A stretch of 64,000 bases of DNA. It comes from Puccinia triticina (Eukaryota > Basidiomycota > Pucciniomycetes > Pucciniales > Pucciniaceae). The notes beneath the pieces are model-generated. The model was not told the DNA's origin and did no database searches. It was given only the letters and a program-made list of their open reading frames with translations. The stretch spans positions 620,001 through 684,000 of the forward strand of contig NC_070566.1 in assembly GCF_026914185.1 (NCBI RefSeq), written 5' to 3'. Both the position numbers and the translations under genes were made by a program. Numbering within the stretch: the first letter of the stretch is position 1; each line of letters opens with the position of its first letter. Of this stretch, positions 1-64,000 are shown in pieces.

Positions 1-215
1 ACTACAGGGCCTCTATTGCTGCTATCAGCGCTAGCAGTGCTATTCAACTGCTAAAAAAGCTGATAGCGCTGTTAGCACCCATTAGTGTAGTGTAGCGGCC
101 CGTAGCAGGCGCTACAGCAAACGGCACTGTGTCAGGAACTACACAATGCTAAACTAGTGGATAGTGCACGCTACGGATAGTTTAGCATAGCGGCCCACCG
201 TTGCTAGTACTCACC
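1..215. repeat. Dispersed repeat rich in TAGC/GCTA words, copy A
   Basis: A stretch dense in short words such as GCTAGCAG, TAGCGGCC and GCTACGG. It reads as the inverted relative of 54121-54420: its start (ACAGGGCCTCTATTGCT) is the reverse complement of AGCAATAGAGGCCCTGT-like sequence near 54295. No ORF is supported. It is probably a non-autonomous repeat cut by the window start. Family unknown. Confidence 0.5.
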
Positions 216-1589
216 AGTCGCACAGTTGGTTGCATGGGCAGCCCCCTGTAGGAAACAACAGGGCAATTGGATGACTTCCCTGCCCCTTGAGTCTGGGAGC
301 CTCCCAGATCTCAATTTACACAACCAAACTCTTGATTTTCAGGATCAAGGAAAATGTTTTTCTAAGCCTGTAGTTTGTTGCTCTCATGTGTGCTGTTTGT
401 GGTTTTGGTAGGTGTCTTAATTTAGGATTCAGAGGGGCATCTAGAGCTCTCTAAATGCCGGCAGGAAGTCCTTCCTCCATTGTAGCCTAGTTGCAGTAGC
501 ACAAGAGCTGGAAAAAAGTGTGGGGCACAGGGTGTGCTTTATTGTTGTAGCAAGATTGCTTGACATGTTGCAAGCATCAATGGGTAGTTACAAATTACAA
601 TACGGTACAATAACCACTGTTATCCGTGTAGTGTACTACTTGCTGTTAATACACATAAGGCATTATTTTATTAGTAACAACCAATTTTTAGCCCGGGACT
701 GTATTGTAACAGGGCACATTTTCTCAAGTGTTACTTGTGTTATGCTACTAGTAAACACTCAGTAACACAATAAAGAGGGGTAAATGACACCCTCTGGCCA
801 ATATATTTTCTGAGATCTGCCCCTCTGTGCCGCCAGATGTTGTAACTAATGGAGGACTTCCCGTCATTTTTGAATAAATCTGGAATTTCAGATTTTGCAG
901 GGAAATCTGGAATTTGGGACTCTGGATTGCTTTGGGGATCTTCGGGGACCTAGATTTCCCTGCGAAATCTGAAATCTGGCGGCTCAGATCTGACTTTCCA
1001 GATTGACAGGAAGTCCTCCAATGCAAAAAATAAAAATCCCTAAGGTGAAATATTGCAACACACTTCTGTTACTGTTAACGGTAACTGTAATGAGAAAAAA
1101 ATTGGTATGATATTGGTATGTTATCAATAACAATACCATACCTACCCACTATAGTTGTCAGGGTACGTCTCTAAGGTGATGTTACTCTGAATGAAATTGA
1201 TACTGGGTATCAATGAGGACAGCGCTGGCAAAGCAGGAAAACAACTAAAACACTTAGACCGTAGTCTATCTCTACTCAATCGTTGATGCAGGAGGAGAAG
1301 CCAAACCTCTTGGGTAAGAGGGGCCTAGTGGAGAAAGATACTTGCTGGGATCTAGAGGATTCAGACGCCGGACAAAGGAGAGCCTCTCAAACTTACCTGG
1401 TCAGAGACTTACTAGTATCCGGGAGGTGAAGTTGAAGGCCAAGGGGAGTCACACGTGAAGGTTGGTGGAGAGGGAGGGAAGGTCAAAGAGTTTGAATCAA
1501 AGAAGTTGAATAAATGAAGAGATGGGAGCTTAATAGGTAAAGGCCCCAATCATTGATGTCTCAACAATGTAAGCAGGCTTGGTACCAAA
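216..1589. other. No gene recognised
   Basis: Short ORFs only, without splice-compatible partners or recognisable domains. Around 1055-1170 there is a degenerate stretch of TTAACGGTAACTG and TATTGGTATG words resembling the ends and body of the 5812-6228 MITE, so this may be an old relative. 1200-1590 shows nothing I can name. Confidence 0.4.
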
Positions 1590-1997
1590 AAACTCTGGGT
1601 CAGGTTGTGAATGGTTTGGGCCAACCCAAAACCGACCCAAGACCTTTGGGTTGGGTTTGGGCACATTCTTAAAGAAAATGACATGACCCAAACCCAACCC
1701 AACCCAACTTGTAAAATTTTCAGGTTGGGTTCGGGCAGCCTATTTCCTAATTGGGTCACCCTGCGACCCAACTATGATGCCTCCAACAGTCAAGTTGGGG
1801 GTTTTTGGCGCCTAAGAGATTGGTTTGACCTGAGACCCAAACCAACCCAACCCGGACCCAACCCAAAATAGTATGACATCCGGTTGGGTTTGGGCAGCAT
1901 ATTTTAAAATCTGCCCCAACCCAACCCAAACCACGCTAAATTTTGGGTCAGGTTTGGGCGCTGTTTTTTGACCCAAACCCAACCCGTTTACACCCTG
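1590..1997. mobile_element. hAT-terminus-like repeat with (CCCAACCCAA)n
   Basis: Alternating CCCAACCCAA and TTGGGTTGGG blocks on both strands. The right edge ends GACCCAAACCC...GTTTACACCCTG; its reverse complement starts CAGGGTGTAAACGGGTTGGG, the kind of end seen on hAT elements. The same word type ends the larger hAT element at 32609 and 37067. There is no transposase, so this is a non-autonomous copy or remnant. The left boundary is approximate. Confidence 0.5.
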
Positions 1998-2740
1998 AAC
2001 TCTGAGGGAAAACTCTCTTAAACTGGGAGCCCCCTTACTATATGGGAGGAATGAAGCCTTGACTCTTTTCCCTCCCATTCTTCCATCTTCTTGCCCGCTT
2101 AACAGCGGGCATACAACTTGCTATACATAGACAGATACCCTGCCAGGTACGCCACGGCAGCGGTCTCAACTCTACATACTGACTTCAATGTAATCAGCGC
2201 TCTCACTAGCACACTTCAGGACAAGGGAGACACTTTTGTGGCTCCTTGTTGGCTGCCTGCACTTTCTGGACTAGCAGGTAGCTGACAATTGTTGCAAGCG
2301 TGTCCAATTTCAGTAGGGGTGTGCAAGGTCATTGGATCAGCACAAGAAAAGGTGTTGGTGCTGGGGCTTGGTGAGTAGGGGTTGGCACTGAGATCCAATG
2401 AAGGCCAAGCTGATGTTCTAGAGAAAAAATTTGAAGCAGAGAGGATCTTAAGGGTAAAAAAATACAGATGGGGCTCTTTTGGACTAGAAAAAAAAGTGTA
2501 AGGACTTGGTTGAGTGCTTCACTGAACATTGTCAAAGAGGAACAGGGAGTGGCACAAGGGCTGTGAAACATTCTAGTTCCAACATCAGGGGGCTTTGTTG
2601 CAAGTGTCTATAACAGAGAGAGGGAAGCTCTCTGCTGGACTAGGAGTAGGAAGGATGGGGAGGAGTCAAGTCTAAGTACTTGTGGGAAGTCTGGGCTGAT
2701 GTAAGCAGGTGATGTCAAACTCCATAAAATATTATGTGTC

Positions 2741-2800
2741 CTATGGCAGTTGAACCCATGTCTCTTATATCCATCTCAAGTGTGCTAACCACTGTACCCA
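2741..2800 (-). repeat. tRNA-like (SINE-type) Pol III promoter remnant
   Basis: On the minus strand TACAGTGGTTAGCACAC (about 2781-2797) resembles a tRNA A box, and GGGTTCAACTGCC (2745-2757) resembles a B box. The spacing is tRNA-like. I could not fold a full cloverleaf, so a SINE-type fragment is more likely than a functional tRNA. Similar B-box-like sequence occurs near 4945-4957. Confidence 0.35.
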
Positions 2801-3263
2801 GGACGCTTGGATATGAATTGGGTGAATGAGCATCCACTGGTATCACATGAAGATCCCTAATTGAGGGTAAGACCTGTAAATGACAGGTAATGAATGAGTA
2901 GAACCACAACCTGACAGGTGACAGAACTTGTGAAACTCCACAAGGGGTGGGGTTTTACAGGTGGTTGTTCCAGAGAATATAGAATGGTGGGATGTACCAG
3001 GAATGGTTCATCAATCTAATCAGCTGCAGCAACATGAAGATGCCAAGTAGTATGATAGCCAAGTGAAGAAGTTTGTTGTTGAACATGTAAACCATCAACA
3101 TGATAGACAAGGGTGATATGCGGCCAACAAAAGACCATTACCATGATAGAGAAGAATGATATCCAGCCCACAAAGGAGCATTATCTAAAAGATAGATTCT
3201 GGCGGAGAAGCAAGACTGTAAGTTAAATAGATGAGTGAAAGAGTCAAAGAGGCAAAAAATCAA

Positions 3264-3511
3264 CACTACAAGAAAAACTCTAGAAACTGCCAGCAGTTCA
3301 TGACATGTGGCATAATCCAGTGTAACTGCCATTGTAACTCCACATAATTACATTATGCCCTTTCATGCACAGTCACTGTGCAATGTGCACAGTGACTGTG
3401 CATTCACGCTTGGTTGAAATAGAATTTGAGAAAGGCTTGAGTATCACCTCAAGCTTCTTTTTAGCTTCTGAATCTCAACTGCTAGCAGTTTCCAGAGTTT
3501 TTCTTGTAGTG
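3264..3511. mobile_element. CACTA-type MITE, copy 1 (248 bp)
   Basis: Starts CACTACAAGAAAAACTC and ends in its near-perfect inverse GAGTTTTTCTTGTAGTG. It is flanked by the 3-bp duplication CAA (3261-3263 and 3512-3514). CACTA ends with a 3-bp target duplication are diagnostic of the En/Spm superfamily. The interior carries the palindrome TGCACAGTCACTGTGCA (3366-3382) and its partner TGCACAGTGACTGTGCA (3386-3402). It has no coding capacity, so it must be moved by a transposase made elsewhere. Confidence 0.88.
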
Positions 3512-3514
3512 CAA

Positions 3515-3973
3515 TGAGTTTTTATTTCTGGATCAACAAACTCAAACTATAAATAGAAGAACAAATCTGATGGAAAACAATATAAAGCTATTCTATTATT
3601 GACTAGAAATGTATGCTAATGATGAACAAATGAAAAAACAGAGAGCTGAAATGCATGAATACTAACATTCAAGGTATAGCTGCAAAATTCCGTGCAGGCC
3701 CTCTGCTGCAGAATTGCAAAAGGCGGTGTGACAATTTTCACCCTGATGGTTGTGCGAAAATTTAACTTAACAAAGTCCCTCTCTATGTGGAGGGGGGGGA
3801 ACTGTCCTGCAGGGACCCTCCAAAGGAGGTACTTATGCACTAAGTCAACCCCACAGCCCAAGAGAATTTCAAAATGGCAGTTTTCAACTTGTTCTAGCAG
3901 CACCATTTCTCATTGGGTGAATAGGGAATAGAGTAACAAAAGATTCCCAATATCATGGAGAATCTGATGAGCT
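3515..3973. other. No gene; short AAGTCCCTC fold-back at 3772-3842
   Basis: AT-rich sequence without a supported gene. 3772-3842 has the arrangement ACAAAGTCCCTC ... GGACCCTCC...AGGTACTTAT, one of several short fold-backs of this type in the window. Confidence 0.4.
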
Positions 3974-4290
3974 GAGTACAGCGGGCACAATGTGGGCGTT
4001 GTTTGAGGGTCGTGGAAGGATGATAATTTCATCAGACTGAGAAGAAAAACAAACAGAGAAAGAAAGGTAGGAAAGAGAAAGAAAAGAGAGAATAGAAGAA
4101 GAAACAGACCTGAGGACAGCGGGCATGATGTGGGCGGTGTTTGAGGGTCGTAGAAGGATGATAATTTCATCAGACTGAGAAGAAAAACAAACAGAGAAAG
4201 AAAGAGAGGAAAGAGAAAGAAGAAGAAACAGACCTGAGGACAGCGGGCATGATGTGGGCGGTGTTTGAGGGTTGTGGAAGGATGATGAAA
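3974..4290. repeat. Minisatellite, about 2.5 copies of a 124-138 bp unit
   Basis: A block opening with GAGGACAGCGGGCATGATGT and running through GATGATAATTTCATCAG and AGAAAAACAAACAGAG recurs at about 3974, 4112 and 4236. The 190-residue minus-strand frame here is only a translation of the repeat (recurring LSLFVFLLSLMKLSS) and I do not regard it as a gene. Confidence 0.7.
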
Positions 4291-5811
4291 GGGTCCTTCC
4301 ACACCCGCTGCCTCAGATGAACTACATACAACTTGTGACATGTGTGTGAAAGATGAAAGACATGTGAGAAGCAGAAACCAGAAACAAAACCTGAGTAATA
4401 TACTCAACAGAATCTTGCTACATATTTTGTTAAATCTTTTTGGGGCTTTTTGGGGCTTTTTGGGGCCTTGAGTTGCACTCAACTTCCTTTGTTATGAAAA
4501 GATTGGTTGTGCTTCATCTTGTATTAAAAATCTTGCACAGTGCACTGCACACAATCCAAAACTAATGATATTCCCAAGGATATTTCAGATTGAGCAGAAT
4601 TTCTGGGGGTAGATTAGGATAGTACATAGGTGAGGACAGCTTGGGAGGTTCTAGAAATGAAAACTAGAGGAAAAATTATTTGCTGGAATTCTGGCTTGCT
4701 CTACTCTCCGCGCCGTTGTAAGACTCAAAAGGTGTCGTGAGACCCTTTTGCTGAATGGCGAAAGGTATGGGCGAGGTGCAAGCTCTGCCTTTCTGTATAT
4801 CAGAAAACAAGACCACCAAGGTAAGCTTGGCAATTTATTTTGTGATAGGATATGTTCGAAGATGAGATATATAAGAGGATTGTTGTCGATGTCCGAGGTT
4901 GATGGGGTTACTGATGTATGTGATAGGTGACGGCGACTTGATGTCTCGAGTGGGGCTTGAACCTAGGTCCTTGGCCTGGGGGTATATAAGTTCAGAAAGG
5001 GAGGAGTGATGAGGGTGAGAGGGAGCTAAGCTCAACCAGGAGTGGAACCGGGGACTGGTTACTGGTGAAAGGTGTGTGACTGAGCGGTGATATGAATTTC
5101 AAATAAAGTGTGAAAGGTATGTGAAACTGAGTGGTGATGTGAGCTGATAACTGTGATATGGATAGATAATATGAGTGATAAGTGAGTAGAGAATATAGAC
5201 CGCTGGATGGCATGAGGAGGGAACAACTGGCAGGCAGAGGCCTCCTTATATAGACAATGATGAGGGAATTTAGCTCCAGGGGAGCAGCTATGAGGGAATT
5301 TGGCTGGTGAGAAAGTACAACTGAGGGAATTTAGCTAGACCATCTACAATGCGTCCCTTTGATATGCAAACAGGATCATATATATTCATACAAGGATTTT
5401 CCAAGATCAAAGATATGCAAATGGGAAACAAACATATGCAAGGAAAAATAGGAGGTGACGACTGATAAAAGGAAGGAAGAAAAGTAATTCATGTGCCGTA
5501 TGCATTATGCCAAGTACGGTAGCCAAGAGTTGAGTCTGTGTGTGAACCCATTCGGACTGGTGCGTGAAAGGGGTGATTTGCGTATCTTCTGATCCGGTAG
5601 AGATATGAGAGTGGTTTCAGTGGGTGACTAGGGGTTATTTTGGTCCTAGATTCCATTTCTGATGTCCATTTGGCCGTATCTGGAGGCGTTTTGTGAGTAC
5701 ACATAAAAGTTTGAATTTTTCCTCCTACAAACACAGGAATAATGACCACACCATGTTTCAACATGCTCTTCTCCTTTGCTGTGTGTCAATACCCTCTTCT
5801 CTTGGTTCTAA
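4291..5811. other. Degenerate repeats, no gene recognised
   Basis: Around 4935-4990 the minus strand holds a B-box-like AGGTTCAAGCCCC next to CTTATATACC. Around 5240-5340 the phrase GAGGGAATTTAGCT recurs three times after CTCCTTATATAG; a related arrangement (CTCCTTATATATAGC, then repeated GAGGGATTT) appears at 7830-7965. These look like two decayed copies of one retroelement end. No coding sequence is supported. Confidence 0.35.
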
Positions 5812-6228
5812 CAACAGTGGGTAGTTACTTTACTTTACGATATCTGCGGGATTTTTGTAAAGTAACTACCTGCCGTTACTTTTTGCGCCGTTATCGTTAG
5901 CAGTAACGCGCGAACAGCGGCATCGCGCGTAACGTAGCGGGCCTCTTTTTTTGAGGCCGTTACCAGTAAAGTAACGCGTTATCCAGCAGATAACGCGTTA
6001 TTGAGCAATAAAAGGCCCAATTGGCCCTATTTTGGCCTTTTATTGCTCGTTATCTTGCCCGATATCTTTCGCTACGCGCTCAGATATAGTAACGGCCGTC
6101 GCGAAAAAAAAACTCTTGGTGTGATATTGATATCGCACTGCCGTTACTGGTAACAATAACGATAACGGCCAAAAAACGTTACGTTATCCTTACGTTATGC
6201 GTTACTGTAGTGATAACTACCCACCGTT
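5812..6228. mobile_element. MITE with 8-bp target duplication (417 bp)
   Basis: Ends are CAACAGTGGGTAGTTAC and (reverse complement of the right end) AACGGTGGGTAGTTATC. GGTTCTAA flanks both sides (5804-5811 and 6229-6236), an 8-bp duplication as made by hAT-type transposases. The interior is a long imperfect hairpin of ACGCGTTAT, GATAACG and a GGCCAA-centred core (about 5990-6055). No ORF. Confidence 0.82.
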
Positions 6229-6236
6229 GGTTCTAA

Positions 6237-8521
6237 ATGCATTGATGTCATGCATGACATCATTCAGTCATGTGATGTTAGTCAGTTTGTAGACATCACT
6301 TCCTTTCCACCTTCTCTTCTCCCTCCAGATCCGCATTGATTGATACTACACTCAAAATCACATTCTCCTCAAAATTATTCTCCAAACCAAAATCCCTGTT
6401 GATCCTAAATAGGCTTCAATGTCATTCTCAAGCCTATTCTAACTTTACTAATAACATTATTGTTATTCTCCAACTCATCTCTACACCATCATTTCAACTA
6501 CTCCCCTTATTCCACTGTCTCTTTCTCACCTTTTTGTATTTCACATCTTCTCTCCTCAAAAATTAACAACATCAAATTTCTCTCCTCCTCAAATTTAACA
6601 ACATCAAATTTGCCTCCAACCTATAGTTGAATTGTTGGCTCACTTCTACCGTGTCAATTATTGGCACTCTTCTAATTGATCTTTCTCCAATACCGTTGTG
6701 AGAACTCCTTTTGGGACGGGTGGCAGTTCTGCAAGGGGGAAATAGCAGTTATAATATTTCAAGTATGTATGAAGCTTTTACAACTGTTACGGGTGGTTTG
6801 AAATACCTGCCCCTCTATGATACTACACAAGAGTTATCACTACAAATTTATTTTATTGTTGTGGCAAACTAATGATAGAGAGAACTATGTGTAGCAGTCT
6901 CTAATCAAACTTGAATTCAGTGGAAATGCTGAGTGGATATTAAAAGAATAATTGAATTGAGATTTATTGCCTAAATGAAACCAACACGCTGAAAGAAAAC
7001 AATTAGAAATTGAAGAGCACATGACAACTGGAGGAAGAAGAAGAAGAGAACAAGAACCAACATAGAGACAAGCAAGGGTATATGAGAGATGAGGCTGTTG
7101 AGGTTGTGAGGACTAGGAAGGAAGATTGAGAAGAGCAGAAGCTGAGGTCAAGATGTTAGTTGATAAGCTGAAGTGGGATTGAGCGGATTGGGGTAAGGTT
7201 TCACCAGACAAACATGGAAGAAGCGAGTTGTAAGAAGAAAGAAAAGGAAGAAGGAATTGAAGTGGATGAGGAGGATTGAGTGATGTGATTGATTGTTGTT
7301 GAGTTGAGTTGATATTGAGTATGGCTGAGTTGAAGAGATGATGGACAGGTGTAAAGAAAAGAAGGAGGAAAGGGGAAGAAGGAGAGACAATGAAGAGATG
7401 TCACAAGTGTGAAATGGCTGTGATTTTTACAGATATGGGAAATGGAGTTGGTAGTGGAAATCAGTAGGAACGTAAGATATGTTTTGTATGTTTTATATGT
7501 CTTTTAGGGTGAGAGGCGTAGATGCCAAGGCATAGAATGTTTAGAGAAAACTGATGGTAGATGTGAACTATTCAAAGTGTCTTTGCCCTCCTCCTTAACC
7601 TTCAGTTAAGAATACAATGGGTTAAGATCACTTTGACTTGTTAAGGACACAAGTGCTGATGCTTTGCTACTTGACTACTTATATAATTCTGAGGTATTAA
7701 AGATGTTTGATGGGCAACTTAATTGAGATCACACTAGTGGATTTATGTGGATTTTGCTTGTAACTCTGAGTGAGATGTGTGTTCTAGTTAGGATTGCCTG
7801 AGTGACATGCTGAAATTGAGGAGGGAAAACATGCTCCTTATATATAGCAAAATGTGAGGGATTTTTGCTGGTGGGGAATTCAGTTGAGGGATTTATGCTG
7901 GTGTGACTTCTCCTTTGAGGGATTTTTTGCTTCATGGAAGCTTCTGTTGAGGGATTTTAGCTAGTGAGCCAAGTGATAAATGTGTGATCCAACATGTGAC
8001 TGATGATGTCATGTGACCATACAGGGATACATGTGTGTGCCTGTATAAACTACTCCCTAAATATGTACTTGTAAATGATTCTATACTCTGTATTACCAAA
8101 TATAATTCTATAGTGTTTGATTATGTTCTATCAAAAACAGTTTAATCCCAAATAACTTTTGACTGAGTGGAGCTAGCCTAGTGGTTCAAGTGAGTGACTA
8201 GGGGTTAAATGACATGTAGAATCTAACTATGCAATAATACATCCAAGAATATGCATCCTTCTCATACAGTGAATCAAGACTTTATGCAATTTGATACTTG
8301 AAACAGATTTGGCACACCACACCATCAATTACAAATCATTTCCATCCAGCATTCAATTCAATTTGGTGAGAAAAGAACTCAACATTTCTTCCAACTCTGT
8401 CATTTTTTATTATGTACTGAACTGTTCTCATGGTTAGCTTCTACGGTCCTATCCTCTTACTTCATTGTCTGGCCTCACCTCATTTTTAATCTTGAAAATA
8501 TATCAGAACAGTATAATCTCT
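6237..8521. other. No gene recognised
   Basis: AT-rich DNA with purine-rich stretches (7020-7400) whose minus-strand ORFs are Ser/Leu/Phe low complexity. 7830-7965 repeats GAGGGATTT/GAGGGATTTATGCTGG and resembles 5240-5340. Nothing else can be supported. Confidence 0.4.
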
Positions 8522-8768
8522 CACTGCAAAAAAAACTGTGTCAACTGTGAGCAGTTGACATGCGGCAACTCTGAGGAAGCTTGTGGTGTTACACCAGCCT
8601 TACTCAAGGTTTGACTCAACCCAAGCTTCAATGCACAGTCACTGTGCACCTTGCACAGTGACTGTGCCAACAAAGGCACTTCTGCATTCATGTGGAGTTA
8701 CAATGGCAGCTTGGCTTGAGTATCCTGCATGTCAACTGCAAGCAGTTGACCAAGTTATTTTTGCAGTG
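8522..8768. mobile_element. CACTA-type MITE, copy 2 (247 bp)
   Basis: Starts CACTGCAAAAAAAACTG and ends TTATTTTTGCAGTG, flanked by the 3-bp duplication TCT (8519-8521 and 8769-8771). Sub-terminal GTCAACTGNNAGCAGTTGAC palindromes lie at both ends, and the interior has TGCACAGTCACTGTGCA at 8632-8648 and a second copy from 8652. Same family and almost the same length as 3264-3511. Confidence 0.88.
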
Positions 8769-9535
8769 TCTATTCTTTAAAACAATGTATTTTATCTTTC
8801 AAACTTCTAACTCGTGTATTTTTAGTTTGAGTTTTTTCTTTGGTAATCTAAAAAATATGTAGTTCTAATAACATTCAAGGACAAATAAGTGAAGGCAAGA
8901 CTGGAAAAGTGCCCACCAAAATCCTCATTCTCTCAGGCCGCGGGGTCCACATCTAGTCTAACTAAGCCTCTCAAACAGAGGGGTGGCACATCCCAAAGGG
9001 ACTCTGCATACGCAGCATAGGAGAGGCTTATGAATTGTGTCATACTTTTTACCTGAGAGGTTGGGGCTTTTCTGGCTTTTTATGCCCTTTTTTCCTTTCA
9101 CCCTCCACACAGCAAAAACTGGCAAACCTCTGCTGAAGCCCTGAAGGTCCAATATAGCTGACCATCTTGGCTTCAGATCTCTGTCCTCATAATGAGGATT
9201 GGATGCATGAGCTGGATTGGCTGAGGCATATTAACCAGAGCCTGGAGAGCTTGCATCCTATGGAATTGAATTTAATGAGCATACTGTTTTCCGAGGTCAG
9301 TTCAATCTCCACATGTTATATAGCCCAGAATACCCCAAAAACCATAAGTTTGGAGGGTCATGGGAGGAGAACGCTTGGACTTCCAGATGTGTGTAGCGGC
9401 AAAAGACAGGGAAGAGTGAGACAAGTCTCATGGTCAAAAGGCCCTTTGGGAACACAGCAAAATTGGAAAGGCAAAAAGTCTACAGCAAAATGTATTGGAA
9501 GATTGGAATCCCTCAGGCCAAAATGTGGACATTAG

Positions 9536-9660
9536 TCCCAAGTCCCTCCTTTGGAGGTTGCGCTTTGCGCAAGGGCGCTTTGCGCAAGGGCGCTTTGCGC
9601 CAAACTTAACACAAGTCCCTTGCCTACGCTTGGGGGGCCCAAAGGGAGGGACTTGCTAAA
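9536..9660. repeat. Short fold-back repeat AAGTCCCTCC...GGAGGGACTT
   Basis: CAAGTCCCTCCTTTGGAGG at the left and AAAGGGAGGGACTTG at the right frame a core containing a triple CGCTTTGCGC repeat. It belongs to a dispersed family also at 3772-3842, 55812-55856, 56337-56388 and 58783-58855. Confidence 0.55.
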
Positions 9661-12037
9661 GTCGGCTTACAAGGAGGAGAGCTACCAGCCAAATGGCTGG
9701 GAGGTGATCTCACCCCCTCAATTCACCACTAGCACTTCAAAAAACATCCCGCTGCCGGCACCATTAGAAGTGCAAGATTCCAAGCACATTTATTCCAGCT
9801 TGAAATTCCCAAGTAGCTTCATCCCTTTCAATGAATCATTGTGTGAATAAAATGCCACTGTAAACAATCTGACTTCTTCAAGCCCGGATATCCCAACAAA
9901 TGTATCTGGTGTTATATACATAACCAAGTATCACACAGCAGACAAAACAAATACATATTATTTATGTATTCAACATCAGCACCTGGCTGCAGCAAGTCAA
10001 AATCCCGTGAGAGGTTTCATGGTCCAATGATCCAAACAGTTCCCCACCTGTCAAGGTTGACTTCACAAAATGAAAGAACACAGTGTGGAACTCCAACCGG
10101 TGCTGGGCCATCGGCAGTTACTGGAAGGGAGAGTGCGCTGTGCGCTGCCTTTGCCGTGGTCCGGAAAAGAAATGTAGGGGAATTGAGATAGCGGAAGTTG
10201 GAGGGGGGATTTGTTGAGAGACGACAAGGTTTAGATTCCCGTCGGCGGTAGTTTGTTGTTGAGGATCTGAAGAGGAAAGGAGTCTGGCAAAGAGGGCCGG
10301 AAGATGTGATCTAAAGAAGGGATTTGGGAAAAATGGGACTCAAGGTGCTGAGAGTTTGAACTCAGAAGACACGTGGATCAGAGAGGGATCAATAAGATTA
10401 AGATTCTGGATGGATGATCTGAAAAGCCAAAATAAAAGGGTTCAGACAAAGTCCATGCCGCCCCATCATCTGAGTTTGAGCTGAACTCAGACTCTGGGGA
10501 CTGTGACATGTTGTGGACAGGTCATCATACACCTGCGCGCCTCTGCATGCACAACAACAAAACAAGACAAAACAACAAAACAGGAAAAGAACCAGAATGA
10601 ACCAACCCTCCTCATGCAAACCCATCCAACGCGCACAGTAAGAAATTTAAAGTCAAAAATTAGACACAAAACCAGAAAAGAAAACACAAGGAAACAAAAC
10701 AAATCAATGGAAAAGGAGGAAACATCTTGAAACACCTTGAGGATCTTGAGGACTGAGTTCTTGAGACTGGGGGATGAAAGCTGAATATCTTGAGGACTGG
10801 ATACACTCCGCACTGAATCACCGCCTGTACCATTTGGCGCACCACAACAGCCAACTGCAAATTGCAAGCAACCGGCTATTTTGCACCATTTTTTTCCAAA
10901 AAACAAGGAAAAGATGCCTGAGAAGCAAGGCTACAACTTTGCCAATTCAGAATTGTTCTGAAGGGCTTGGTTTTTGCTCAAATGACTCTTGAGCTTAAAA
11001 ATGGTGAAAAGTTCACCATTTTCTCAAAGTGCTCAGGCCACGCGGGTGACTTTGGAGGTAAGCCCCTCCTACGGAGAGTCCGAGAGGCTTTGTTAAGCTC
11101 GGCTTCGCGCCAGCCCAGGCTGCACCAGGGCTCTCCCAAGTGGGGGACTTGTGTGAAGTTAGGGTCCACATAGCCCGCAAGTCCCTCCTTCAGACTCCAG
11201 AGGTCGCTTTGCTCCGTCAGCTAAGTTAGCGCAAACATCAGAGTGGACATCAGACATTGCCCGGCGGTGTTTCACCCGCCTCACTCGGAAACAAGGGGCT
11301 CGTCTCAAGCTAGGGTGTACTCCAGTATGAGATGAACCTGCCTCTCACTCTGAAGCGAGGGGCTTCTATTATGCTAACAACTTGCTACACGTTTGGAAGT
11401 TCAGCCCCAAGCAAGGTTTTGACTTGCAAGGCTCCACAAGCAGGAGGCCGAATGGGGTGGTGGATGTGTACGCGGAAATGATGAAACAGAGGGAAGCCTT
11501 TGTCGGAGACAAGTTCAGAGGAACTGGGGAGAAACCCCCGCTTCGCATCAACATGAAGGCACTCGGCTTTTCCGTTCGTCGATAACAGGCTTCTGCTTCG
11601 CTAGGCTCACGCTTCCCCTCCCCCCGATTAACCCACACCATGTTTTCAAGCCGCCAACGAATACTCTCTCTTGTTTTATGCTCTTTTCACGCGGCTCGCT
11701 GCATAGCCAAGCCTGTCTTCAAAATCAGTCATGGGGCAGATCAAGGCTCAACCGGTATTTTTCTCTGCCACCGATTCTCCTACATGAAATACTCGAAATA
11801 CAAAAGTTATATGATTCACTGATATTGTCCTTTTAACTTTAGCTAACATGGTACGTGATGTGGATGGTCATCAACTTTCGAGCTCTGGAACAATGTTCCG
11901 AGACTTGAAAGAAAGTTCAGATCCTCAACCAGCCGCGATTCCAGTCGCCCAAAAACGTCAGTCACATTTCTCACCGCGTAGTCACCTAAGCTCAAAAAGC
12001 GAAAGAAACTGATTGTTTGTGATTAAATCTGTCAGAG
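9661..12037. other. No gene recognised; fold-back at about 11058-11200
   Basis: Contains TAAGCCCCTCCTACGGAGAGTCCGAGAGGCTTTGTTAAGC (about 11058-11097, mirrored words), related to 59448-59516. The 139-residue minus-strand ORF near 10487-10906 has a Phe/Leu/Cys-rich low-complexity translation and no supporting splice structure. 11848-12010 could encode a short peptide starting MVRDVDGHQL, possibly an upstream exon of the next gene, but I cannot join it. Confidence 0.35.
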
Positions 12038-13026
12038 ATGATGATCGCGGACTCGCCGGAATCAAAACAAAGCATTAACTTCTATGGTATTAATCTATTT
12101 TTGACATTTGTACGATTGGGGAAGCTGACGTTAAAACACTCGAATAAACATCAGGGCTGGAAGCAAGGGGTGATGAATTTAGAATTTTGCGTGAAAGCCT
12201 CTCAATGGCCAAGAAAAACCTTATAAAATCAGCCTATAAAATCAGGAAATATGAGATAGCACATAGGGACTACAAGTTGAAGTTGGGCCCGGAAAAAGAA
12301 AAAAATCAGAAGTTACAGCAAAACCTTGAAGAACTCGAGAACATTTGCAAGGAAATACAACTTTACATGCCAGGACAAGAATCTTCACATGGTACTTTAA
12401 AGCAATTGGCCCAAAGAATTCACAAAGTAATGAGGTGCGTATTCTATTCAGGTTAATATAACCATTGATTTTCAAAAATTGAGATTTTAAAATGATTGTG
12501 ACCTCTTTCCAGCTCAAATAAGGTTATCAGTCCCACAATTCCATTCAAGGAACTAACCATGGACGAGAAAAAAAGGTACGCTAGATCAATTAAATTTTGC
12601 CTAGGGAGTTCAATTGACCCAACATGACTGACAGGGCATGTTCTGGATGCATCCATGGATAGTCTGACACAGGTATGGCTTGAAGATTTAAATTCTCTGT
12701 TGCACAAAATTGTGTCGGTTGAAGATCTGCACAAGAGCCTAAGCGACAGCCACAGAGTGCTTCTTAAAGATGAGATTTTCCTTTCCCTCCAGCAATTGGT
12801 GTTCAGAACCGTTGAAATCCTCTACAAAGAAGACAAGATCTCTCTCAAGGATCTCCAGGATTTCATGGCATTTAAAAACACAAAGGAATTGGCTCAGATA
12901 AATTCCAAAGTCACTGAAGCTCAGGCCCGCTCCCTCATACCAATATTTGCTTCTTTTTTCTACTATCCTGGCTTGTTTACCCTTGTGAATATTAGTTTCC
13001 CATTTTTTGACTCAGCTACAAAATGA
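12038..13026 (+). CDS. Hypothetical coiled-coil protein, 5' exons (possibly broken)
   Basis: Three exons join in phase: 12038-12086, 12155-12434 and 12513-12575, with introns GTATTA..CAG and GTGCGT..CAG. They encode MMIADSPESKQ..., then a charged helical stretch (KNQKLQQNLEELENICKEIQ). The next coding block (12629-13026; VWLEDLNSLLHKIVSV, KEDKISLKDLQDFM) is clearly protein-like. Joining it requires either a weak donor at 12532 or a one-base change in the A7 run near 12568-12574, so the gene may be a pseudogene. Possible 3' exons lie beyond the fold-back at 15262-15477. I do not recognise the family; no catalytic motif is visible. Confidence 0.45.
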
Positions 13027-14432
13027 TGTCCCTGATTTTTGCTCTGAAGCGGTCATGCAGTCACATATATGTGATGAATTTTACTTTTTCAGGCTTTCCA
13101 ATCTCACTATTATCCGTACTTTTTGATTTGAAACCAAAATTTATGGACTGGATTCAGAACATTGGTTATCAGTTCTCCAAAAGTACCTACTTGGTGACTG
13201 TGGCAAAGATTCCTCTCCGGAGAGCCAGACACAAGTGACCAACAATCCAGCAATCCCCTGGGTGATGTTGAGTGGATGCAGCCAGGGCTCTTGAAGCCTT
13301 GTTGCAACAATCCGCAAGGATCATTGATGTACGTACCTGAGTCCGCGGGAAACATCTCAAGCAAATTGCTTCCTTGAACTGACAGACCGGAACCCGCCTA
13401 ATATTTCTGCAATGGTATACCCAAAGCATTGATAAATTCACTTCAGTATTTCCAATTCAACAAATGAAAAGGAGTAAGATTGGCTCTACATAGATAAATA
13501 CATAGGCAATAAATTCACCCATGACATGGCCCTCAACCATAACCGTCTATTTTTTTTTTCTTCTTCTCTATTTATCTTTTTGACATGTTTGACTGTCCAC
13601 TTGTTTTATTTCTTCTCTATTTATCTTTTTGACATGTTTACTGCAGCTTCAGTGATCCAAAATTTTCCACTAATGCTGGAGATGTTTTATGCTCAGTTGT
13701 AAATAAAGTCTCATCTTTCTCTGCTCATGAGTCACTGAGTGTCATTCAAGTTGAATAAACTATACATCTAAGTTTATCAAATATTTTTGGTCCTTCAGAG
13801 AGTTGTATAATTGTTTTAAATACTGGATAGACCAGGGTGAAACTGTTCTCAAGATTTATATCTGTTCAGAAATTGAAATTTAGCTTGGTTAGCAAAATGA
13901 AGTGAACATAGCTGTGGATAAATTCAGTGCTGCTTAATTTCCTGATTCAGGCTTTGTTCACAAGAATCCCTTGCACTCTGTAGGCAGGGTTAATTTACTA
14001 ATTTTGGAGAACCCAAACCTTAAGATATTTGTGGCACTGTGAGATAAAATGGGTTGCCAAACATTACCTTAAGAGTGCAGCAGCAAAGCCGCCTTGGCCT
14101 CTTGTTTTAAAAATGGTGTTTTTTTCAAACTGGTCAATTACGTAATGGTGGATTAGGTCATATTTGATACCCACTAATTATAAAGATGATTATTTGCTCC
14201 CCTTTTTGAGTCTTTTACACAGTGGATAACATGGCTAGTGTGTTAGCCATAAGTGCTTCAGCCAAGAAATGAAATCACAGTAACAGCAGAGGCCTTATTG
14301 GTAATGATGGGTTCAAATGTGTTGGATAACACAGTATAAGCACAGTGTTGCTAGAACTTAGGTACATATATTGTTGTGGTACAGCTAAGTCCAAGAAGAC
14401 CACTGCACCAATTGCAAATGGTTGAAGTTTTA
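13027..14432. other. No gene recognised; possible introns or 3' part of the 12-kb gene
   Basis: AT-rich. TTTCTTCTCTATTTATCTTT and GACATGTTT occur twice (13560-13640) as a short direct duplication. No exon with convincing splice sites could be assigned. Confidence 0.35.
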
Positions 14433-15253
14433 CGGATGTACTTCGCGCACTGCAAAAAACTCGTCGCGCACTGCAGGGGGCGTTCACTCGACGTCCCGGC
14501 CAAAGTGCGCGGAAGCTCAAAACGCTTCGCGCACTGCAGAAAATAAACCATCAAATTCTCATTTTTTTTCTACCAGCCGGCAGAGGGAATTTTTCTTGCC
14601 CCTGCTCCATTTTCTTGGGGTATTCGGAGCCCCCAGCATGACATAAAAAAAGGATGATAAAAAATACAAAAAATAAGCGGAGCGCCTAAGAGTTCGAGGG
14701 GCAGAAGTACATACCCCATGACTTCACCGTGCGGATGGCCCGGTCCCGGTTATCGAGAGGAATGCGTAATCCCCTCGATGACCAGTGATTTGCACTCCAC
14801 GTGCGTGCTGGCCGGTCATCGGGGGAGTGTGCATGTACTCCGCTCCGGGACCAGCCTGTGCCGGCCATCCGCACGGTGAAGTCATGGGGTATGTACTTCT
14901 GCCCCTCGAACTCTGTTTTTGAGGGGCTGTATACCCGATCAGACCCGATCCATGGCTTTTTTGCAGGTTGAAAATCCCCGGGGGGTGCGCCCCGGGTAGG
15001 CGCTCCGCTTATTTTTTGTATTTTTTATCATCCTTTTTTTATGTCATGCTGGGGGCTCCAAATACCCCAAGAAAATGGAGCAGGGGCAAGAAAAATCCCC
15101 TCTGCCGGCTGGCAGAAAAGAAAATGAGAATTTGATGGTTTATTTTCTGCAGTGCGCGAAGCGTTTTGAGCTTCCGCGCACTGTGGCCGGGACGTCGAGT
15201 GGACGCCCCCTGCAGTGCGCGACGAGTTTATCGCAGTGCGCGAAGTACATCCG
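14433..15253. mobile_element. Fold-back element, 821 bp, 8-bp TSD AAGTTTTA
   Basis: Left arm starts CGGATGTACTTCGCGCACTG and the right arm is its inverse, pairing over about 250 bp (14433-14690 with 15000-15253). AAGTTTTA flanks both sides (14425-14432 and 15254-15261). Inside is a second, nested palindrome of about 48 bp (14694-14741 with 14863-14911). Neither arm codes for protein. The 8-bp duplication suggests hAT-type mobilisation. Confidence 0.85.
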
Positions 15254-15261
15254 AAGTTTTA

Positions 15262-15477
15262 TAACATGTCAAGAGTTTCAATTGAAGATAATGGTCTCAA
15301 AAAGGCTGTGGATTGTCTTGATCTCAATAACGATGGAATGAAGAAACAAAATTCCAGGATGAAGAAGGAAAGGAAGGACAAAGAGAAGCACATAGTTCTG
15401 TATTTAAACGTCATCATCAGCCGCTTATGAAGAAACTCGATGAGCTGATCTTGATCATCAATTCACATGAGAGCTAG
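15262..15477 (+). pseudogene. Possible 3' exon remnant of the 12-kb coiled-coil gene
   Basis: Immediately right of the fold-back element an open frame reads MSRVSIEDNGLKKAVDCLDL and a Lys-rich helix (MKKERKDKEKHIVL). A splice at a CAG near 15420 would add PLMKKLDELILIINSHES and a stop. The helical, charged composition matches the 12-13 kb exons. This is inference; no continuous message can be shown. Confidence 0.3.
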
Positions 15478-15565
15478 AATCTCGTATATCGTTCAAGGTC
15501 ATCAAAAATGATATTCTACAGCCAAATGATGACATCTTGTCAGGGAAAGTTATTTGATAACTAGT

Positions 15566-18500
15566 TTATAAGTCTATTTCCATAGTTGTTACTGGGTTTG
15601 ATTTCCGGCGTGACCTTCCCTTTTGTTTGGAGGAAATCTCGAGCTTCTTTTTCTGTCGAAGTTGTTTTTCCTTGCTTAGTTTAACCGACTGGGTTAGAGT
15701 CCCGTTCAACATTTGTAAAACGTTATCGATCTCTATCTCCTGCTTTAGTTTTGACTTCAGTGCCTTTAATATTGAATTGGCCTGCTTGTATTGGATCAGT
15801 CCGATCAGGTGCGCATCAAGCGAACACTCTACAAATTCCAAAATCTGTTTGTGGAAACACAGTTTAGTCAGACTTGAGGTCGGCTTTCGACAGCAAACAG
15901 GGCCGAGAGAAACATTTACGCGGCGGAGACCAGGTAGACCACTCTTATTTGAGCCTGAGTCGTGCTCATAGCCTATCGTCTGGACGGATAAATAAATAGA
16001 AAGGACATGAGTTTGCGTTAACTATTACAATCCGATTGGCCAAACATACATACATTATTGGAAGGTGGGTGGGCATTTTTAGAGTCCGAAGCCTCGCCAT
16101 TGGGGTTCGGGTTCGAAGTCAGGTTCCCGCTAGTTTGAGAGGATTTGCAATCAAGCCGCAGAACTTGCAAGCCTTCTTGTAACCACCAGTCGATCCACTG
16201 GTTGAGGACACGAAAAACGATCAGGATGTCGTTTGTGCTCAAAATTTCCTTTAATGCCTTTTTCAATGGGCCGGGAGAAAGTGGTTGGGACACAATTTTC
16301 GCCAAGAGGCGGTGGAAGAGTGGTGGCTTGCGATCGGTTACTCCTTCTGATTTTGAAGCCGGTGGTGAAGAATTATGGAATCGAATCGCCCAACGAATCG
16401 TCTCGACCAGCTCGGATTCATCCACATCAAACAGCTTAGAAATCGCCACTTCGACTGCTGTAGCATCGCCAGCTCGTCTGAGCGCGGGTATCAAACCCCC
16501 AGAAACCATGCTTTGTTCCACAAAGCCTGAATGCAACAAACAATTGACAATCTGAACCGGGTAAGGCTTTGAAGACTTGGACTTGTTGCCCGAGCTTGAT
16601 GCGCTTCCATCAGCTAAATTGACCGTCAAATCTTTGCCTACCTCTGCCGCGAATTGGCCTAAGCATATTTGAAGCAGGACTTGAATGAATGCTTTCGACA
16701 GCATTGACTGTTACCAAGCAAATATATTGAAAACAATGATTAGCTAACTAAGTAAATCAGTCAAAAGAGACGAGAGGATGAGCAAGTTCGGCCACTTACG
16801 CCGAGCTTTGACGCCACCTTGGCTCCCCGAAGAAATTCTGCGACCAGCTTGTCTGTAGCATGTTCAGATGAGTCATCGCCCGCCATAATCACGTCTTGTG
16901 TCTCACTTCCCTCTTGGCCACTCAAGGGGGTTAAGATGCATTCTGCCCAAGCGATTTCGGCCGCTCTAACGGTTTCAAAGTCCCAATGTCCAGTTTTCTT
17001 GGTGTTCCCAGCGCAAATATCATTAAAACGGGAAATGAATGACCTTAAACGTTGCGGATGGGTAGCCTTTTCGGTACGAGCATCCGATTGTAAAACGAAA
17101 GAATGAGCGTCCAACAGTGAGTCTGATAGTAAGAGATTCTTCTGGCGATCCGGAACAGTCTGCGCGGGTGCAATAGCGCCATTGGATTCAGGGATTATCC
17201 AAGCAAATGTGGCATCTGTGACCACTGGGTTCAATACTTCAATCCAAGTTGGTCCATCCGGCGGAAATTCGGGTGCTTGAAGTACTTGGACTATTCGAAT
17301 ACTTGGGTAGGATAAACAGATGTAAACATGTGGAGGTTGCGATGATGTGGACAGAGTTGCTGAGACAGTCATAGGTTCGTAGTCAGAAGGCGAGGAATGA
17401 CTATGCTTCGGTGCGGTTGGCCAAGGTGACTGGAGAACAAACAGAACAGCTTGATGGTATAAATCAAGCACGAGACCTAGGCAAGAGGTTGTTGAGTCGG
17501 TGGATGGTTGGGTCGAGTGTGACATGAAGACGAGGACGAGCGGAATAGAGCAGGGGAGCGCTACAAGGACCGGTGTTGATGTGCTTGAAGGGGAAGCCAT
17601 TTCGACTGATCGGAATTTAGCTGCTAATTGCATCGCACTGCATTGAGGGTGAGGCATTAGTGTCAGATCACGTGAAGGCAATAATTCGACTTCTGCGGCC
17701 GAACTGGGGGAGTGGGACAAGATATAAGTTGATAAAACATGACTCCGTGCTGGATCACATGTTTGGTGGGAGTCAGAATCTTTGTTAGTATGATTTCTAT
17801 ATTTTGAGGAATAAAGATGACTACTGACCCATGATGGTAATCCAACCCTGAGCCCCGATGGCCACGTCCAAGAAATCTTCTTTGTGCGAAGTGCGACCTA
17901 ATGAATGCAGTTTGTCGGATTGTAATTCCAAGATACAGATTTCGAGGTGGGAATAATGGCTGAGACGACTAGAGGGGGGTTTTGAGGACTGAGTTGCGAC
18001 AGATTTGCGTTTCTTCGAGCGACCTTTTGGGGTTGATCCGTTTGGCAATTGCTCCGAGGACGTCGGAAATTCAGGTTTCAACCGAGATATATAGATCATT
18101 AGTCCAGGCACGCTGGCGATAGATATTCCCGTGCGTCTAATCAGGTTTGATGTGGCGTCAGATTCGTGATTGTTGTTGTACGTCTGAATGCGAACGTGAG
18201 GAGATTCAGTGGAAATTGAGGGCGGGGGGCTACAATGTAGACGACATGTGGCAATGGTTGTCAGTTTTTCATCGCACAGCAGGGCTTCTCCGGATTGAAG
18301 CAAGACAAGAATTCGAGCCAGTTGAGTGGTAGAGCCACCGTTAGGGTCGGTCGGAGGTAGGGGGTATATCGTTTCGACACGAGAATGAAATTCTTTGATG
18401 ATACTGGCTGAACTAGATTTGCCAGGGTCTCCATTTGAGTCGTCGCGTTCACCGAAGCCGCCACTGACTTCATTTTCAATCCATACCCAAATTGTACGAC

Positions 18501-19003
18501 CTTGGTTGACGGCTGGGGATGGATCAGATGAACAGGAAGCAATGGCTGCGTAGATGTATCGGGTCCGAGTTTTTCTTGATTTTTCAGATGTCAGTTTGGC
18601 GGGTCGCTCTGATTGCTGTTCTGCTGGTGCGATTCGGGGAATCGAGAGTGCAACGGACGGGGCAGTGAAGATTAAGCTTGGGGAAACCTTTTGTGATGAC
18701 AGGATTGTTTGATCGGAGACCTGGAGAAAAATCGTGGTGCAGGATGATTAGTCTCAGCCCAACGAGTAAGGCACTCAGGGACCAACAATCAACCTTATGG
18801 ATAGACCATCCTTGACCAGGAACGGTGACGATGACTTGAAGGGGCTGTTTAGAAGTGCGTTGTGAGTCGGACAGTCGTAGTACGGGGTATGTTGAGAAGG
18901 ATGGAGAAGGATGATTGATTAGGCTCCGATGATCTGAATCATGCTTGACGGGTGCTGTTGTCGGATGAGAAGAAAGGGTGAATGGGAGTTGGAGCTGGGC
19001 CAT
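15566..19003 (-). CDS. NOL11/Utp8-like SSU processome (t-UTP) protein
   Basis: Five exons join in phase: 19003-18794, 18720-17825, 17703-16800, 16707-16054 and 15844-15566, giving about 980 residues. Introns are 73, 121, 92 and 209 nt with GT..AG ends. The N-terminal half is beta-rich (propeller-like, with IWVWIENE and VHIYICLSYP-like strands); the C-terminal third is helical. The last part (LIVFRVLNQWIDWWL, then ILEFVECSLDAHLIGL) resembles the C-terminus of NOL11, where a WICLLLDANF-type helix precedes a coiled coil. NOL11/Utp8 act in the UTP-A subcomplex, coupling rDNA transcription to 18S processing in the nucleolus. The basic C-terminal tail (KQKGRSRRK) fits a nucleolar protein. Identification is by fold and C-terminal similarity, not strong identity. 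The third-exon phase depends on using the GTAGTC donor at 17824. Confidence 0.6.
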
Positions 19004-20600
19004 GAGGAAGCACGAGCTAGCTGAGAACGGCTAAGATGGATGGTCTATGTCAGCCGAATAAAACAAAATTGGTTAGCAGCTGTCGCGGGATCAAGAGCTT
19101 GGCTAGGACTGACTAGAATTCCGTCCTGGTCGCTTTCCTCGCCTTTGCCACGCAGAATAAGCGCTCGTACGCTCGTAGTGGTCGGGTTCGCTGTGTTCTG
19201 GCCGCTCGAAATACTTCTGAATTTCTGAATAATATGTTTCTGTTGATGAATTTCTGAATACTATATTTCTGTTGAACTCCGCTGCCCAGGACAGCTTGTG
19301 GGTTCACCGAGGCTCACCGGCCGCGGGGGGCACATGGCGGGGCGCGGGGGGCGTGTACAGATGCATAGCAAAATGCATATGCAATGGCAACCGGCCCAAC
19401 GAACAAATCAACAGAGCAGCGGAAAAAATCCAAAAGCTGTATACACGGCGGGCGCGTTTCGCCGTCAAGAGGACAGAGATTTCCCGTACTCGGGACTCTG
19501 TTTGACCCACCAGTGGTTGACGACATCATGGCGGGGCGCACGATGTCTGCCAAAGAGCTGGCAGGCACACCGGTCGGATGGCCGGTGTAATAGCAGTGCC
19601 AATGCCAGCAAGCAGATTGTCCATCCGACCTGGGCCGTGTTGAAGACGACAACATGTGTGGCATTGCGACCAGCCCACCACGCCATAACTTTGTACACCG
19701 AACCAACCAGGTCGGCCATTGAGGCGGCAGAATGCTGGCGTTCAGACCCGGGTGGGCCGCCGGCCCGATTGGCAATATTATTGATAGACAGCAACAATAT
19801 TTACATTAGCAGAATGGTTTTGTTTCAAGAATTAAACAAGGAACAAGATATATGTACACCGAGCTGATACAACTACAAACATGTCACATAGACTACTATT
19901 ACAATGATTTGAGCTGATTATCCGCAATAAACGGGCCAAAAGGCAAACAAGAAGAGAACAAAGTGGGGATCAAGAGACAAGGGAGGGGCAATGGAGAGAG
20001 GAGAGAGGGAGAGAGGAGCAATGGAGAGAGGAGCGAGGGAGAGAGGGGGAAGGAGCAAGAGGGAGGGAGGGGGGGAGGAGTAAGGAAGGGAGGATGGAGG
20101 AGCGAAGGAAGGAGGAGGAGCAAGGAAGGGAGCTGGATGGAGGAGCGAGGAAGGGAGGCGGATGGGGGAGATGATGAGGGGGGACTTAAGACTTGAGAAG
20201 ACAGGAGCAGTGAGTCAAAGTCAAGAATTTCTGAAGCAGGTGACGTCACCCCTGCTGTTCAAAGTTGCCCCAAGGACTTGTGCACAGGACCGACCGCCAT
20301 CTGCCCGGGAAACTGACCGAGTTGAGCAGCTCCCAACAGGTCTGGAATCATGACCGATAATATCTGGTCATGATGCCGGTCCCTAGCGAAGCGGACGTGG
20401 TTTTGCCGGGGTCGGGTCCGACCTCACGTCCTGGCCGTCAGAGATGGGGCAGCGCGTCGTCTGCAGGGCCCTGATCAGGCAATTTGCCGTCATCTGAGGA
20501 CATTTTGGCGTCAATCCGGCCCGCCCGTCGGCTGGACGGGCTGGATCATCCTCGATCGCTCCCGCCGTGTAGACTTGCATGGGTCTCCCTGTATTCAATT
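19004..20600. other. Intergenic, purine-rich low complexity at 19960-20170
   Basis: 19300-19790 is GC-rich with overlapping ORFs in several frames, none convincing. 19960-20170 is a GGAGAGAGGGAGAGAGG-type purine tract on the plus strand. 20380-20580 is unidentified GC-rich sequence. Confidence 0.4.
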
Positions 20601-20779
20601 ATGGTGTTCAAAGTTGGTTTGCATAATTTTATGCATGCATAAATCATAAAATCATAAAATCTTTTTTGCAGGGGATATGACTGTCTGATTATGTAATACA
20701 AAATTTCCTCACCAAAATATTCTTATGATTTTATGATTTATGCATGCATAAAATTATGCAAACCAACTTTGAACACCAT
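20601..20779. mobile_element. MITE, TTCAAA family copy 1 (179 bp)
   Basis: ATGGTGTTCAAAGTTGG at the left and its exact inverse at the right; arms pair over about 55 bp, including TTATGCATGCATAA. The end shares a TTCAAAG core with 22681-22834, 32860-33084 and 50540-50692. No clear target duplication is visible for this copy. Confidence 0.75.
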
Positions 20780-20890
20780 GAATCTACCCACGGATTCAAA
20801 ATGTGCAGCATACAGTTGAAAAAAAGAATTCCACTCTGCACTTTTTTCCCAATGTGGGGCCACAAATTTCAAGGCTGTGACCCGGGGTAA

Positions 20891-22052
20891 GAGCATCTCC
20901 ACCGCGGGGGACTATCTGAGGGACTAAATCCCAGGCTTGCGCGACTGTGGCGCAGTTTTAGCTTCCCAACCGAGGTCTCTATCACACCGCAAGGTTCCCA
21001 AAGTAGCACCTCCAGGTTGTGAAACTGGCTACCCCCGACTCCCTGATGGCCGGTCAGCACAAGAGGTGCAAGACCGGTCCTCTCAATGGCCGGTACTGAC
21101 CAGCCATTGACATGCAGTCCTTTTCATGGCCGGTCAGTACCGGCCATCGAGATGCAGTCCTCTCAATGGCCGGTCAGCACCGGCCATCGAGATGTAGTCC
21201 TCTCGATGGCCGGTCAGTACTGGCCATCGACGTGCAGTCCTTTTGATGGCCGGTCAGTACCAGCCATCAACTTGCAGTCCTTTTGATGGCCGGTCAGTAC
21301 CGGCCATTGACTTGCAGTCCTTTCAATGGCCGATCAGTACCGGCCATCGACTTGCAGTCCTCTCAATGGCCGCTCAGTACTGGCCATCAAGATGTAGTCC
21401 TCTTGATGGCCGGTCAGTACCGGCCATTGACATGGCTGTGTGAGTCACTCGATGACCGGTGATTGACCGGTCATCAAGAGGAGATGTGTGTCCTCTTGAT
21501 GACCGGTACAGCCCAGTCATTGAGAGTTGTGCGTCCTCCCGAGGACCGGCCTGTGCCAGTCATCGAGAGGTACTCCCCTAGATGACCGGTATAGAATGGT
21601 CATCGAGAGCTGTGCATCCTCCCAATGACCGGTCTGTACCGGTCATCAAGAGGTGGTGAGTCCCCTCAATTACTGGCACAGACCGGTCATTGAAGGAGGT
21701 ACTGTACTGCTGAGTCCCCTCAATGTCTGGTACCGGCTGTTCATATGTGTTTTTTGTGTACATAGTCGGTTCGGCTGGGACGGCCGTTGATACGTGGATC
21801 TCTGGGGTTGGGGATATCGGGGGTTGTGTGCGGGAAGGAGCGGAGTATCACAGGCCTCCGGCTGTGTGATATGTGTGTCAGAGGAGCTATATGGGGAGCT
21901 ATAGTGTCCTAAATCTGGTCTTGGTTTAGCTCCCCGGATGGGTTTTCCTACTTTAGGGTAGCCTTTAGCGCCTCCGGTGGAGGAGCTAAATCGGATCTGG
22001 GGAGCTAAATTTGGTTTAGTCCCTCGATTTAGCTCCCGCGGTGGAGATGCTC
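20891..22052. mobile_element. PIF/Harbinger-like fold-back MITE (1162 bp)
   Basis: Begins GAGCATCTCCACCGCGGG and ends with the inverse CCCGCGGTGGAGATGCTC, flanked by TAA on each side (20888-20890 and 22053-22055). A 3-bp TAA duplication and GAGCATCTCCA ends fit PIF/Harbinger MITEs known mainly from plants. The middle is filled by the 40-bp hairpin array described separately. No transposase. Confidence 0.8.
21087..21440. repeat. 40-bp minisatellite of GGCCGGT..ACCGGCC hairpins
   Basis: Units begin TGGCCGGTCAGTACCGGCCA at 21127, 21167, 21207, 21247, 21287, 21327, 21367 and 21407, spaced exactly 40 bp, with a degenerate first unit near 21087. Each contains an 18-bp perfect or near-perfect palindrome followed by GCAGTCCTCT. 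From 21445 to about 21740 a related GATGACCGGT...ACCGGTCATC form continues at irregular spacing. Confidence 0.9.
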
Positions 22053-22332
22053 TAAGGTCCATCCCAAACCTCATACCCCAGAAAGTCCCCGGGGAGCCCC
22101 AAAGCCCCGGGGTATATCTTTTTCTTTGTTTCAATTTTTTTCTGACTGTAAGATACACATGGTCTGGTAGCCCTGGTTTACTGTATTTGGGCTGATGACT
22201 CAACTTATTGCAGTTCAGAGCTGAAATCCCAAGCATCTCACCCATTCACCTTAAAATGACCCCTAATCAAACAATAGTAAACAGCTTTTGGACATTTTCA
22301 ACTTTTTTTTCTGTCTGAAGATCAATATATAA

Positions 22333-22838
22333 CACTGCAAGAAAAAGTCAAGCAACTGCTAGCAGTTGACAAGTGGGTTGCTGCTGTGGAACTGCTGTTC
22401 TAGCTCCACCCAAACACACATAAGCTTTTTCTGCACAGTCACTGTGCATGATGCAAAGCAACTGTGCATTGAAGCTTGGTCAACAGTAAGCCTTGACAAA
22501 GGCTTGTGTAATAGCATAAGCTTGCTTAGAGCTCTCACATGTCAACTCCTAGCAGTTGACATGTGGGTTACTGCTTTGGGACTGCTGAGGACTGATGTTC
22601 CAGCTCCACCCAAACACACATAAGCTTTTTCTGCACAGTGACTGTGAACTGCTTGCAGATGCTTGACTTTTTCTTGCAGTTATGGTATTCAAAATTGCAC
22701 TATTTACATAAAATCATAAAACCAATTTTGGCTGGGAGATGTCAGCGTGCATAAAACTTCAAGTGACATCTCCCAGCCAAAATTGCAGTTTATGATTTTA
22801 TGTCAAAAAATCTTATGCAATTTTGAATACCATAAGTG
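22333..22838. mobile_element. CACTA-type MITE, copy 3, rearranged
   Basis: Left end CACTGCAAGAAAAAGTC; right end GACTTTTTCTTGCAGT followed, after an inserted MITE, by AGTG. The interior repeats a block (CAGTTGACATGTGGGTTACT, AAACACACATAAGCTTTTTC) twice, so this copy carries an internal duplication. The family palindrome is at 22432-22448 and in partial form at 22632. Flanks (TAA / TTT) do not match, so the TSD is lost or the copy is rearranged. Confidence 0.75.
22681..22834. mobile_element. MITE, TTCAAA family copy 2, nested (154 bp)
   Basis: TATGGTATTCAAAATTGCA and its inverse TGCAATTTTGAATACCATA bound the element, flanked by AGT (22678-22680 and 22835-22837). It sits in the last bases of the CACTA MITE, splitting its final CAGTG, which dates it as the younger insertion. 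Confidence 0.85.
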
Positions 22839-22839
22839 T

Positions 22840-23330
22840 TTGAACAAGTTTAAATATTCATTCAGGCATAAAATATTTTACTTGATAGTTTTTATAAGAA
22901 ACTTCATGACAGATTCAACTGTACTAAAGGCTGCTAAATTATACATCAAAACAGTTGATTTTGTGTTGCATGCCCTTTCTGCCTTTACCTTGTACGCCGT
23001 GTTTGCACAATTTCAGTTTAACACCGGGCAATTGTCAATTGGCCTTGGTAGCATCTGTGTTAGGTTTCTTGGCCGCTGTGGAACACATCTTCAAAAAAGA
23101 AACCTACCTCAAGCCTGTTTGGAAAAGGCTTGGCGCATATACTGATAGGCTTTTCATCGACTCTTTCCTCACAGCCAACTGTCTTTTCAACTTCCGCTTA
23201 CCGGACATTACTCAATTAGCGCACGCAACCACTACTGACTATTAGACTAATGTGATTTTTCCTATAAAAAAAAAAGGTATGGTTACACGAATGACTGTAG
23301 TTTACTCCAAGAACATGAACGAGGGAGGGA
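22840..23330 (+). other. Possible short membrane-protein gene fragment
   Basis: One frame gives VDFVLHALSAFTLYAVFAQF, a likely membrane helix, and another gives VASVLGFLAAVEHIFKKETY and a C-terminus ending THATTTDY-like before TAG at 23242. They could be joined by splicing, but no donor/acceptor pair fits well. I do not recognise a family; this may be a decayed gene. Confidence 0.25.
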
Positions 23331-23439
23331 GAGATGATGAGGAGGAGACGAGTGGGGATGACGCGAGAGGAGGACTCCAAGGCTGTGAGAGACCTATGCT
23401 AAACAAGGGGGCCAAGATCCAAAAGGCATGAATCTTCTT

Positions 23440-24983
23440 TTAGAAGTCTTCGTCCAATGAGAAGAGACCACCCCCGCCTGCTTCCTTGGCCTCTGCTCCG
23501 TCTTCGCCCCTCGACCGGGTCATCACTCCGGCCTTGGCGTAATCTGAAACCCGCTTCTCAAAGAAGTTCGTCTTTCCTGACAAGGAAATCATCTCCATAC
23601 TGTTGGGCGCAAGCGATGCGGGGGTGTATCAGCATGATGAAATCAATGCTCGCGCTGGTGTGGGATAAGAGTGAGACGTACAAGTCAAACGGATTGGTCG
23701 CATTGTAAAATTTCTCGTTGCCCAATGCCACAAGAAGTCGGTCAGCGACGAATTCAATATACCTAAGCAAATGAAGGGATATGAAGTGAGTGCTAGACCC
23801 TCGGGCAGGTACCATGAAGATTATACTGACTGGCACATCAGGTCAGCATTCATCCCGATGAGCTTGCAGGGGAGGGCGTCGGAGAGGAACTCCTTTTCGA
23901 TTTCGACAGCCTGGGCGATGATGGCTTGGACGGTGTCGGGATGGGGGCGACGTTCGAGGTGGGAAAAGAGTAGACAAGCGAAATCGGTGTGGAGACCTTC
24001 GTCTCGAGAGATCAGCTCGTTGGAGAACGTCAGGCCAGGCATCAGTCCGCGCTTCTTGAGCCAAAAGATCGATGCAAATGATCCTGATGAGTGTGTTGCC
24101 CAAGTGTCAAGTCAGTGGCATTTGTCAAGCGGAGTAGTCGGAGAGCAAAGCCAGGATGGTGAGAAAATCACCTGAGAAAAAGATGCCCTCGACAGCGGCG
24201 AACGCGATCAGTCGTTCACCAAAAGTCGATTTCTTGTCCGAGATCCAGGTGAGAGCCCAGTCGGCCTTCTTTCGGATACAGGGAATGGTATCGATGGCAT
24301 CGAACAGATGGCCGCGCTCGGTGGGCTCTCGCACGTAGGTGTCGATGAGCAAGGAATAGACTTCAGAATGAATGTTTTCCCTGGATGAAGTAGACGCGCG
24401 TCAGCATGATGAGCCAGGGGTGGGAGGGAGACGCGCGCGGGGGGTAGGACAGACATCATGATTTGGAAGCCGTAGAAGCAACGTGCTTCGGCTATCTGGA
24501 CCTCGCCACTGAATCTCTCGATGAGGTTCTCGTTGACGATCCCGTCGGAGGCGGCAAAGAAGGCGAGGACGTGTTTGATGAAGTGTTTCTCGTCGGCGTT
24601 CAGTTTGTTGTCCCAGTCGTGCATGTCCTTGGACAGGTCGATCTCCTCGGCCGTCCAGAAGGAAGCTTCGGCGCGTTTATAGGATGCCCAGATCTGGACA
24701 GGACGCGTTCGAGGCAGAGTAAGTGGGGTGTGTCCCTCTGGGGGGCAGGGATGGGGGAGGTGGGTGGACAGACCTCGTGGTACTTGATTGGGAAGAGCAC
24801 GAATCGGTGGCCATCCTCCTTGAGGAGGGGCTCTTGGCTGTCGGAGGTGATGTCGAGATTGCCGACGAAGCGGGTTCGGTCGATGGAGGTGCATGAGCTG
24901 ATGTGGTTGGAAGCTTCGTGGGCTGGTTTGTCGCCCAGGCTGAGGTTCTTGAGCGCGTTCTCTGGTTCGGAAAGGGACATCAT
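23440..24983 (-). CDS. RNR2: Ribonucleotide reductase small subunit (R2)
   Basis: Class Ia R2, which holds the di-iron/tyrosyl radical cofactor for deoxynucleotide synthesis. Six exons join in phase: 24983-24774, 24693-24455, 24380-24172, 24083-23831, 23762-23682 and 23599-23440, giving 383 residues (usual length about 390-400). Introns are 80, 74, 88, 68 and 82 nt. All cofactor residues are present: Asp120 ([10 protein letters not shown]), Glu151 and His154 (ENIHSEVY), radical Tyr158, Glu214 ([10 protein letters not shown]), Glu248 and His251 (RDEGLHTDF). The C-terminus ends FSLDEDF, the peptide that docks R2 to the large subunit. Two Met codons are adjacent at the start; the second is equally possible. 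The gene is divergent from the LYR gene, with only 230 bp between starts. Confidence 0.97.
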
Positions 24984-25213
24984 GATGTGATATGTATGTA
25001 TGTTGATATTGAGATATGGATGTGTGTGAGTGGATGGTGTGGTCAGTCGATGGGGTTCGAGATGGGCGATGGCGGTGGCGGTGGCGGGGTGGGGGTTTTG
25101 TTGTATGTCCATGTCCCCGGGGGGTTGTCCCTGCGCAGTGACTGTGCACTGGACCGGGGGGCCAGCTGGCCAGCACTCCTGCGCATGCAGCCAGGCTGCC
25201 CTGCCCAAAAGAA
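24984..25213. promoter_or_regulatory. Divergent promoter region between RNR2 and the LYR gene
   Basis: 230 bp between the two start codons. It contains a (GGCGGT)n-like stretch, CCCCGGGGGG, and the palindrome TGCGCAGTGACTGTGCA (25132-25148), which is one base different from the core palindrome of the CACTA MITEs. No MluI-type ACGCGT box, the usual cell-cycle element of RNR genes, is seen here. Function of the palindrome is unknown. Confidence 0.5.
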
Positions 25214-26672
25214 ATGGCCGCCCCGCCCGCCAGGTTCCGCCTGCCGCACTTCGGCCCGCGCAAGACCGCCGTTCCGAAGCGGCCACTCAAGCAGGCCGAG
25301 CTGCCCGCAGAGACCGCCGAGCTGCTCGGGCAGATCCAGACGATCATCCAGAACAGACCCCGGCTGTTCCAGACCACCCCACTCAGCCGGCCCAGACACT
25401 GGTGGCGGCTGCCCGCGCACCGACGGCCGACCCGGTGGTCCCTCTATCGCCATCTGCTCAGACACGCCGCCTGGCTCGACCACCAGCTCAGAACACCCTC
25501 CGTCCCCCAGCACCCACGCCCTGCCGCCTTCGCATCCACCCCCGTCCTGGCCAACCAGATCCGATCGCAGTTCAAGCAGCACAGAACCCTCAGGACCATC
25601 CCGCATACCCAGGAATTACTGAGACAGGCATATCTGGTTAGCAGTCCCTGCCTGCCAATCCATCTCCTGGATCGCCACCCTTGACCTGGACCATCCCGCT
25701 CTTCAAAAGCACAGCTGTTGACCAAACTCGTCGACGCCAAAGCTGGCGACCTCGACCAGCTCGACCAGCTCAAATCGTACCGGGATGAGTTGATAGAAGC
25801 CAGACATCGGAAGATTTGGGGCAAGACCTACAAGGCCCACCTCGTCAGTCCAGCCCACCTGGGCGCATTCCCCCCTCCGATCATCCCGATCAACTCGCTG
25901 ATTTGACTCGGAAAATTTTACAAGAATGCGCAAAAACCTCGCACGCCGATCATGACTGGGCGGTTCCTAAGACCCTCAGTTCTCAATGGTCCACTCCCGC
26001 GACTAGCCCATCAACCATTGCATGTGAGACCATCAATCTGGCCAAGGCTCTCATCGCTGCTGACTGGTGTTGGGTTCCTCGTGATGATCTCAACAGATTA
26101 GCATGATGATGAACTCTCGTCGCAAGAAACGCGAACGCAGGGTTGCCGAGCATCGCCATTTGAAGGATAAATTGGATACCGTCCGTCAGGAGCATCAGTT
26201 CGATTCGGCGCTTGGCCACGACCAGTCGGAAGCTATCGAGCAGGAACACAACAGAGAAGGTTTGTCTCTCAACACTCTCCTCTCTGTCCTCGTCCCCGCT
26301 CACCTGTCTTGTGTGGACTGGTTTAGTCAAAGGTATATTGGACCGGTTAAACGACATCAGTCGCAGTTTTACACTCGACAAAGAGCGAGAGAAGGTAAGG
26401 ATTTCGGATCACTTATTTCAAGGGGGAAATCGATTTCTGATATGTTTGGGTCAAATATAAAACAGAAAGTGTACAGTCGGGAGTTGTTAGACAAGATCGA
26501 AGCGGCCAGGCGGAGACGGCCGCGAGTGATGGAGCAGCGCAACCGATGGAAACGGATCAAGACCAGGATGGCCGAGCTGGAGGATGTGGTGGAGGACGAC
26601 CCGGAAGGCGGGCGGGAAACTGCCGAGGGCAAACGCTTCCGGATCCCCGAGCCTTCCTTCTGGCGGAAATGA
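25214..26672 (+). CDS. Complex1 LYR-domain protein, probably mitochondrial
   Basis: Six exons join in phase: 25214-25636, 25715-25843, 25925-26023, 26097-26259, 26327-26394 and 26466-26672, giving 362 residues. LYR proteins are small helical adaptors that bind acyl-carrier protein and assemble respiratory complexes or Fe-S proteins in mitochondria. The signature is [11 protein letters not shown] (residues about 75-85), followed by [12 protein letters not shown] and [21 protein letters not shown], matching the three-helix LYR pattern. The rest is a fungal-type extension: [14 protein letters not shown], a basic stretch RRKKRERR, then [13 protein letters not shown] and a charged tail. The N-terminus is basic and proline-rich, as expected for import. 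Which LYR subfamily is not clear. The splice sites were chosen because only they keep all six blocks in one frame. Confidence 0.7.
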
Positions 26673-27403
26673 TTACCATTTCCCCTCTGCTCGCCGAGAT
26701 ATCCTATCACGTATCTTGTCACCGGGGAAAATAAAGTTATCGGGTCGATTATTGCTGTCAATGTAGGAGTAGATTCTTGTTCAACAAGTCATATCTACTA
26801 GGCTAGCCCAGCTGTCGATATAGTCTCTTGATTTTTATGCTTGTCATGGATGAGTTTTTGGATCTGATGACCAGAGAACGCCACTGCAAGGCCAAAAGTA
26901 CATACATCAAAGAGGAAAGGCAATCGCCGCATAATGGTAACCAATTTCCAGATGTTGAATGACTAGGGCAAGTTCCATGATGCTGGATCTTGAGCGGATC
27001 AGCAGGTTGTGATAACCAAGAGTCACACTGTCACGAGCAAGCAGATACACGCATCTTCCAGTACATACCTGGCTCCAATTGGGTTCAGAACCGCGTCCAA
27101 TTCACGGTCACTACTTTTTTTTCTTTTTTTTTTTTCAAGACGGTGTCCGAGGCGTTCAGACCACATCTCACAGATCCGTGAAGGATTTACGCGCGAGCTG
27201 AGGACGGGCTTTTTAATCAAAGAGCACGCAAAGGGCAGAGGATAAGGGGGGCAAGAAGAGTTGTGTCAGTGAGCAGACCAGGACAGGGATAATGGCCCAT
27301 CCGACGGTCTCTCCCCCTCTCTGATCCCCAGTTCTTAGAAGCCCTCCTCCCCCAAGAACACCGAGTTCACGAACCCATCGCATATACACACACACACTGC
27401 ATC
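26673..27403. other. Intergenic between LYR gene and RTA1-like gene
   Basis: Contains T-rich runs (27113-27135). The plus-strand TATACACACACACACTGCATC just before 27404 is probably 5' UTR of the next gene. No other gene is supported. Confidence 0.5.
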
Positions 27404-28510
27404 ATGGCTGACTTCGCCGAGCCCGCTTACAACACCACCCTCGGCGCGCTCGCCGTGCCGTCCGTCCAGGCCGTCCCGGCACGCGACTTGCAGGACTTCT
27501 GGACGTTCAAAAACTCGTAACGCCCCCCCAGACTTTTTCTGCTTCTTGTCGTGGTTCTTGGGTCGCAAGCTGACAGCGGATCGGGCTTGGTTTGCCAGGC
27601 TCTTTAATGCCAGTCTTCCGCTCCTGGCCTGCGCTCTCTTCTTCACGTGTTCCTTCACCCATCTCTGCATCATCCTCATCACTAAGGTAAACCACTCCCT
27701 CTACTTTCTGCTAATTCATACATGAAGACCTGATCCTTGATGTTCTTTCCGTTCCAGAGGTTTTACATGTTACCCTTGGCTGCCGGCTGTCTCCTTGGAA
27801 TCATCGGCGAGATATTCAAAATAATCTGGTAAACATAACTTCTTCATTAGTTCATACATCTCTCCTCTAATTTTTTTTCTTTTCTTCTAGTGTCATTTCG
27901 TCTTCGCCCTCCCAGGCCTTGAATTACTACGTCCTATATTCGCTAGTCACCGACTTGGCCCCATGTCTATTCCTGACAAGTGTTGGATGGGTACGTTAGA
28001 ATTCCATGGGATGAGTGATATACATCGAACAGCTGAAGTAACGATGGTGAGCCGCAGATGGTCCGGCGGATGATAGAGGGCAGCGCGACGCCGGCGTGCC
28101 GGTATCCCTGGCCGGCAAGGATAGTTTCGCAGCAGATCATCACGCTCGAGATCTGTGCGTTCTCGCTGCAGTCGTACGGCCTGCTCGTGCAGGCGAACCC
28201 GCTGCTGTCCCGCTACTGGGCGCTCGCCAACCTGGTCACCGTGCTCGGCTCGGCCGTCGAGATCCTCAACGTTCTGGCCGTCTGGCTCTCGCTCCTCATC
28301 GTCACCCGCCGTCGTCCCGCGCTCTCGATCAGCTCCTTCGCTTCTTCCGCCGGCCATCACCAACAGTCCTCCACGAACTTCTCCGCGTTCGCCAAGCTGA
28401 TTGCGGCCTCCGTCGGCTTCGTCTTCATCCGCACCCTCTCTAGACTGGCCTTGCATGTCAAGAACGCTCAGCTCGAGCCGTTCAAGAACGAACTCCTGAG
28501 TAGATTACCT

Positions 28511-28541
<31 letters not shown>

Positions 28542-29425
28542 GATCGATGGGTACTGATTGATGATCGTCGACAGTTTTCTTGCTGGAAGGGCTTCCGCTC
28601 TCTCTCTGTGCGCTATTCCTGGTCGTCTTCCATCCCTGCCGATTCGACGGAGGGATCCGAGACCAGACGCCGTCATTTTTCTCGCCGGAGGTGGCGATCA
28701 TCGGTGGGCCGACGGGGCCCACCAGAGGGGGAGAGATGGAGGAGCAGCAGTCTCGCCAGACGGCCCTCGTCGACCCGCTCAAGCACGCCTCCGACTTCCA
28801 CGACGAGATGGGGCCCTTCTGGACCGTGCCCCTGTCCCCGCAGCAGCACCAGCCCGGCCTGCAGACGGGCATGTCGAAGCGGCCCTCGGCGCACGTCCGG
28901 CTGGTCGAGCCCGAGGGCGCCTGGCATCCTCGTCCGCCCGCCATTCCAGCCCATCGGCGGAGCGTCTCCGAGTCGAAGTCCTTCGAGCCGACGAGCACTG
29001 CCGTCGAGGCTCGTCGCTCCGAGCTCGACATCACGCGCTGCCGCCAGCCGAGCCAGGTCGAAGAAGAACTCCGCTCGCCCGCGGCTCAGACCGACGGCCG
29101 GCATATCCGTAGGCGGACGCACTCGGCAGTCTCGTTGGATAAAAACCCGCTCGGCATCGCCGAGTTTCATGCTGATCACGAGAAGAGCCCTCGCAGGAGT
29201 CCGTACAGCATTTCCTCCTACTACGATGGAGCATCCAAAAACCTGTAAGCCAGACTATGATTTGTCCCCAGTTAATTTCCACTGATCCTTTTTTGTTGTT
29301 TTTTGTTGTTGGGGATATAAAGTGCTAAGGACTGGGCGGATGAGATTTTCAGTAAGAACGTCGAGAGTCAGTTTGGGGCCTGGGATGAGGAGAGTGTGTA
29401 TTCTACAGAGGAAACAGGGAAATGA
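27404..29425 (+). CDS. RTA1-like seven-helix membrane protein
   Basis: Seven exons join in phase: 27404-27516, 27599-27686, 27758-27828, 27891-27990, 28058-28499, 28575-29244 and 29323-29425, giving 528 residues. Hydrophobic helices follow in order: LLACALFFTCSFTHLCIILI, FYMLPLAAGCLLGIIGEIFK, YYVLYSLVTDLAPCLFLTSV, ITLEICAFSLQSYGLLVQA, LANLVTVLGSAVEILNVLAV, a sixth near AKLIAASVGFVFIRTLSRLA, and LPLSLCALFLVVFHPCR. This order and the closing FHPCR-type motif fit the RTA1/RTM1 family of fungal plasma-membrane proteins linked to lipid translocation and resistance to toxic compounds. The last 170 residues are a polar, Ser/Arg-rich cytosolic tail longer than usual. The intron at 28500-28574 holds a run of about 26 A residues. 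Substrate unknown. Confidence 0.75.
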
Positions 29426-29599
29426 ATTTTGTCGAGATTAGAGCTTGTACATAAAAATCCATGATTGTGTAATTTATTTATCTGAGGGAGTGACTGCGCC
29501 CGCAGCTGGGTGATTACGTAAGCCAGGGTGCCCCGGGGCCCGGGCCGAGTCGAGCTGGAGCAGCAGCGCAACACTCCCAGCACCCACCAGCCACCAGCC

Positions 29600-31702
29600 A
29601 TGTCCAGCCCAGAACCAACCCAACACGAACAACAACAACAAGAACAACAACAACAACAAGAACAACAAGAACAAGAACAACAACAAGAACACGAACAAAA
29701 ACAAGAACAACAGAAGAAGAACTACACTGAACAGCTGTGCCAGCAGATCCACCAGCAGCTCAACCAGTCAACCAACGCACTCACACCCCAAGAACCACTC
29801 ATCCAGCAGATCATCAAACTCATCCAGCACAACAACCAGCACACCCTCAGCCTGTTCCAGACAGCAGTCCAGACACTGCTCACCGACGTCCTCGACTCAG
29901 TCCACACCCACTTCGCACTCGACCGGGCTCAGCAGCAGCTCAGCGAGATCGACCGACAGCTCATCTCCAACGCCAGCACCCCGGACAGGGACACGCGCAA
30001 CAGACGCCACGCAGCACTCAAGCAGCAGAAGAACCAGCTCAGCAGGCAGATCATCCAGCTCGAAACCCACAGAGAATACCAGCCAGCAGCGATCAGCAGC
30101 CTCATCCAGCCAGCCAGCGAACTACCCCCACCACCACAATCCCCACAATCCCCACAAGCAACACCACTCAACCCAAACATCCATCCCACCCTGCAGCAGC
30201 CGCCCCACCCACAGAGCCCCCCCATCCACCTCTTCCAAGCAGCATGCCAACCGACCGCAGAACCATCAGCAGCAGCACCATCATCAGCCTCCGCAGCACT
30301 CCTGCTCAGCACAAAACGCAAGAGGGCCGAACAGCCAGACGCAGCCCTCGACTACGACGAAGCCCTCCTCGACGAATTCTCGGTCCCAGACCATCTCAGC
30401 TACTCCCAATACCTCAAACGCTCCCAGCACCGCACACTCAACCTCCACCACTCCATCGCTCTCAACCCAACCCAAGAACACTCCTCCAACGACATCTCTG
30501 TCCAGCCGATCACCAGTAGCAGTCCTGCCCCCTCCAGCACTACCGACCCGAATTCCTCCTTCCTCCCCCATCCGACCCTCCTGGAAAACTACTTCAAACC
30601 GTGTATCAGCGGTGCTAAATCTTCGCGTCGTAAGCTATCTTCAAGTCGCGATCATCCCCCAACTCATATTGACCCCCCCCCCCCCCCCCACTCCGATTTC
30701 TGTCTAGGTCAATCTGCCATCCTTAGGAATCTAGTCAGGTAAGTATCAACACAGAACTTATATATATATATATGAAGACCAAAAAAATTGACATCAAAAG
30801 TGGCTTTGTTTAGTGCCGCATTAGGCAAGTTGATTTCCCATGTGACCAACAACCAACAGATGCACTGGCCCGGATCGGACACCGAAGAAAGGCTGGCGGC
30901 CATCGGCCTACAGATCGAGCTGGTGGGCGGCTCGAAGCTGACGACGGAGGTGATCCACAAGGGCCCGAAGAACCTGCAGCTGCAGCAATGCAAGCGGATC
31001 CTGCTCGAGCTCGAGCTCGGCCTGATCCGGCTCAAGCAGATCAAGGCCGTCCCGCGCCCGCTGCGCGGGGCCAAGAAGAGATTCAAGCCGCACGACTCGC
31101 CCCAGCCGCCCTCGTCCGGCGGCGGCGGCGTATCGCCCCATACTGCGCTGCGCCCGACGGACCACCACCCGCTCCTGCTCGCCGCTGGCCCATCATCGTC
31201 CAGCGCCGCGGCCCCGGACATCCTCGCCATCATGCCCGCCTCCAACGGATCCTCGGCCGAGCTTGTCCCGCCGCAGCCGGAGACCAACGACAGCCTGCTC
31301 GAGCCTAACGTGCTCGGCAAGAACTTCGAGAACTGCGACCCCGCCCTGCTCAGCCTCAGCCCCGCCTTCCCCAGCCTGCCCGCCCCCGACTCCACTCCCA
31401 CCACCACCAGCCGACCCGCACGCCAGCCCGACCTTCCCGCCCAACCTGGTTCAGTCAACCATCGCGAGCTTGTTAACCGGTACATGAGCTCCAACGTCCA
31501 CCCGAGCACCAACCCCTTCGGCGCCCACGCCGCCCTCGACCCCGCCCCTCTCCCGCCCCTCATCTCCACCCTCACACCCCCGCCGAAATCCTCCGTCGTC
31601 GCCGCCGCCGTCGCCGGCCAAATCGACCGCTTTCCCGACGGCGATTCCGAGGCGTTTATGGACTGCGACGACGACGACCAGGATATCATCCACATCCATA
31701 GC

Positions 31703-31734
<32 letters not shown>

Positions 31735-31930
31735 CGGCAGGAGCAGCAACCATACCCGGCGCAGCACTCGTGAGGACCATCTCGACGACGATGACGACGA
31801 CGACGATGATGATGATGATGATGATGGACATGGGCTCGGGCGCGGAGAGGATGGGAGGGATTACGGTCAGAAGGCGCGGGAGGAGAAGAGATTCGTGCTC
31901 GCCTCCGCCCATTCGAATCCCTCTCGATAA
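29600..31930 (+). CDS. Gln/Pro/Asp-rich hypothetical protein
   Basis: Two exons (29600-30738 and 30814-31930; 75-nt intron GTAAGT..TAG) give 751 residues. Residues 9-45 are a Gln/Glu tract; then a helical region QLCQQIHQQLNQSTN and RAQQQLSEIDRQLI; then Pro-rich linkers. The second exon starts with a conserved-looking segment (LGKLISHVTNNQQMHWPG, QLQQCKRILLELELGLIRLK) and ends with poly-Asn (CAACAA repeats at 31703-31733), poly-Asp (31780-31825) and a basic tail. No catalytic domain is recognised. Composition suggests a nuclear, disordered regulator, but that is inference. A C15 run near 30668-30682 lies inside the coding sequence and is a likely slippage point. It starts only 175 bp after the RTA1-like gene. 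Confidence 0.65.
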
Positions 31931-32480
31931 TCATATACAAGTTCTCTCTCTCTCTCTCTTTGTAGCACTCCTGCCTCCTATATACGTCACAGAACAACAT
32001 CACAAGATAATACGCTTCTCTTTTCCTCTTTCTTGATCTTCGCCATCCCTCCCTCTCTATTCCTCTTTTTTTCTGCCTGTGTAGGGCCAGGGATTGGGCT
32101 TTTTATTGGCCGCAGGGAGACGCACGCGCGGAGACCGCTTTTCTGTTCCTTTTCCTCGCCTCCCCTCGTACAAAACACCCCAAAATGTTACAAATCGTTT
32201 CGCGCTTTTCGCCCGGCGCTTCTGCGTTCGCTTCTTCTCGTAATCTAGATCTCGCGTTGTTGGCTTGTTTGTTTGGGTGGGGATGGGATGCCCATAGGTG
32301 AACGCGGTCGGGTGGGGGTTTTGCTGTGTGGCGTGACACAATTCCCTCGTTTCAGGAGCCGGGCGACCGGCGCGCCGGGGGCGTCTCGCCAAGTGAGCAT
32401 CAGAAAGAGGCCCTTGCAACCAGGACTATGTACAGCGGGTGCGCTGATGTTATTGGCACTACATTTTTTGTTGCAGAGGC
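31931..32480. other. 3' flank and intergenic DNA
   Basis: TCTCTCTCTCTCTCTTTGTAG (31945-31965) could be an intron end in the 3' UTR of the previous gene. The remainder, up to 32480, has only short overlapping ORFs and no recognised feature. Confidence 0.4.
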
Positions 32481-32608
32481 TCAGGCCACCGACCTGAAGT
32501 CATGAGATTGGCCACAGGGGTGGAAAATAGTTTCCAAGAATGATTGTGAAAGATGAAAATCAAAAGTGTGAAAATTATCCAATTTGTTGCAAATTGCTCA
32601 GAAATTTT
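32481..32608. repeat. Left flank of hAT insertion: fold-back family seen again at 54580-55615
   Basis: GAAGTCATGAGATTGGCCAC and GGGGTGGAAAATAGTTTCC...AAGAATGATTGTGAAA match CAAGTCATGAGATTAGCTGC and GGGGTGGAAAAGAAGTTCCC near 54584-54640. After the hAT element, 37068-37110 (CTCAGAATC...GTTTGAACCAAAGAG) continues the same family (compare CTCAGAATG...GTTCAAACCAAGGAG at 54704). The hAT element therefore landed in an older repeat. Confidence 0.6.
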
Positions 32609-32859
32609 AGGGATGCAAACGGGTCGGGTTCGGGTCGGAAATGGTGCCCAAACCCGACCCGACGTGAGCACCGGGTCGGGTCGGGTCGGGACAAAACTGC
32701 AAATGTACTGCCCAAACCCAAACCCATTAATGAGGAGTCGGGTCCGGGTTGGGTCTTGGGTTGACCCGACCATTTTCGCTGAATCATTCTCAGAAATGAG
32801 ACGTAGACTGTAAATTTTTCATAGGGAAAGAAAAAAAACAGACTAATATCGTGTATAGT

Positions 32860-33084
32860 AGGGGGTTTCAAAGTTGGCCAGATGCGACTTGCATGCACTT
32901 TTGCAAGTCGGTGTTCAAGTTCATTCTTGAACACCGAGTTGCAAAAGTGCATGCAAGCCACACTGTACTACACCCCCTAAGCCTGCTTGAATGTATTTTT
33001 TGAAATTTGGTGTTCAATAGAAGCCTTGAACACCAACTTGCAAAAGTGCATGCAAGTCGTGCATGGCCAACTTTGAATCCCCCT
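32860..33084. mobile_element. MITE, TTCAAA family copy 3 (225 bp)
   Basis: AGGGGGTTTCAAAGTTGGCC at the left pairs with GGCCAACTTTGAATCCCCCT at the right, with AGT duplicated (32857-32859 and 33085-33087). Inside, CTTGCATGCACTTTTGCAA and GGTGTTCAAG occur in both orientations. It lies between the hAT left end and the transposase stop codon. Confidence 0.85.
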
Positions 33085-33427
33085 AGTAGCTGAGTTCAAT
33101 TTTATAGAATTTATAGAGACAAAATGAATGAAATATTTGACAGATGTTAATCAATTTCCTCCGCCTTGGTATCAGGTTCTGGGTATAGACCGTCCTTGCA
33201 GCGGATCCAATCTTGCCCACAAATAAGGGCCTTGAGTGTTTCAGGCTTCAACCTGGTTCAATAGTCACAGAGTACTCTCCCACGTTGAGAATGCAGACTT
33301 GGAAGCAATCAATTTCATTGGAACCATTAATAAAGATCTAGCTAGCTTAGAGAGATTCGGAAATCTTCCACAGTGGGTGCTCCACCAGGTAAGAATCAAG
33401 AAACTTGAAGAATCATTCACAACTGGG

Positions 33428-33745
33428 GGTTCTTCACCCTGGGCAAATCACGGTCATGAGAGCTGTACAGGTTGCATGGTCCTGTATGCATGTCAGGTCA
33501 TGCAGGTCCTGTCACATATACATGACAAGCTGTCCGGATCATGACATGCAGCTCACATCTCCAACATGTCACATGCACAGTGACTGTGCAGAGGCTTTCA
33601 CAGACCTGTCAGCTACAGTTCACATACATGAAAGCCAGTCCTGCAAATGATGCATGACACAGGGCGCGGGAATTTTTTATGTGACATGCAGGACTGTGCA
33701 ACCTGTATGCCTGTCATGACCCCGGTTTGCCCGGGGTGCTTGACG
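33428..33745. mobile_element. Inverted-repeat insertion in the hAT transposase C-terminus
   Basis: Left CACCCTGGGCAAATCACGG and TCATGA; right, read inward, CACCCCGGGCAAACCGGGG and TCATGA. CAGGTTGCA also occurs in both arms. The palindrome TGCACAGTGACTGTGCA lies inside (33574-33590). Removing the block brings two hAT coding segments next to each other. Exact ends and TSD are not clear, so coordinates are within about 10 bp. Confidence 0.6.
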
Positions 33746-34993
33746 GTAAAGGTCAAGCTTGGCAGTTGTTGATACCACTTGGGTGGAGTGGATTGCGGAG
33801 ACATATTTCTTGAATTGCAAGTCAACATTGTCGTCATCTTGAGTCAAAGTTGGTTTATCAACTTGGGATTGATTTGTATTTGCAGATTCTCCATCCCCGT
33901 CTGGCTTTGTCTTCTTGGATAAGATTTTGCTAAACCAGGTCAAGAGGGTCTTTTTATAGAATCAATAGTACTTTCTGCTTCATTGGTACCAAGCTTGTCA
34001 GCAAGGAGGAATTCTATCATAGCCAGTTTACAGCAATTAAGGATCAAAAACAAGGTTGATTGCGGCAAAATCCTTCATTTTGTCCCAGTACTTGTCAAAT
34101 TTCTCTCTCCATTGGATTGATTAAGTCGATGAGATCTGCTTGGCCATTGTTTGAACTTGCTTTGAGTTGCACATCAATCCTTTTCATGTATTTATAAACA
34201 CCAGGAGCTGTTGGATATTTGGTCATAGTGAGTTTATTTGTTGCTACATAGTGGGTAGGAAAACAGAACAACCTTTTAGAGTATTATTCAGACAGTCACT
34301 AAAATAACTTCTAACTGGAGAATAATCCTCACCAGAATTGAATATTGCCAAAAATTCCTTCATAGTTGATATTTCCTGCCACTTGGTGGGGGTCAGGCAG
34401 TCAGTGAAGTTAGCATCTTGCAAGGCCAAGGTAGTGAAAGCATCCTTGTAAGGAATAGCTGATTTCACCATCAGATAAGTTGAGTTCCAGCGGGTCGGAA
34501 CATCAAGGGAGGGGAGGGCTTGCACTCCTTCAAGGCTAGCTAGCTCGATTGCCTCCTTGAAGAGCTGCTTGTGAGAAGGATTACTTCTAGCATATTGAAC
34601 AGCATCCCAAATCTTGTTGATCAAATAGGAGACGTGCTTGAGGCCATCCTTCACAATCAGATTGATTACATGAGCAGCACAACAAACATGGAAAAATTGT
34701 CCATTCATATTGGGTGGAACACTGCTTTGATCTTTCAGAATGGAGCAGATCTGAGCTAGGCCGATGTTGTTTGCAAGTGCGTTGTCCACGGACATAAAGC
34801 CAATCTTATTGTATATCTTCCATTCGGCAATAGTGGTAAGCAACTGCTCTGCAATGGCTAGACCGGTATGAGGAGTTAGAAAATGCTTAAAAGACAGTAT
34901 TCTTTTCTTGAGGTTCCAGTTGAAGTCGATGAAATGAGAAGTGATTACCATGAAAGGTGTCTGGTTTGATGAGGTCCAGACATCAGTTTTCAA

Positions 34994-36091
34994 CACCAGG
35001 GGAGATATGTTCCCACTCCCCAGGGAGTGCCTTACCGTAACTTTTTTCCATAACTGTGCTGGAGGCCTTTGGTAAAGCAATATTGAATAGGTATGAACAA
35101 GACTGGAAGTCAGTGTGGAAATCAGTTGGAAATTATCCAGAAATAAACCATAACTTGCCAAAAAATCATCCAGAACTCATCTATAATTCATCCAGAACTC
35201 ATCCAGAATATAGTCCTTTCTTGGCTCCATGACCAGTGTGTGCTTTCCATGGAGATGTGAAAGGCCCAGCCTGTGATTTTTTCCCCCTCATGTACTCGTG
35301 TACATCAGGGGGACAATTGGTGTCTCAAAACAAAAAATTTACTTTTCATGTGGCTGTGAAAGGCCCATCCTGTGATATTTCCACCTCAATGTACGCGCGT
35401 ACATCAGGGTGATTATTAGCAAAGTGCAAAAAGGTTAACTTGCATGTGCACATGTGAATTTTGAAAAGCAAAAAAATACAAAATTCACTAGATCATTTTT
35501 GTGAGGAGGACAGGATATATGGCCAAAGTGAATTGGCACCGCAATCCAACCTTGACTTAACTCAGACTTTCACCCTATTAAAACAGTTTTTTGTCATTTT
35601 TATCAGCCAAATTCAAATTAATTCCCGCATTTCCAAGAAAATGGGTTTCAATTTCAATGACTGCAACATTACCACATTCCAAAAATCTAAACCCAATAAT
35701 ACCAAGTCAACTTTTAGTTTAATTTTGTACATCAGGGCATATAATGTGAATTACAAGAAACCCATTTTTTTGGAGGAATTACTTTTGAGAATGGGAATTT
35801 TGCTTTGCTATCCTTGAAAATAAGTAAACAGGAGCAATTGATGAGTTGGACTTTGGTGAAATATCATTTCATCATATTTCTTCCTACAGTTGTACATGGA
35901 AAACAAAAGAATTCTACACAACATTGTGTTGACTTCCAAATCAATTGTGACTGACTTTTCACTAACTTCTCCATCCAATTTACTATTTTGGGGATGAGTG
36001 ACTAATCCACATCAGGCTCACATCCAACCAAAACTCACATAAAATTCAGCTCTGGCACTCCCTGGGGAGTGGGAACATATCTCCCCTGGTG
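34994..36091. mobile_element. 1098-bp TIR element inside the hAT transposase
   Basis: Perfect 38-bp inverted repeats, 34994-35031 and 36054-36091; the right one begins GGCACTCCCTGGGGAGTGGG. Each repeat also has internal dyad symmetry around CTCCCCAGGGAG. The interior is AT-rich and has GAAAGGCCCANCCTGTGAT followed by GTACATCAGGG twice (about 35257-35312 and 35352-35410). No transposase is present. No target duplication is visible (flanks TTTTCAA / AAGGTGA). Confidence 0.8.
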
Positions 36092-37067
36092 CAAGGTGAT
36101 ACAATCAATGTCTTGAATATCAATCATAAGTTGGGCTTTCATCAAATTATACAGATTGATGATCTCGGTTTTGGCAGTGCCACGGCTAAGGAGTTTGAAT
36201 CAGGGTTGCAACGAGTTCACAAATGCTCAGAAGAGGGGCTGCTCAACTAGAGTGAAAGGATGTTCATGTGCAATAATCATTTGCATCAATAGATATTGAG
36301 ATTTCTCGGGGGAAAAGGTCCAAGTTGTTAATTACAACAACCCATCCGCAAGTTTCAGCAAAGATTGCTTGCTTGATGTTGCATAGGAGCTACATTGTTC
36401 TAGGTGGCGCCAGAGGTATTTGGTTCTGTTTGTGCTCTTCCCATCCAACTGAGATTTACAATAAACACAGGTTTCCTTCACGTCATTTGCTGGGGGACAT
36501 AACAATTTAATGAGATTAGTAATATTTTCCACTTTCCAGGCAAAAAAAAAAAAAAAAAACAGAGAAAAATTCAACAAACCCTGCCCCTTCTTCTTGAAAT
36601 GGGCCCAGATATTGCTGGTGGCCTTGCGCTTCTTCTTGGCTTGATCGGAATCGGTAGTGAGATCAAGAGCTTCATTTTCTGTTGAGGTTTTCTGGGATGC
36701 TTCTGGAGTAACTACTTCTTTCTGACTGTTGGGGGAAGATTCAGTCACTTTGATATTGGCAGCTTCCAAGGATGCCAATGATTGAATGATTCTGTTTCTT
36801 TTTGAGCGGGCCATTGGTGGTTGAGAATGTACTTGGTGGTGGGACTGATCTTCAGTCCCCCCCAAAGTGTGGTTAGTTGGGTCGCAATTGGGTTCATGGG
36901 CCAAACCAAATGGGAAAAACCCTGCCTGAACCCAACCCAACAATCTAATTGGGTCTCAATGGGTCGGGTTGAATTTTCTAACAGAGGCCTGAAGGCTGCC
37001 CAAACCCGACCCAAAACCCATTGGGTCTTGGGTCTTTGTGGGTCAACTCAACCCATTTAAATCCCTA

Positions 37068-38344
37068 CTCAGAATCTTTATTATCATTGTTTGAACCAAA
37101 GAGAGAAAATTAGAGAACAAATGTGACAGGAATGATGAAACAGAAAAAAATAACTTGAACCCATTTTCAAGGATTTTTTGGTTGAATGGGGTATCCACTA
37201 AGGATCACCAAACAATACCTGTATAGACCTGGTACATGCGGGCCTGTGCCGTTTCTGGGTCTAGGTGTTGGAATTTGGTGAAAAAAGAATAAAAAGAACA
37301 GTCACTGGACAGATACATTGGTACCCCCAAAAGCTCATTCTAGAAGGCCAACCCACAAACTTGAATTCATGAGTATTCAAGAATGAGTGTGTAAAACGAC
37401 TTCAGAAGAATGTATATAAGAAAATAAAAAGTATTTGGAACATCACAAAATTTACAAAATTGCTTGCATTAAATGACAATTTTGGAAAATCTTCAATACC
37501 ATTCCAAAAAAATAATGAATAATCAGAATCAATAAATTGACATGTGGAATGAATGATAATAAATGAAAAAAATGAAGTCCAAAATCCATTCAGAAATTTT
37601 GCGGGCAGTGAAAACACATCAAAAAGTCAAAACTGCACTATATAAACATGTCATGCATGTGACAGAGTCAGGGAAATTAGACTATTATAATATAAGTTGA
37701 CCACAGCCAAGCTTTGCTCACACCTACACCTCAGGATACTCCCATAGGGAGAAAAGGACTTAGTGGTTACACCCACTAAAGTCCCCTCTATAAATAGAGG
37801 CCTATTTGGCCCTCAGGAAAAGATCCCCCAGACCATTCACTGCCCAGAAACTGTAAGTTTGCCGTGAATATTCTCCCCTGCTACTAATGTAGCCCCTTTT
37901 CCTTTTAAACCACCCTTTGCACACAAAATTCACTGGATTAAACCCTTTAAATAATCAAAAATCCTTTATTAGCATATTTAAAGCTTTATCCTTATAAGTA
38001 GTTGCCGTAAGACCTCCGCCTCTGTTAAGCAGCCAATCAGTTTAAGCACTTACCACATACTTTTTACGCCAAATTAATTCCCTGTATGTAATCATTCCCC
38101 TGTTACAGACTGTTTAAACCCTTGTAGTGGCCACATTTGCCACGTAACAAGTTTGGTAATTTACATTACCAGTGTTTACATCAGCACAGTTATAGTGCTA
38201 GGGCCCAAAACCCTTATTTTGACGGGTTTTTAGCCCTAAGCTTTATAAATAGGGATGTACTTACGGACTGCTCTCTGCTTTACCAAGTTGCTATGAGTTT
38301 GTATTTCTTGCTTTCTCTTGATCATTTATCGTTTTTGACTTTGA
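37068..38344. other. AT-rich DNA with an LTR-like stretch at about 37680-38330
   Basis: 37790-37850 has CTCTATAAATAGAGGCCTATT followed by a CA-rich start-site-like region, and 38230-38265 has CTTTATAAATAGGG; these look like retroelement promoters. I cannot find a matching second LTR in the window, so this is a solo LTR or coincidence. Confidence 0.3.
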
Positions 38345-38960
38345 TTGCACATTATTTTTTTAGTTCTTCATCCATTGTTCAAGGATGAATATTTCAAACT
38401 GGCTAAATGGGAACCAGAATGGATTTCCAAAGCAATACAAATTGCTTGTGAAATTTGGGAAACTCAATACAAAAGTAGAACTCAGGAAACAATGTTACAA
38501 GAGCCCAATGTTCCTCCAAAGGTGAATATTTTCTATCTTCTCCTTGATGTTGCATTGACTCTTGGAATAAAGCTTAAATTTTGCACACTACACAGCGGCC
38601 TCAGACGGATGTGCTTGCCATGCTGAGTGGTGCGTCTGAAGCCCGATCAGGGCAGATCTCCACTGACGCGCTCAGCATGTGGCTCGCTGGGGGTTTGCAT
38701 CTGGATTTGGGAAGAATTCCAGTGAACCCCCTTAAATGGTGGATTGCGCAAGGGCGCTGTGGAAATACTCATGGTGGTCTCATTCAAATGGCACTTGATG
38801 TGCTCAGCTGTCCAGGTCAGATTTTCAAATTTTCAGTTTTCACTTGTAGTTTGGAACTAACTAAGTTAAAAATCATTCAATAACAGCAACCACTGTGGAT
38901 GTTGAAATTTAGATCGTTTAGCTTTGGGAGGGATTATGTGTCTGACCCAGCGCTTCATCT
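38345..38960 (+). pseudogene. Second hAT transposase remnant (C-terminal part)
   Basis: Plus-strand frames read HPLFKDEYFKLAKWEPEWI and AIQIACEIWETQYKS, then, after a splice or break, DALSMWLAGGLHLDL and NPLKWWIAQGRC...LIQMALDVLSCPG. This is the hAT dimerisation region. The closing TTVDVE (about 38890) is followed by a frame change before RSFSFGRDYV (38910-38940). The N-terminal two thirds are missing. It differs from the 33-37 kb copy, so it is another hAT family. Confidence 0.7.
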
Positions 38961-38986
38961 GTCATGACAGGGATGGCTGTGGCATT

Positions 38987-40183
38987 TTACTCAAAAAACG
39001 ATCTAATCAAAAGTGGAGTTTTGCGTTGATAGAAGCAAGAACAAAAGAAAAAAGGAAAGGAGAAGGATAACCAAGAGATAATGGTAGAATGATTGATTAG
39101 GATGTGATTTTTAAATGAATGAAGAAATATTAGTACTGAATCTACTACTGGTAAGCCCAGGTACCTGTGCTGACTACCACCTCGTTTAGCCTGAGATGGC
39201 GGAGCCAAAGGAGCTTTGTAAGGCCTAGAATCCTCATGCCTCTTCCTGCCAGCCGCTTCCGAGTCATACCCACCCAAAAACGATTGAGATGAAACCGCCG
39301 GGGGGTACCATTGCTCTAAAGACCCACAGCTGGCCTTAAACTCCACGGAGGCCGAGTGAGATGTTGGACAAGGGCCGGGAGACTGGGCCCAAGAACTTGA
39401 CGCCTGATTGGATGGAAAGGAAGCCACTACGTGGCGGATTGGGCGACTTCAATTGAATGGGATGAGCGCCCCATTGGGCAAGAAAAAATTGTTACTGCGT
39501 TGTTCGACCAGACCGGCTTCCTTATCTTTTTGGAGCTCGGCGCAACGCAGAGTCCCATGATTTTCCCTGTGACAGTAGTAGCAAATCATCAGTCCTCTGT
39601 TGACCGTCAGTCCCGGCTTTCCTCCACCTTGCTTCATAAACTGCTTGAAGGCCTTAAACATCTTGGTGAGATCCTCCATCGACGTTTCGGGTTTGGGATC
39701 TGAAGAGGCGGCCGCTGGCCGCTGATCTGCAAGCATCTTCTTCATGGTCTCATTTGCTTCTTGAAAGGGAGCCGCTACCGGAGCTGATGATCGCATATCT
39801 TTGAAGGAGAGGGAAATCTGTCCCTTCATGACAGTATCTACGGCGCTGCGGAGGGTTTTAAAGGATAAGAGTCTGGCACGGTTATTGGCCGTCATTACCA
39901 GCGTGTTATCCTTGATCAGTTGATCCCTAATGCGACCTTGAAACCCCGCTGAGAACGCCTGATAGAACTGCTTTTTCAGCTCTTCCTCGGATTCAACATG
40001 ATTTTTCAAGACTAGATATGCCTGGATGGGGTCCCAAGATTTGCGGAAGTCATGATAATCCGCTACAGAGGAGACCCCGCCCTTCTTTGTCCATTTATCA
40101 ACTAGGTTCGCGACGTCGCGCTCTGTGAAAACTGCTGTGTCCAAGTCCGCCCAATAACCCCAGGCTGTACCAGGGTCCTCCAA
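38987..40183 (-). pseudogene. LTR-retrotransposon gag fragment
   Basis: A 244-residue frame (40183-39449) has a gag-like helical core (FRKSWDPIQAYLVLKNHV, FQGRIRDQLIKD) and a zinc knuckle CYYCHRENHGTLRC (C-x2-C-x4-H-x4-C), ending NGALIPFN then TGA. A second frame (39427 to about 39150) has WYPPAVSSQSF, RKRHEDSRPYKAPLAPP, the usual linker after gag. No protease, RT, RNase H or integrase is visible, and the first codon of the open frame is TTG, so this is a 5'- and 3'-truncated copy. Likely Ty3/gypsy, by inference. Confidence 0.65.
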
Positions 40184-41231
40184 TCTGCCTCACAGAGAGG
40201 CTTACCTGCAAAAACCTGTATCTTGTCTGAGAGCCCCAGGAATATCGGCCTGTATCAGGCTTTTTTCACCTTTTCCTCTTTTATAAATCAACTGTCAGCC
40301 CACTGAGGTTGCCCTTCTGGAATTAAGAAGTGCTTGGGAGTGTGCTTCTTCTGATGCAATTTAGGCCTTGTAGCTGCCAATATAAGGCCTGATCTTTGTG
40401 TTTGAAATTTCTAAACACCAAGAAAGGAAACCATATTGAGGGAGAGATGTTTTGTAAATCCATATGGCTGTGTATCAAAAGCTGTTTCAATCTATTGAAA
40501 GGCAGTGGAACACTGCATTGTTGCTTAGATCAGCTGATCACCTGCATCTCAAAGAAACCTTTTTCTAACCGCTCTCCAGGCCATGATTCTGAACCAAGAG
40601 CTATCCGGCTGTCTCTGTAAGACTCCTAAATAGGGGTCTTCACTGATGGGTCAAAAGGAGGCATGAGGGATAGGCTGAAGAGCCTGGAAGTGATTCCAGT
40701 GCCAACGTATACTGGATTTCAGGGACTAGCCAGTAGAGAGAAGGGATCCAAGTTCTCTGTGTAAGTACAACTAAGTACAACTAGAGTGATGGAAGAGAAG
40801 AATGAAAAGGCTTACCTAGCCAGTAGAGAGAAGGGATCCAAGTTCTCCACTGCACTAGGGAAGGGATGAACTGAGACTAAGTACAATAGGCTTATGTAAT
40901 CTTGTGAAAGGCTATGTGAAAGTCTTGTGAGGGGTTCTTGTGAGACCCCAAAGGTGGGGCTCACAGTCTCTGCCGCCATTTTGAAGAGGGGAAGTGCGCC
41001 TTTCAAGTGATGTGGAGGCGGGAGTCATTTCCTTTGGGAAGTGGGGTCTTTGGGGGCACGAAGTTGGCCACCTGCAAAAAACTCAAACTGTATGTGGGGC
41101 TCTCATGCCAAAAATCAGGAATTGCATGCATGTCCCTCCTTGACGCTGACGGGAGGTCGTACTTAGTGCGAGGCACTTCGCGCCGCGTCCCTTGGCAGGC
41201 GACTTGTGCTCAGTTTGACTTGTCCCTGGAC
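40184..41231. other. Repeat-derived DNA with a direct duplication
   Basis: CTAGCCAGTAGAGAGAAGGG followed by ATCCAAGTTCTC occurs at 40728 and again at 40818, framing related GAACTAAGTACAA words. No gene is recognised. Confidence 0.4.
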
Positions 41232-41269
41232 CCCCCAAACTTGGCTACACCACGGATCGTGTTCCTGGA

Positions 41270-41870
41270 ATCGGCACACGTCCGGTGGACACTTGGGACT
41301 GAAGAGTGTCCACTGGATGGCCAGGGAGCATCCCGCGGATGCCAGGTGCGCTGAGCATCACGTGGACGTTTTTTGAAAGCGTTCATGTGATGCTCCGCTC
41401 TTAAGAGCGTCGAGTGGACATCCCAAAAAACCGTCCTTTGGACATTCTCCATTGAGAGTGTCCAATGGACACCTCGGGTCAAGCATCCATCGGACACTCC
41501 AGGCAGAGTGTCCGATGGACACCAAAGCATCACTGTCCGGTGGACACTCTTGTCTGAGAGTGTCCGATGGACACCATCAAGACAGCGTCCATCGGACACT
41601 CTTGACCGAGAGCGTCCGATGGACACCACCAAGACAGCGTCCATTGAACACTCGACCGAGAGTGTCCGATGGACACCCACAAGACACCGTCCATTGGACA
41701 CTCTGGATCAAGAATGTCCGATGGACACCCACAACCGCACACTCTCCACTGAGAGTGTCCGATGGGCACTAACAAGACACCATCCATCGGACACTGCGGA
41801 TCAAGTGTGTCCGATGGACACCCACCATCAGCATTTTTCGGACACTCCGATGGAGCCAGAAAAAGGACTG
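41270..41870. repeat. Sub-terminal palindrome array, left (GTCCGATGGAC type)
   Basis: GTGTCCGATGGACACC and its variants (GTCCATCGGAC, GTCCGGTGGAC) occur about 20 times, alternating with CACTCT...GAGAGTGT and CAAGACA spacers; adjacent modules repeat with a period near 60-64 bp. Long ORFs read on both strands are translations of the repeat. Confidence 0.85.
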
Positions 41871-42173
41871 CCACTCGCACACTCTGAGCACAAGTGTCCA
41901 ATGGGACATTGATTGAACAATTGAACTCAAGTGCAGTCACCAGCAAACTGTGCCTAATTTCACTATTGCTACACGGTAGCATTGTTTTTCATTGCCTGGA
42001 TTTTTTGTTTACAAGTCATTTACTCCAGAAAAAGTATCAAAAAAAATTCAAACCCTCCAATATGATATTTTGGATTTACAATCATTTCTCATTTGTTATG
42101 TAATTTCTCAACAAAATTATATGTTATAACCTAAAATACGGTAAGAATCCAAGATTCTAACACTGCCTAAAAT

Positions 42174-45100
42174 TTAAAACTCTATAGAATTATCCACATC
42201 ATTATCTTCATCCCCTGCATGGGTTTGTTGATATTCAAAGCGATGTAAGCCCCAGTTTTGTAAGCCATCTAAAACAGATTGAACCATATCTTGATTGGAA
42301 ATCTGTGGTAGATGAGTCTGGGAGATTTGATGGTGATGAAATGGATCATTAAATGAAGCAGTGTTGATGACATAGTTTCTGTTGTCTGTGTGTTTGACTT
42401 GAGTGGTCCTGATTTCTGTTTCTTGGCGTTCAATTCTGGATGGTCCTGTGTTCATGATTGGACATTTTCCTTTGTGGCAATTATGCTGAACGTTGATACA
42501 AGCTTGCACATCCTACAAAGGTGCCCCAAGTTAATATTCTTGAATTTCAAATGGATCATTCAAATTAAAAAACTCACTTTGACATTAACATACTGATTTG
42601 TCTTTGTGCGGCAGATCTCTCGCATTGAATAAAGCTCATTTGTTCCCATTAGCTTGAAATGATTAACGTGGACATAGAACTTTGACCTTGCACTTGAATA
42701 ATGTTCCCATAATGATTCAACTGATCCAACAATTAATTGTGAGCCATGTTGCGGAATCTGTGAGGAGAAATTGAATCAATAAATGATGGTAAATGGTTAA
42801 AATACAAAATCAATTACAACAAGAATTCAAGTGACTAACCAGAACAAAACATCCTCTCTCCAAAACTTCATGTTGGTTTATTTGAACTTGGTGAATTTGT
42901 CTGATTCTGTTGCTTGAGCAGTGTTCAATTAATGTTTGAGGTACTCCAAGCTGGTCTTCTTGAGGGACTTTGGTAATTTTTGCAAATGGATACTGTTGGG
43001 GCAAGAGCGGATTTGCAGTGGCAAGGTTGTAACCCAAAGACTTGCGGATAACTTTGTTGCATAGAAAAATATTGAGGACTTCTTGGGAGGCTTGGGAATA
43101 GGTCTGAGTTAAATGATCATACATATAGCCGCCAGAGAGAATAAACCGGAGTACATAATAATTATCAAAAGTGATAGCAATGTCTTGTCCTGGACTTTGT
43201 CTGTTTGAGTGGATTGATGTGTTCCGTAATACACCATTGAATGATTCAAACTTCTCAGTTGAAAAAAGACTTGCTGGTCCAAATCAAAGGATTGATTCAG
43301 GGAGATGGAGAAGGTGGTGAAATTTTGGTTTGTTGACCCATTGCGCAGTAGTTTTGATGGCGTGATAAAGGAAATTCTTGATGTAAGCATTCAGATTTAA
43401 TTGGTATTTGTCCATATTATCAATTTTTGTAATGAAAATAAAGGGAGCAAGTTGACAGAGAGCCGTCCAGATTTCTTTGCGTTCGGGAGTCAAAAGATCA
43501 AAAAAAATAAAGGGGCGGCTTGAACAAGAATCTTGAATTCTTTTCCAACTAGACTTTTGATGTGAGTGACAAAAGATTTCCCATTTATCGGCGGAATATT
43601 CAAACCTAGAGTGTTGAAGGATTGGAGACGTGTGGCAAGTTGGGTTTTTTCATGGGGTTTCAGTTTGTTTCCGGAAAGTACATCCCTTGCAAGATATTTT
43701 ACAAATCCAAGGAGAGCAACATGGAGTATTTCAACCGGAGTATCCTTAACACCATCAAAACCTGTGCAATCAATTTAAAAAGAATTTAATGATTGAATTT
43801 GTTCAGTTCAAAAAAGGGTAGCAGGAACTCAAATGGCTTTAGACAAACCTTCAAGCTCTAAAATGGGATTGAACAATCTTTCAGGCTGATTTTGTTCAAG
43901 AGTTTCCATAATTTCTCTAATTCTGAAATTGTTCTTTGATTCTTCCAAAAAACGTGTGTTGATTGAGTCGGTGAGGCCCCATTGACGCTTCTTTCGAAGA
44001 TACTCTGCATTAGTTTCTTCAATGGCAGTAGAATATAGTTCATAGGTTCTTTCGTGGGTAAGACTCCAAATCCTTTCATTGCCTGTGGCCTAAAATCCGC
44101 CCCAAAATTTTAAACAAAACATTCTTCAGATACATACATGACCCAAACCTTCCCAAATGTGGAAAATCATATCATACTTACTTCAGATCCATCTGGATTC
44201 ATTCGCAAGAATTGAAACATATAATCCAATGTTTTACGCTGATCCTTTCCATCTGCGTGTAAAGTACATATCCGACATGGATTCAAAGAGCTTCCAGGAT
44301 TTGGCGTGTTTGTGAGCTCGGCATGCATTGGTGAGTCTCCCAAAATGCAAAAGACAAGTCCAGTAACTAAAACCTCCTGCATAATAGATGAATCAAATGC
44401 TGTGAAACCAGTTCTTGTAATAACACTGCAAAAAATTAAAATTTAGTCAAAATAAAAGTCATCAAAACTAAAGAAAAGTGGCACTTACTTCATTTCAGCA
44501 ACTAATTGCTCCAGAATTTCCAATGCTGAGGCTCTGTTGGAGGTGGATAAGAAATGGCAGTTGTACTCCTGATTGGATAAGTTTGGCGGAAGACCAGAAA
44601 GCGTAAAATAAAAAGAAATGTGTTTGTTGAATTTCTTTGATATGTTTCCGGAAGTATCGTCGCAATATAGGGTGATTGGAATATGTCGAATAACTTTTCC
44701 TTCAGCTCTCTTGCGCCAAGGATTGGGTAATTTTCTTTTTGTTTGGTTGTTTTGACCATCACATTCTATAAGGAAGGAGATTAGTTGTTAGTAATCAAAA
44801 CAAAATTGATACCCCAAAGAAGCAGATAATTTAAAGTACCAAAAATAGCATCACCACATATTTTAGAGAGGTTTTGCCCATTAAATTGAATTTTGCAGTA
44901 GCAATTCTTGAATTCACTCGCAGGGATAACTAGAAGTTGCGGATGATTGAACTCGATATCTTGAGGTATTTTCATTTTGATTAAGTTTTGATGATTTTTG
45001 ACAAATGGTTCAAGATCCGGGGCGATGCATTTGGAAACAAGTTGAGAATCTTGAATGTAAAAGTAAATTGGAATCAAGAGTAATCCGGAAGCTAATTCAA

Positions 45101-46258
45101 CCGGTTCGTAGAGATAGTAATGTTCTCCGTTGACTTCACACATTGGAGCACGATGTTGTGGCGCCAGCTCCTCAAGCCATTTCTTGGATTGTGAAAATTT
45201 GAAGTGGCCCTGACTTGTCATTTCGGGATAATAATCTATGTGCCGACTCACTAAGGGGTTTGCCAAATCCTATATGTTAAAAATAGGAAAGAGTAGTCAA
45301 TTTCTTGACCAAAAATCATCAAAATAACATCCATGAGTCTTCCTTACTTGCGACAAGATTCCCTGGATACTGAGTGAAAAACAAGGAGTTCCAAAGGGAC
45401 TTGGTGCAGTTTTCAGTTGAGTCTGGAGCAATTTGCGGACACGCACTTGTGCACTGCGTACAGTTGCCCAGGCTGGTAGCTTAATGTCACAGATTGACAT
45501 CACAGCACGGACCTTGTTGTAGATTGCTCTTGAGATCAGGGAGTGGGTGTGCCCAATCAACATTGAGCCCACAAGTTCCTGCAGGTGGACATGGTTATTT
45601 TGGTCAGGTTTCTACCATAATATATTTAATATATTTACTGCTGATCCCAATTTTAGAAAAAAAAGACGCACCATCTTGTTCTTGAATGGGAACCACCTTG
45701 CAGAATCGCCTGGATCATTATCATTTTTGCTGTCTGGAAGCCCATCAAACACTTCAGCATCTTCCTCACGCAGCATTTCCTCAAGATGCGCAGTAATCAA
45801 ATCATGAAGACTGATTTCATCGTCCGTGTTCAACCTGCTCTGGATTTGTGATTCCTGAAGTGCAGTGGTTGCTTCCATGGCATTGAGGTCGTCTTGATGA
45901 TTGTACGTTTGATGATTTTCATCCTGATAGAGATCATTATCTTGCACATCCGGCTGAGGGAGGCTTTCTTCAAGTTCGGCCTTGTATCTTTCAAGTCTTT
46001 CCCTTGAAACTTGCTCATCATGCACTTGGAGATTCTCCAGATGATTTTTTCCCAATGCATGCTGACGCCAGTTTAAAAAATCCCCGCCCTGACACAACTC
46101 ACATCTCCAAACCATACGTCTGTCCCTGATTCTGAGTCTAGATACAAAGAAATCCGGTACTTTTTCTGCAAAAGTGGTGTTAAGGGTCAATTTTTTTTCT
46201 CATGAAATAAGACCAAAATGAGCTGACCTTGTTTTTTGTTCATGTTGATCTCAGCCAT
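42174..46258 (-). pseudogene. CACTA/Plavaka-like transposase, inactivated
   Basis: Multi-exon transposase. Exon 1 is 46258-46228 (MAEINMNKKQ), spliced to a zinc-finger exon with CELCQGGDF...HALGKNH (about 46100). Following blocks include MANPLVSRHIDYYPEMTSQG (45266 on), CGDAIFG, SVITRTGFTAFDSSI/MQEVLVTGLVFCILGDSP (44382 on) and PCRICTLHADGKDQRK. The late core KPKFHHLLHLPESIL is followed by TGA (43286-43284), then FGPASLFSTEKFESFNGVLR and SIHSNRQSPGQDIAITF in the same frame. The family has an Arg at the TGA position, so CGA has become TGA. A second break is a one-base shift in the T8 run near 43500. The C-terminus ends at 42174. Assignment to Plavaka-type CACTA transposases rests on this late motif. 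Confidence 0.75.
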
Positions 46259-46603
46259 TGATTGTGCGCAAGTGCAGTTGATTGATTTGTGGGGGGCTAA
46301 CTTATGAGAATCAGTGCAGTGTTACCCTTGCAAGGGGCCTGTTCCTGCAGTGAGTGATGACTGCGGAACTTGCTCGAACGTTCCTCAAGCACCAGTGATC
46401 AGCTCTATGGGCCGAATGCCGTGTTGGGACTTGCTTGAAAGGACTTGAACCCTCCAGCATCAGCCCATGAAGTGCGGTTTGACTTTCTCAAATGATCCGA
46501 TATTGAAAGCTCCAGCAGCATCAGCCACTCGATTGACCATTAATCCCCCCTGCGGTTGACCATCTCACTCCATCTCACTTGGATTGGACAACTTTTTTCC
46601 GCA

Positions 46604-48299
46604 ATGACACCAACTCGAACACCAGTGTTGAGGCTCCCAGCAAGAAAAAATCTTTCTCAGCAGTTGCCGGACCAAGCACCCAACCGTTTTAAGCCTTTTC
46701 TATGACCATCCTTCTCTTTTTGCCCGCCACCAACTGACCCTGACATCTGTCTCTATTCGCTCACACTAGGGCCAGAACCTTCAGGCAGTCACAAGCGGCC
46801 CCGCCGTGAAGCGAGTCCGTCTTCATCAAGCAATGGTGAAGACGGTGATGATGGTGGAAACTATATCCAAGAATCAGGCAAAGATAGCACCCACCCCAAT
46901 TGACTCGGTCCATCAATAGACCCAGAGATAGACCAACTAGATCAATTGTTCCACAGCAATCAATCCGGTCTGATGCCCTCGGCAACATCCTCAACGGCCC
47001 CTGCTATGACCACCGAGGACGATCCCCTTGTGGATCTCCTCAGGAAGCTTCGGATTCAAACCAAGCTTGATGATAAGCACTATCAAGATGCTATCACTAT
47101 ATTGAATGTAAGCATTTTTTTTCACTCTTTGGCTTCCACCCATCTCATTGAAGTTGTATCAAAAAGACGCCAGGAGCTGCCATGCCCTTCTTAGTCTTCC
47201 GAGAGATGCAGCGCTTGCAGCAGGACTCCTCAGGCTCAGCCACACACGAGCCAAAGGTCACCGCAAATAACAACAACAGCACCGCTGAACCCCCATCCAA
47301 AGGTTTTCAGTACAGCAATGTCCTAAAGGTCTGTTCCAATCTCCCTCTCTCATGTCATATCCTCATTGGTGTGTGCTTTTTTCTTTAGGACCGTATCCGG
47401 GACATCTCCAAAGAAACAATGCTGCGATCCGACATCCAGGCCTACACACGAAAGCGATACACCCCTGGGACAGGTGACAGGTCCTTGCTCACCCTCACAA
47501 TGGTGCGTTGTCTTTGACATGATTTCTCATTCTTGATGCATAGCACTGATCTCAATTTAAACAGCCAAGTTTACACGGACTCCCCCTTGAGTTCCGCAGA
47601 AAGGAATTCCCGCCAGGGGTCATTGATGGTGACAACGCAGCCACAAAAGATTTTATCTCCCAAGTACGCGAGATCCAGCGCCACGTCCGGTACGGTGTCC
47701 GTGAGAAGCTCCTTTCAAACATTGTTCGACCCGACAACTCTGGATTCGTTGAGGAAGGTGAAGTTCCGAATATCCATGAGCTTGCCGAGACAGTTTACAG
47801 GCACCTGCACCCTGTCGAAGCATCTGTTTCAAACGAGCAGCTTAGAAATATCTCAGTCCTTTTCATCGCCCGAGTTGCCCACCTTCGATTACAAACCGTC
47901 GATCACCTAGTAAATCCTCCACTCAAGAAAATCTCGCAATGGGACCTAGTTGATCAAAAGCTCAAAGAACTCGCGACTCGTAACGCCGATTACTGTGCGG
48001 CGTAAGTGTCTCCATTTCTCTTTCACTGCATATTCCGTATTTATGTTCATCAAAAAAGTAGCCTGACATTTTTTACTCATTAAAGCTGGGGCAAGGCAGT
48101 CCTGGCCAAGGATCATGCCCTCTTTGGGCAGGGGAAAACGTTTGCACAAATTGCAAAGGAAAACACCATCGAAATGCCCACCGATGACGAGGTTCAGGAA
48201 CAACTCAACATTCTTCTGCGATCTCGTGCCGGTAGGACCTCTAACGAGGCTCAAGAACAACCTGATGAGCATCACCGATCTCGTTCCGGTGGGATCTGA
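46604..48299 (+). CDS. Transposon-companion or lineage-specific hypothetical gene
   Basis: A multi-exon gene starting near ATG 46604 (MTPTRTPVLRLPARK) and ending TGA 48299. Recognisable blocks: EPSGSHKRPRREASPSSSSN (46770 on), DPLVDLLRKLRIQTKLDDKH (47017 on), MPFLVFREMQRLQQD (47182 on), DRIRDISKETMLRSDIQAYT (47389 on), LPLEFRRKEFPPGVIDGD (47585 on) and, after a 48000-48086 intron, AWGKAVLAKDHALFGQGKTF. The 47564-48299 part is a clean frame without ATG, hence a downstream exon. It lies divergent from the transposase, with about 345 bp between starts. No known domain is recognised; the basic KRPRR motif suggests a nuclear protein. The upstream splice pattern is uncertain. Confidence 0.45.
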
Positions 48300-48734
48300 G
48301 GCCTATTGAACTCGTGCCGGTAGAACAAGAACAGCTCGACGAGCATCTAAAATCTTGCTCTGGTAGGATCTGAGGCCCGACTAGCCCCTCCCACCAAATT
48401 TCTCACTTTTTCATCGTCTCCGACCAGTCTCCTGGAGGTGGGACCTGGAACAACTTTGGATAACATCTCAATGACCATCTCCGATATCATCCTGCTAGGA
48501 TTGCAGGCTTCTCCCTCAACATTTTCACTTTTTATATGTGTTGTTTGCTACAATCTCACCGATGAAAATAATAAAGTACTGAAAACGTTATTATGTACGT
48601 GAGCCAGCCAAAAAAAAAAGGCTGCAGGTGCGAAAAAAAAAAATTGGGTCCGCAGGTGCGAAAAAAAAATGGGCCGCAGCAAAACTGGTGTGAAAAAAAT
48701 GGGCCGCAGCAGCTTGGCTGCAGCCAGGCAAGTG

Positions 48735-49060
48735 AGAATATCCGGTGGACATTGACACTCAGGGCCGTAAAGTCCAAACTCATATCCGCTGGATGGTTTT
48801 GCCGCATCCGCTGGATGGTTCGATGCCATAGGATACCATCCAGTGGATGGTTCTCTCACATCCGCTGGATGGCTCGATACCATCCAGCGGATGGTATTGT
48901 AACATCCGCTGGATGGCTTGATAACATCCAGCGGATGGGTTTGTCATATCCGCTCGATGGGTTTGTTACATCCGCTGGATGCCTCGATACCATCCAGCGG
49001 ATGTGACGCTCTGAAATGTTAAGGATCCGTCCAGCAGACTAGTGTCCGCTGGACGCTTCC
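48735..49060. repeat. Sub-terminal palindrome array, right (ATCCGCTGGAT type)
   Basis: CATCCGCTGGATGG and CCATCCAGCGGATGG alternate about a dozen times; edge variants ATCCGGTGGAC (48739) and GTCCGCTGGAC (about 49046) are intermediate with the left array's GTCCGGTGGAC. It ends about 260 bp upstream of the FCF1 start codon. Confidence 0.85.
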
Positions 49061-49323
49061 TGCCCCGCGAGTTCTGGACGGCAGAAAACATGTCCAAGTC
49101 CACATCCGATGAACATCGGACATGTCCCGTGGTGTATGTGCCAAGTGGGGCTTGCGCGCTTGGGGGCGGGCCCAGCGGGCGTTATACAGGGCTATGTACA
49201 TATATGCATATGCACATATCCGAAGACCCCGGCGGCCTCCTTCAGCGAAGGAATCTCTCCCGAACCCGTCACGAACAGAACCTACAGCAACCCGTCCAAC
49301 GTATCCTAGCTCCTATTTGCAAC

Positions 49324-50029
49324 ATGGTAAGCACTATCGATCTCAGAATCTATCTTTCAACTGTCCAAAAAAACAAGCGGTACTGAATAAATTCTTTTTC
49401 TGTCCCCATCTTTATCAAAGCCCAAAGCACCGAAATTCCGAAAGTTTGCCGCCGTTAAAAAGATCATCAATCCGAACGATGCGCGACTGAAATCAAATCA
49501 ACAGAAGGAGGAAGAGAAAAAGAAGAAAGAAGAAGAAGCTCAAAAGAAACATGTGTAAGCTTCCGTCCGCCGAACCTGAACAGAAACATATATATAATCT
49601 GTTTTTTTTGTTGGATAATTCAGCGCTCCACCACCAACATCGATGTTCTTGACTCATAACACAGCCCTCGCACCCCCATATCGAGTCCTGGTGGACACCA
49701 ACTTTCTCAATTTATCGCTGACCAACCGGATCGATCTCATCAAGGGGATGTTGGACTGTTTATATGCGAAGGCGATCCCATGCGTCTCGGATTGTGTTCT
49801 CGCCGAGCTCGAAAAACTCGGTACTCGGTACCGATTAGCGCTCAATCTGGCCAGAGATCCCCGAGTCGAACGGCTGCCTTGCTCTCATCGAGGCACATAT
49901 GCAGACGATTGCATCGTTCAACGGGTTACCGCACATCGTTGTTATATCGTCGCTACATGCGATAGAGGTCTCAGAAGACGTCTGCGGAAAATTCCTGGAG
50001 TTCCAGTTCGTCTTTTTCATTTAGTCTAA
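49324..50029 (+). CDS. FCF1: rRNA-processing endonuclease FCF1/UTP24
   Basis: PIN-domain nuclease of the SSU processome that cuts pre-rRNA at sites A1/A2 in the nucleolus. Exons 49324-49326 (ATG alone), 49421-49554 and 49624-50029 give 180 residues. The N-terminus PKAPKFRKFAAVKKII, a Lys/Glu-rich linker and the PIN domain YRVLVDTNFLNLSL, MLDCLYAKAIPCVSDCVLAE, RGTYADDCIVQRV and CYIVATCDRGLRRRLRKIPG follow in order. The acidic active-site residues (VDTNF, ADDC, TCDRG) are all present. The intron directly after ATG is 94 nt; it is the only way to start with the family's MxKAxKxRKF pattern. The promoter abuts the palindrome array of the neighbouring transposon. Confidence 0.95.
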
Positions 50030-50539
50030 CTTTTTTCTGTCTCATATTCACATTTGCTTTCTGATAACCGTTGTCACAATAGTTGATGTTCATCAAAAGG
50101 AAACAGTATGCAATCGAAAGACTCCCCGATTGTGGGCTTCCTTCTTGACCCAAAAACCTGCTTCGCTTGTCCAAAATTACGAGGGTATGCTGATGATAAT
50201 AATGGAAGAAATATAATAATGGAAGAAATAAAGACTACGGGGAGCTTGAGTCGATGTTTTAGCTGATGAAAGGAGTTGTGGATAGCTATGTGAAGATAAC
50301 GGGTGCTGAACGGATGAGATGCTAGTAGATTCTAAAGAGTGAGAGAAGCAGTTAGCTCTTCTTAAATTTGCACCGTAGGACCTGTTGTGTTTTCAGTGCC
50401 CACCAAAATTCATAATATATTTTGGGATTTTTTTCATTTATTATCATTCTTGTCGCATGCCTGTTTTGCATACCCCCTATTCCGCATTCATGAATCATAC
50501 CCAGTTTTTTCCTCCTCATTTTGACATGACACAAATAGT
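50030..50539. other. 3' flank of FCF1, no further gene
   Basis: AT-rich; nothing recognised before the MITE. Confidence 0.5.
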
Positions 50540-50692
50540 AGCGGGATTCAAAGTAGACCCGCGCATGCCACTTGCAAGGCAAGGCAAGCCGGCGTTCAAC
50601 TCAAATGTCGAATGTCGACTTGCAGTCTCCCCGCAAAACTGGGTTATGCAAAGTGACCTGCATGCACGTGCGGGTCTACTTTGAAACACCCT
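50540..50692. mobile_element. MITE, TTCAAA family copy 4 (153 bp)
   Basis: AGCGGGATTCAAAGTAGACC at the left, GGTCTACTTTGAAACACCCT-type sequence at the right, flanked by AGT (50537-50539 and 50693-50695). The inner arms carry GCGCATGCCACTTGCA / TGCATGCACGTGCG. Confidence 0.85.
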
Positions 50693-50858
50693 AGTATCAC
50701 AAATCACAATCCATCTAAAATGATGAAAATAATTATCATGCATTCAGAATTCCAAAAAAAATAATTTTTAATGTACTTACTTTGTGCACCATAAAACACA
50801 CTTTGTGCACTTTGGGCAACCAATTCCCAATGTTGCAGTACTTCACGCACTGCAGAAA

Positions 50859-51681
50859 GGGTCAATCTAAATGCACGCCACTTTTTGACTAGATGCACGC
50901 CAAAAAAGTGGCGTGCACGCCTGCACACCAAAACAAATGGCGTACAGGAGCAGTGCACGCCATTTGTTTGGCGTGCGTAGCCCTGCACGCCAAAAATACT
51001 CCTTTTTGGAAGAATTTTGGCGTGCACAAACCCTCCATGCCATTTTTTTTGGCGTACAGGCGTTGCACGCCACTTTTTTGGCGTGCCTATAGTCAAGAGT
51101 TGGCGTGCTGCGTTTTACATGCAGTTTTTTTGGGGGCACAGTTGGCCACTGCGCCCCAACGGAATGATGAACAGTGCCTCCGCCACTATGAATAGTGCCA
51201 GGATGAATAGTTTTCATAGTGGCCAAGCTTGGTGGAGTCACTATTTATAGTGGCGGAGCTTGGCGGAGGCACTATTCATAGTGGCGGAGCTTGGCGGAAG
51301 CACTATTCATTGGCGGAGTTTGGCAGAGGCACTATTCATAGTGCAGAGCTTGGCGGAGGCACTATTCATAGTGCGGAGCTTGGCAGAGGCACTATTCATA
51401 GTGCGGAGCTTGGCGGAGGCACTGTTCTGGTGCACGCCACTTTTTGACTAGATGCACGCCAAAAAAGTGGCGTGCAAAGCCTGTACGCCAAAAAAAATGG
51501 CGTGGAGGGTTTGTACACGCCAAAATTCTTCCAAAAAAGAGTATTTTTGGCGTGCAGGGCTACGCACGCCAGACAAATGGTGTGCACTGCTCCTGTACGC
51601 CGTTTATTTTGGCGTACAGGCGTGCACGCCACTTTTTTGGCGTGCATCTAGTCAAAAAGTGGTGTGCATTTAGATTGACCC
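50859..51681. mobile_element. MULE-like fold-back element, 823 bp, 9-bp TSD
   Basis: GGGTCAATCTAAATGCACGC at the left and the inverse ending ATTTAGATTGACCC at the right; arms pair over about 250 bp. CTGCAGAAA flanks both sides (50850-50858 and 51682-51690). A 9-bp duplication with long arms fits Mutator-like fold-backs. The arms themselves consist of GGCGTGCANGCC modules, so they can also pair internally. The loop holds the 51200-51425 minisatellite. Confidence 0.85.
51190..51430. repeat. Minisatellite, about 30-34 bp units (ACTATTCATAGTGGCGGAGC)
   Basis: About seven units of GGAGGCACTATTCATAGTGC, then GGAGCTTGGC, inside the loop of the fold-back element. Each has the small palindrome CACTATTCATAGTG. 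Confidence 0.85.
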
Positions 51682-51690
51682 CTGCAGAAA

Positions 51691-53249
51691 AGGGGCAAGA
51701 ATTTTGCCTATTTTTTTGATGAATCAGTTGATAAGGTCTTCATTGCCCTATAAATAAATTTGTAAAGGTATTTTAGGCTCTCAATCTCTTAAAGAGTATG
51801 GGTCCAAGCGTGAACTTATGTGATGAAAGAGCTTAAATACAGGGGTACTTGCTACTAGGAGGATCCCCCAGATTATACCAAACCCAGCTTTTAGGTTCAT
51901 TGTCTCAAGAGCCTGCTGTCTAAAGCACCTACCAAGCTTAAGTGATCAAAACAAATTGTTGTGATTGGAGCCTTTATATCAAGCTCTCTTCTTCCCTCCT
52001 CCCTTTTTTTATCTCCTTCACCCATCTCCCCTTTCTTGTTCCTTTACATGTTTGATCCATTATCTTTGTTCCACTGAAGTACTATCTACTTGCTATCCTT
52101 CCTCAAACTCTATATGTGTACTTGGCTCTTTTCATTCAGTGGTTGCAAACACTGAGGAAGATCCTCCGCCTCACAAAATGGATCCTCTAACTTCTCTGAT
52201 GGCTTCCATACAAAACAATGATGAAGATCCTCTGCTTGAGGCTGCATCTAGAACCAAAAAATTACAACCAGAAGGCTGTACTACAATTCCTGCACCCCCA
52301 GCACAGAATTATACCTCAAAAGACAATTGCTTTTGTATCATCCAGGCAAGTAGCATGGCTATACAATTGTGACAGCCAGATCCTATCCTGTCAAAGGAGT
52401 GGTACAATTTGTGTACCAGTGGAATCAATCTGGTAAATATTGGCCTCATCAAAAGGCTCTGAGCACATCAAAAAATTTGACACAGTCAACCTCTTCTGGA
52501 TCTTCTATTCCAAGGCCAGTCTAGCAGCCTTGTGTGCATTGGCCAGCGTGAAGGCCAAGCAAAACTGGCTGAAGGAGGAGAAACATGTTCTCCAGAGTGA
52601 AATTGAAAAGGCTGCCCCCAATTGGGCGGCCAAAATATGTCTTGGTTTAGCTTATCAGCCCCAAAAGAAATCACAATGGCTCTGTTTCCTCATGAAATTC
52701 ACATCTTGATACAGAGGAATACAAGAACAATCTTGAGAAGATTGAAGTATTGAGACAGGATATCTCAGACATGAGAGCTAAGCTGAAATTGTGTTATGAG
52801 CTGTAGAGTGGGCTCTGCAGCACAGGCTCCCATTAATAGCTTACATGTACATGTAAAATACAGCACTCTCAATTTTTCAGAGTCTGAAGTTACAGAATGC
52901 TTCCTCATCCTGCAACCTAGTATCTTAGGATCCAGAACCCCAGAACCCAGACTCTCTTTCTCTCCATTGACTAGACCATAAAATATTGCAGGATCTATAT
53001 CACAGAGACAAAAAGAATGAACCATAAGAACAGCAGAAATAAAACCAATTCCCTCCAAAACCCTGAAAATCCCAACTCTGTCTCCAAAGCATTGTCTATC
53101 CCTACTCCAAAACCCCTCATCTCCCATTACTGACTGCAAACCCATTTCCATCCCTACTCCAAACCTCCTCACCTCTGATTCCATTCTCCCTACCCCAAAT
53201 CTGCCTCCAAAACCCTCAATATCCCCACTCTGCACCTCTGACACACTCA
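51691..53249. other. Repeat-derived region, weak gag-like N-terminal reading
   Basis: 52180-52375 reads MDPLTSLMASIQNNDEDPLL and then stops; 52440-52710 contains short frames such as LASVKAKQNWLKEEKHVLQ. These may be the 5' part of the decayed gag at 53.4 kb, but frames do not join. The rest has no recognised gene. Confidence 0.3.
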
Positions 53250-53640
53250 AAAATGGACACAGCCAAAGCAGAAGGAATCTCACAGCAACTAGCCAACATG
53301 GCAAAGCAGCTGCATACAGAACAAGCCAAAGCTCACCTAACAAAGACTCTGGGGGGGGGGGGGGGGCAACCTCCTCACAGTGGCAGCTCTGTCTGTGGTT
53401 ACAAAAATACCAAAGATTGGGACCTCCAACAAATACAACAGAGCACGCAGGGAAAAGGAAGAGACTTACTGCACTCAAGTGGCACTGTACATTGCCTCCA
53501 ACCCCGCCATGTTCACTGATGACTAAGCCAAGGTCATGTTATTGGTCTCATACCTGCCCGGAGCTGCTGACTCATGGGTTAAGCCAGTTTTTCAATGGAT
53601 TCTTGGGGGGGGGGGGGGGGCAATCTAAGCCACTGAATTT
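53250..53640 (+). pseudogene. Decayed retrotransposon gag fragment
   Basis: One plus-strand frame reads KYNRARREKEETYCTQVALY, IASNPAMFTDD, a TAA stop (about 53523), then AKVMLLVSYLPGAADSWVKP and VFQWIL. This is the gag core of LTR retrotransposons with an in-frame stop. Two G runs of about 15-16 bases (53352-53367 and 53608-53622) flank it and shift the frame. Upstream MDTAKAEGISQQLANMAKQL is probably the N-terminus. Confidence 0.55.
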
Positions 53641-54120
53641 TGACCAGTATCAGGAGCTGGGGTGATTCCAGCCTAAGAAATTCTCCTTTTGGGAAATCCC
53701 CATGGTTATCAGACTGAAAAAAAAACCACATTTTTACATACTAGATTAAGTAGGTATGCATGCTGCAGCTTCCTCTGGGGTTGCCAAAGTACAGGAATCA
53801 TCCCGGGCAAAAAGGTACATGCACCTATGCACGCGCTTGCTGCGGAGGCTTTCCAAATGGGTACAACTTTGTACTTTGCAGGGATGAAATCTTCTTAAGC
53901 TCCCCCACAACAACTTACAACCTGCTTGAAGAGGAAGATTTCATGGCAAGCAGGTGCAAGGTGTTTACACCGGAGGAATCCTTTGGGTGAGTGGAGAAAT
54001 TTATTGAACTATGTGAAAAGATAACTTTAAGAGATGTGAGGGTTGAACTCACAACCCTGCATAATGAAGGAATCAAACCCCCAACCTCAACTTTCATGAG
54101 TGATGCCAAAACACTGGGCT
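53641..54120. other. No gene recognised
   Basis: Minus strand near 54035-54075 carries GGTTGTGAGTTCAACCCTC and GGTTGGGGGTTTGATTCC, tRNA B-box-like words suggesting a SINE remnant. Nothing else is supported. Confidence 0.35.
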
Positions 54121-54420
54121 TCTACGCAAAACTAGTGGTAGCATGCACTATCTGCTAGTTTAGTGTTGCTTAGTTACTGGCACAATGCCGTTAGTGGTAG
54201 CACTGCTACGGGGCCACTACGCTATGCTAACAGGCACTAACAGTGCCATCTGCTTTTTTAGGGGCTAATTAGCACTGCTAGCGTCAATAGTGCCAATAGA
54301 GGCCCTGCAGTTTTCAGGGAAGCCCTTTAGCAGTAGCAGGAAATCATTGAATGCTAACAGAAAACCCTGTTGGTGGTAGTTTAGCTCTGCCACACTACAC
54401 TAAACTACCAACTGAAAGTA
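54121..54420. repeat. Dispersed repeat rich in TAGC/GCTA words, copy B
   Basis: AAACTAGTGGTAGCATGCAC, GGGGCCACTACGCTATGCTAA and AGTGCCAATAGAGGCCCTGC. It is the opposite-orientation relative of 1-215. No coding capacity. Confidence 0.5.
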
Positions 54421-54561
54421 TTTTAATGGATTCTCTTCCTTTCTTCAAGGAGGTTCCCTCTTGAGTGAGCACCTTGTATCTGCTTACGAAGGGCTTTGGC
54501 CAGTAGGTACAACTTCAAGGCCAGGGACAAATCATCTCTGGAATGTTAGTATGTACATGTA

Positions 54562-55678
54562 CAGTGGGTCATGTAATGTTTTTTCAAGTCATGAGATTAG
54601 CTGCAGGGGTGGAAAAGAAGTTCCCAAGAATGATTATGAAATAAAAAAAAGTAAAAATTAAAAAAATTAAAAATGTGAAAAATGTCTAATTTCTTGCCAA
54701 TTTCTCAGAATGTTCATTACTGTTCAAACCAAGGAGGGAAGATTGGAGAGCACAGTAATGAAAATTCTGAGAACGGACTTACTTTGCGCACTGCAGAAAA
54801 CTCCTTGTGCACTGTGCAGTGTGCAAATTTCCAAACTCTTTGTGCACTGTGGGTGAGGAATCAAAGTTTTCAAGTTTTTTTTTTTGACAAATCAATTGAA
54901 AGGCCTTTGATTGCCCTCTGCGTTTTTTTGGGGAGTTTTCTGAAGCTCCCTTGTATGCTGAAAACACCCTTCAATAAACAACACAAGTTCAGTCATGTGC
55001 GGAGCTTGAATTAAGGTTCCTGCATGCCAAAAATTCCAAATATTTTTTTGAAGCATGATAGATATATATTAAAGTGTTTCAGAACTTTTTGGCCATGTTG
55101 TGCAAGAACAAGGCTTTGAAAGATTAGGAGATAGCATCACTTACTGGCGCATTTGACAGATTTCATGCAAAATTTCCTAATTGTTCAAAGGAATATTATT
55201 GCACAAAGTGGCCAAAAAGCTCTGAAACACTTCAATATATATCTATCATTCTTCAAAAAATTATTTGGAATTTTTGGCATGCGGGAACCTCAATTCAAGC
55301 TCCCCAAAAGACCTTGTTTTGTTTCTTGAAGGATGTTTTCAGCACACAAGGGAGCTTTGAAAAACACCTAAAAAAATTTGCAGAGGGCAATCAAAGGCCT
55401 TTCAATTGATTCTTCAAAAAGAAATCTTGAAAACTTTTATTCCTTCACCTGCAGTGCATGAAGAGTTTTCCGCAGTGTGTGAAGTAAGTCCGTCTCATGA
55501 GAAATTGGCAAGAAATCAGATATTTTTCACATTTTTCATTTTTTTTGTTATACTTTTTTTTCATAATCATTGTTGGGAACTTCTTTTCCACCACTGTAGC
55601 TAATCTCATGACTTGAAGTCTGTGACCTGAGATTCTGCATTGAAAAATGTGATTCCAAAAACATTAGATGACCCACTG
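54562..55678. mobile_element. Fold-back element with TA duplication (1117 bp)
   Basis: CAGTGGGTCATGTAATGTTT at the left and the inverse AACATTAGATGACCCACTG at the right, each bordered by TA (54560-54561 and 55679-55680). The arms pair imperfectly along nearly the whole element (for example AAGGCCTTTGATTGCCCTCT versus AGAGGGCAATCAAAGGCCTTT; ATGATAGATATATATTAAAG versus its inverse). A right-arm insertion of about 45 bp (GGAATCACATTTTTC...) breaks symmetry. No transposase. Confidence 0.75.
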
Positions 55679-56670
55679 TACATCATCCTTGGAGCTTCTT
55701 CCACTTGCCAGGCGGTGAATTCTGGGCAAGATTGCTGCAAGCAGTTAAACTGTGTGCCTGCTTCCCAGGGATGCTATTGCTACTGGGCAGCCGGAGGTGA
55801 TTGAACTTAACTAAGTCCCTCTCTCCCCTAAGGCTTTGCCGGAGGGACTTATGACTTATCGGGAATTTTTCCATGAGAGATATTTTTGTTTTGGTGGTGT
55901 TTTCCTTTGAACCACCAGAACTCAACTCTGACCATCACAAACCTTCTATGTTTTTGGTGGATGGTACAGGATGGTACGCCTGCATCTGTCCCTCCTTCTC
56001 ATATAATTTCAGACTCCCTGGGCTCAATCTTCATCCCTCTTTTATTTTGTGAAAAGTCTCATTTTTGAAGAAATCAACCAGATCACACAGAAAAGGTCCG
56101 CGCGCGCTCAGCCAAAGCGCTGTACTTTTATTGAATCATTATTTTCTCAATCAGATGTTTAAAAACTTTGAGTTAAGAAATAGAGAATCTGAAAAATGTG
56201 TAAAATATGAGAAAAAGCATGCAATGTATAAAAAGTTGGTCTTGTGAATGATGGTTGAGAATTACATGAGATACAGCGGATGTAACAAAATGAGGGCTGA
56301 AATATCCAGTTCTCTCATGCAAGAATTCCTGACAAGTCACAAGTCCCTCCGGCAAAGCCTCAGGCAAGAGAGGGACTTAGTTAAGTCCGGGGGGTGATGC
56401 CTTGCCAGCATGCCAGTGAGAAATCACAGTGCGTGCTTGCTTGGCTCTGAAAGGATATGTAGTTATGTAATTGCTCATCCAATTACCTACTTTTTCACAT
56501 TTGGTTGCATTATTTAGCTTTTTTTGCAAATCAACAACCACATTCATTTATGATTGTTTAGGCTACATTCAGGTAAGCCACAGGTTGAGCCTGAAGATTG
56601 GTTGTTGATTTTATGATCTGTTCAAACTGACAACTCCACTTGATACGACAATCCTTAGTTTTACAAACAA
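55679..56670. other. Intergenic with two short AAGTCCCTC fold-backs
   Basis: TAAGTCCCTCTCTCCCCTAA...GGAGGGACTTATG (55812-55856) and ACAAGTCCCTCCGGCAAAG...GAGGGACTTAGTTAAG (56337-56388) are near-inverse copies of each other. No gene between them is supported; the cyclophilin 3' end follows. Confidence 0.5.
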
Positions 56671-58294
56671 TCAGTCCTTCCAAGCCCTCTTTCCGAACGT
56701 CACCTCATCGTCACGATATCGCATCGTCCCACGTCCTATCGCGTGAAAAAAAAGCGCAAACCATGAGAAAGGTGATTCGGATGGATATCCTCGGGTAAGA
56801 ACTAGAATACCTTTAAAAATTACGCCGCCCTCTTTCCGCTGTTGGCTGTTCTTAAGAAGTTCGAGAGCCCGAGCTTTGCGTGCTTTTTCTTCTGCGAGCC
56901 GGACCAACTCTTCTTCTTCTTGACGCCGTCGTTCGGCCTGTTGATGTTCCAGCTCTACTGTCATCAGCGCCAGCTCCTCTTGGGCGCGAGGATCTTCGGT
57001 CTCTGAAGGATCGTCTTCCTTGGTTTGTTCTTTGAACTTAAGTTTTTTGGACTTCGAGGATTTGTGAGATTTGCGAGACTTTTTTTTCTCCTTCTTTTCT
57101 CGCCTCCGTCTTCTCCGTGCCGCATCAGAAGATTCAGAGCTACCAGAACTCGAGTGCGACCGTTGCGAAGCCGTAGATGTCTCACTTGGAGAGCGAGAGT
57201 GACGTTTTCGATCATGGTGCGAATCAGTCCTGTCTGTATGGTGGCCATGTAAAGAACCATAAATAGAAGAAAAAAAAATCAGTCTTGGCATGTCTGTGCG
57301 GTGATATTGAGAGGTCCCGGGTGAAGTTTGGTGCGCAACTCATATGGGAATCATCGGCAGCTTTCTCCGGCCGGGGTTTCTGTTTGCGCTCCAATTGACC
57401 ACAATGTACGATCTTCACAAACTCGGCTCCGCCCAAAGGTCGATGCTTTTTATCAGTCTCGAGCCCACCTATCTCTTGAACGACCTCAAACCCGGACTGG
57501 ACTCGACCAAAGACCACATGCTTTCCTGTAAGATGTTCTGCCGGTGCCAAAGTGATAAACCACTGAGATTGGTTGGTATTGGGACCCTTGTTGGCCATGA
57601 CGAGCAAACTGGAGTGAATGAAGTTTGGTGAAAACAACGTCAGCGGGAATGTTTTTTTGGTTGGTCGAGTGATTTGTCGATTAATCGAGTACTTGCCCCT
57701 CTCGGTCACAAGCCAGTTCGAAATTCTCATCGTCAAATTCACCACCATAAATGGATTCACCTGGAGAATGGTGTAGCTCGATTAGCATCTGAACAATCTA
57801 ACAAATTTCTTTCCTTTCTCATCACACGCAGATTATTGGTAAAACTGAGACTCAACTGACCAGATTTCCCATTTTGCTGGATAATATCACCACCTTGGAT
57901 CATAAAGTTGGGGACAATTCGATGGACTGGTGATCCCTAGCAGTAGATACACGTCGGAAAACAAGTTATCTTATCAGAACAGACGGTATGCGTTCACTTT
58001 TTTTTTTGTGAAAAAAGAGGATAGATGAGACAAAAAAAGGACCTTGTAGCATAACGGTGTTTCTGGTGCGATAGTACTGTACCCTTTCTCGCCCGTGCAA
58101 AGTGCGCGAAAACTGCGACAGAAGAACCAGTAATATAAGTCAAGGTATATTGAAGCTCCGATTGGAAAGATTAACACTCACTTTTCGGTCGTGATAGGTA
58201 CACGATCTTTGAAGAGCTCGAAGATAACCCGTCTCGCCGGTCCATTATCGACCGAGAAATCGAAAAACACTCGTGGGTTGCTGGGATTGCTCAT
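56671..58294 (-). CDS. SR-type cyclophilin (PPIG-like peptidyl-prolyl isomerase)
   Basis: Peptidyl-prolyl cis-trans isomerase with a charged C-terminal domain, a nuclear type linked to pre-mRNA splicing. Seven exons join in phase: 58294-58182, 58112-58043, 57936-57861, 57760-57697, 57608-57340, 57233-56811 and 56735-56671, giving 359 residues. The isomerase domain (about 1-180) has [60 protein letters not shown] and [12 protein letters not shown]. The usual active-site Trp is His (AEHLTGKH), as in large SR cyclophilins. The tail has [25 protein letters not shown], a Glu-rich helix and the closing [12 protein letters not shown] motif seen at the end of PPIG-type proteins. The fourth intron (57696-57609) begins GC, not GT. 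Frame remains open upstream to 58360 without ATG. Confidence 0.9.
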
Positions 58295-58308
58295 GGTGTA
58301 TTTAGATA

Positions 58309-58405
58309 AGTATCCCTCTGGTTCGTGCTGGACTGGGGACGGCCCGACGGGGTTGTTCACCTTGGGCGATTCTCACGAGCTTAACTAAGCATCTCTGTTA
58401 AGTTT
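58309..58405. repeat. 97-bp inverted repeat, left copy (cyclophilin leader)
   Basis: Starts AGTATCCCTCTGGTTCGTGC and ends GCATCTCTGTTAAGTTT, lying just upstream of the cyclophilin ATG. It is identical, in inverse orientation, to 63904-64000. The match ends at GCGATTG here versus CGGTGTG there. Confidence 0.95.
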
Positions 58406-59576
58406 GCGATTGTGACAGTTCGAGCGGATGACCGTGACACTCGACACCGCGCACATGTCGCAAAACAGGAATTGGTTGCTGTTAGAGGACCGGAACAGGA
58501 CCCAGGAAAGCCCCTATGGAACACAGTAACCAAAATGTATGATTTTTTTGTCAAAAAACAAAAAACCTACGCACCCCAGATGTACAAATGGTCATTTTGG
58601 CCGGTAAAGGTACTCACCTCAATTGTATGAATTTTTTCTGAGGGCAAGGGGGGTAGTAACCAAAAATGTATGAGAATCAGGGGCTCAAGCTAAGGTTGAA
58701 ATCCTTGTCTGTAATGATTTTTCAGTCTGAATCAAGTCTACAGTTCTAGGCTGGAGCGGTACCACACTCACCCTAACTTGACACAAGTCCCCCCTGGTGG
58801 GAGGCTCGCTGTGGCTGGCCGCAAAGCGGCCCCTCCCGCAGGGAGGGACTTGTGCACAAAGTCAAAATTTTGGCTGAGAAAGAAATCACCAATGGCTGGA
58901 GGAAAAATACTTAGCATCACCCAGCCTCCCCCTCAGCTCCTGTGGACCTGCCCCAGAGCCAAATTACACTTCTCAATCTCAGCTTTCAAATGGCACTGGT
59001 CTCATCTCCCCAATCCTTATCATTTTTGCTGTACTAATGTTGTAAAAATAAAAAAACACAAAGGAATGTAAACCAAGACATTACAACCATCATGCCTTGT
59101 GGATATTGGATTCACAAGCCTGCAGATATCTGCAGATCCTACACCTGTAGCCACCCAATTGATGCAGATAGGATATTCAATTGTGCATATTATCAGAAAA
59201 TCCAAAACTGGATCTTCAGTGCAATGGAATATCCTCCAGGATTCCTTTGACCTCCAAAACGGATTCCTTCAATCAGTTTTGGAGTTCATGCCTCAAAAAC
59301 TTGGGGGAGGGTGCCCATCAGTACTGCCAAGAAAACTGTCTATCCAGTTTTTCTTGTACATATTTTGGTGAATTTTAAATTGTGCTTTCGTGTTTTTAGG
59401 ATTGAAAATCCTTCCTTTGTCTGCCAGCCTGCAGACATTATTCATAAGCCTCTCCTACGGAGAGCCCTCCGGGCGGGGTCCCCCGGACCCTCCGTTCGAG
59501 AGGCTTAGTTAAGCTAGACACTCACCTACCCTCCGGCTGCGGCTCCAGTACCACCGCCACAAGTATATACGAAGTA
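58406..59576. other. Spacer with two short fold-backs
   Basis: 58783-58855 (ACAAGTCCCCCCTGGTGGGAG...GCAGGGAGGGACTTGTG) and 59448-59516 (AAGCCTCTCCTACGGAGAG...TTCGAGAGGCTTAGTTAAGC). The phrase AGTAACCAAAAATGTATGA recurs (58527, 58652). No gene recognised. Confidence 0.45.
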
Positions 59577-59782
59577 CAGCTAACCCAGGAGAGCTTGCAA
59601 CTTGGCGCGCAAACTCCGAGACTTTGTGCCGCAGCGGCCAGACTTGTCCGCAGCTCCAGACATCCGTGCGCGCGGACCGTGCCCGGGGGAACCCGGGGGA
59701 GGAGCCTGCAGGAGAGCTGCCTGCCGCCGACCCAAACCCTGCCTGCCGCCACCACCAACCCACCACCCACCACCGCCGAATC
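59577..59782 (+). repeat. 206-bp terminal inverted repeat, left
   Basis: Identical to the reverse complement of 63523-63728 up to CCGCCGAATC. It contains GCGCGCGGACCGTGC and a CCCGGGGGAACCCGGGGGAG stretch, then (CCACCACCAACC)-type repeats. Its GC content contrasts with the interior. Confidence 0.95.
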
Positions 59783-59842
59783 CATCAACCCCGCCACCGC
59801 CACCCCCAGTAAAATCAACCCCAACGGTCCTTTGGAACCATT

Positions 59843-61714
59843 GTGCCATTGGGGAACAATCCAACACGCGTGAGTTATTTTGGTTTATCATCATCATGTG
59901 TGGGCCTTTTCTCACCACGAACTAATTTCTATGCCGCAATTGATCATTTCCGTAAAAGTAGCAGGTTTGGGATGGACAATAACTCCCGTTATCGTTCAGT
60001 TTCACCGTCCGAATACCGCGAATGGTTCCACCATCCACTGACGCCGCCTGCCGACAGACACGTGCCCTCGCTTTTTGATGGCACTGCTCACTTGGTCGCG
60101 GATCGCAACCGCCACCGGGACGCCTTCATACGAAGCCAGCAAAGACCGTCTCACGTCGACCCATCACTCTCGGGCTTACCTCCAGCTTCACCAGCCACCA
60201 GCCGATCGAGCGACTTGATACTATCTCAATCATTGGCTACCAACTCTCAACAACACAGCCAGGCACTTCCCAATCGTGCAGGATCCACTTCGGGCCGCCC
60301 TGAGGTTCCCATAAGTATCGAGTTCATCCTATTTACGCCCCTTCCCAAACCTCCTGCTGCAAACCCCCGCAAGCGACGAAGCCTAGCTGGTTCCATTGGC
60401 CCCCAATACAATAAAGTCGAATCGGAACCTGGCAAGCTGATGATCAACTGGGACACTCACAACTACAATCTCGAGAGTTTCAAAGCTGCGGCAATCAATG
60501 AGATTGAACACAGCGAAGACGAGGGGCTTGGATTCTTTGCCCAAGCCCAAGCTCTAAAAGGTAACATTGTTTGGAATGCGATTATCCCAAATGGACGCGT
60601 GTTTTCAGCAGCCCAAAAAAAAAGAATTGATTCCGATGAGATATTCACCCAGTTCCTCCTGGTTGCCGAGGGCACTCCGGAAAGCCGCCAGATTATATGT
60701 CGCTTGGTCCAGAAAGATCCGATAGTTGTAGCTCAGGTAAGTGGCTTTTTCCTGTCCACCTCAACCCAGTCGGAATGTCTCATTGACCTCATTTTGTGTG
60801 ATATTTTAGAAAGAATCTGCCTACAAACACCTCAGGACCATGCATGCCGGTCCCAGCTCTGAAGAAACTCCATCCAATGGGCCCTCCGCAGGTGCACAGG
60901 AAGCGGCTTCCCTCACGGACTTGGTGCAGCAACTTGGCTGTATCCACGAACCCGCTGAACACCTGACTAGAAGTCACGAGGTCGGCGTGTTCATCAATCC
61001 TGAGAACCCCAACGAGTTTTTCAAGATGACTCCCAAGCGAATTGCTATGTGGGCCAAAGCAATTGTGAGTGTGTTCTATTCCCTTTATTTCCTTGGGATG
61101 TATGGCTGAGGATCTGATCTGACTGCTCATGAGATTCATAGAAGACCAACCCCGGCCAAGTCACCCTCCGTGTTCCCCCAAAATCGGACAGCTTTCAATT
61201 TCAGACCAAGGAGGATGTACCGCCGCCTCAAGCTCCAGTTCACCCCACACTTCCAGCTCCCGTTTCGGCCGCGTTTCAGTATCCAACAACGTCGGCCGGA
61301 TTCCAATATCCAACACAGTTTGGATTTTCAATGCCTCCGGGAGTGTTCTTGAACCCAATGCAACTGGCCGCCTCGCAACTGGCCGCCTCGCAACTGGCCG
61401 CCTCAAACTCAATGACCGGCCCGACCGGCCCCAGCACCCCAGAACATCCCACCCGGGCTTTGTCACCAATAACCCCTCCAAGCGGCGAGGACCACAGCCT
61501 TGAGGATTTCCTCGAATTTGCACACGTCAATCCAGATTCCCCCGGAGTCATTGAGGGGATCGGAACCCTTGGGATCACTCACTGGACTATGTTCAAGTCC
61601 TTCAGTTCTGACGAGCTTGCCAGCAGAGGTATCCCCGAAGGCCCCGCCCGATCCATTGTCTCATCTGCAAAGAAATATGCGCATCACTTAATGAAGGTTT
61701 CTAGAAACCAATAA
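59843..61714 (+). CDS. Transposon accessory protein with SAM-like C-terminus
   Basis: Three exons, 59843-60736, 60810-61064 and 61142-61714, join in phase 0 (introns 73 and 77 nt), giving 573 residues; ATG at 59972 (MDNNSRYRSVSPSEYREW) would give 530 and may be the true start. N-terminal third is Ser/Pro/Arg-rich. The middle holds INWDTHNYNLESFKAAAINE, ALKGNIVWNAIIPNGRVFSA and FTQFLLVAEGTPESRQIICR. The C-terminus, about residues 498-565, reads HSLEDFLEFAHVNPDSPGVI, then GTLGITHWTMFKSFSSDEL and GPARSIVSSAKKY, which has the spacing of a SAM-like helical domain. A 15-bp repeat encodes QLAAS three times. Function unknown; it may bind DNA or the transposase. Confidence 0.75.
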
Positions 61715-62229
61715 GTATCTTACTCCCCCGATCCATTCTTATGTACTCCTTTTCCTTATTGTTTCAAAGTCATCAATACATTGTAGCTCCAGCATTCTAG
61801 CCTCCTTCCGACCATCTCTTTATGTAAATTCTAACCTCCTTCCAACCATCTCTTTTTGTAAATAAAACTGGTTAACGTTGTTATAATCGATAGTCCATTT
61901 GAAGGAGCAATCAATAGTCCATTTGATTGGTCCAAGATGAGTTTGCGCATCACATGGGTCTCTTGGAATGGGAGGCTCTTGGAACGGGAGGATCTCAGCA
62001 GACCCGTTTTCCCAATGAAGTCTCAATCTTGTGGTGGATCTCAGCAGACCCGTTTTCCCAATGAAGTCTCAATCTTGTGGTTAATTACATCCGGAGTCAG
62101 ATAAATATGCAGAAAAACCGAATGTTAAGTCAAAGAATCGAGCACATTGATTACAAAGTAATGTTACAAAGAATTGAGCAAGTTGTTTATCAATACAAAA
62201 AAACGGGCAGCCGGTAGTCCGGGGATCCA
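61715..62229. other. Convergent intergenic space inside the transposon
   Basis: TACCTCCTTCC-like phrase CTAACCTCCTTCCAACCATCTC recurs as a short duplication near 61798-61855. GGATCTCAGCAGACCCGTTT...CTTGTGG is duplicated in tandem (about 61990-62035 and 62036-62080). No gene. Confidence 0.6.
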
Positions 62230-63333
62230 TTAATCGGTGTAACCAGACCCTCGGAACAGGCCTTGCATGAGTTCGTCGGTGAAAACAAGCCTTGCAAAGG
62301 CCTCGATTGCCTCCCCATCGGTTTTGCCCCCATCAAGTTCGCCATATTGTCTGAGTGATGATTTTAACACACTAAAACCCTTTTCAATTGGGTTCAGGTC
62401 GGGGGAGTAGGCCGGAAGATAGATCAGCAGACAGCCGTGATCCTCAACTATGCGTTCGATGTTCCCGTTGTGATGGATTTGCGCATTATCCATCACAACG
62501 ATGCTTTGGGGTCCTGGGTATGGATTCATATTTGGAAGCTTCAAAAAAAAAAGTGGTCAGTTAGGATGCCGCGCGCAGAATCCATCAAGCTACTCACCAA
62601 CACATGCTCTAAGTATGTCTCGAAATCGATTCGCTTGACAGTTTCAGACTGTATCATCACTGCAACCAGCCCGCTCAGGGCCACCGCTGGGATTAAATTG
62701 AAGCGGTGGGTAGCCCGCGCTACCGGGAGCCGTGACGTCCTCTCACCCACTTGAGCCCAACCCCGAGTGCGGATCACTGCATCCAAACATACCCCGCTTT
62801 CATCTTTCAGAGAGGGAGGGTGTTAGCTACTATATACAAATAAAAATTCAGAGAGAGAAGAAATAAAACTGACCAGTGAAGACGAGGCATTCAGGCTCAA
62901 AGTTGGCCATCAAAAGGAGGTACTTGGCTCGTTGAGTCCGGTCTTGATTCGGATTTACCTTACGCATAGTTTTTTGACTCATTTGGAGGCGTCCATGAAG
63001 CTCGTTCGAGATGGTTTGGACTGAGATTTGGAGGTTGCATTCGGTGGATAGTGCCTGCTGAATTTCTTGTGGGTAGATCGTTGGGTTGTCGGTGACTAGC
63101 TCCAAGAGAAACAATCGTTCTTCTTCACTGAGAGCCAAAGGGCGCCCCCTTTTTTCGTACGTTTCGGGATCGACGACAACCGAACGAGTCTTTTTGTATA
63201 GAACACACCACCGTCGGAGGGAATCAGAACTAACCTCAGATCCATTTGCCGCGTTGATTTCGGCGAGTGGTTTTCCATCAAGGGCTGCCTGAACAACGAT
63301 GAATTTGAAGGAGGCTGAATACTTGACAAACAT
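62230..63333 (-). CDS. Tc1/mariner-superfamily DD34E transposase
   Basis: Exons 63333-62874, 62803-62598 and 62538-62230 join in phase (introns 70 and 59 nt) to give 324 residues. The N-terminus (KYSASFKFIVVQAALDGKPL, SSDSLRRWCVLYKK) is a helix-turn-helix region; PLALSEEERLFLLELVTDNP and ISVQTISNELHGRL form a second one. The catalytic triad is Asp154 (DESG, split by intron 1), Asp239 (VMDNAQIHH) and Glu274 (YSPDLNPIEKGF); 34 residues separate the last two. This is a DDE_3/IS630-Tc1 arrangement: it cuts at terminal repeats and inserts at TA. No stop or frameshift is visible, so it may be active. An upstream in-frame TTG (63369) is not used because ATG 63333 fits the family start. Confidence 0.92.
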
Positions 63334-63522
63334 GGTGTCTAGAGGAGGGATCAGCTTTGTGACATTCAAGGGAAATCAAATAGGAACATACCTGTGAGAG
63401 AATCCAAGCTGCAATGTCAGTGGCGACTGCTGGGTTTGATGATGGTGGTGGTGGCTGGATTCGACAGCGGCGGTGGATGGATGAAATTGGTGGCGGTGGC
63501 AGGCTGGCGTCGCTCGGCAGTC

Positions 63523-63728
63523 GATTCGGCGGTGGTGGGTGGTGGGTTGGTGGTGGCGGCAGGCAGGGTTTGGGTCGGCGGCAGGCAGCTCTCCTGCAGG
63601 CTCCTCCCCCGGGTTCCCCCGGGCACGGTCCGCGCGCACGGATGTCTGGAGCTGCGGACAAGTCTGGCCGCTGCGGCACAAAGTCTCGGAGTTTGCGCGC
63701 CAAGTTGCAAGCTCTCCTGGGTTAGCTG
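63523..63728 (-). repeat. 206-bp terminal inverted repeat, right
   Basis: Exact inverse of 59577-59782. The transposase start is 190 bp inside it, so its promoter lies in or next to the repeat. Confidence 0.95.
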
Positions 63729-63730
63729 TA

Positions 63731-63903
63731 TATCAATCCACCTCCCCCTGTGCCACCCAATCAATCCACAGGTTGCATCCCACTTTCTGTCCTTCTTATT
63801 AACCCTGCCCAAGTGACCCCATTCCCCCCCCCCCCCCCCCCTCAACAGTAAAAGCAGTCTGGTTCCCAGTTTTTTTCTTTTCTTGCCCCTCCTCTCCACA
63901 CCG
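63731..63903. other. Spacer with a C run
   Basis: Contains an uninterrupted run of about 18 C residues (about 63824-63841). No gene. Confidence 0.6.
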
Positions 63904-64000
63904 AAACTTAACAGAGATGCTTAGTTAAGCTCGTGAGAATCGCCCAAGGTGAACAACCCCGTCGGGCCGTCCCCAGTCCAGCACGAACCAGAGGGATACT
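63904..64000. repeat. 97-bp inverted repeat, right copy, cut by window end
   Basis: Perfect inverse of 58309-58405 and still matching at the last base of the window, so the true repeat is longer. If it continues, the next bases would lead into a second copy of the cyclophilin start codon. Confidence 0.95.

What the first reader, a model, noticed from the sequence alone, without database searches (positions are those of the whole stretch)
59577..63728. Two-gene mariner-type transposon with 206-bp GC-rich terminal repeats
Seen: identical 206-bp inverted repeats, TA on both sides, an uninterrupted DD34E transposase and a second multi-exon gene in convergent orientation. Known: Tc1/mariner elements normally carry only the transposase and shorter repeats. 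Inference: the second protein, with a SAM-like C-terminus and a repeated middle module, is an accessory factor that moves with the element. Identical repeats suggest recent movement. This is my best candidate for an undescribed system.
Basis: partly seen in the sequence, partly recalled or inferred. Interest (0 to 1): 0.85.

Follow-up and report, generated by a model that had tools for sequence, protein, structure and literature searches.

The report
Two-gene Tc1 transposon with scaffold-like partner
A jumping gene in a rust-fungus genome (apparently wheat leaf rust), of a kind that usually carries only its cutting enzyme, also carries a second gene for a protein predicted to be built from two protein-binding modules, and the two genes have travelled together through many old families of this element.

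Summary
Window 59577-63728 is a 4,152-bp element with perfect 206-bp inverted repeats, TA on both sides, a 324-aa DD34E Tc1/mariner-type transposase (three exons, minus strand) and a convergent 530-aa second gene (three exons, plus strand). The genome, apparently Puccinia triticina, holds 13 copies bounded by CAGCTAACCCAGG. All 13 are flanked by TA and match both genes.

The pairing is old. Of 163 related transposase loci (capped lists), 122 have a second-gene match within 8 kb facing the transposase (random placement: mean 1.6, maximum 7). In 17 of 20 loci read, inverted repeats of 113-534 bp enclose both genes. Trees of the two proteins agree (distance correlation 0.92 over 15 families). Between families, accessory dN/dS is 0.13-0.39 (rough).

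The parts
59575..59576 (.). TA target-site duplication, left
   Evidence: sequence; one search shows TA on both sides of all 13 paired copies
59577..59782 (+). left terminal inverted repeat, 206 bp, 68% G+C, starts CAGCTAACCCAGG
59972..60736 (+). accessory gene exon 1 (residues 1-255), with the PB1-like beta-grasp domain at residues ~112-255 and a basic RKRR stretch at 133
60810..61064 (+). accessory gene exon 2 (85 residues)
   Evidence: conserved in relatives
61142..61714 (+). accessory gene exon 3 with stop; SAM-like domain at residues ~459-525
61360..61404 (+). 15-bp x 3 minisatellite (QLAAS repeats), in an exon with length differences between copies
61990..62081 (.). 46-bp direct repeat between the two genes
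62230..62538 (-). transposase exon 3: D239 and E274 of the triad, stop
62598..62803 (-). transposase exon 2; the codon of D154 falls at the exon 1-2 junction
62874..63333 (-). transposase exon 1, helix-turn-helix region, ATG at 63333
63523..63728 (-). right terminal inverted repeat, 206 bp, identical to the left
63729..63730 (.). TA target-site duplication, right

Best explanation
This is a two-gene element of the Tc1/mariner superfamily, probably autonomous and recently active (identical arms, both frames open in the window copy). Shown by sequence: boundaries, TA flanks, DD34E triad, both genes matched inside every paired copy, the same facing two-gene layout across deeply diverged families, congruent protein trees, and low dN/dS between families in both genes. 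Predicted: PB1-like and SAM-like folds in the second protein. Inferred: the second protein is a transposition cofactor. It would self-associate through its two interaction modules, bind the transposase or the transposase-end complex, and so help bring together two ends with unusually long repeats, or carry the complex into the nucleus (it has a basic RKRR stretch). Cut and paste at TA is then done by the transposase. The matching repeats upstream of both genes could also serve as matched promoters; that is a guess.
Confidence: 0.55

Rival explanations
1. The second protein is a regulator of the element or of host silencing rather than part of the cutting complex, for example a repressor, activator or anti-silencing factor that works through protein-protein contacts.
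For: PB1-like and SAM-like modules are interaction modules and say nothing about DNA cutting. In stem rust, Tc1-Mariner is among the repeat classes with mapped small RNAs (passage of PMC8444563).
Against: The tight co-divergence with the transposase fits a physical partner better than a factor aimed at host silencing, which would be expected to evolve faster; but this is not decisive.
Confidence: 0.25
2. The second gene is a passenger captured once and merely carried along, with no role in movement.
For: Extra genes are captured by DNA transposons in general, including Mariners (passages of PMC3627910).
Against: Retention across families down to ~30% protein identity, low dN/dS in all three exons between families, congruent trees and 13 of 13 copies. 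A passenger would be lost or decay.
Confidence: 0.08
3. The second gene belongs to a different element nested in, or next to, the transposon.
For: Two copies are much longer (7,926 and 11,480 bp), which suggests nested insertions. L052 holds two accessory-like genes and no transposase match in the 4.2 kb fetched, and one accessory gene lies in a 3.1-kb repeat-bounded stretch without a listed transposase match (C4:4734421-4737557).
Against: The same order, orientation and repeat boundaries recur in diverged families, and in the window copy no long inverted-repeat pair other than the element's own arms was found.
Confidence: 0.02

Closest known systems
Tc1/mariner (IS630-Tc1-mariner) transposons, Tc1-like DD34E group
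   Same: DDE_3 domain, DD34E triad, TA target duplication, terminal repeats beginning CAG.
   Different: A second conserved gene facing the transposase, and repeats of 113-534 bp in 17 of 20 related loci read.
TBE and Tec elements of ciliates (PMC7325037, passages seen)
   Same: Tc1/mariner-superfamily elements with a DD34E transposase plus extra reading frames; Tec has long repeats (~700 bp).
   Different: Their extra genes are described as a zinc-finger protein, a site-specific recombinase and frames of unknown function; here the partner is a PB1-like plus SAM-like protein in a fungus.
Mariner elements with Fanzor1, endonuclease or methyltransferase (PMC3627910, passages seen)
   Same: TA-flanked Mariner-type elements carrying further proteins.
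   Different: Those partners are Fanzor, endonucleases or methyltransferases, which differ between related elements; here one partner of another kind is co-inherited across a deep clade.
PIF/Harbinger transposons with a Myb-like second protein (PMC9179366, passages seen)
   Same: Two-gene DNA transposon with congruent trees of the two proteins; the Myb-like partner binds the transposase, allows joint nuclear import and binds the terminal repeats. A functional analogue for what is proposed here.
   Different: Different superfamily, and a Myb/SANT DNA-binding partner rather than PB1-like and SAM-like modules.

Membership tests
Tc1/mariner superfamily | DDE/D catalytic domain of the DDE_3 type with DD34E/D spacing | tested here: met
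   PF13358 at 114.6 bits, cut-off 28.6; D154, D239, E274 with 34 residues between the last two
Tc1/mariner superfamily | TA target-site duplication | tested here: met
   TA on both sides of all 13 paired copies
Tc1/mariner superfamily | terminal inverted repeats bounding all copies | tested here: met
   13 inward-facing pairs; arms of these pairs 99-100% identical to the window's
Tc1/mariner superfamily | N-terminal paired helix-turn-helix DNA-binding region | tested here: inconclusive
   PF01498 27.3 bits and PF13565 27.0 bits, both below cut-off
Tc1/mariner superfamily | demonstrated cut-and-paste activity | not testable with these tools
   no experiment
SAM domain (sterile alpha motif) | match to curated SAM profiles | tested here: inconclusive
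   SAM_TNK in 5 of 23 and SAM_1 in 2 of 23 members, best E 0.0047 and 0.021; none in the window copy
SAM domain (sterile alpha motif) | five-helix SAM fold | tested here: inconclusive
PB1 domain | PB1 beta-grasp fold | tested here: inconclusive
PB1 domain | canonical OPCA acidic motif or conserved basic residue on the first strand (recalled, from no call) | tested here: not met
   read by eye on alignment A3: neither is conserved, so it is called PB1-like, not a PB1 domain
PIF/Harbinger | Harbinger-type transposase with Myb/SANT partner and 3-bp target duplication (3-bp rule recalled) | tested here: not met
   TA duplication, DDE_3 transposase, no Myb match in the partner's exons or eight relatives

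The most novel reading that the evidence does not exclude
A deep lineage of Tc1/mariner elements in rust fungi, spanning transposases down to ~35-45% identity, depends on a dedicated self-assembling scaffold (PB1-like plus SAM-like) that polymerises on or with the transposase to pair long-repeat ends. This would be a transposition complex built on signalling-type polymer domains.
Probability: 0.35. Interest if true: 0.8.

Novelty: new variant of a known kind. Interest (0 to 1): 0.62.

Why it matters
Tc1/mariner is the textbook one-gene transposon, able to work with its transposase alone (recalled). A fungal branch that has kept a second gene through deep divergence suggests that this self-sufficiency was lost or supplemented. 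If the partner is a scaffold made of PB1-like and SAM-like modules, it would link polymer-forming domains to DNA transposition, give rust genome annotators a marker for a large family now listed as 'hypothetical protein', and make the old question of why some transposons carry helper proteins testable in a simple system.

Tried and rejected
An IR/DR arrangement (a second binding site inside each repeat, as in Sleeping Beauty; recalled) was looked for in 18 arms: in the window family CAGGAGAGCT occurs twice per arm (0 of 100 shuffles as good), four others reach 3-6 of 100, and 13 show nothing above shuffles, so it is not claimed. Equal distance of the two start codons from their ends (395 bp in the window copy) is not kept in other copies, so nothing is built on it. 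Pfam on the exons and on eight relatives gave no accepted domain for the second protein. A PDB sequence search with the 15-sequence profile gave none, and with the transposase only a weak Sleeping Beauty match, E 0.48. The third protein search, with the 15-sequence alignment, returned 19 proteins, all Puccinia; the tool needs shared words and scored only 7,992 candidates, so absence elsewhere is not shown. Families not listed by the structure searches are not excluded. Paper searches for this architecture: (open-licence PMC only, no preprints; Repbase not available). None of the listed titles or abstracts describes it, but only part of the matches was listed (15 of 39, 15 of 26, 12 of 27, 10 of 133). 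Passages of PMC3441728, PMC9977792 and PMC4112212 gave nothing on extra genes. PMC5751038 on fungal cut-and-paste transposons is not held.

Full report
What is there. The element runs from 59577 to 63728 with TA on both sides. Its two 206-bp arms are identical. The genome holds 28 exact matches of the terminal 13-mer: 13 inward-facing pairs and two lone ends on contig C1; the backward control pattern matches twice. Eleven pairs are 4,133-4,266 bp long and two are 7,926 and 11,480 bp, which suggests later insertions. All 13 pairs have TA on both sides, and tblastn finds both genes in all 13 (the longest copy was read in two overlapping pieces, both genes lying in the first). This shows presence, not intact frames: some copies have gaps or a stop against the window exons. 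Beside one lone end a transposase fragment remains (L026). The 206-bp repeat search returned 43 places, including diverged relatives at 78-83%.

The two genes. The transposase (324 aa, minus strand, three exons) carries PF13358 at 114.6 bits and a DD34E triad. The second gene (530 aa, plus strand, three exons) has no accepted Pfam domain. Its database relatives found here are 19 uncharacterised proteins of P. triticina, P. graminis and P. coronata. One of them, P0137, is named SAM domain-containing by UniRef. The best named transposase relatives include P. striiformis and P. graminis proteins at up to 60% identity and a Phakopsora protein at 37% (120 of 2,794 listed). In P. graminis CRL 75-36-700-3 one accessory (P0010) and one transposase (P0019) sit on contigs of the same length, 2,008,477 bp; that is only a hint.

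How general. Whole-genome searches with single proteins gave places of accessory matches and transposase exon-1 matches. Merged, 122 of 163 transposase loci have an accessory match within 8 kb in facing orientation, 5 on the same strand, 1 divergent and 35 none; 1,000 random placements of the transposases gave mean 1.6 and maximum 7 (for contigs C10, C16 and C18 a length of 6 Mb was assumed). From the other side, 40 of 44 accessory exon-3 matches with 45% identity or more have a facing transposase within 12 kb (matches, some two per gene). Of all 256 merged accessory loci, weak and partial ones included, 123 have a facing partner, 7 another arrangement and 126 none listed. Each transposase search scored only 150 candidates, so 'none' is an upper bound.

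Diverged elements. I fetched 20 loci chosen from the facing pairs; several are close relatives of one another. In 17 of 20, inverted repeats of 113-534 columns with CAGC at the outer end enclose the pair, 3.7-5.8 kb apart (TACAG on both sides in 16, on one side in L044). L030, L035 and L039 lack a full repeat. Four more loci were taken with transposases at 37-48% identity. L047 and L050 carry an accessory at profile E 9e-11 and 3e-13. L048 has a weak one: E 0.054 and 0.55 in the joint search, 0.0017 and 0.018 alone; its N-terminal piece aligns at 18% identity. These three have long arms. L049 has a transposase and no accessory match, beside a region open in all six frames. Two loci with weak SAM-only matches were read: L051 has transposase and accessory on the same strand; L052 has two accessory-like genes facing each other and no transposase match in its 4.2 kb.

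History. From 26 loci in the set, the 20 with all four protein pieces were compared (L032, L033, L047, L048 and L049 lacked a piece; L009 is the same family as L020). Pairwise distances of transposase and accessory correlate at 0.962, or 0.920 with one locus per family (15), with 0 of 2,000 permutations as high. The FastTree trees share their well-supported groups and differ at weak nodes, such as the place of L036. Between the window family and 11 other loci, rough dN/dS is 0.21-0.28 (accessory exon 1; two comparisons saturated), 0.13-0.32 (exon 2), 0.27-0.39 (exon 3), 0.14-0.26 (transposase exon 1) and 0.05-0.18 (transposase exon 3); synonymous sites are near saturation, so these are coarse. 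Among recent copies selection is weak or absent: pN/pS 0.54-0.64 (accessory) and 0.87-0.91 (transposase) in the window family, and no consistent excess of synonymous change between near-identical pairs such as L037/L038. This is what young copies would show, but it gives no support of its own. The between-family figures and the trees indicate that the two genes have been inherited together and kept for a long time.

Mechanism, graded. Shown: element, ends, genes, co-inheritance, between-family constraint. Predicted: folds. Inferred: that the second protein acts in transposition; that it oligomerises; that it contacts the transposase or the long repeats; that its basic stretch serves nuclear entry. 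The closest functional model is the Harbinger Myb-like partner, which binds its transposase, enters the nucleus with it and binds the repeats (passage of PMC9179366). Nothing here tests that.

Known or new. Tc1/mariner elements with extra genes are in print: TBE and Tec (PMC7325037, passages) and Mariners with Fanzor1, endonuclease or methyltransferase (PMC3627910, passages). A 2025 survey of rust transposons (PMC12210899, 12 of 16 passages shown) speaks of Tc1-Mariner in Pucciniales; the passages shown do not mention a second gene. Nine searches of an open-licence library listed no description of this partner (partial listings, see Tried and rejected). I therefore rate it a new variant of a known kind.

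Noticed in passing
L051 (G000:C9:3441500-3445600): A distant transposase and a SAM-like accessory on the same strand instead of facing; C1:3921203/3924063, C15:297944/300765 and C6:2310715/2307609 look alike by coordinates.
   Followed up: partly
L052 (G000:C6:6072700-6076900): Two accessory-like genes facing each other with no transposase match in the 4.2 kb read; the plus-strand SAM frame has four close copies elsewhere.
   Followed up: partly
G000:C4:4734421-4737557: Repeat-bounded 3.1-kb stretch with accessory matches but no listed transposase match, perhaps a derivative that lost the transposase.
   Followed up: no
G000:C11:1424805-1426649: Facing repeats only 1.8 kb apart with no listed match to either gene: possible short non-autonomous relative.
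   Followed up: no
L049 (G000:C6:2932300-2937100), first 3 kb: Frames of 914-1,003 codons open in all six frames, probably a tandem repeat, beside a transposase without accessory match.
   Followed up: no
window 24211-25443: Part of a ribonucleotide reductase small-chain gene on the minus strand (PF00268, 116 bits).
   Followed up: partly
window 21077-21434: Array of about nine 40-bp units with imperfectly palindromic GGCCGGTCAGTACCGGCC cores.
   Followed up: no
window 41415-41825: Array of 52-bp and longer units built around imperfect palindromes like GTGTCCGATGGACAC.
   Followed up: no
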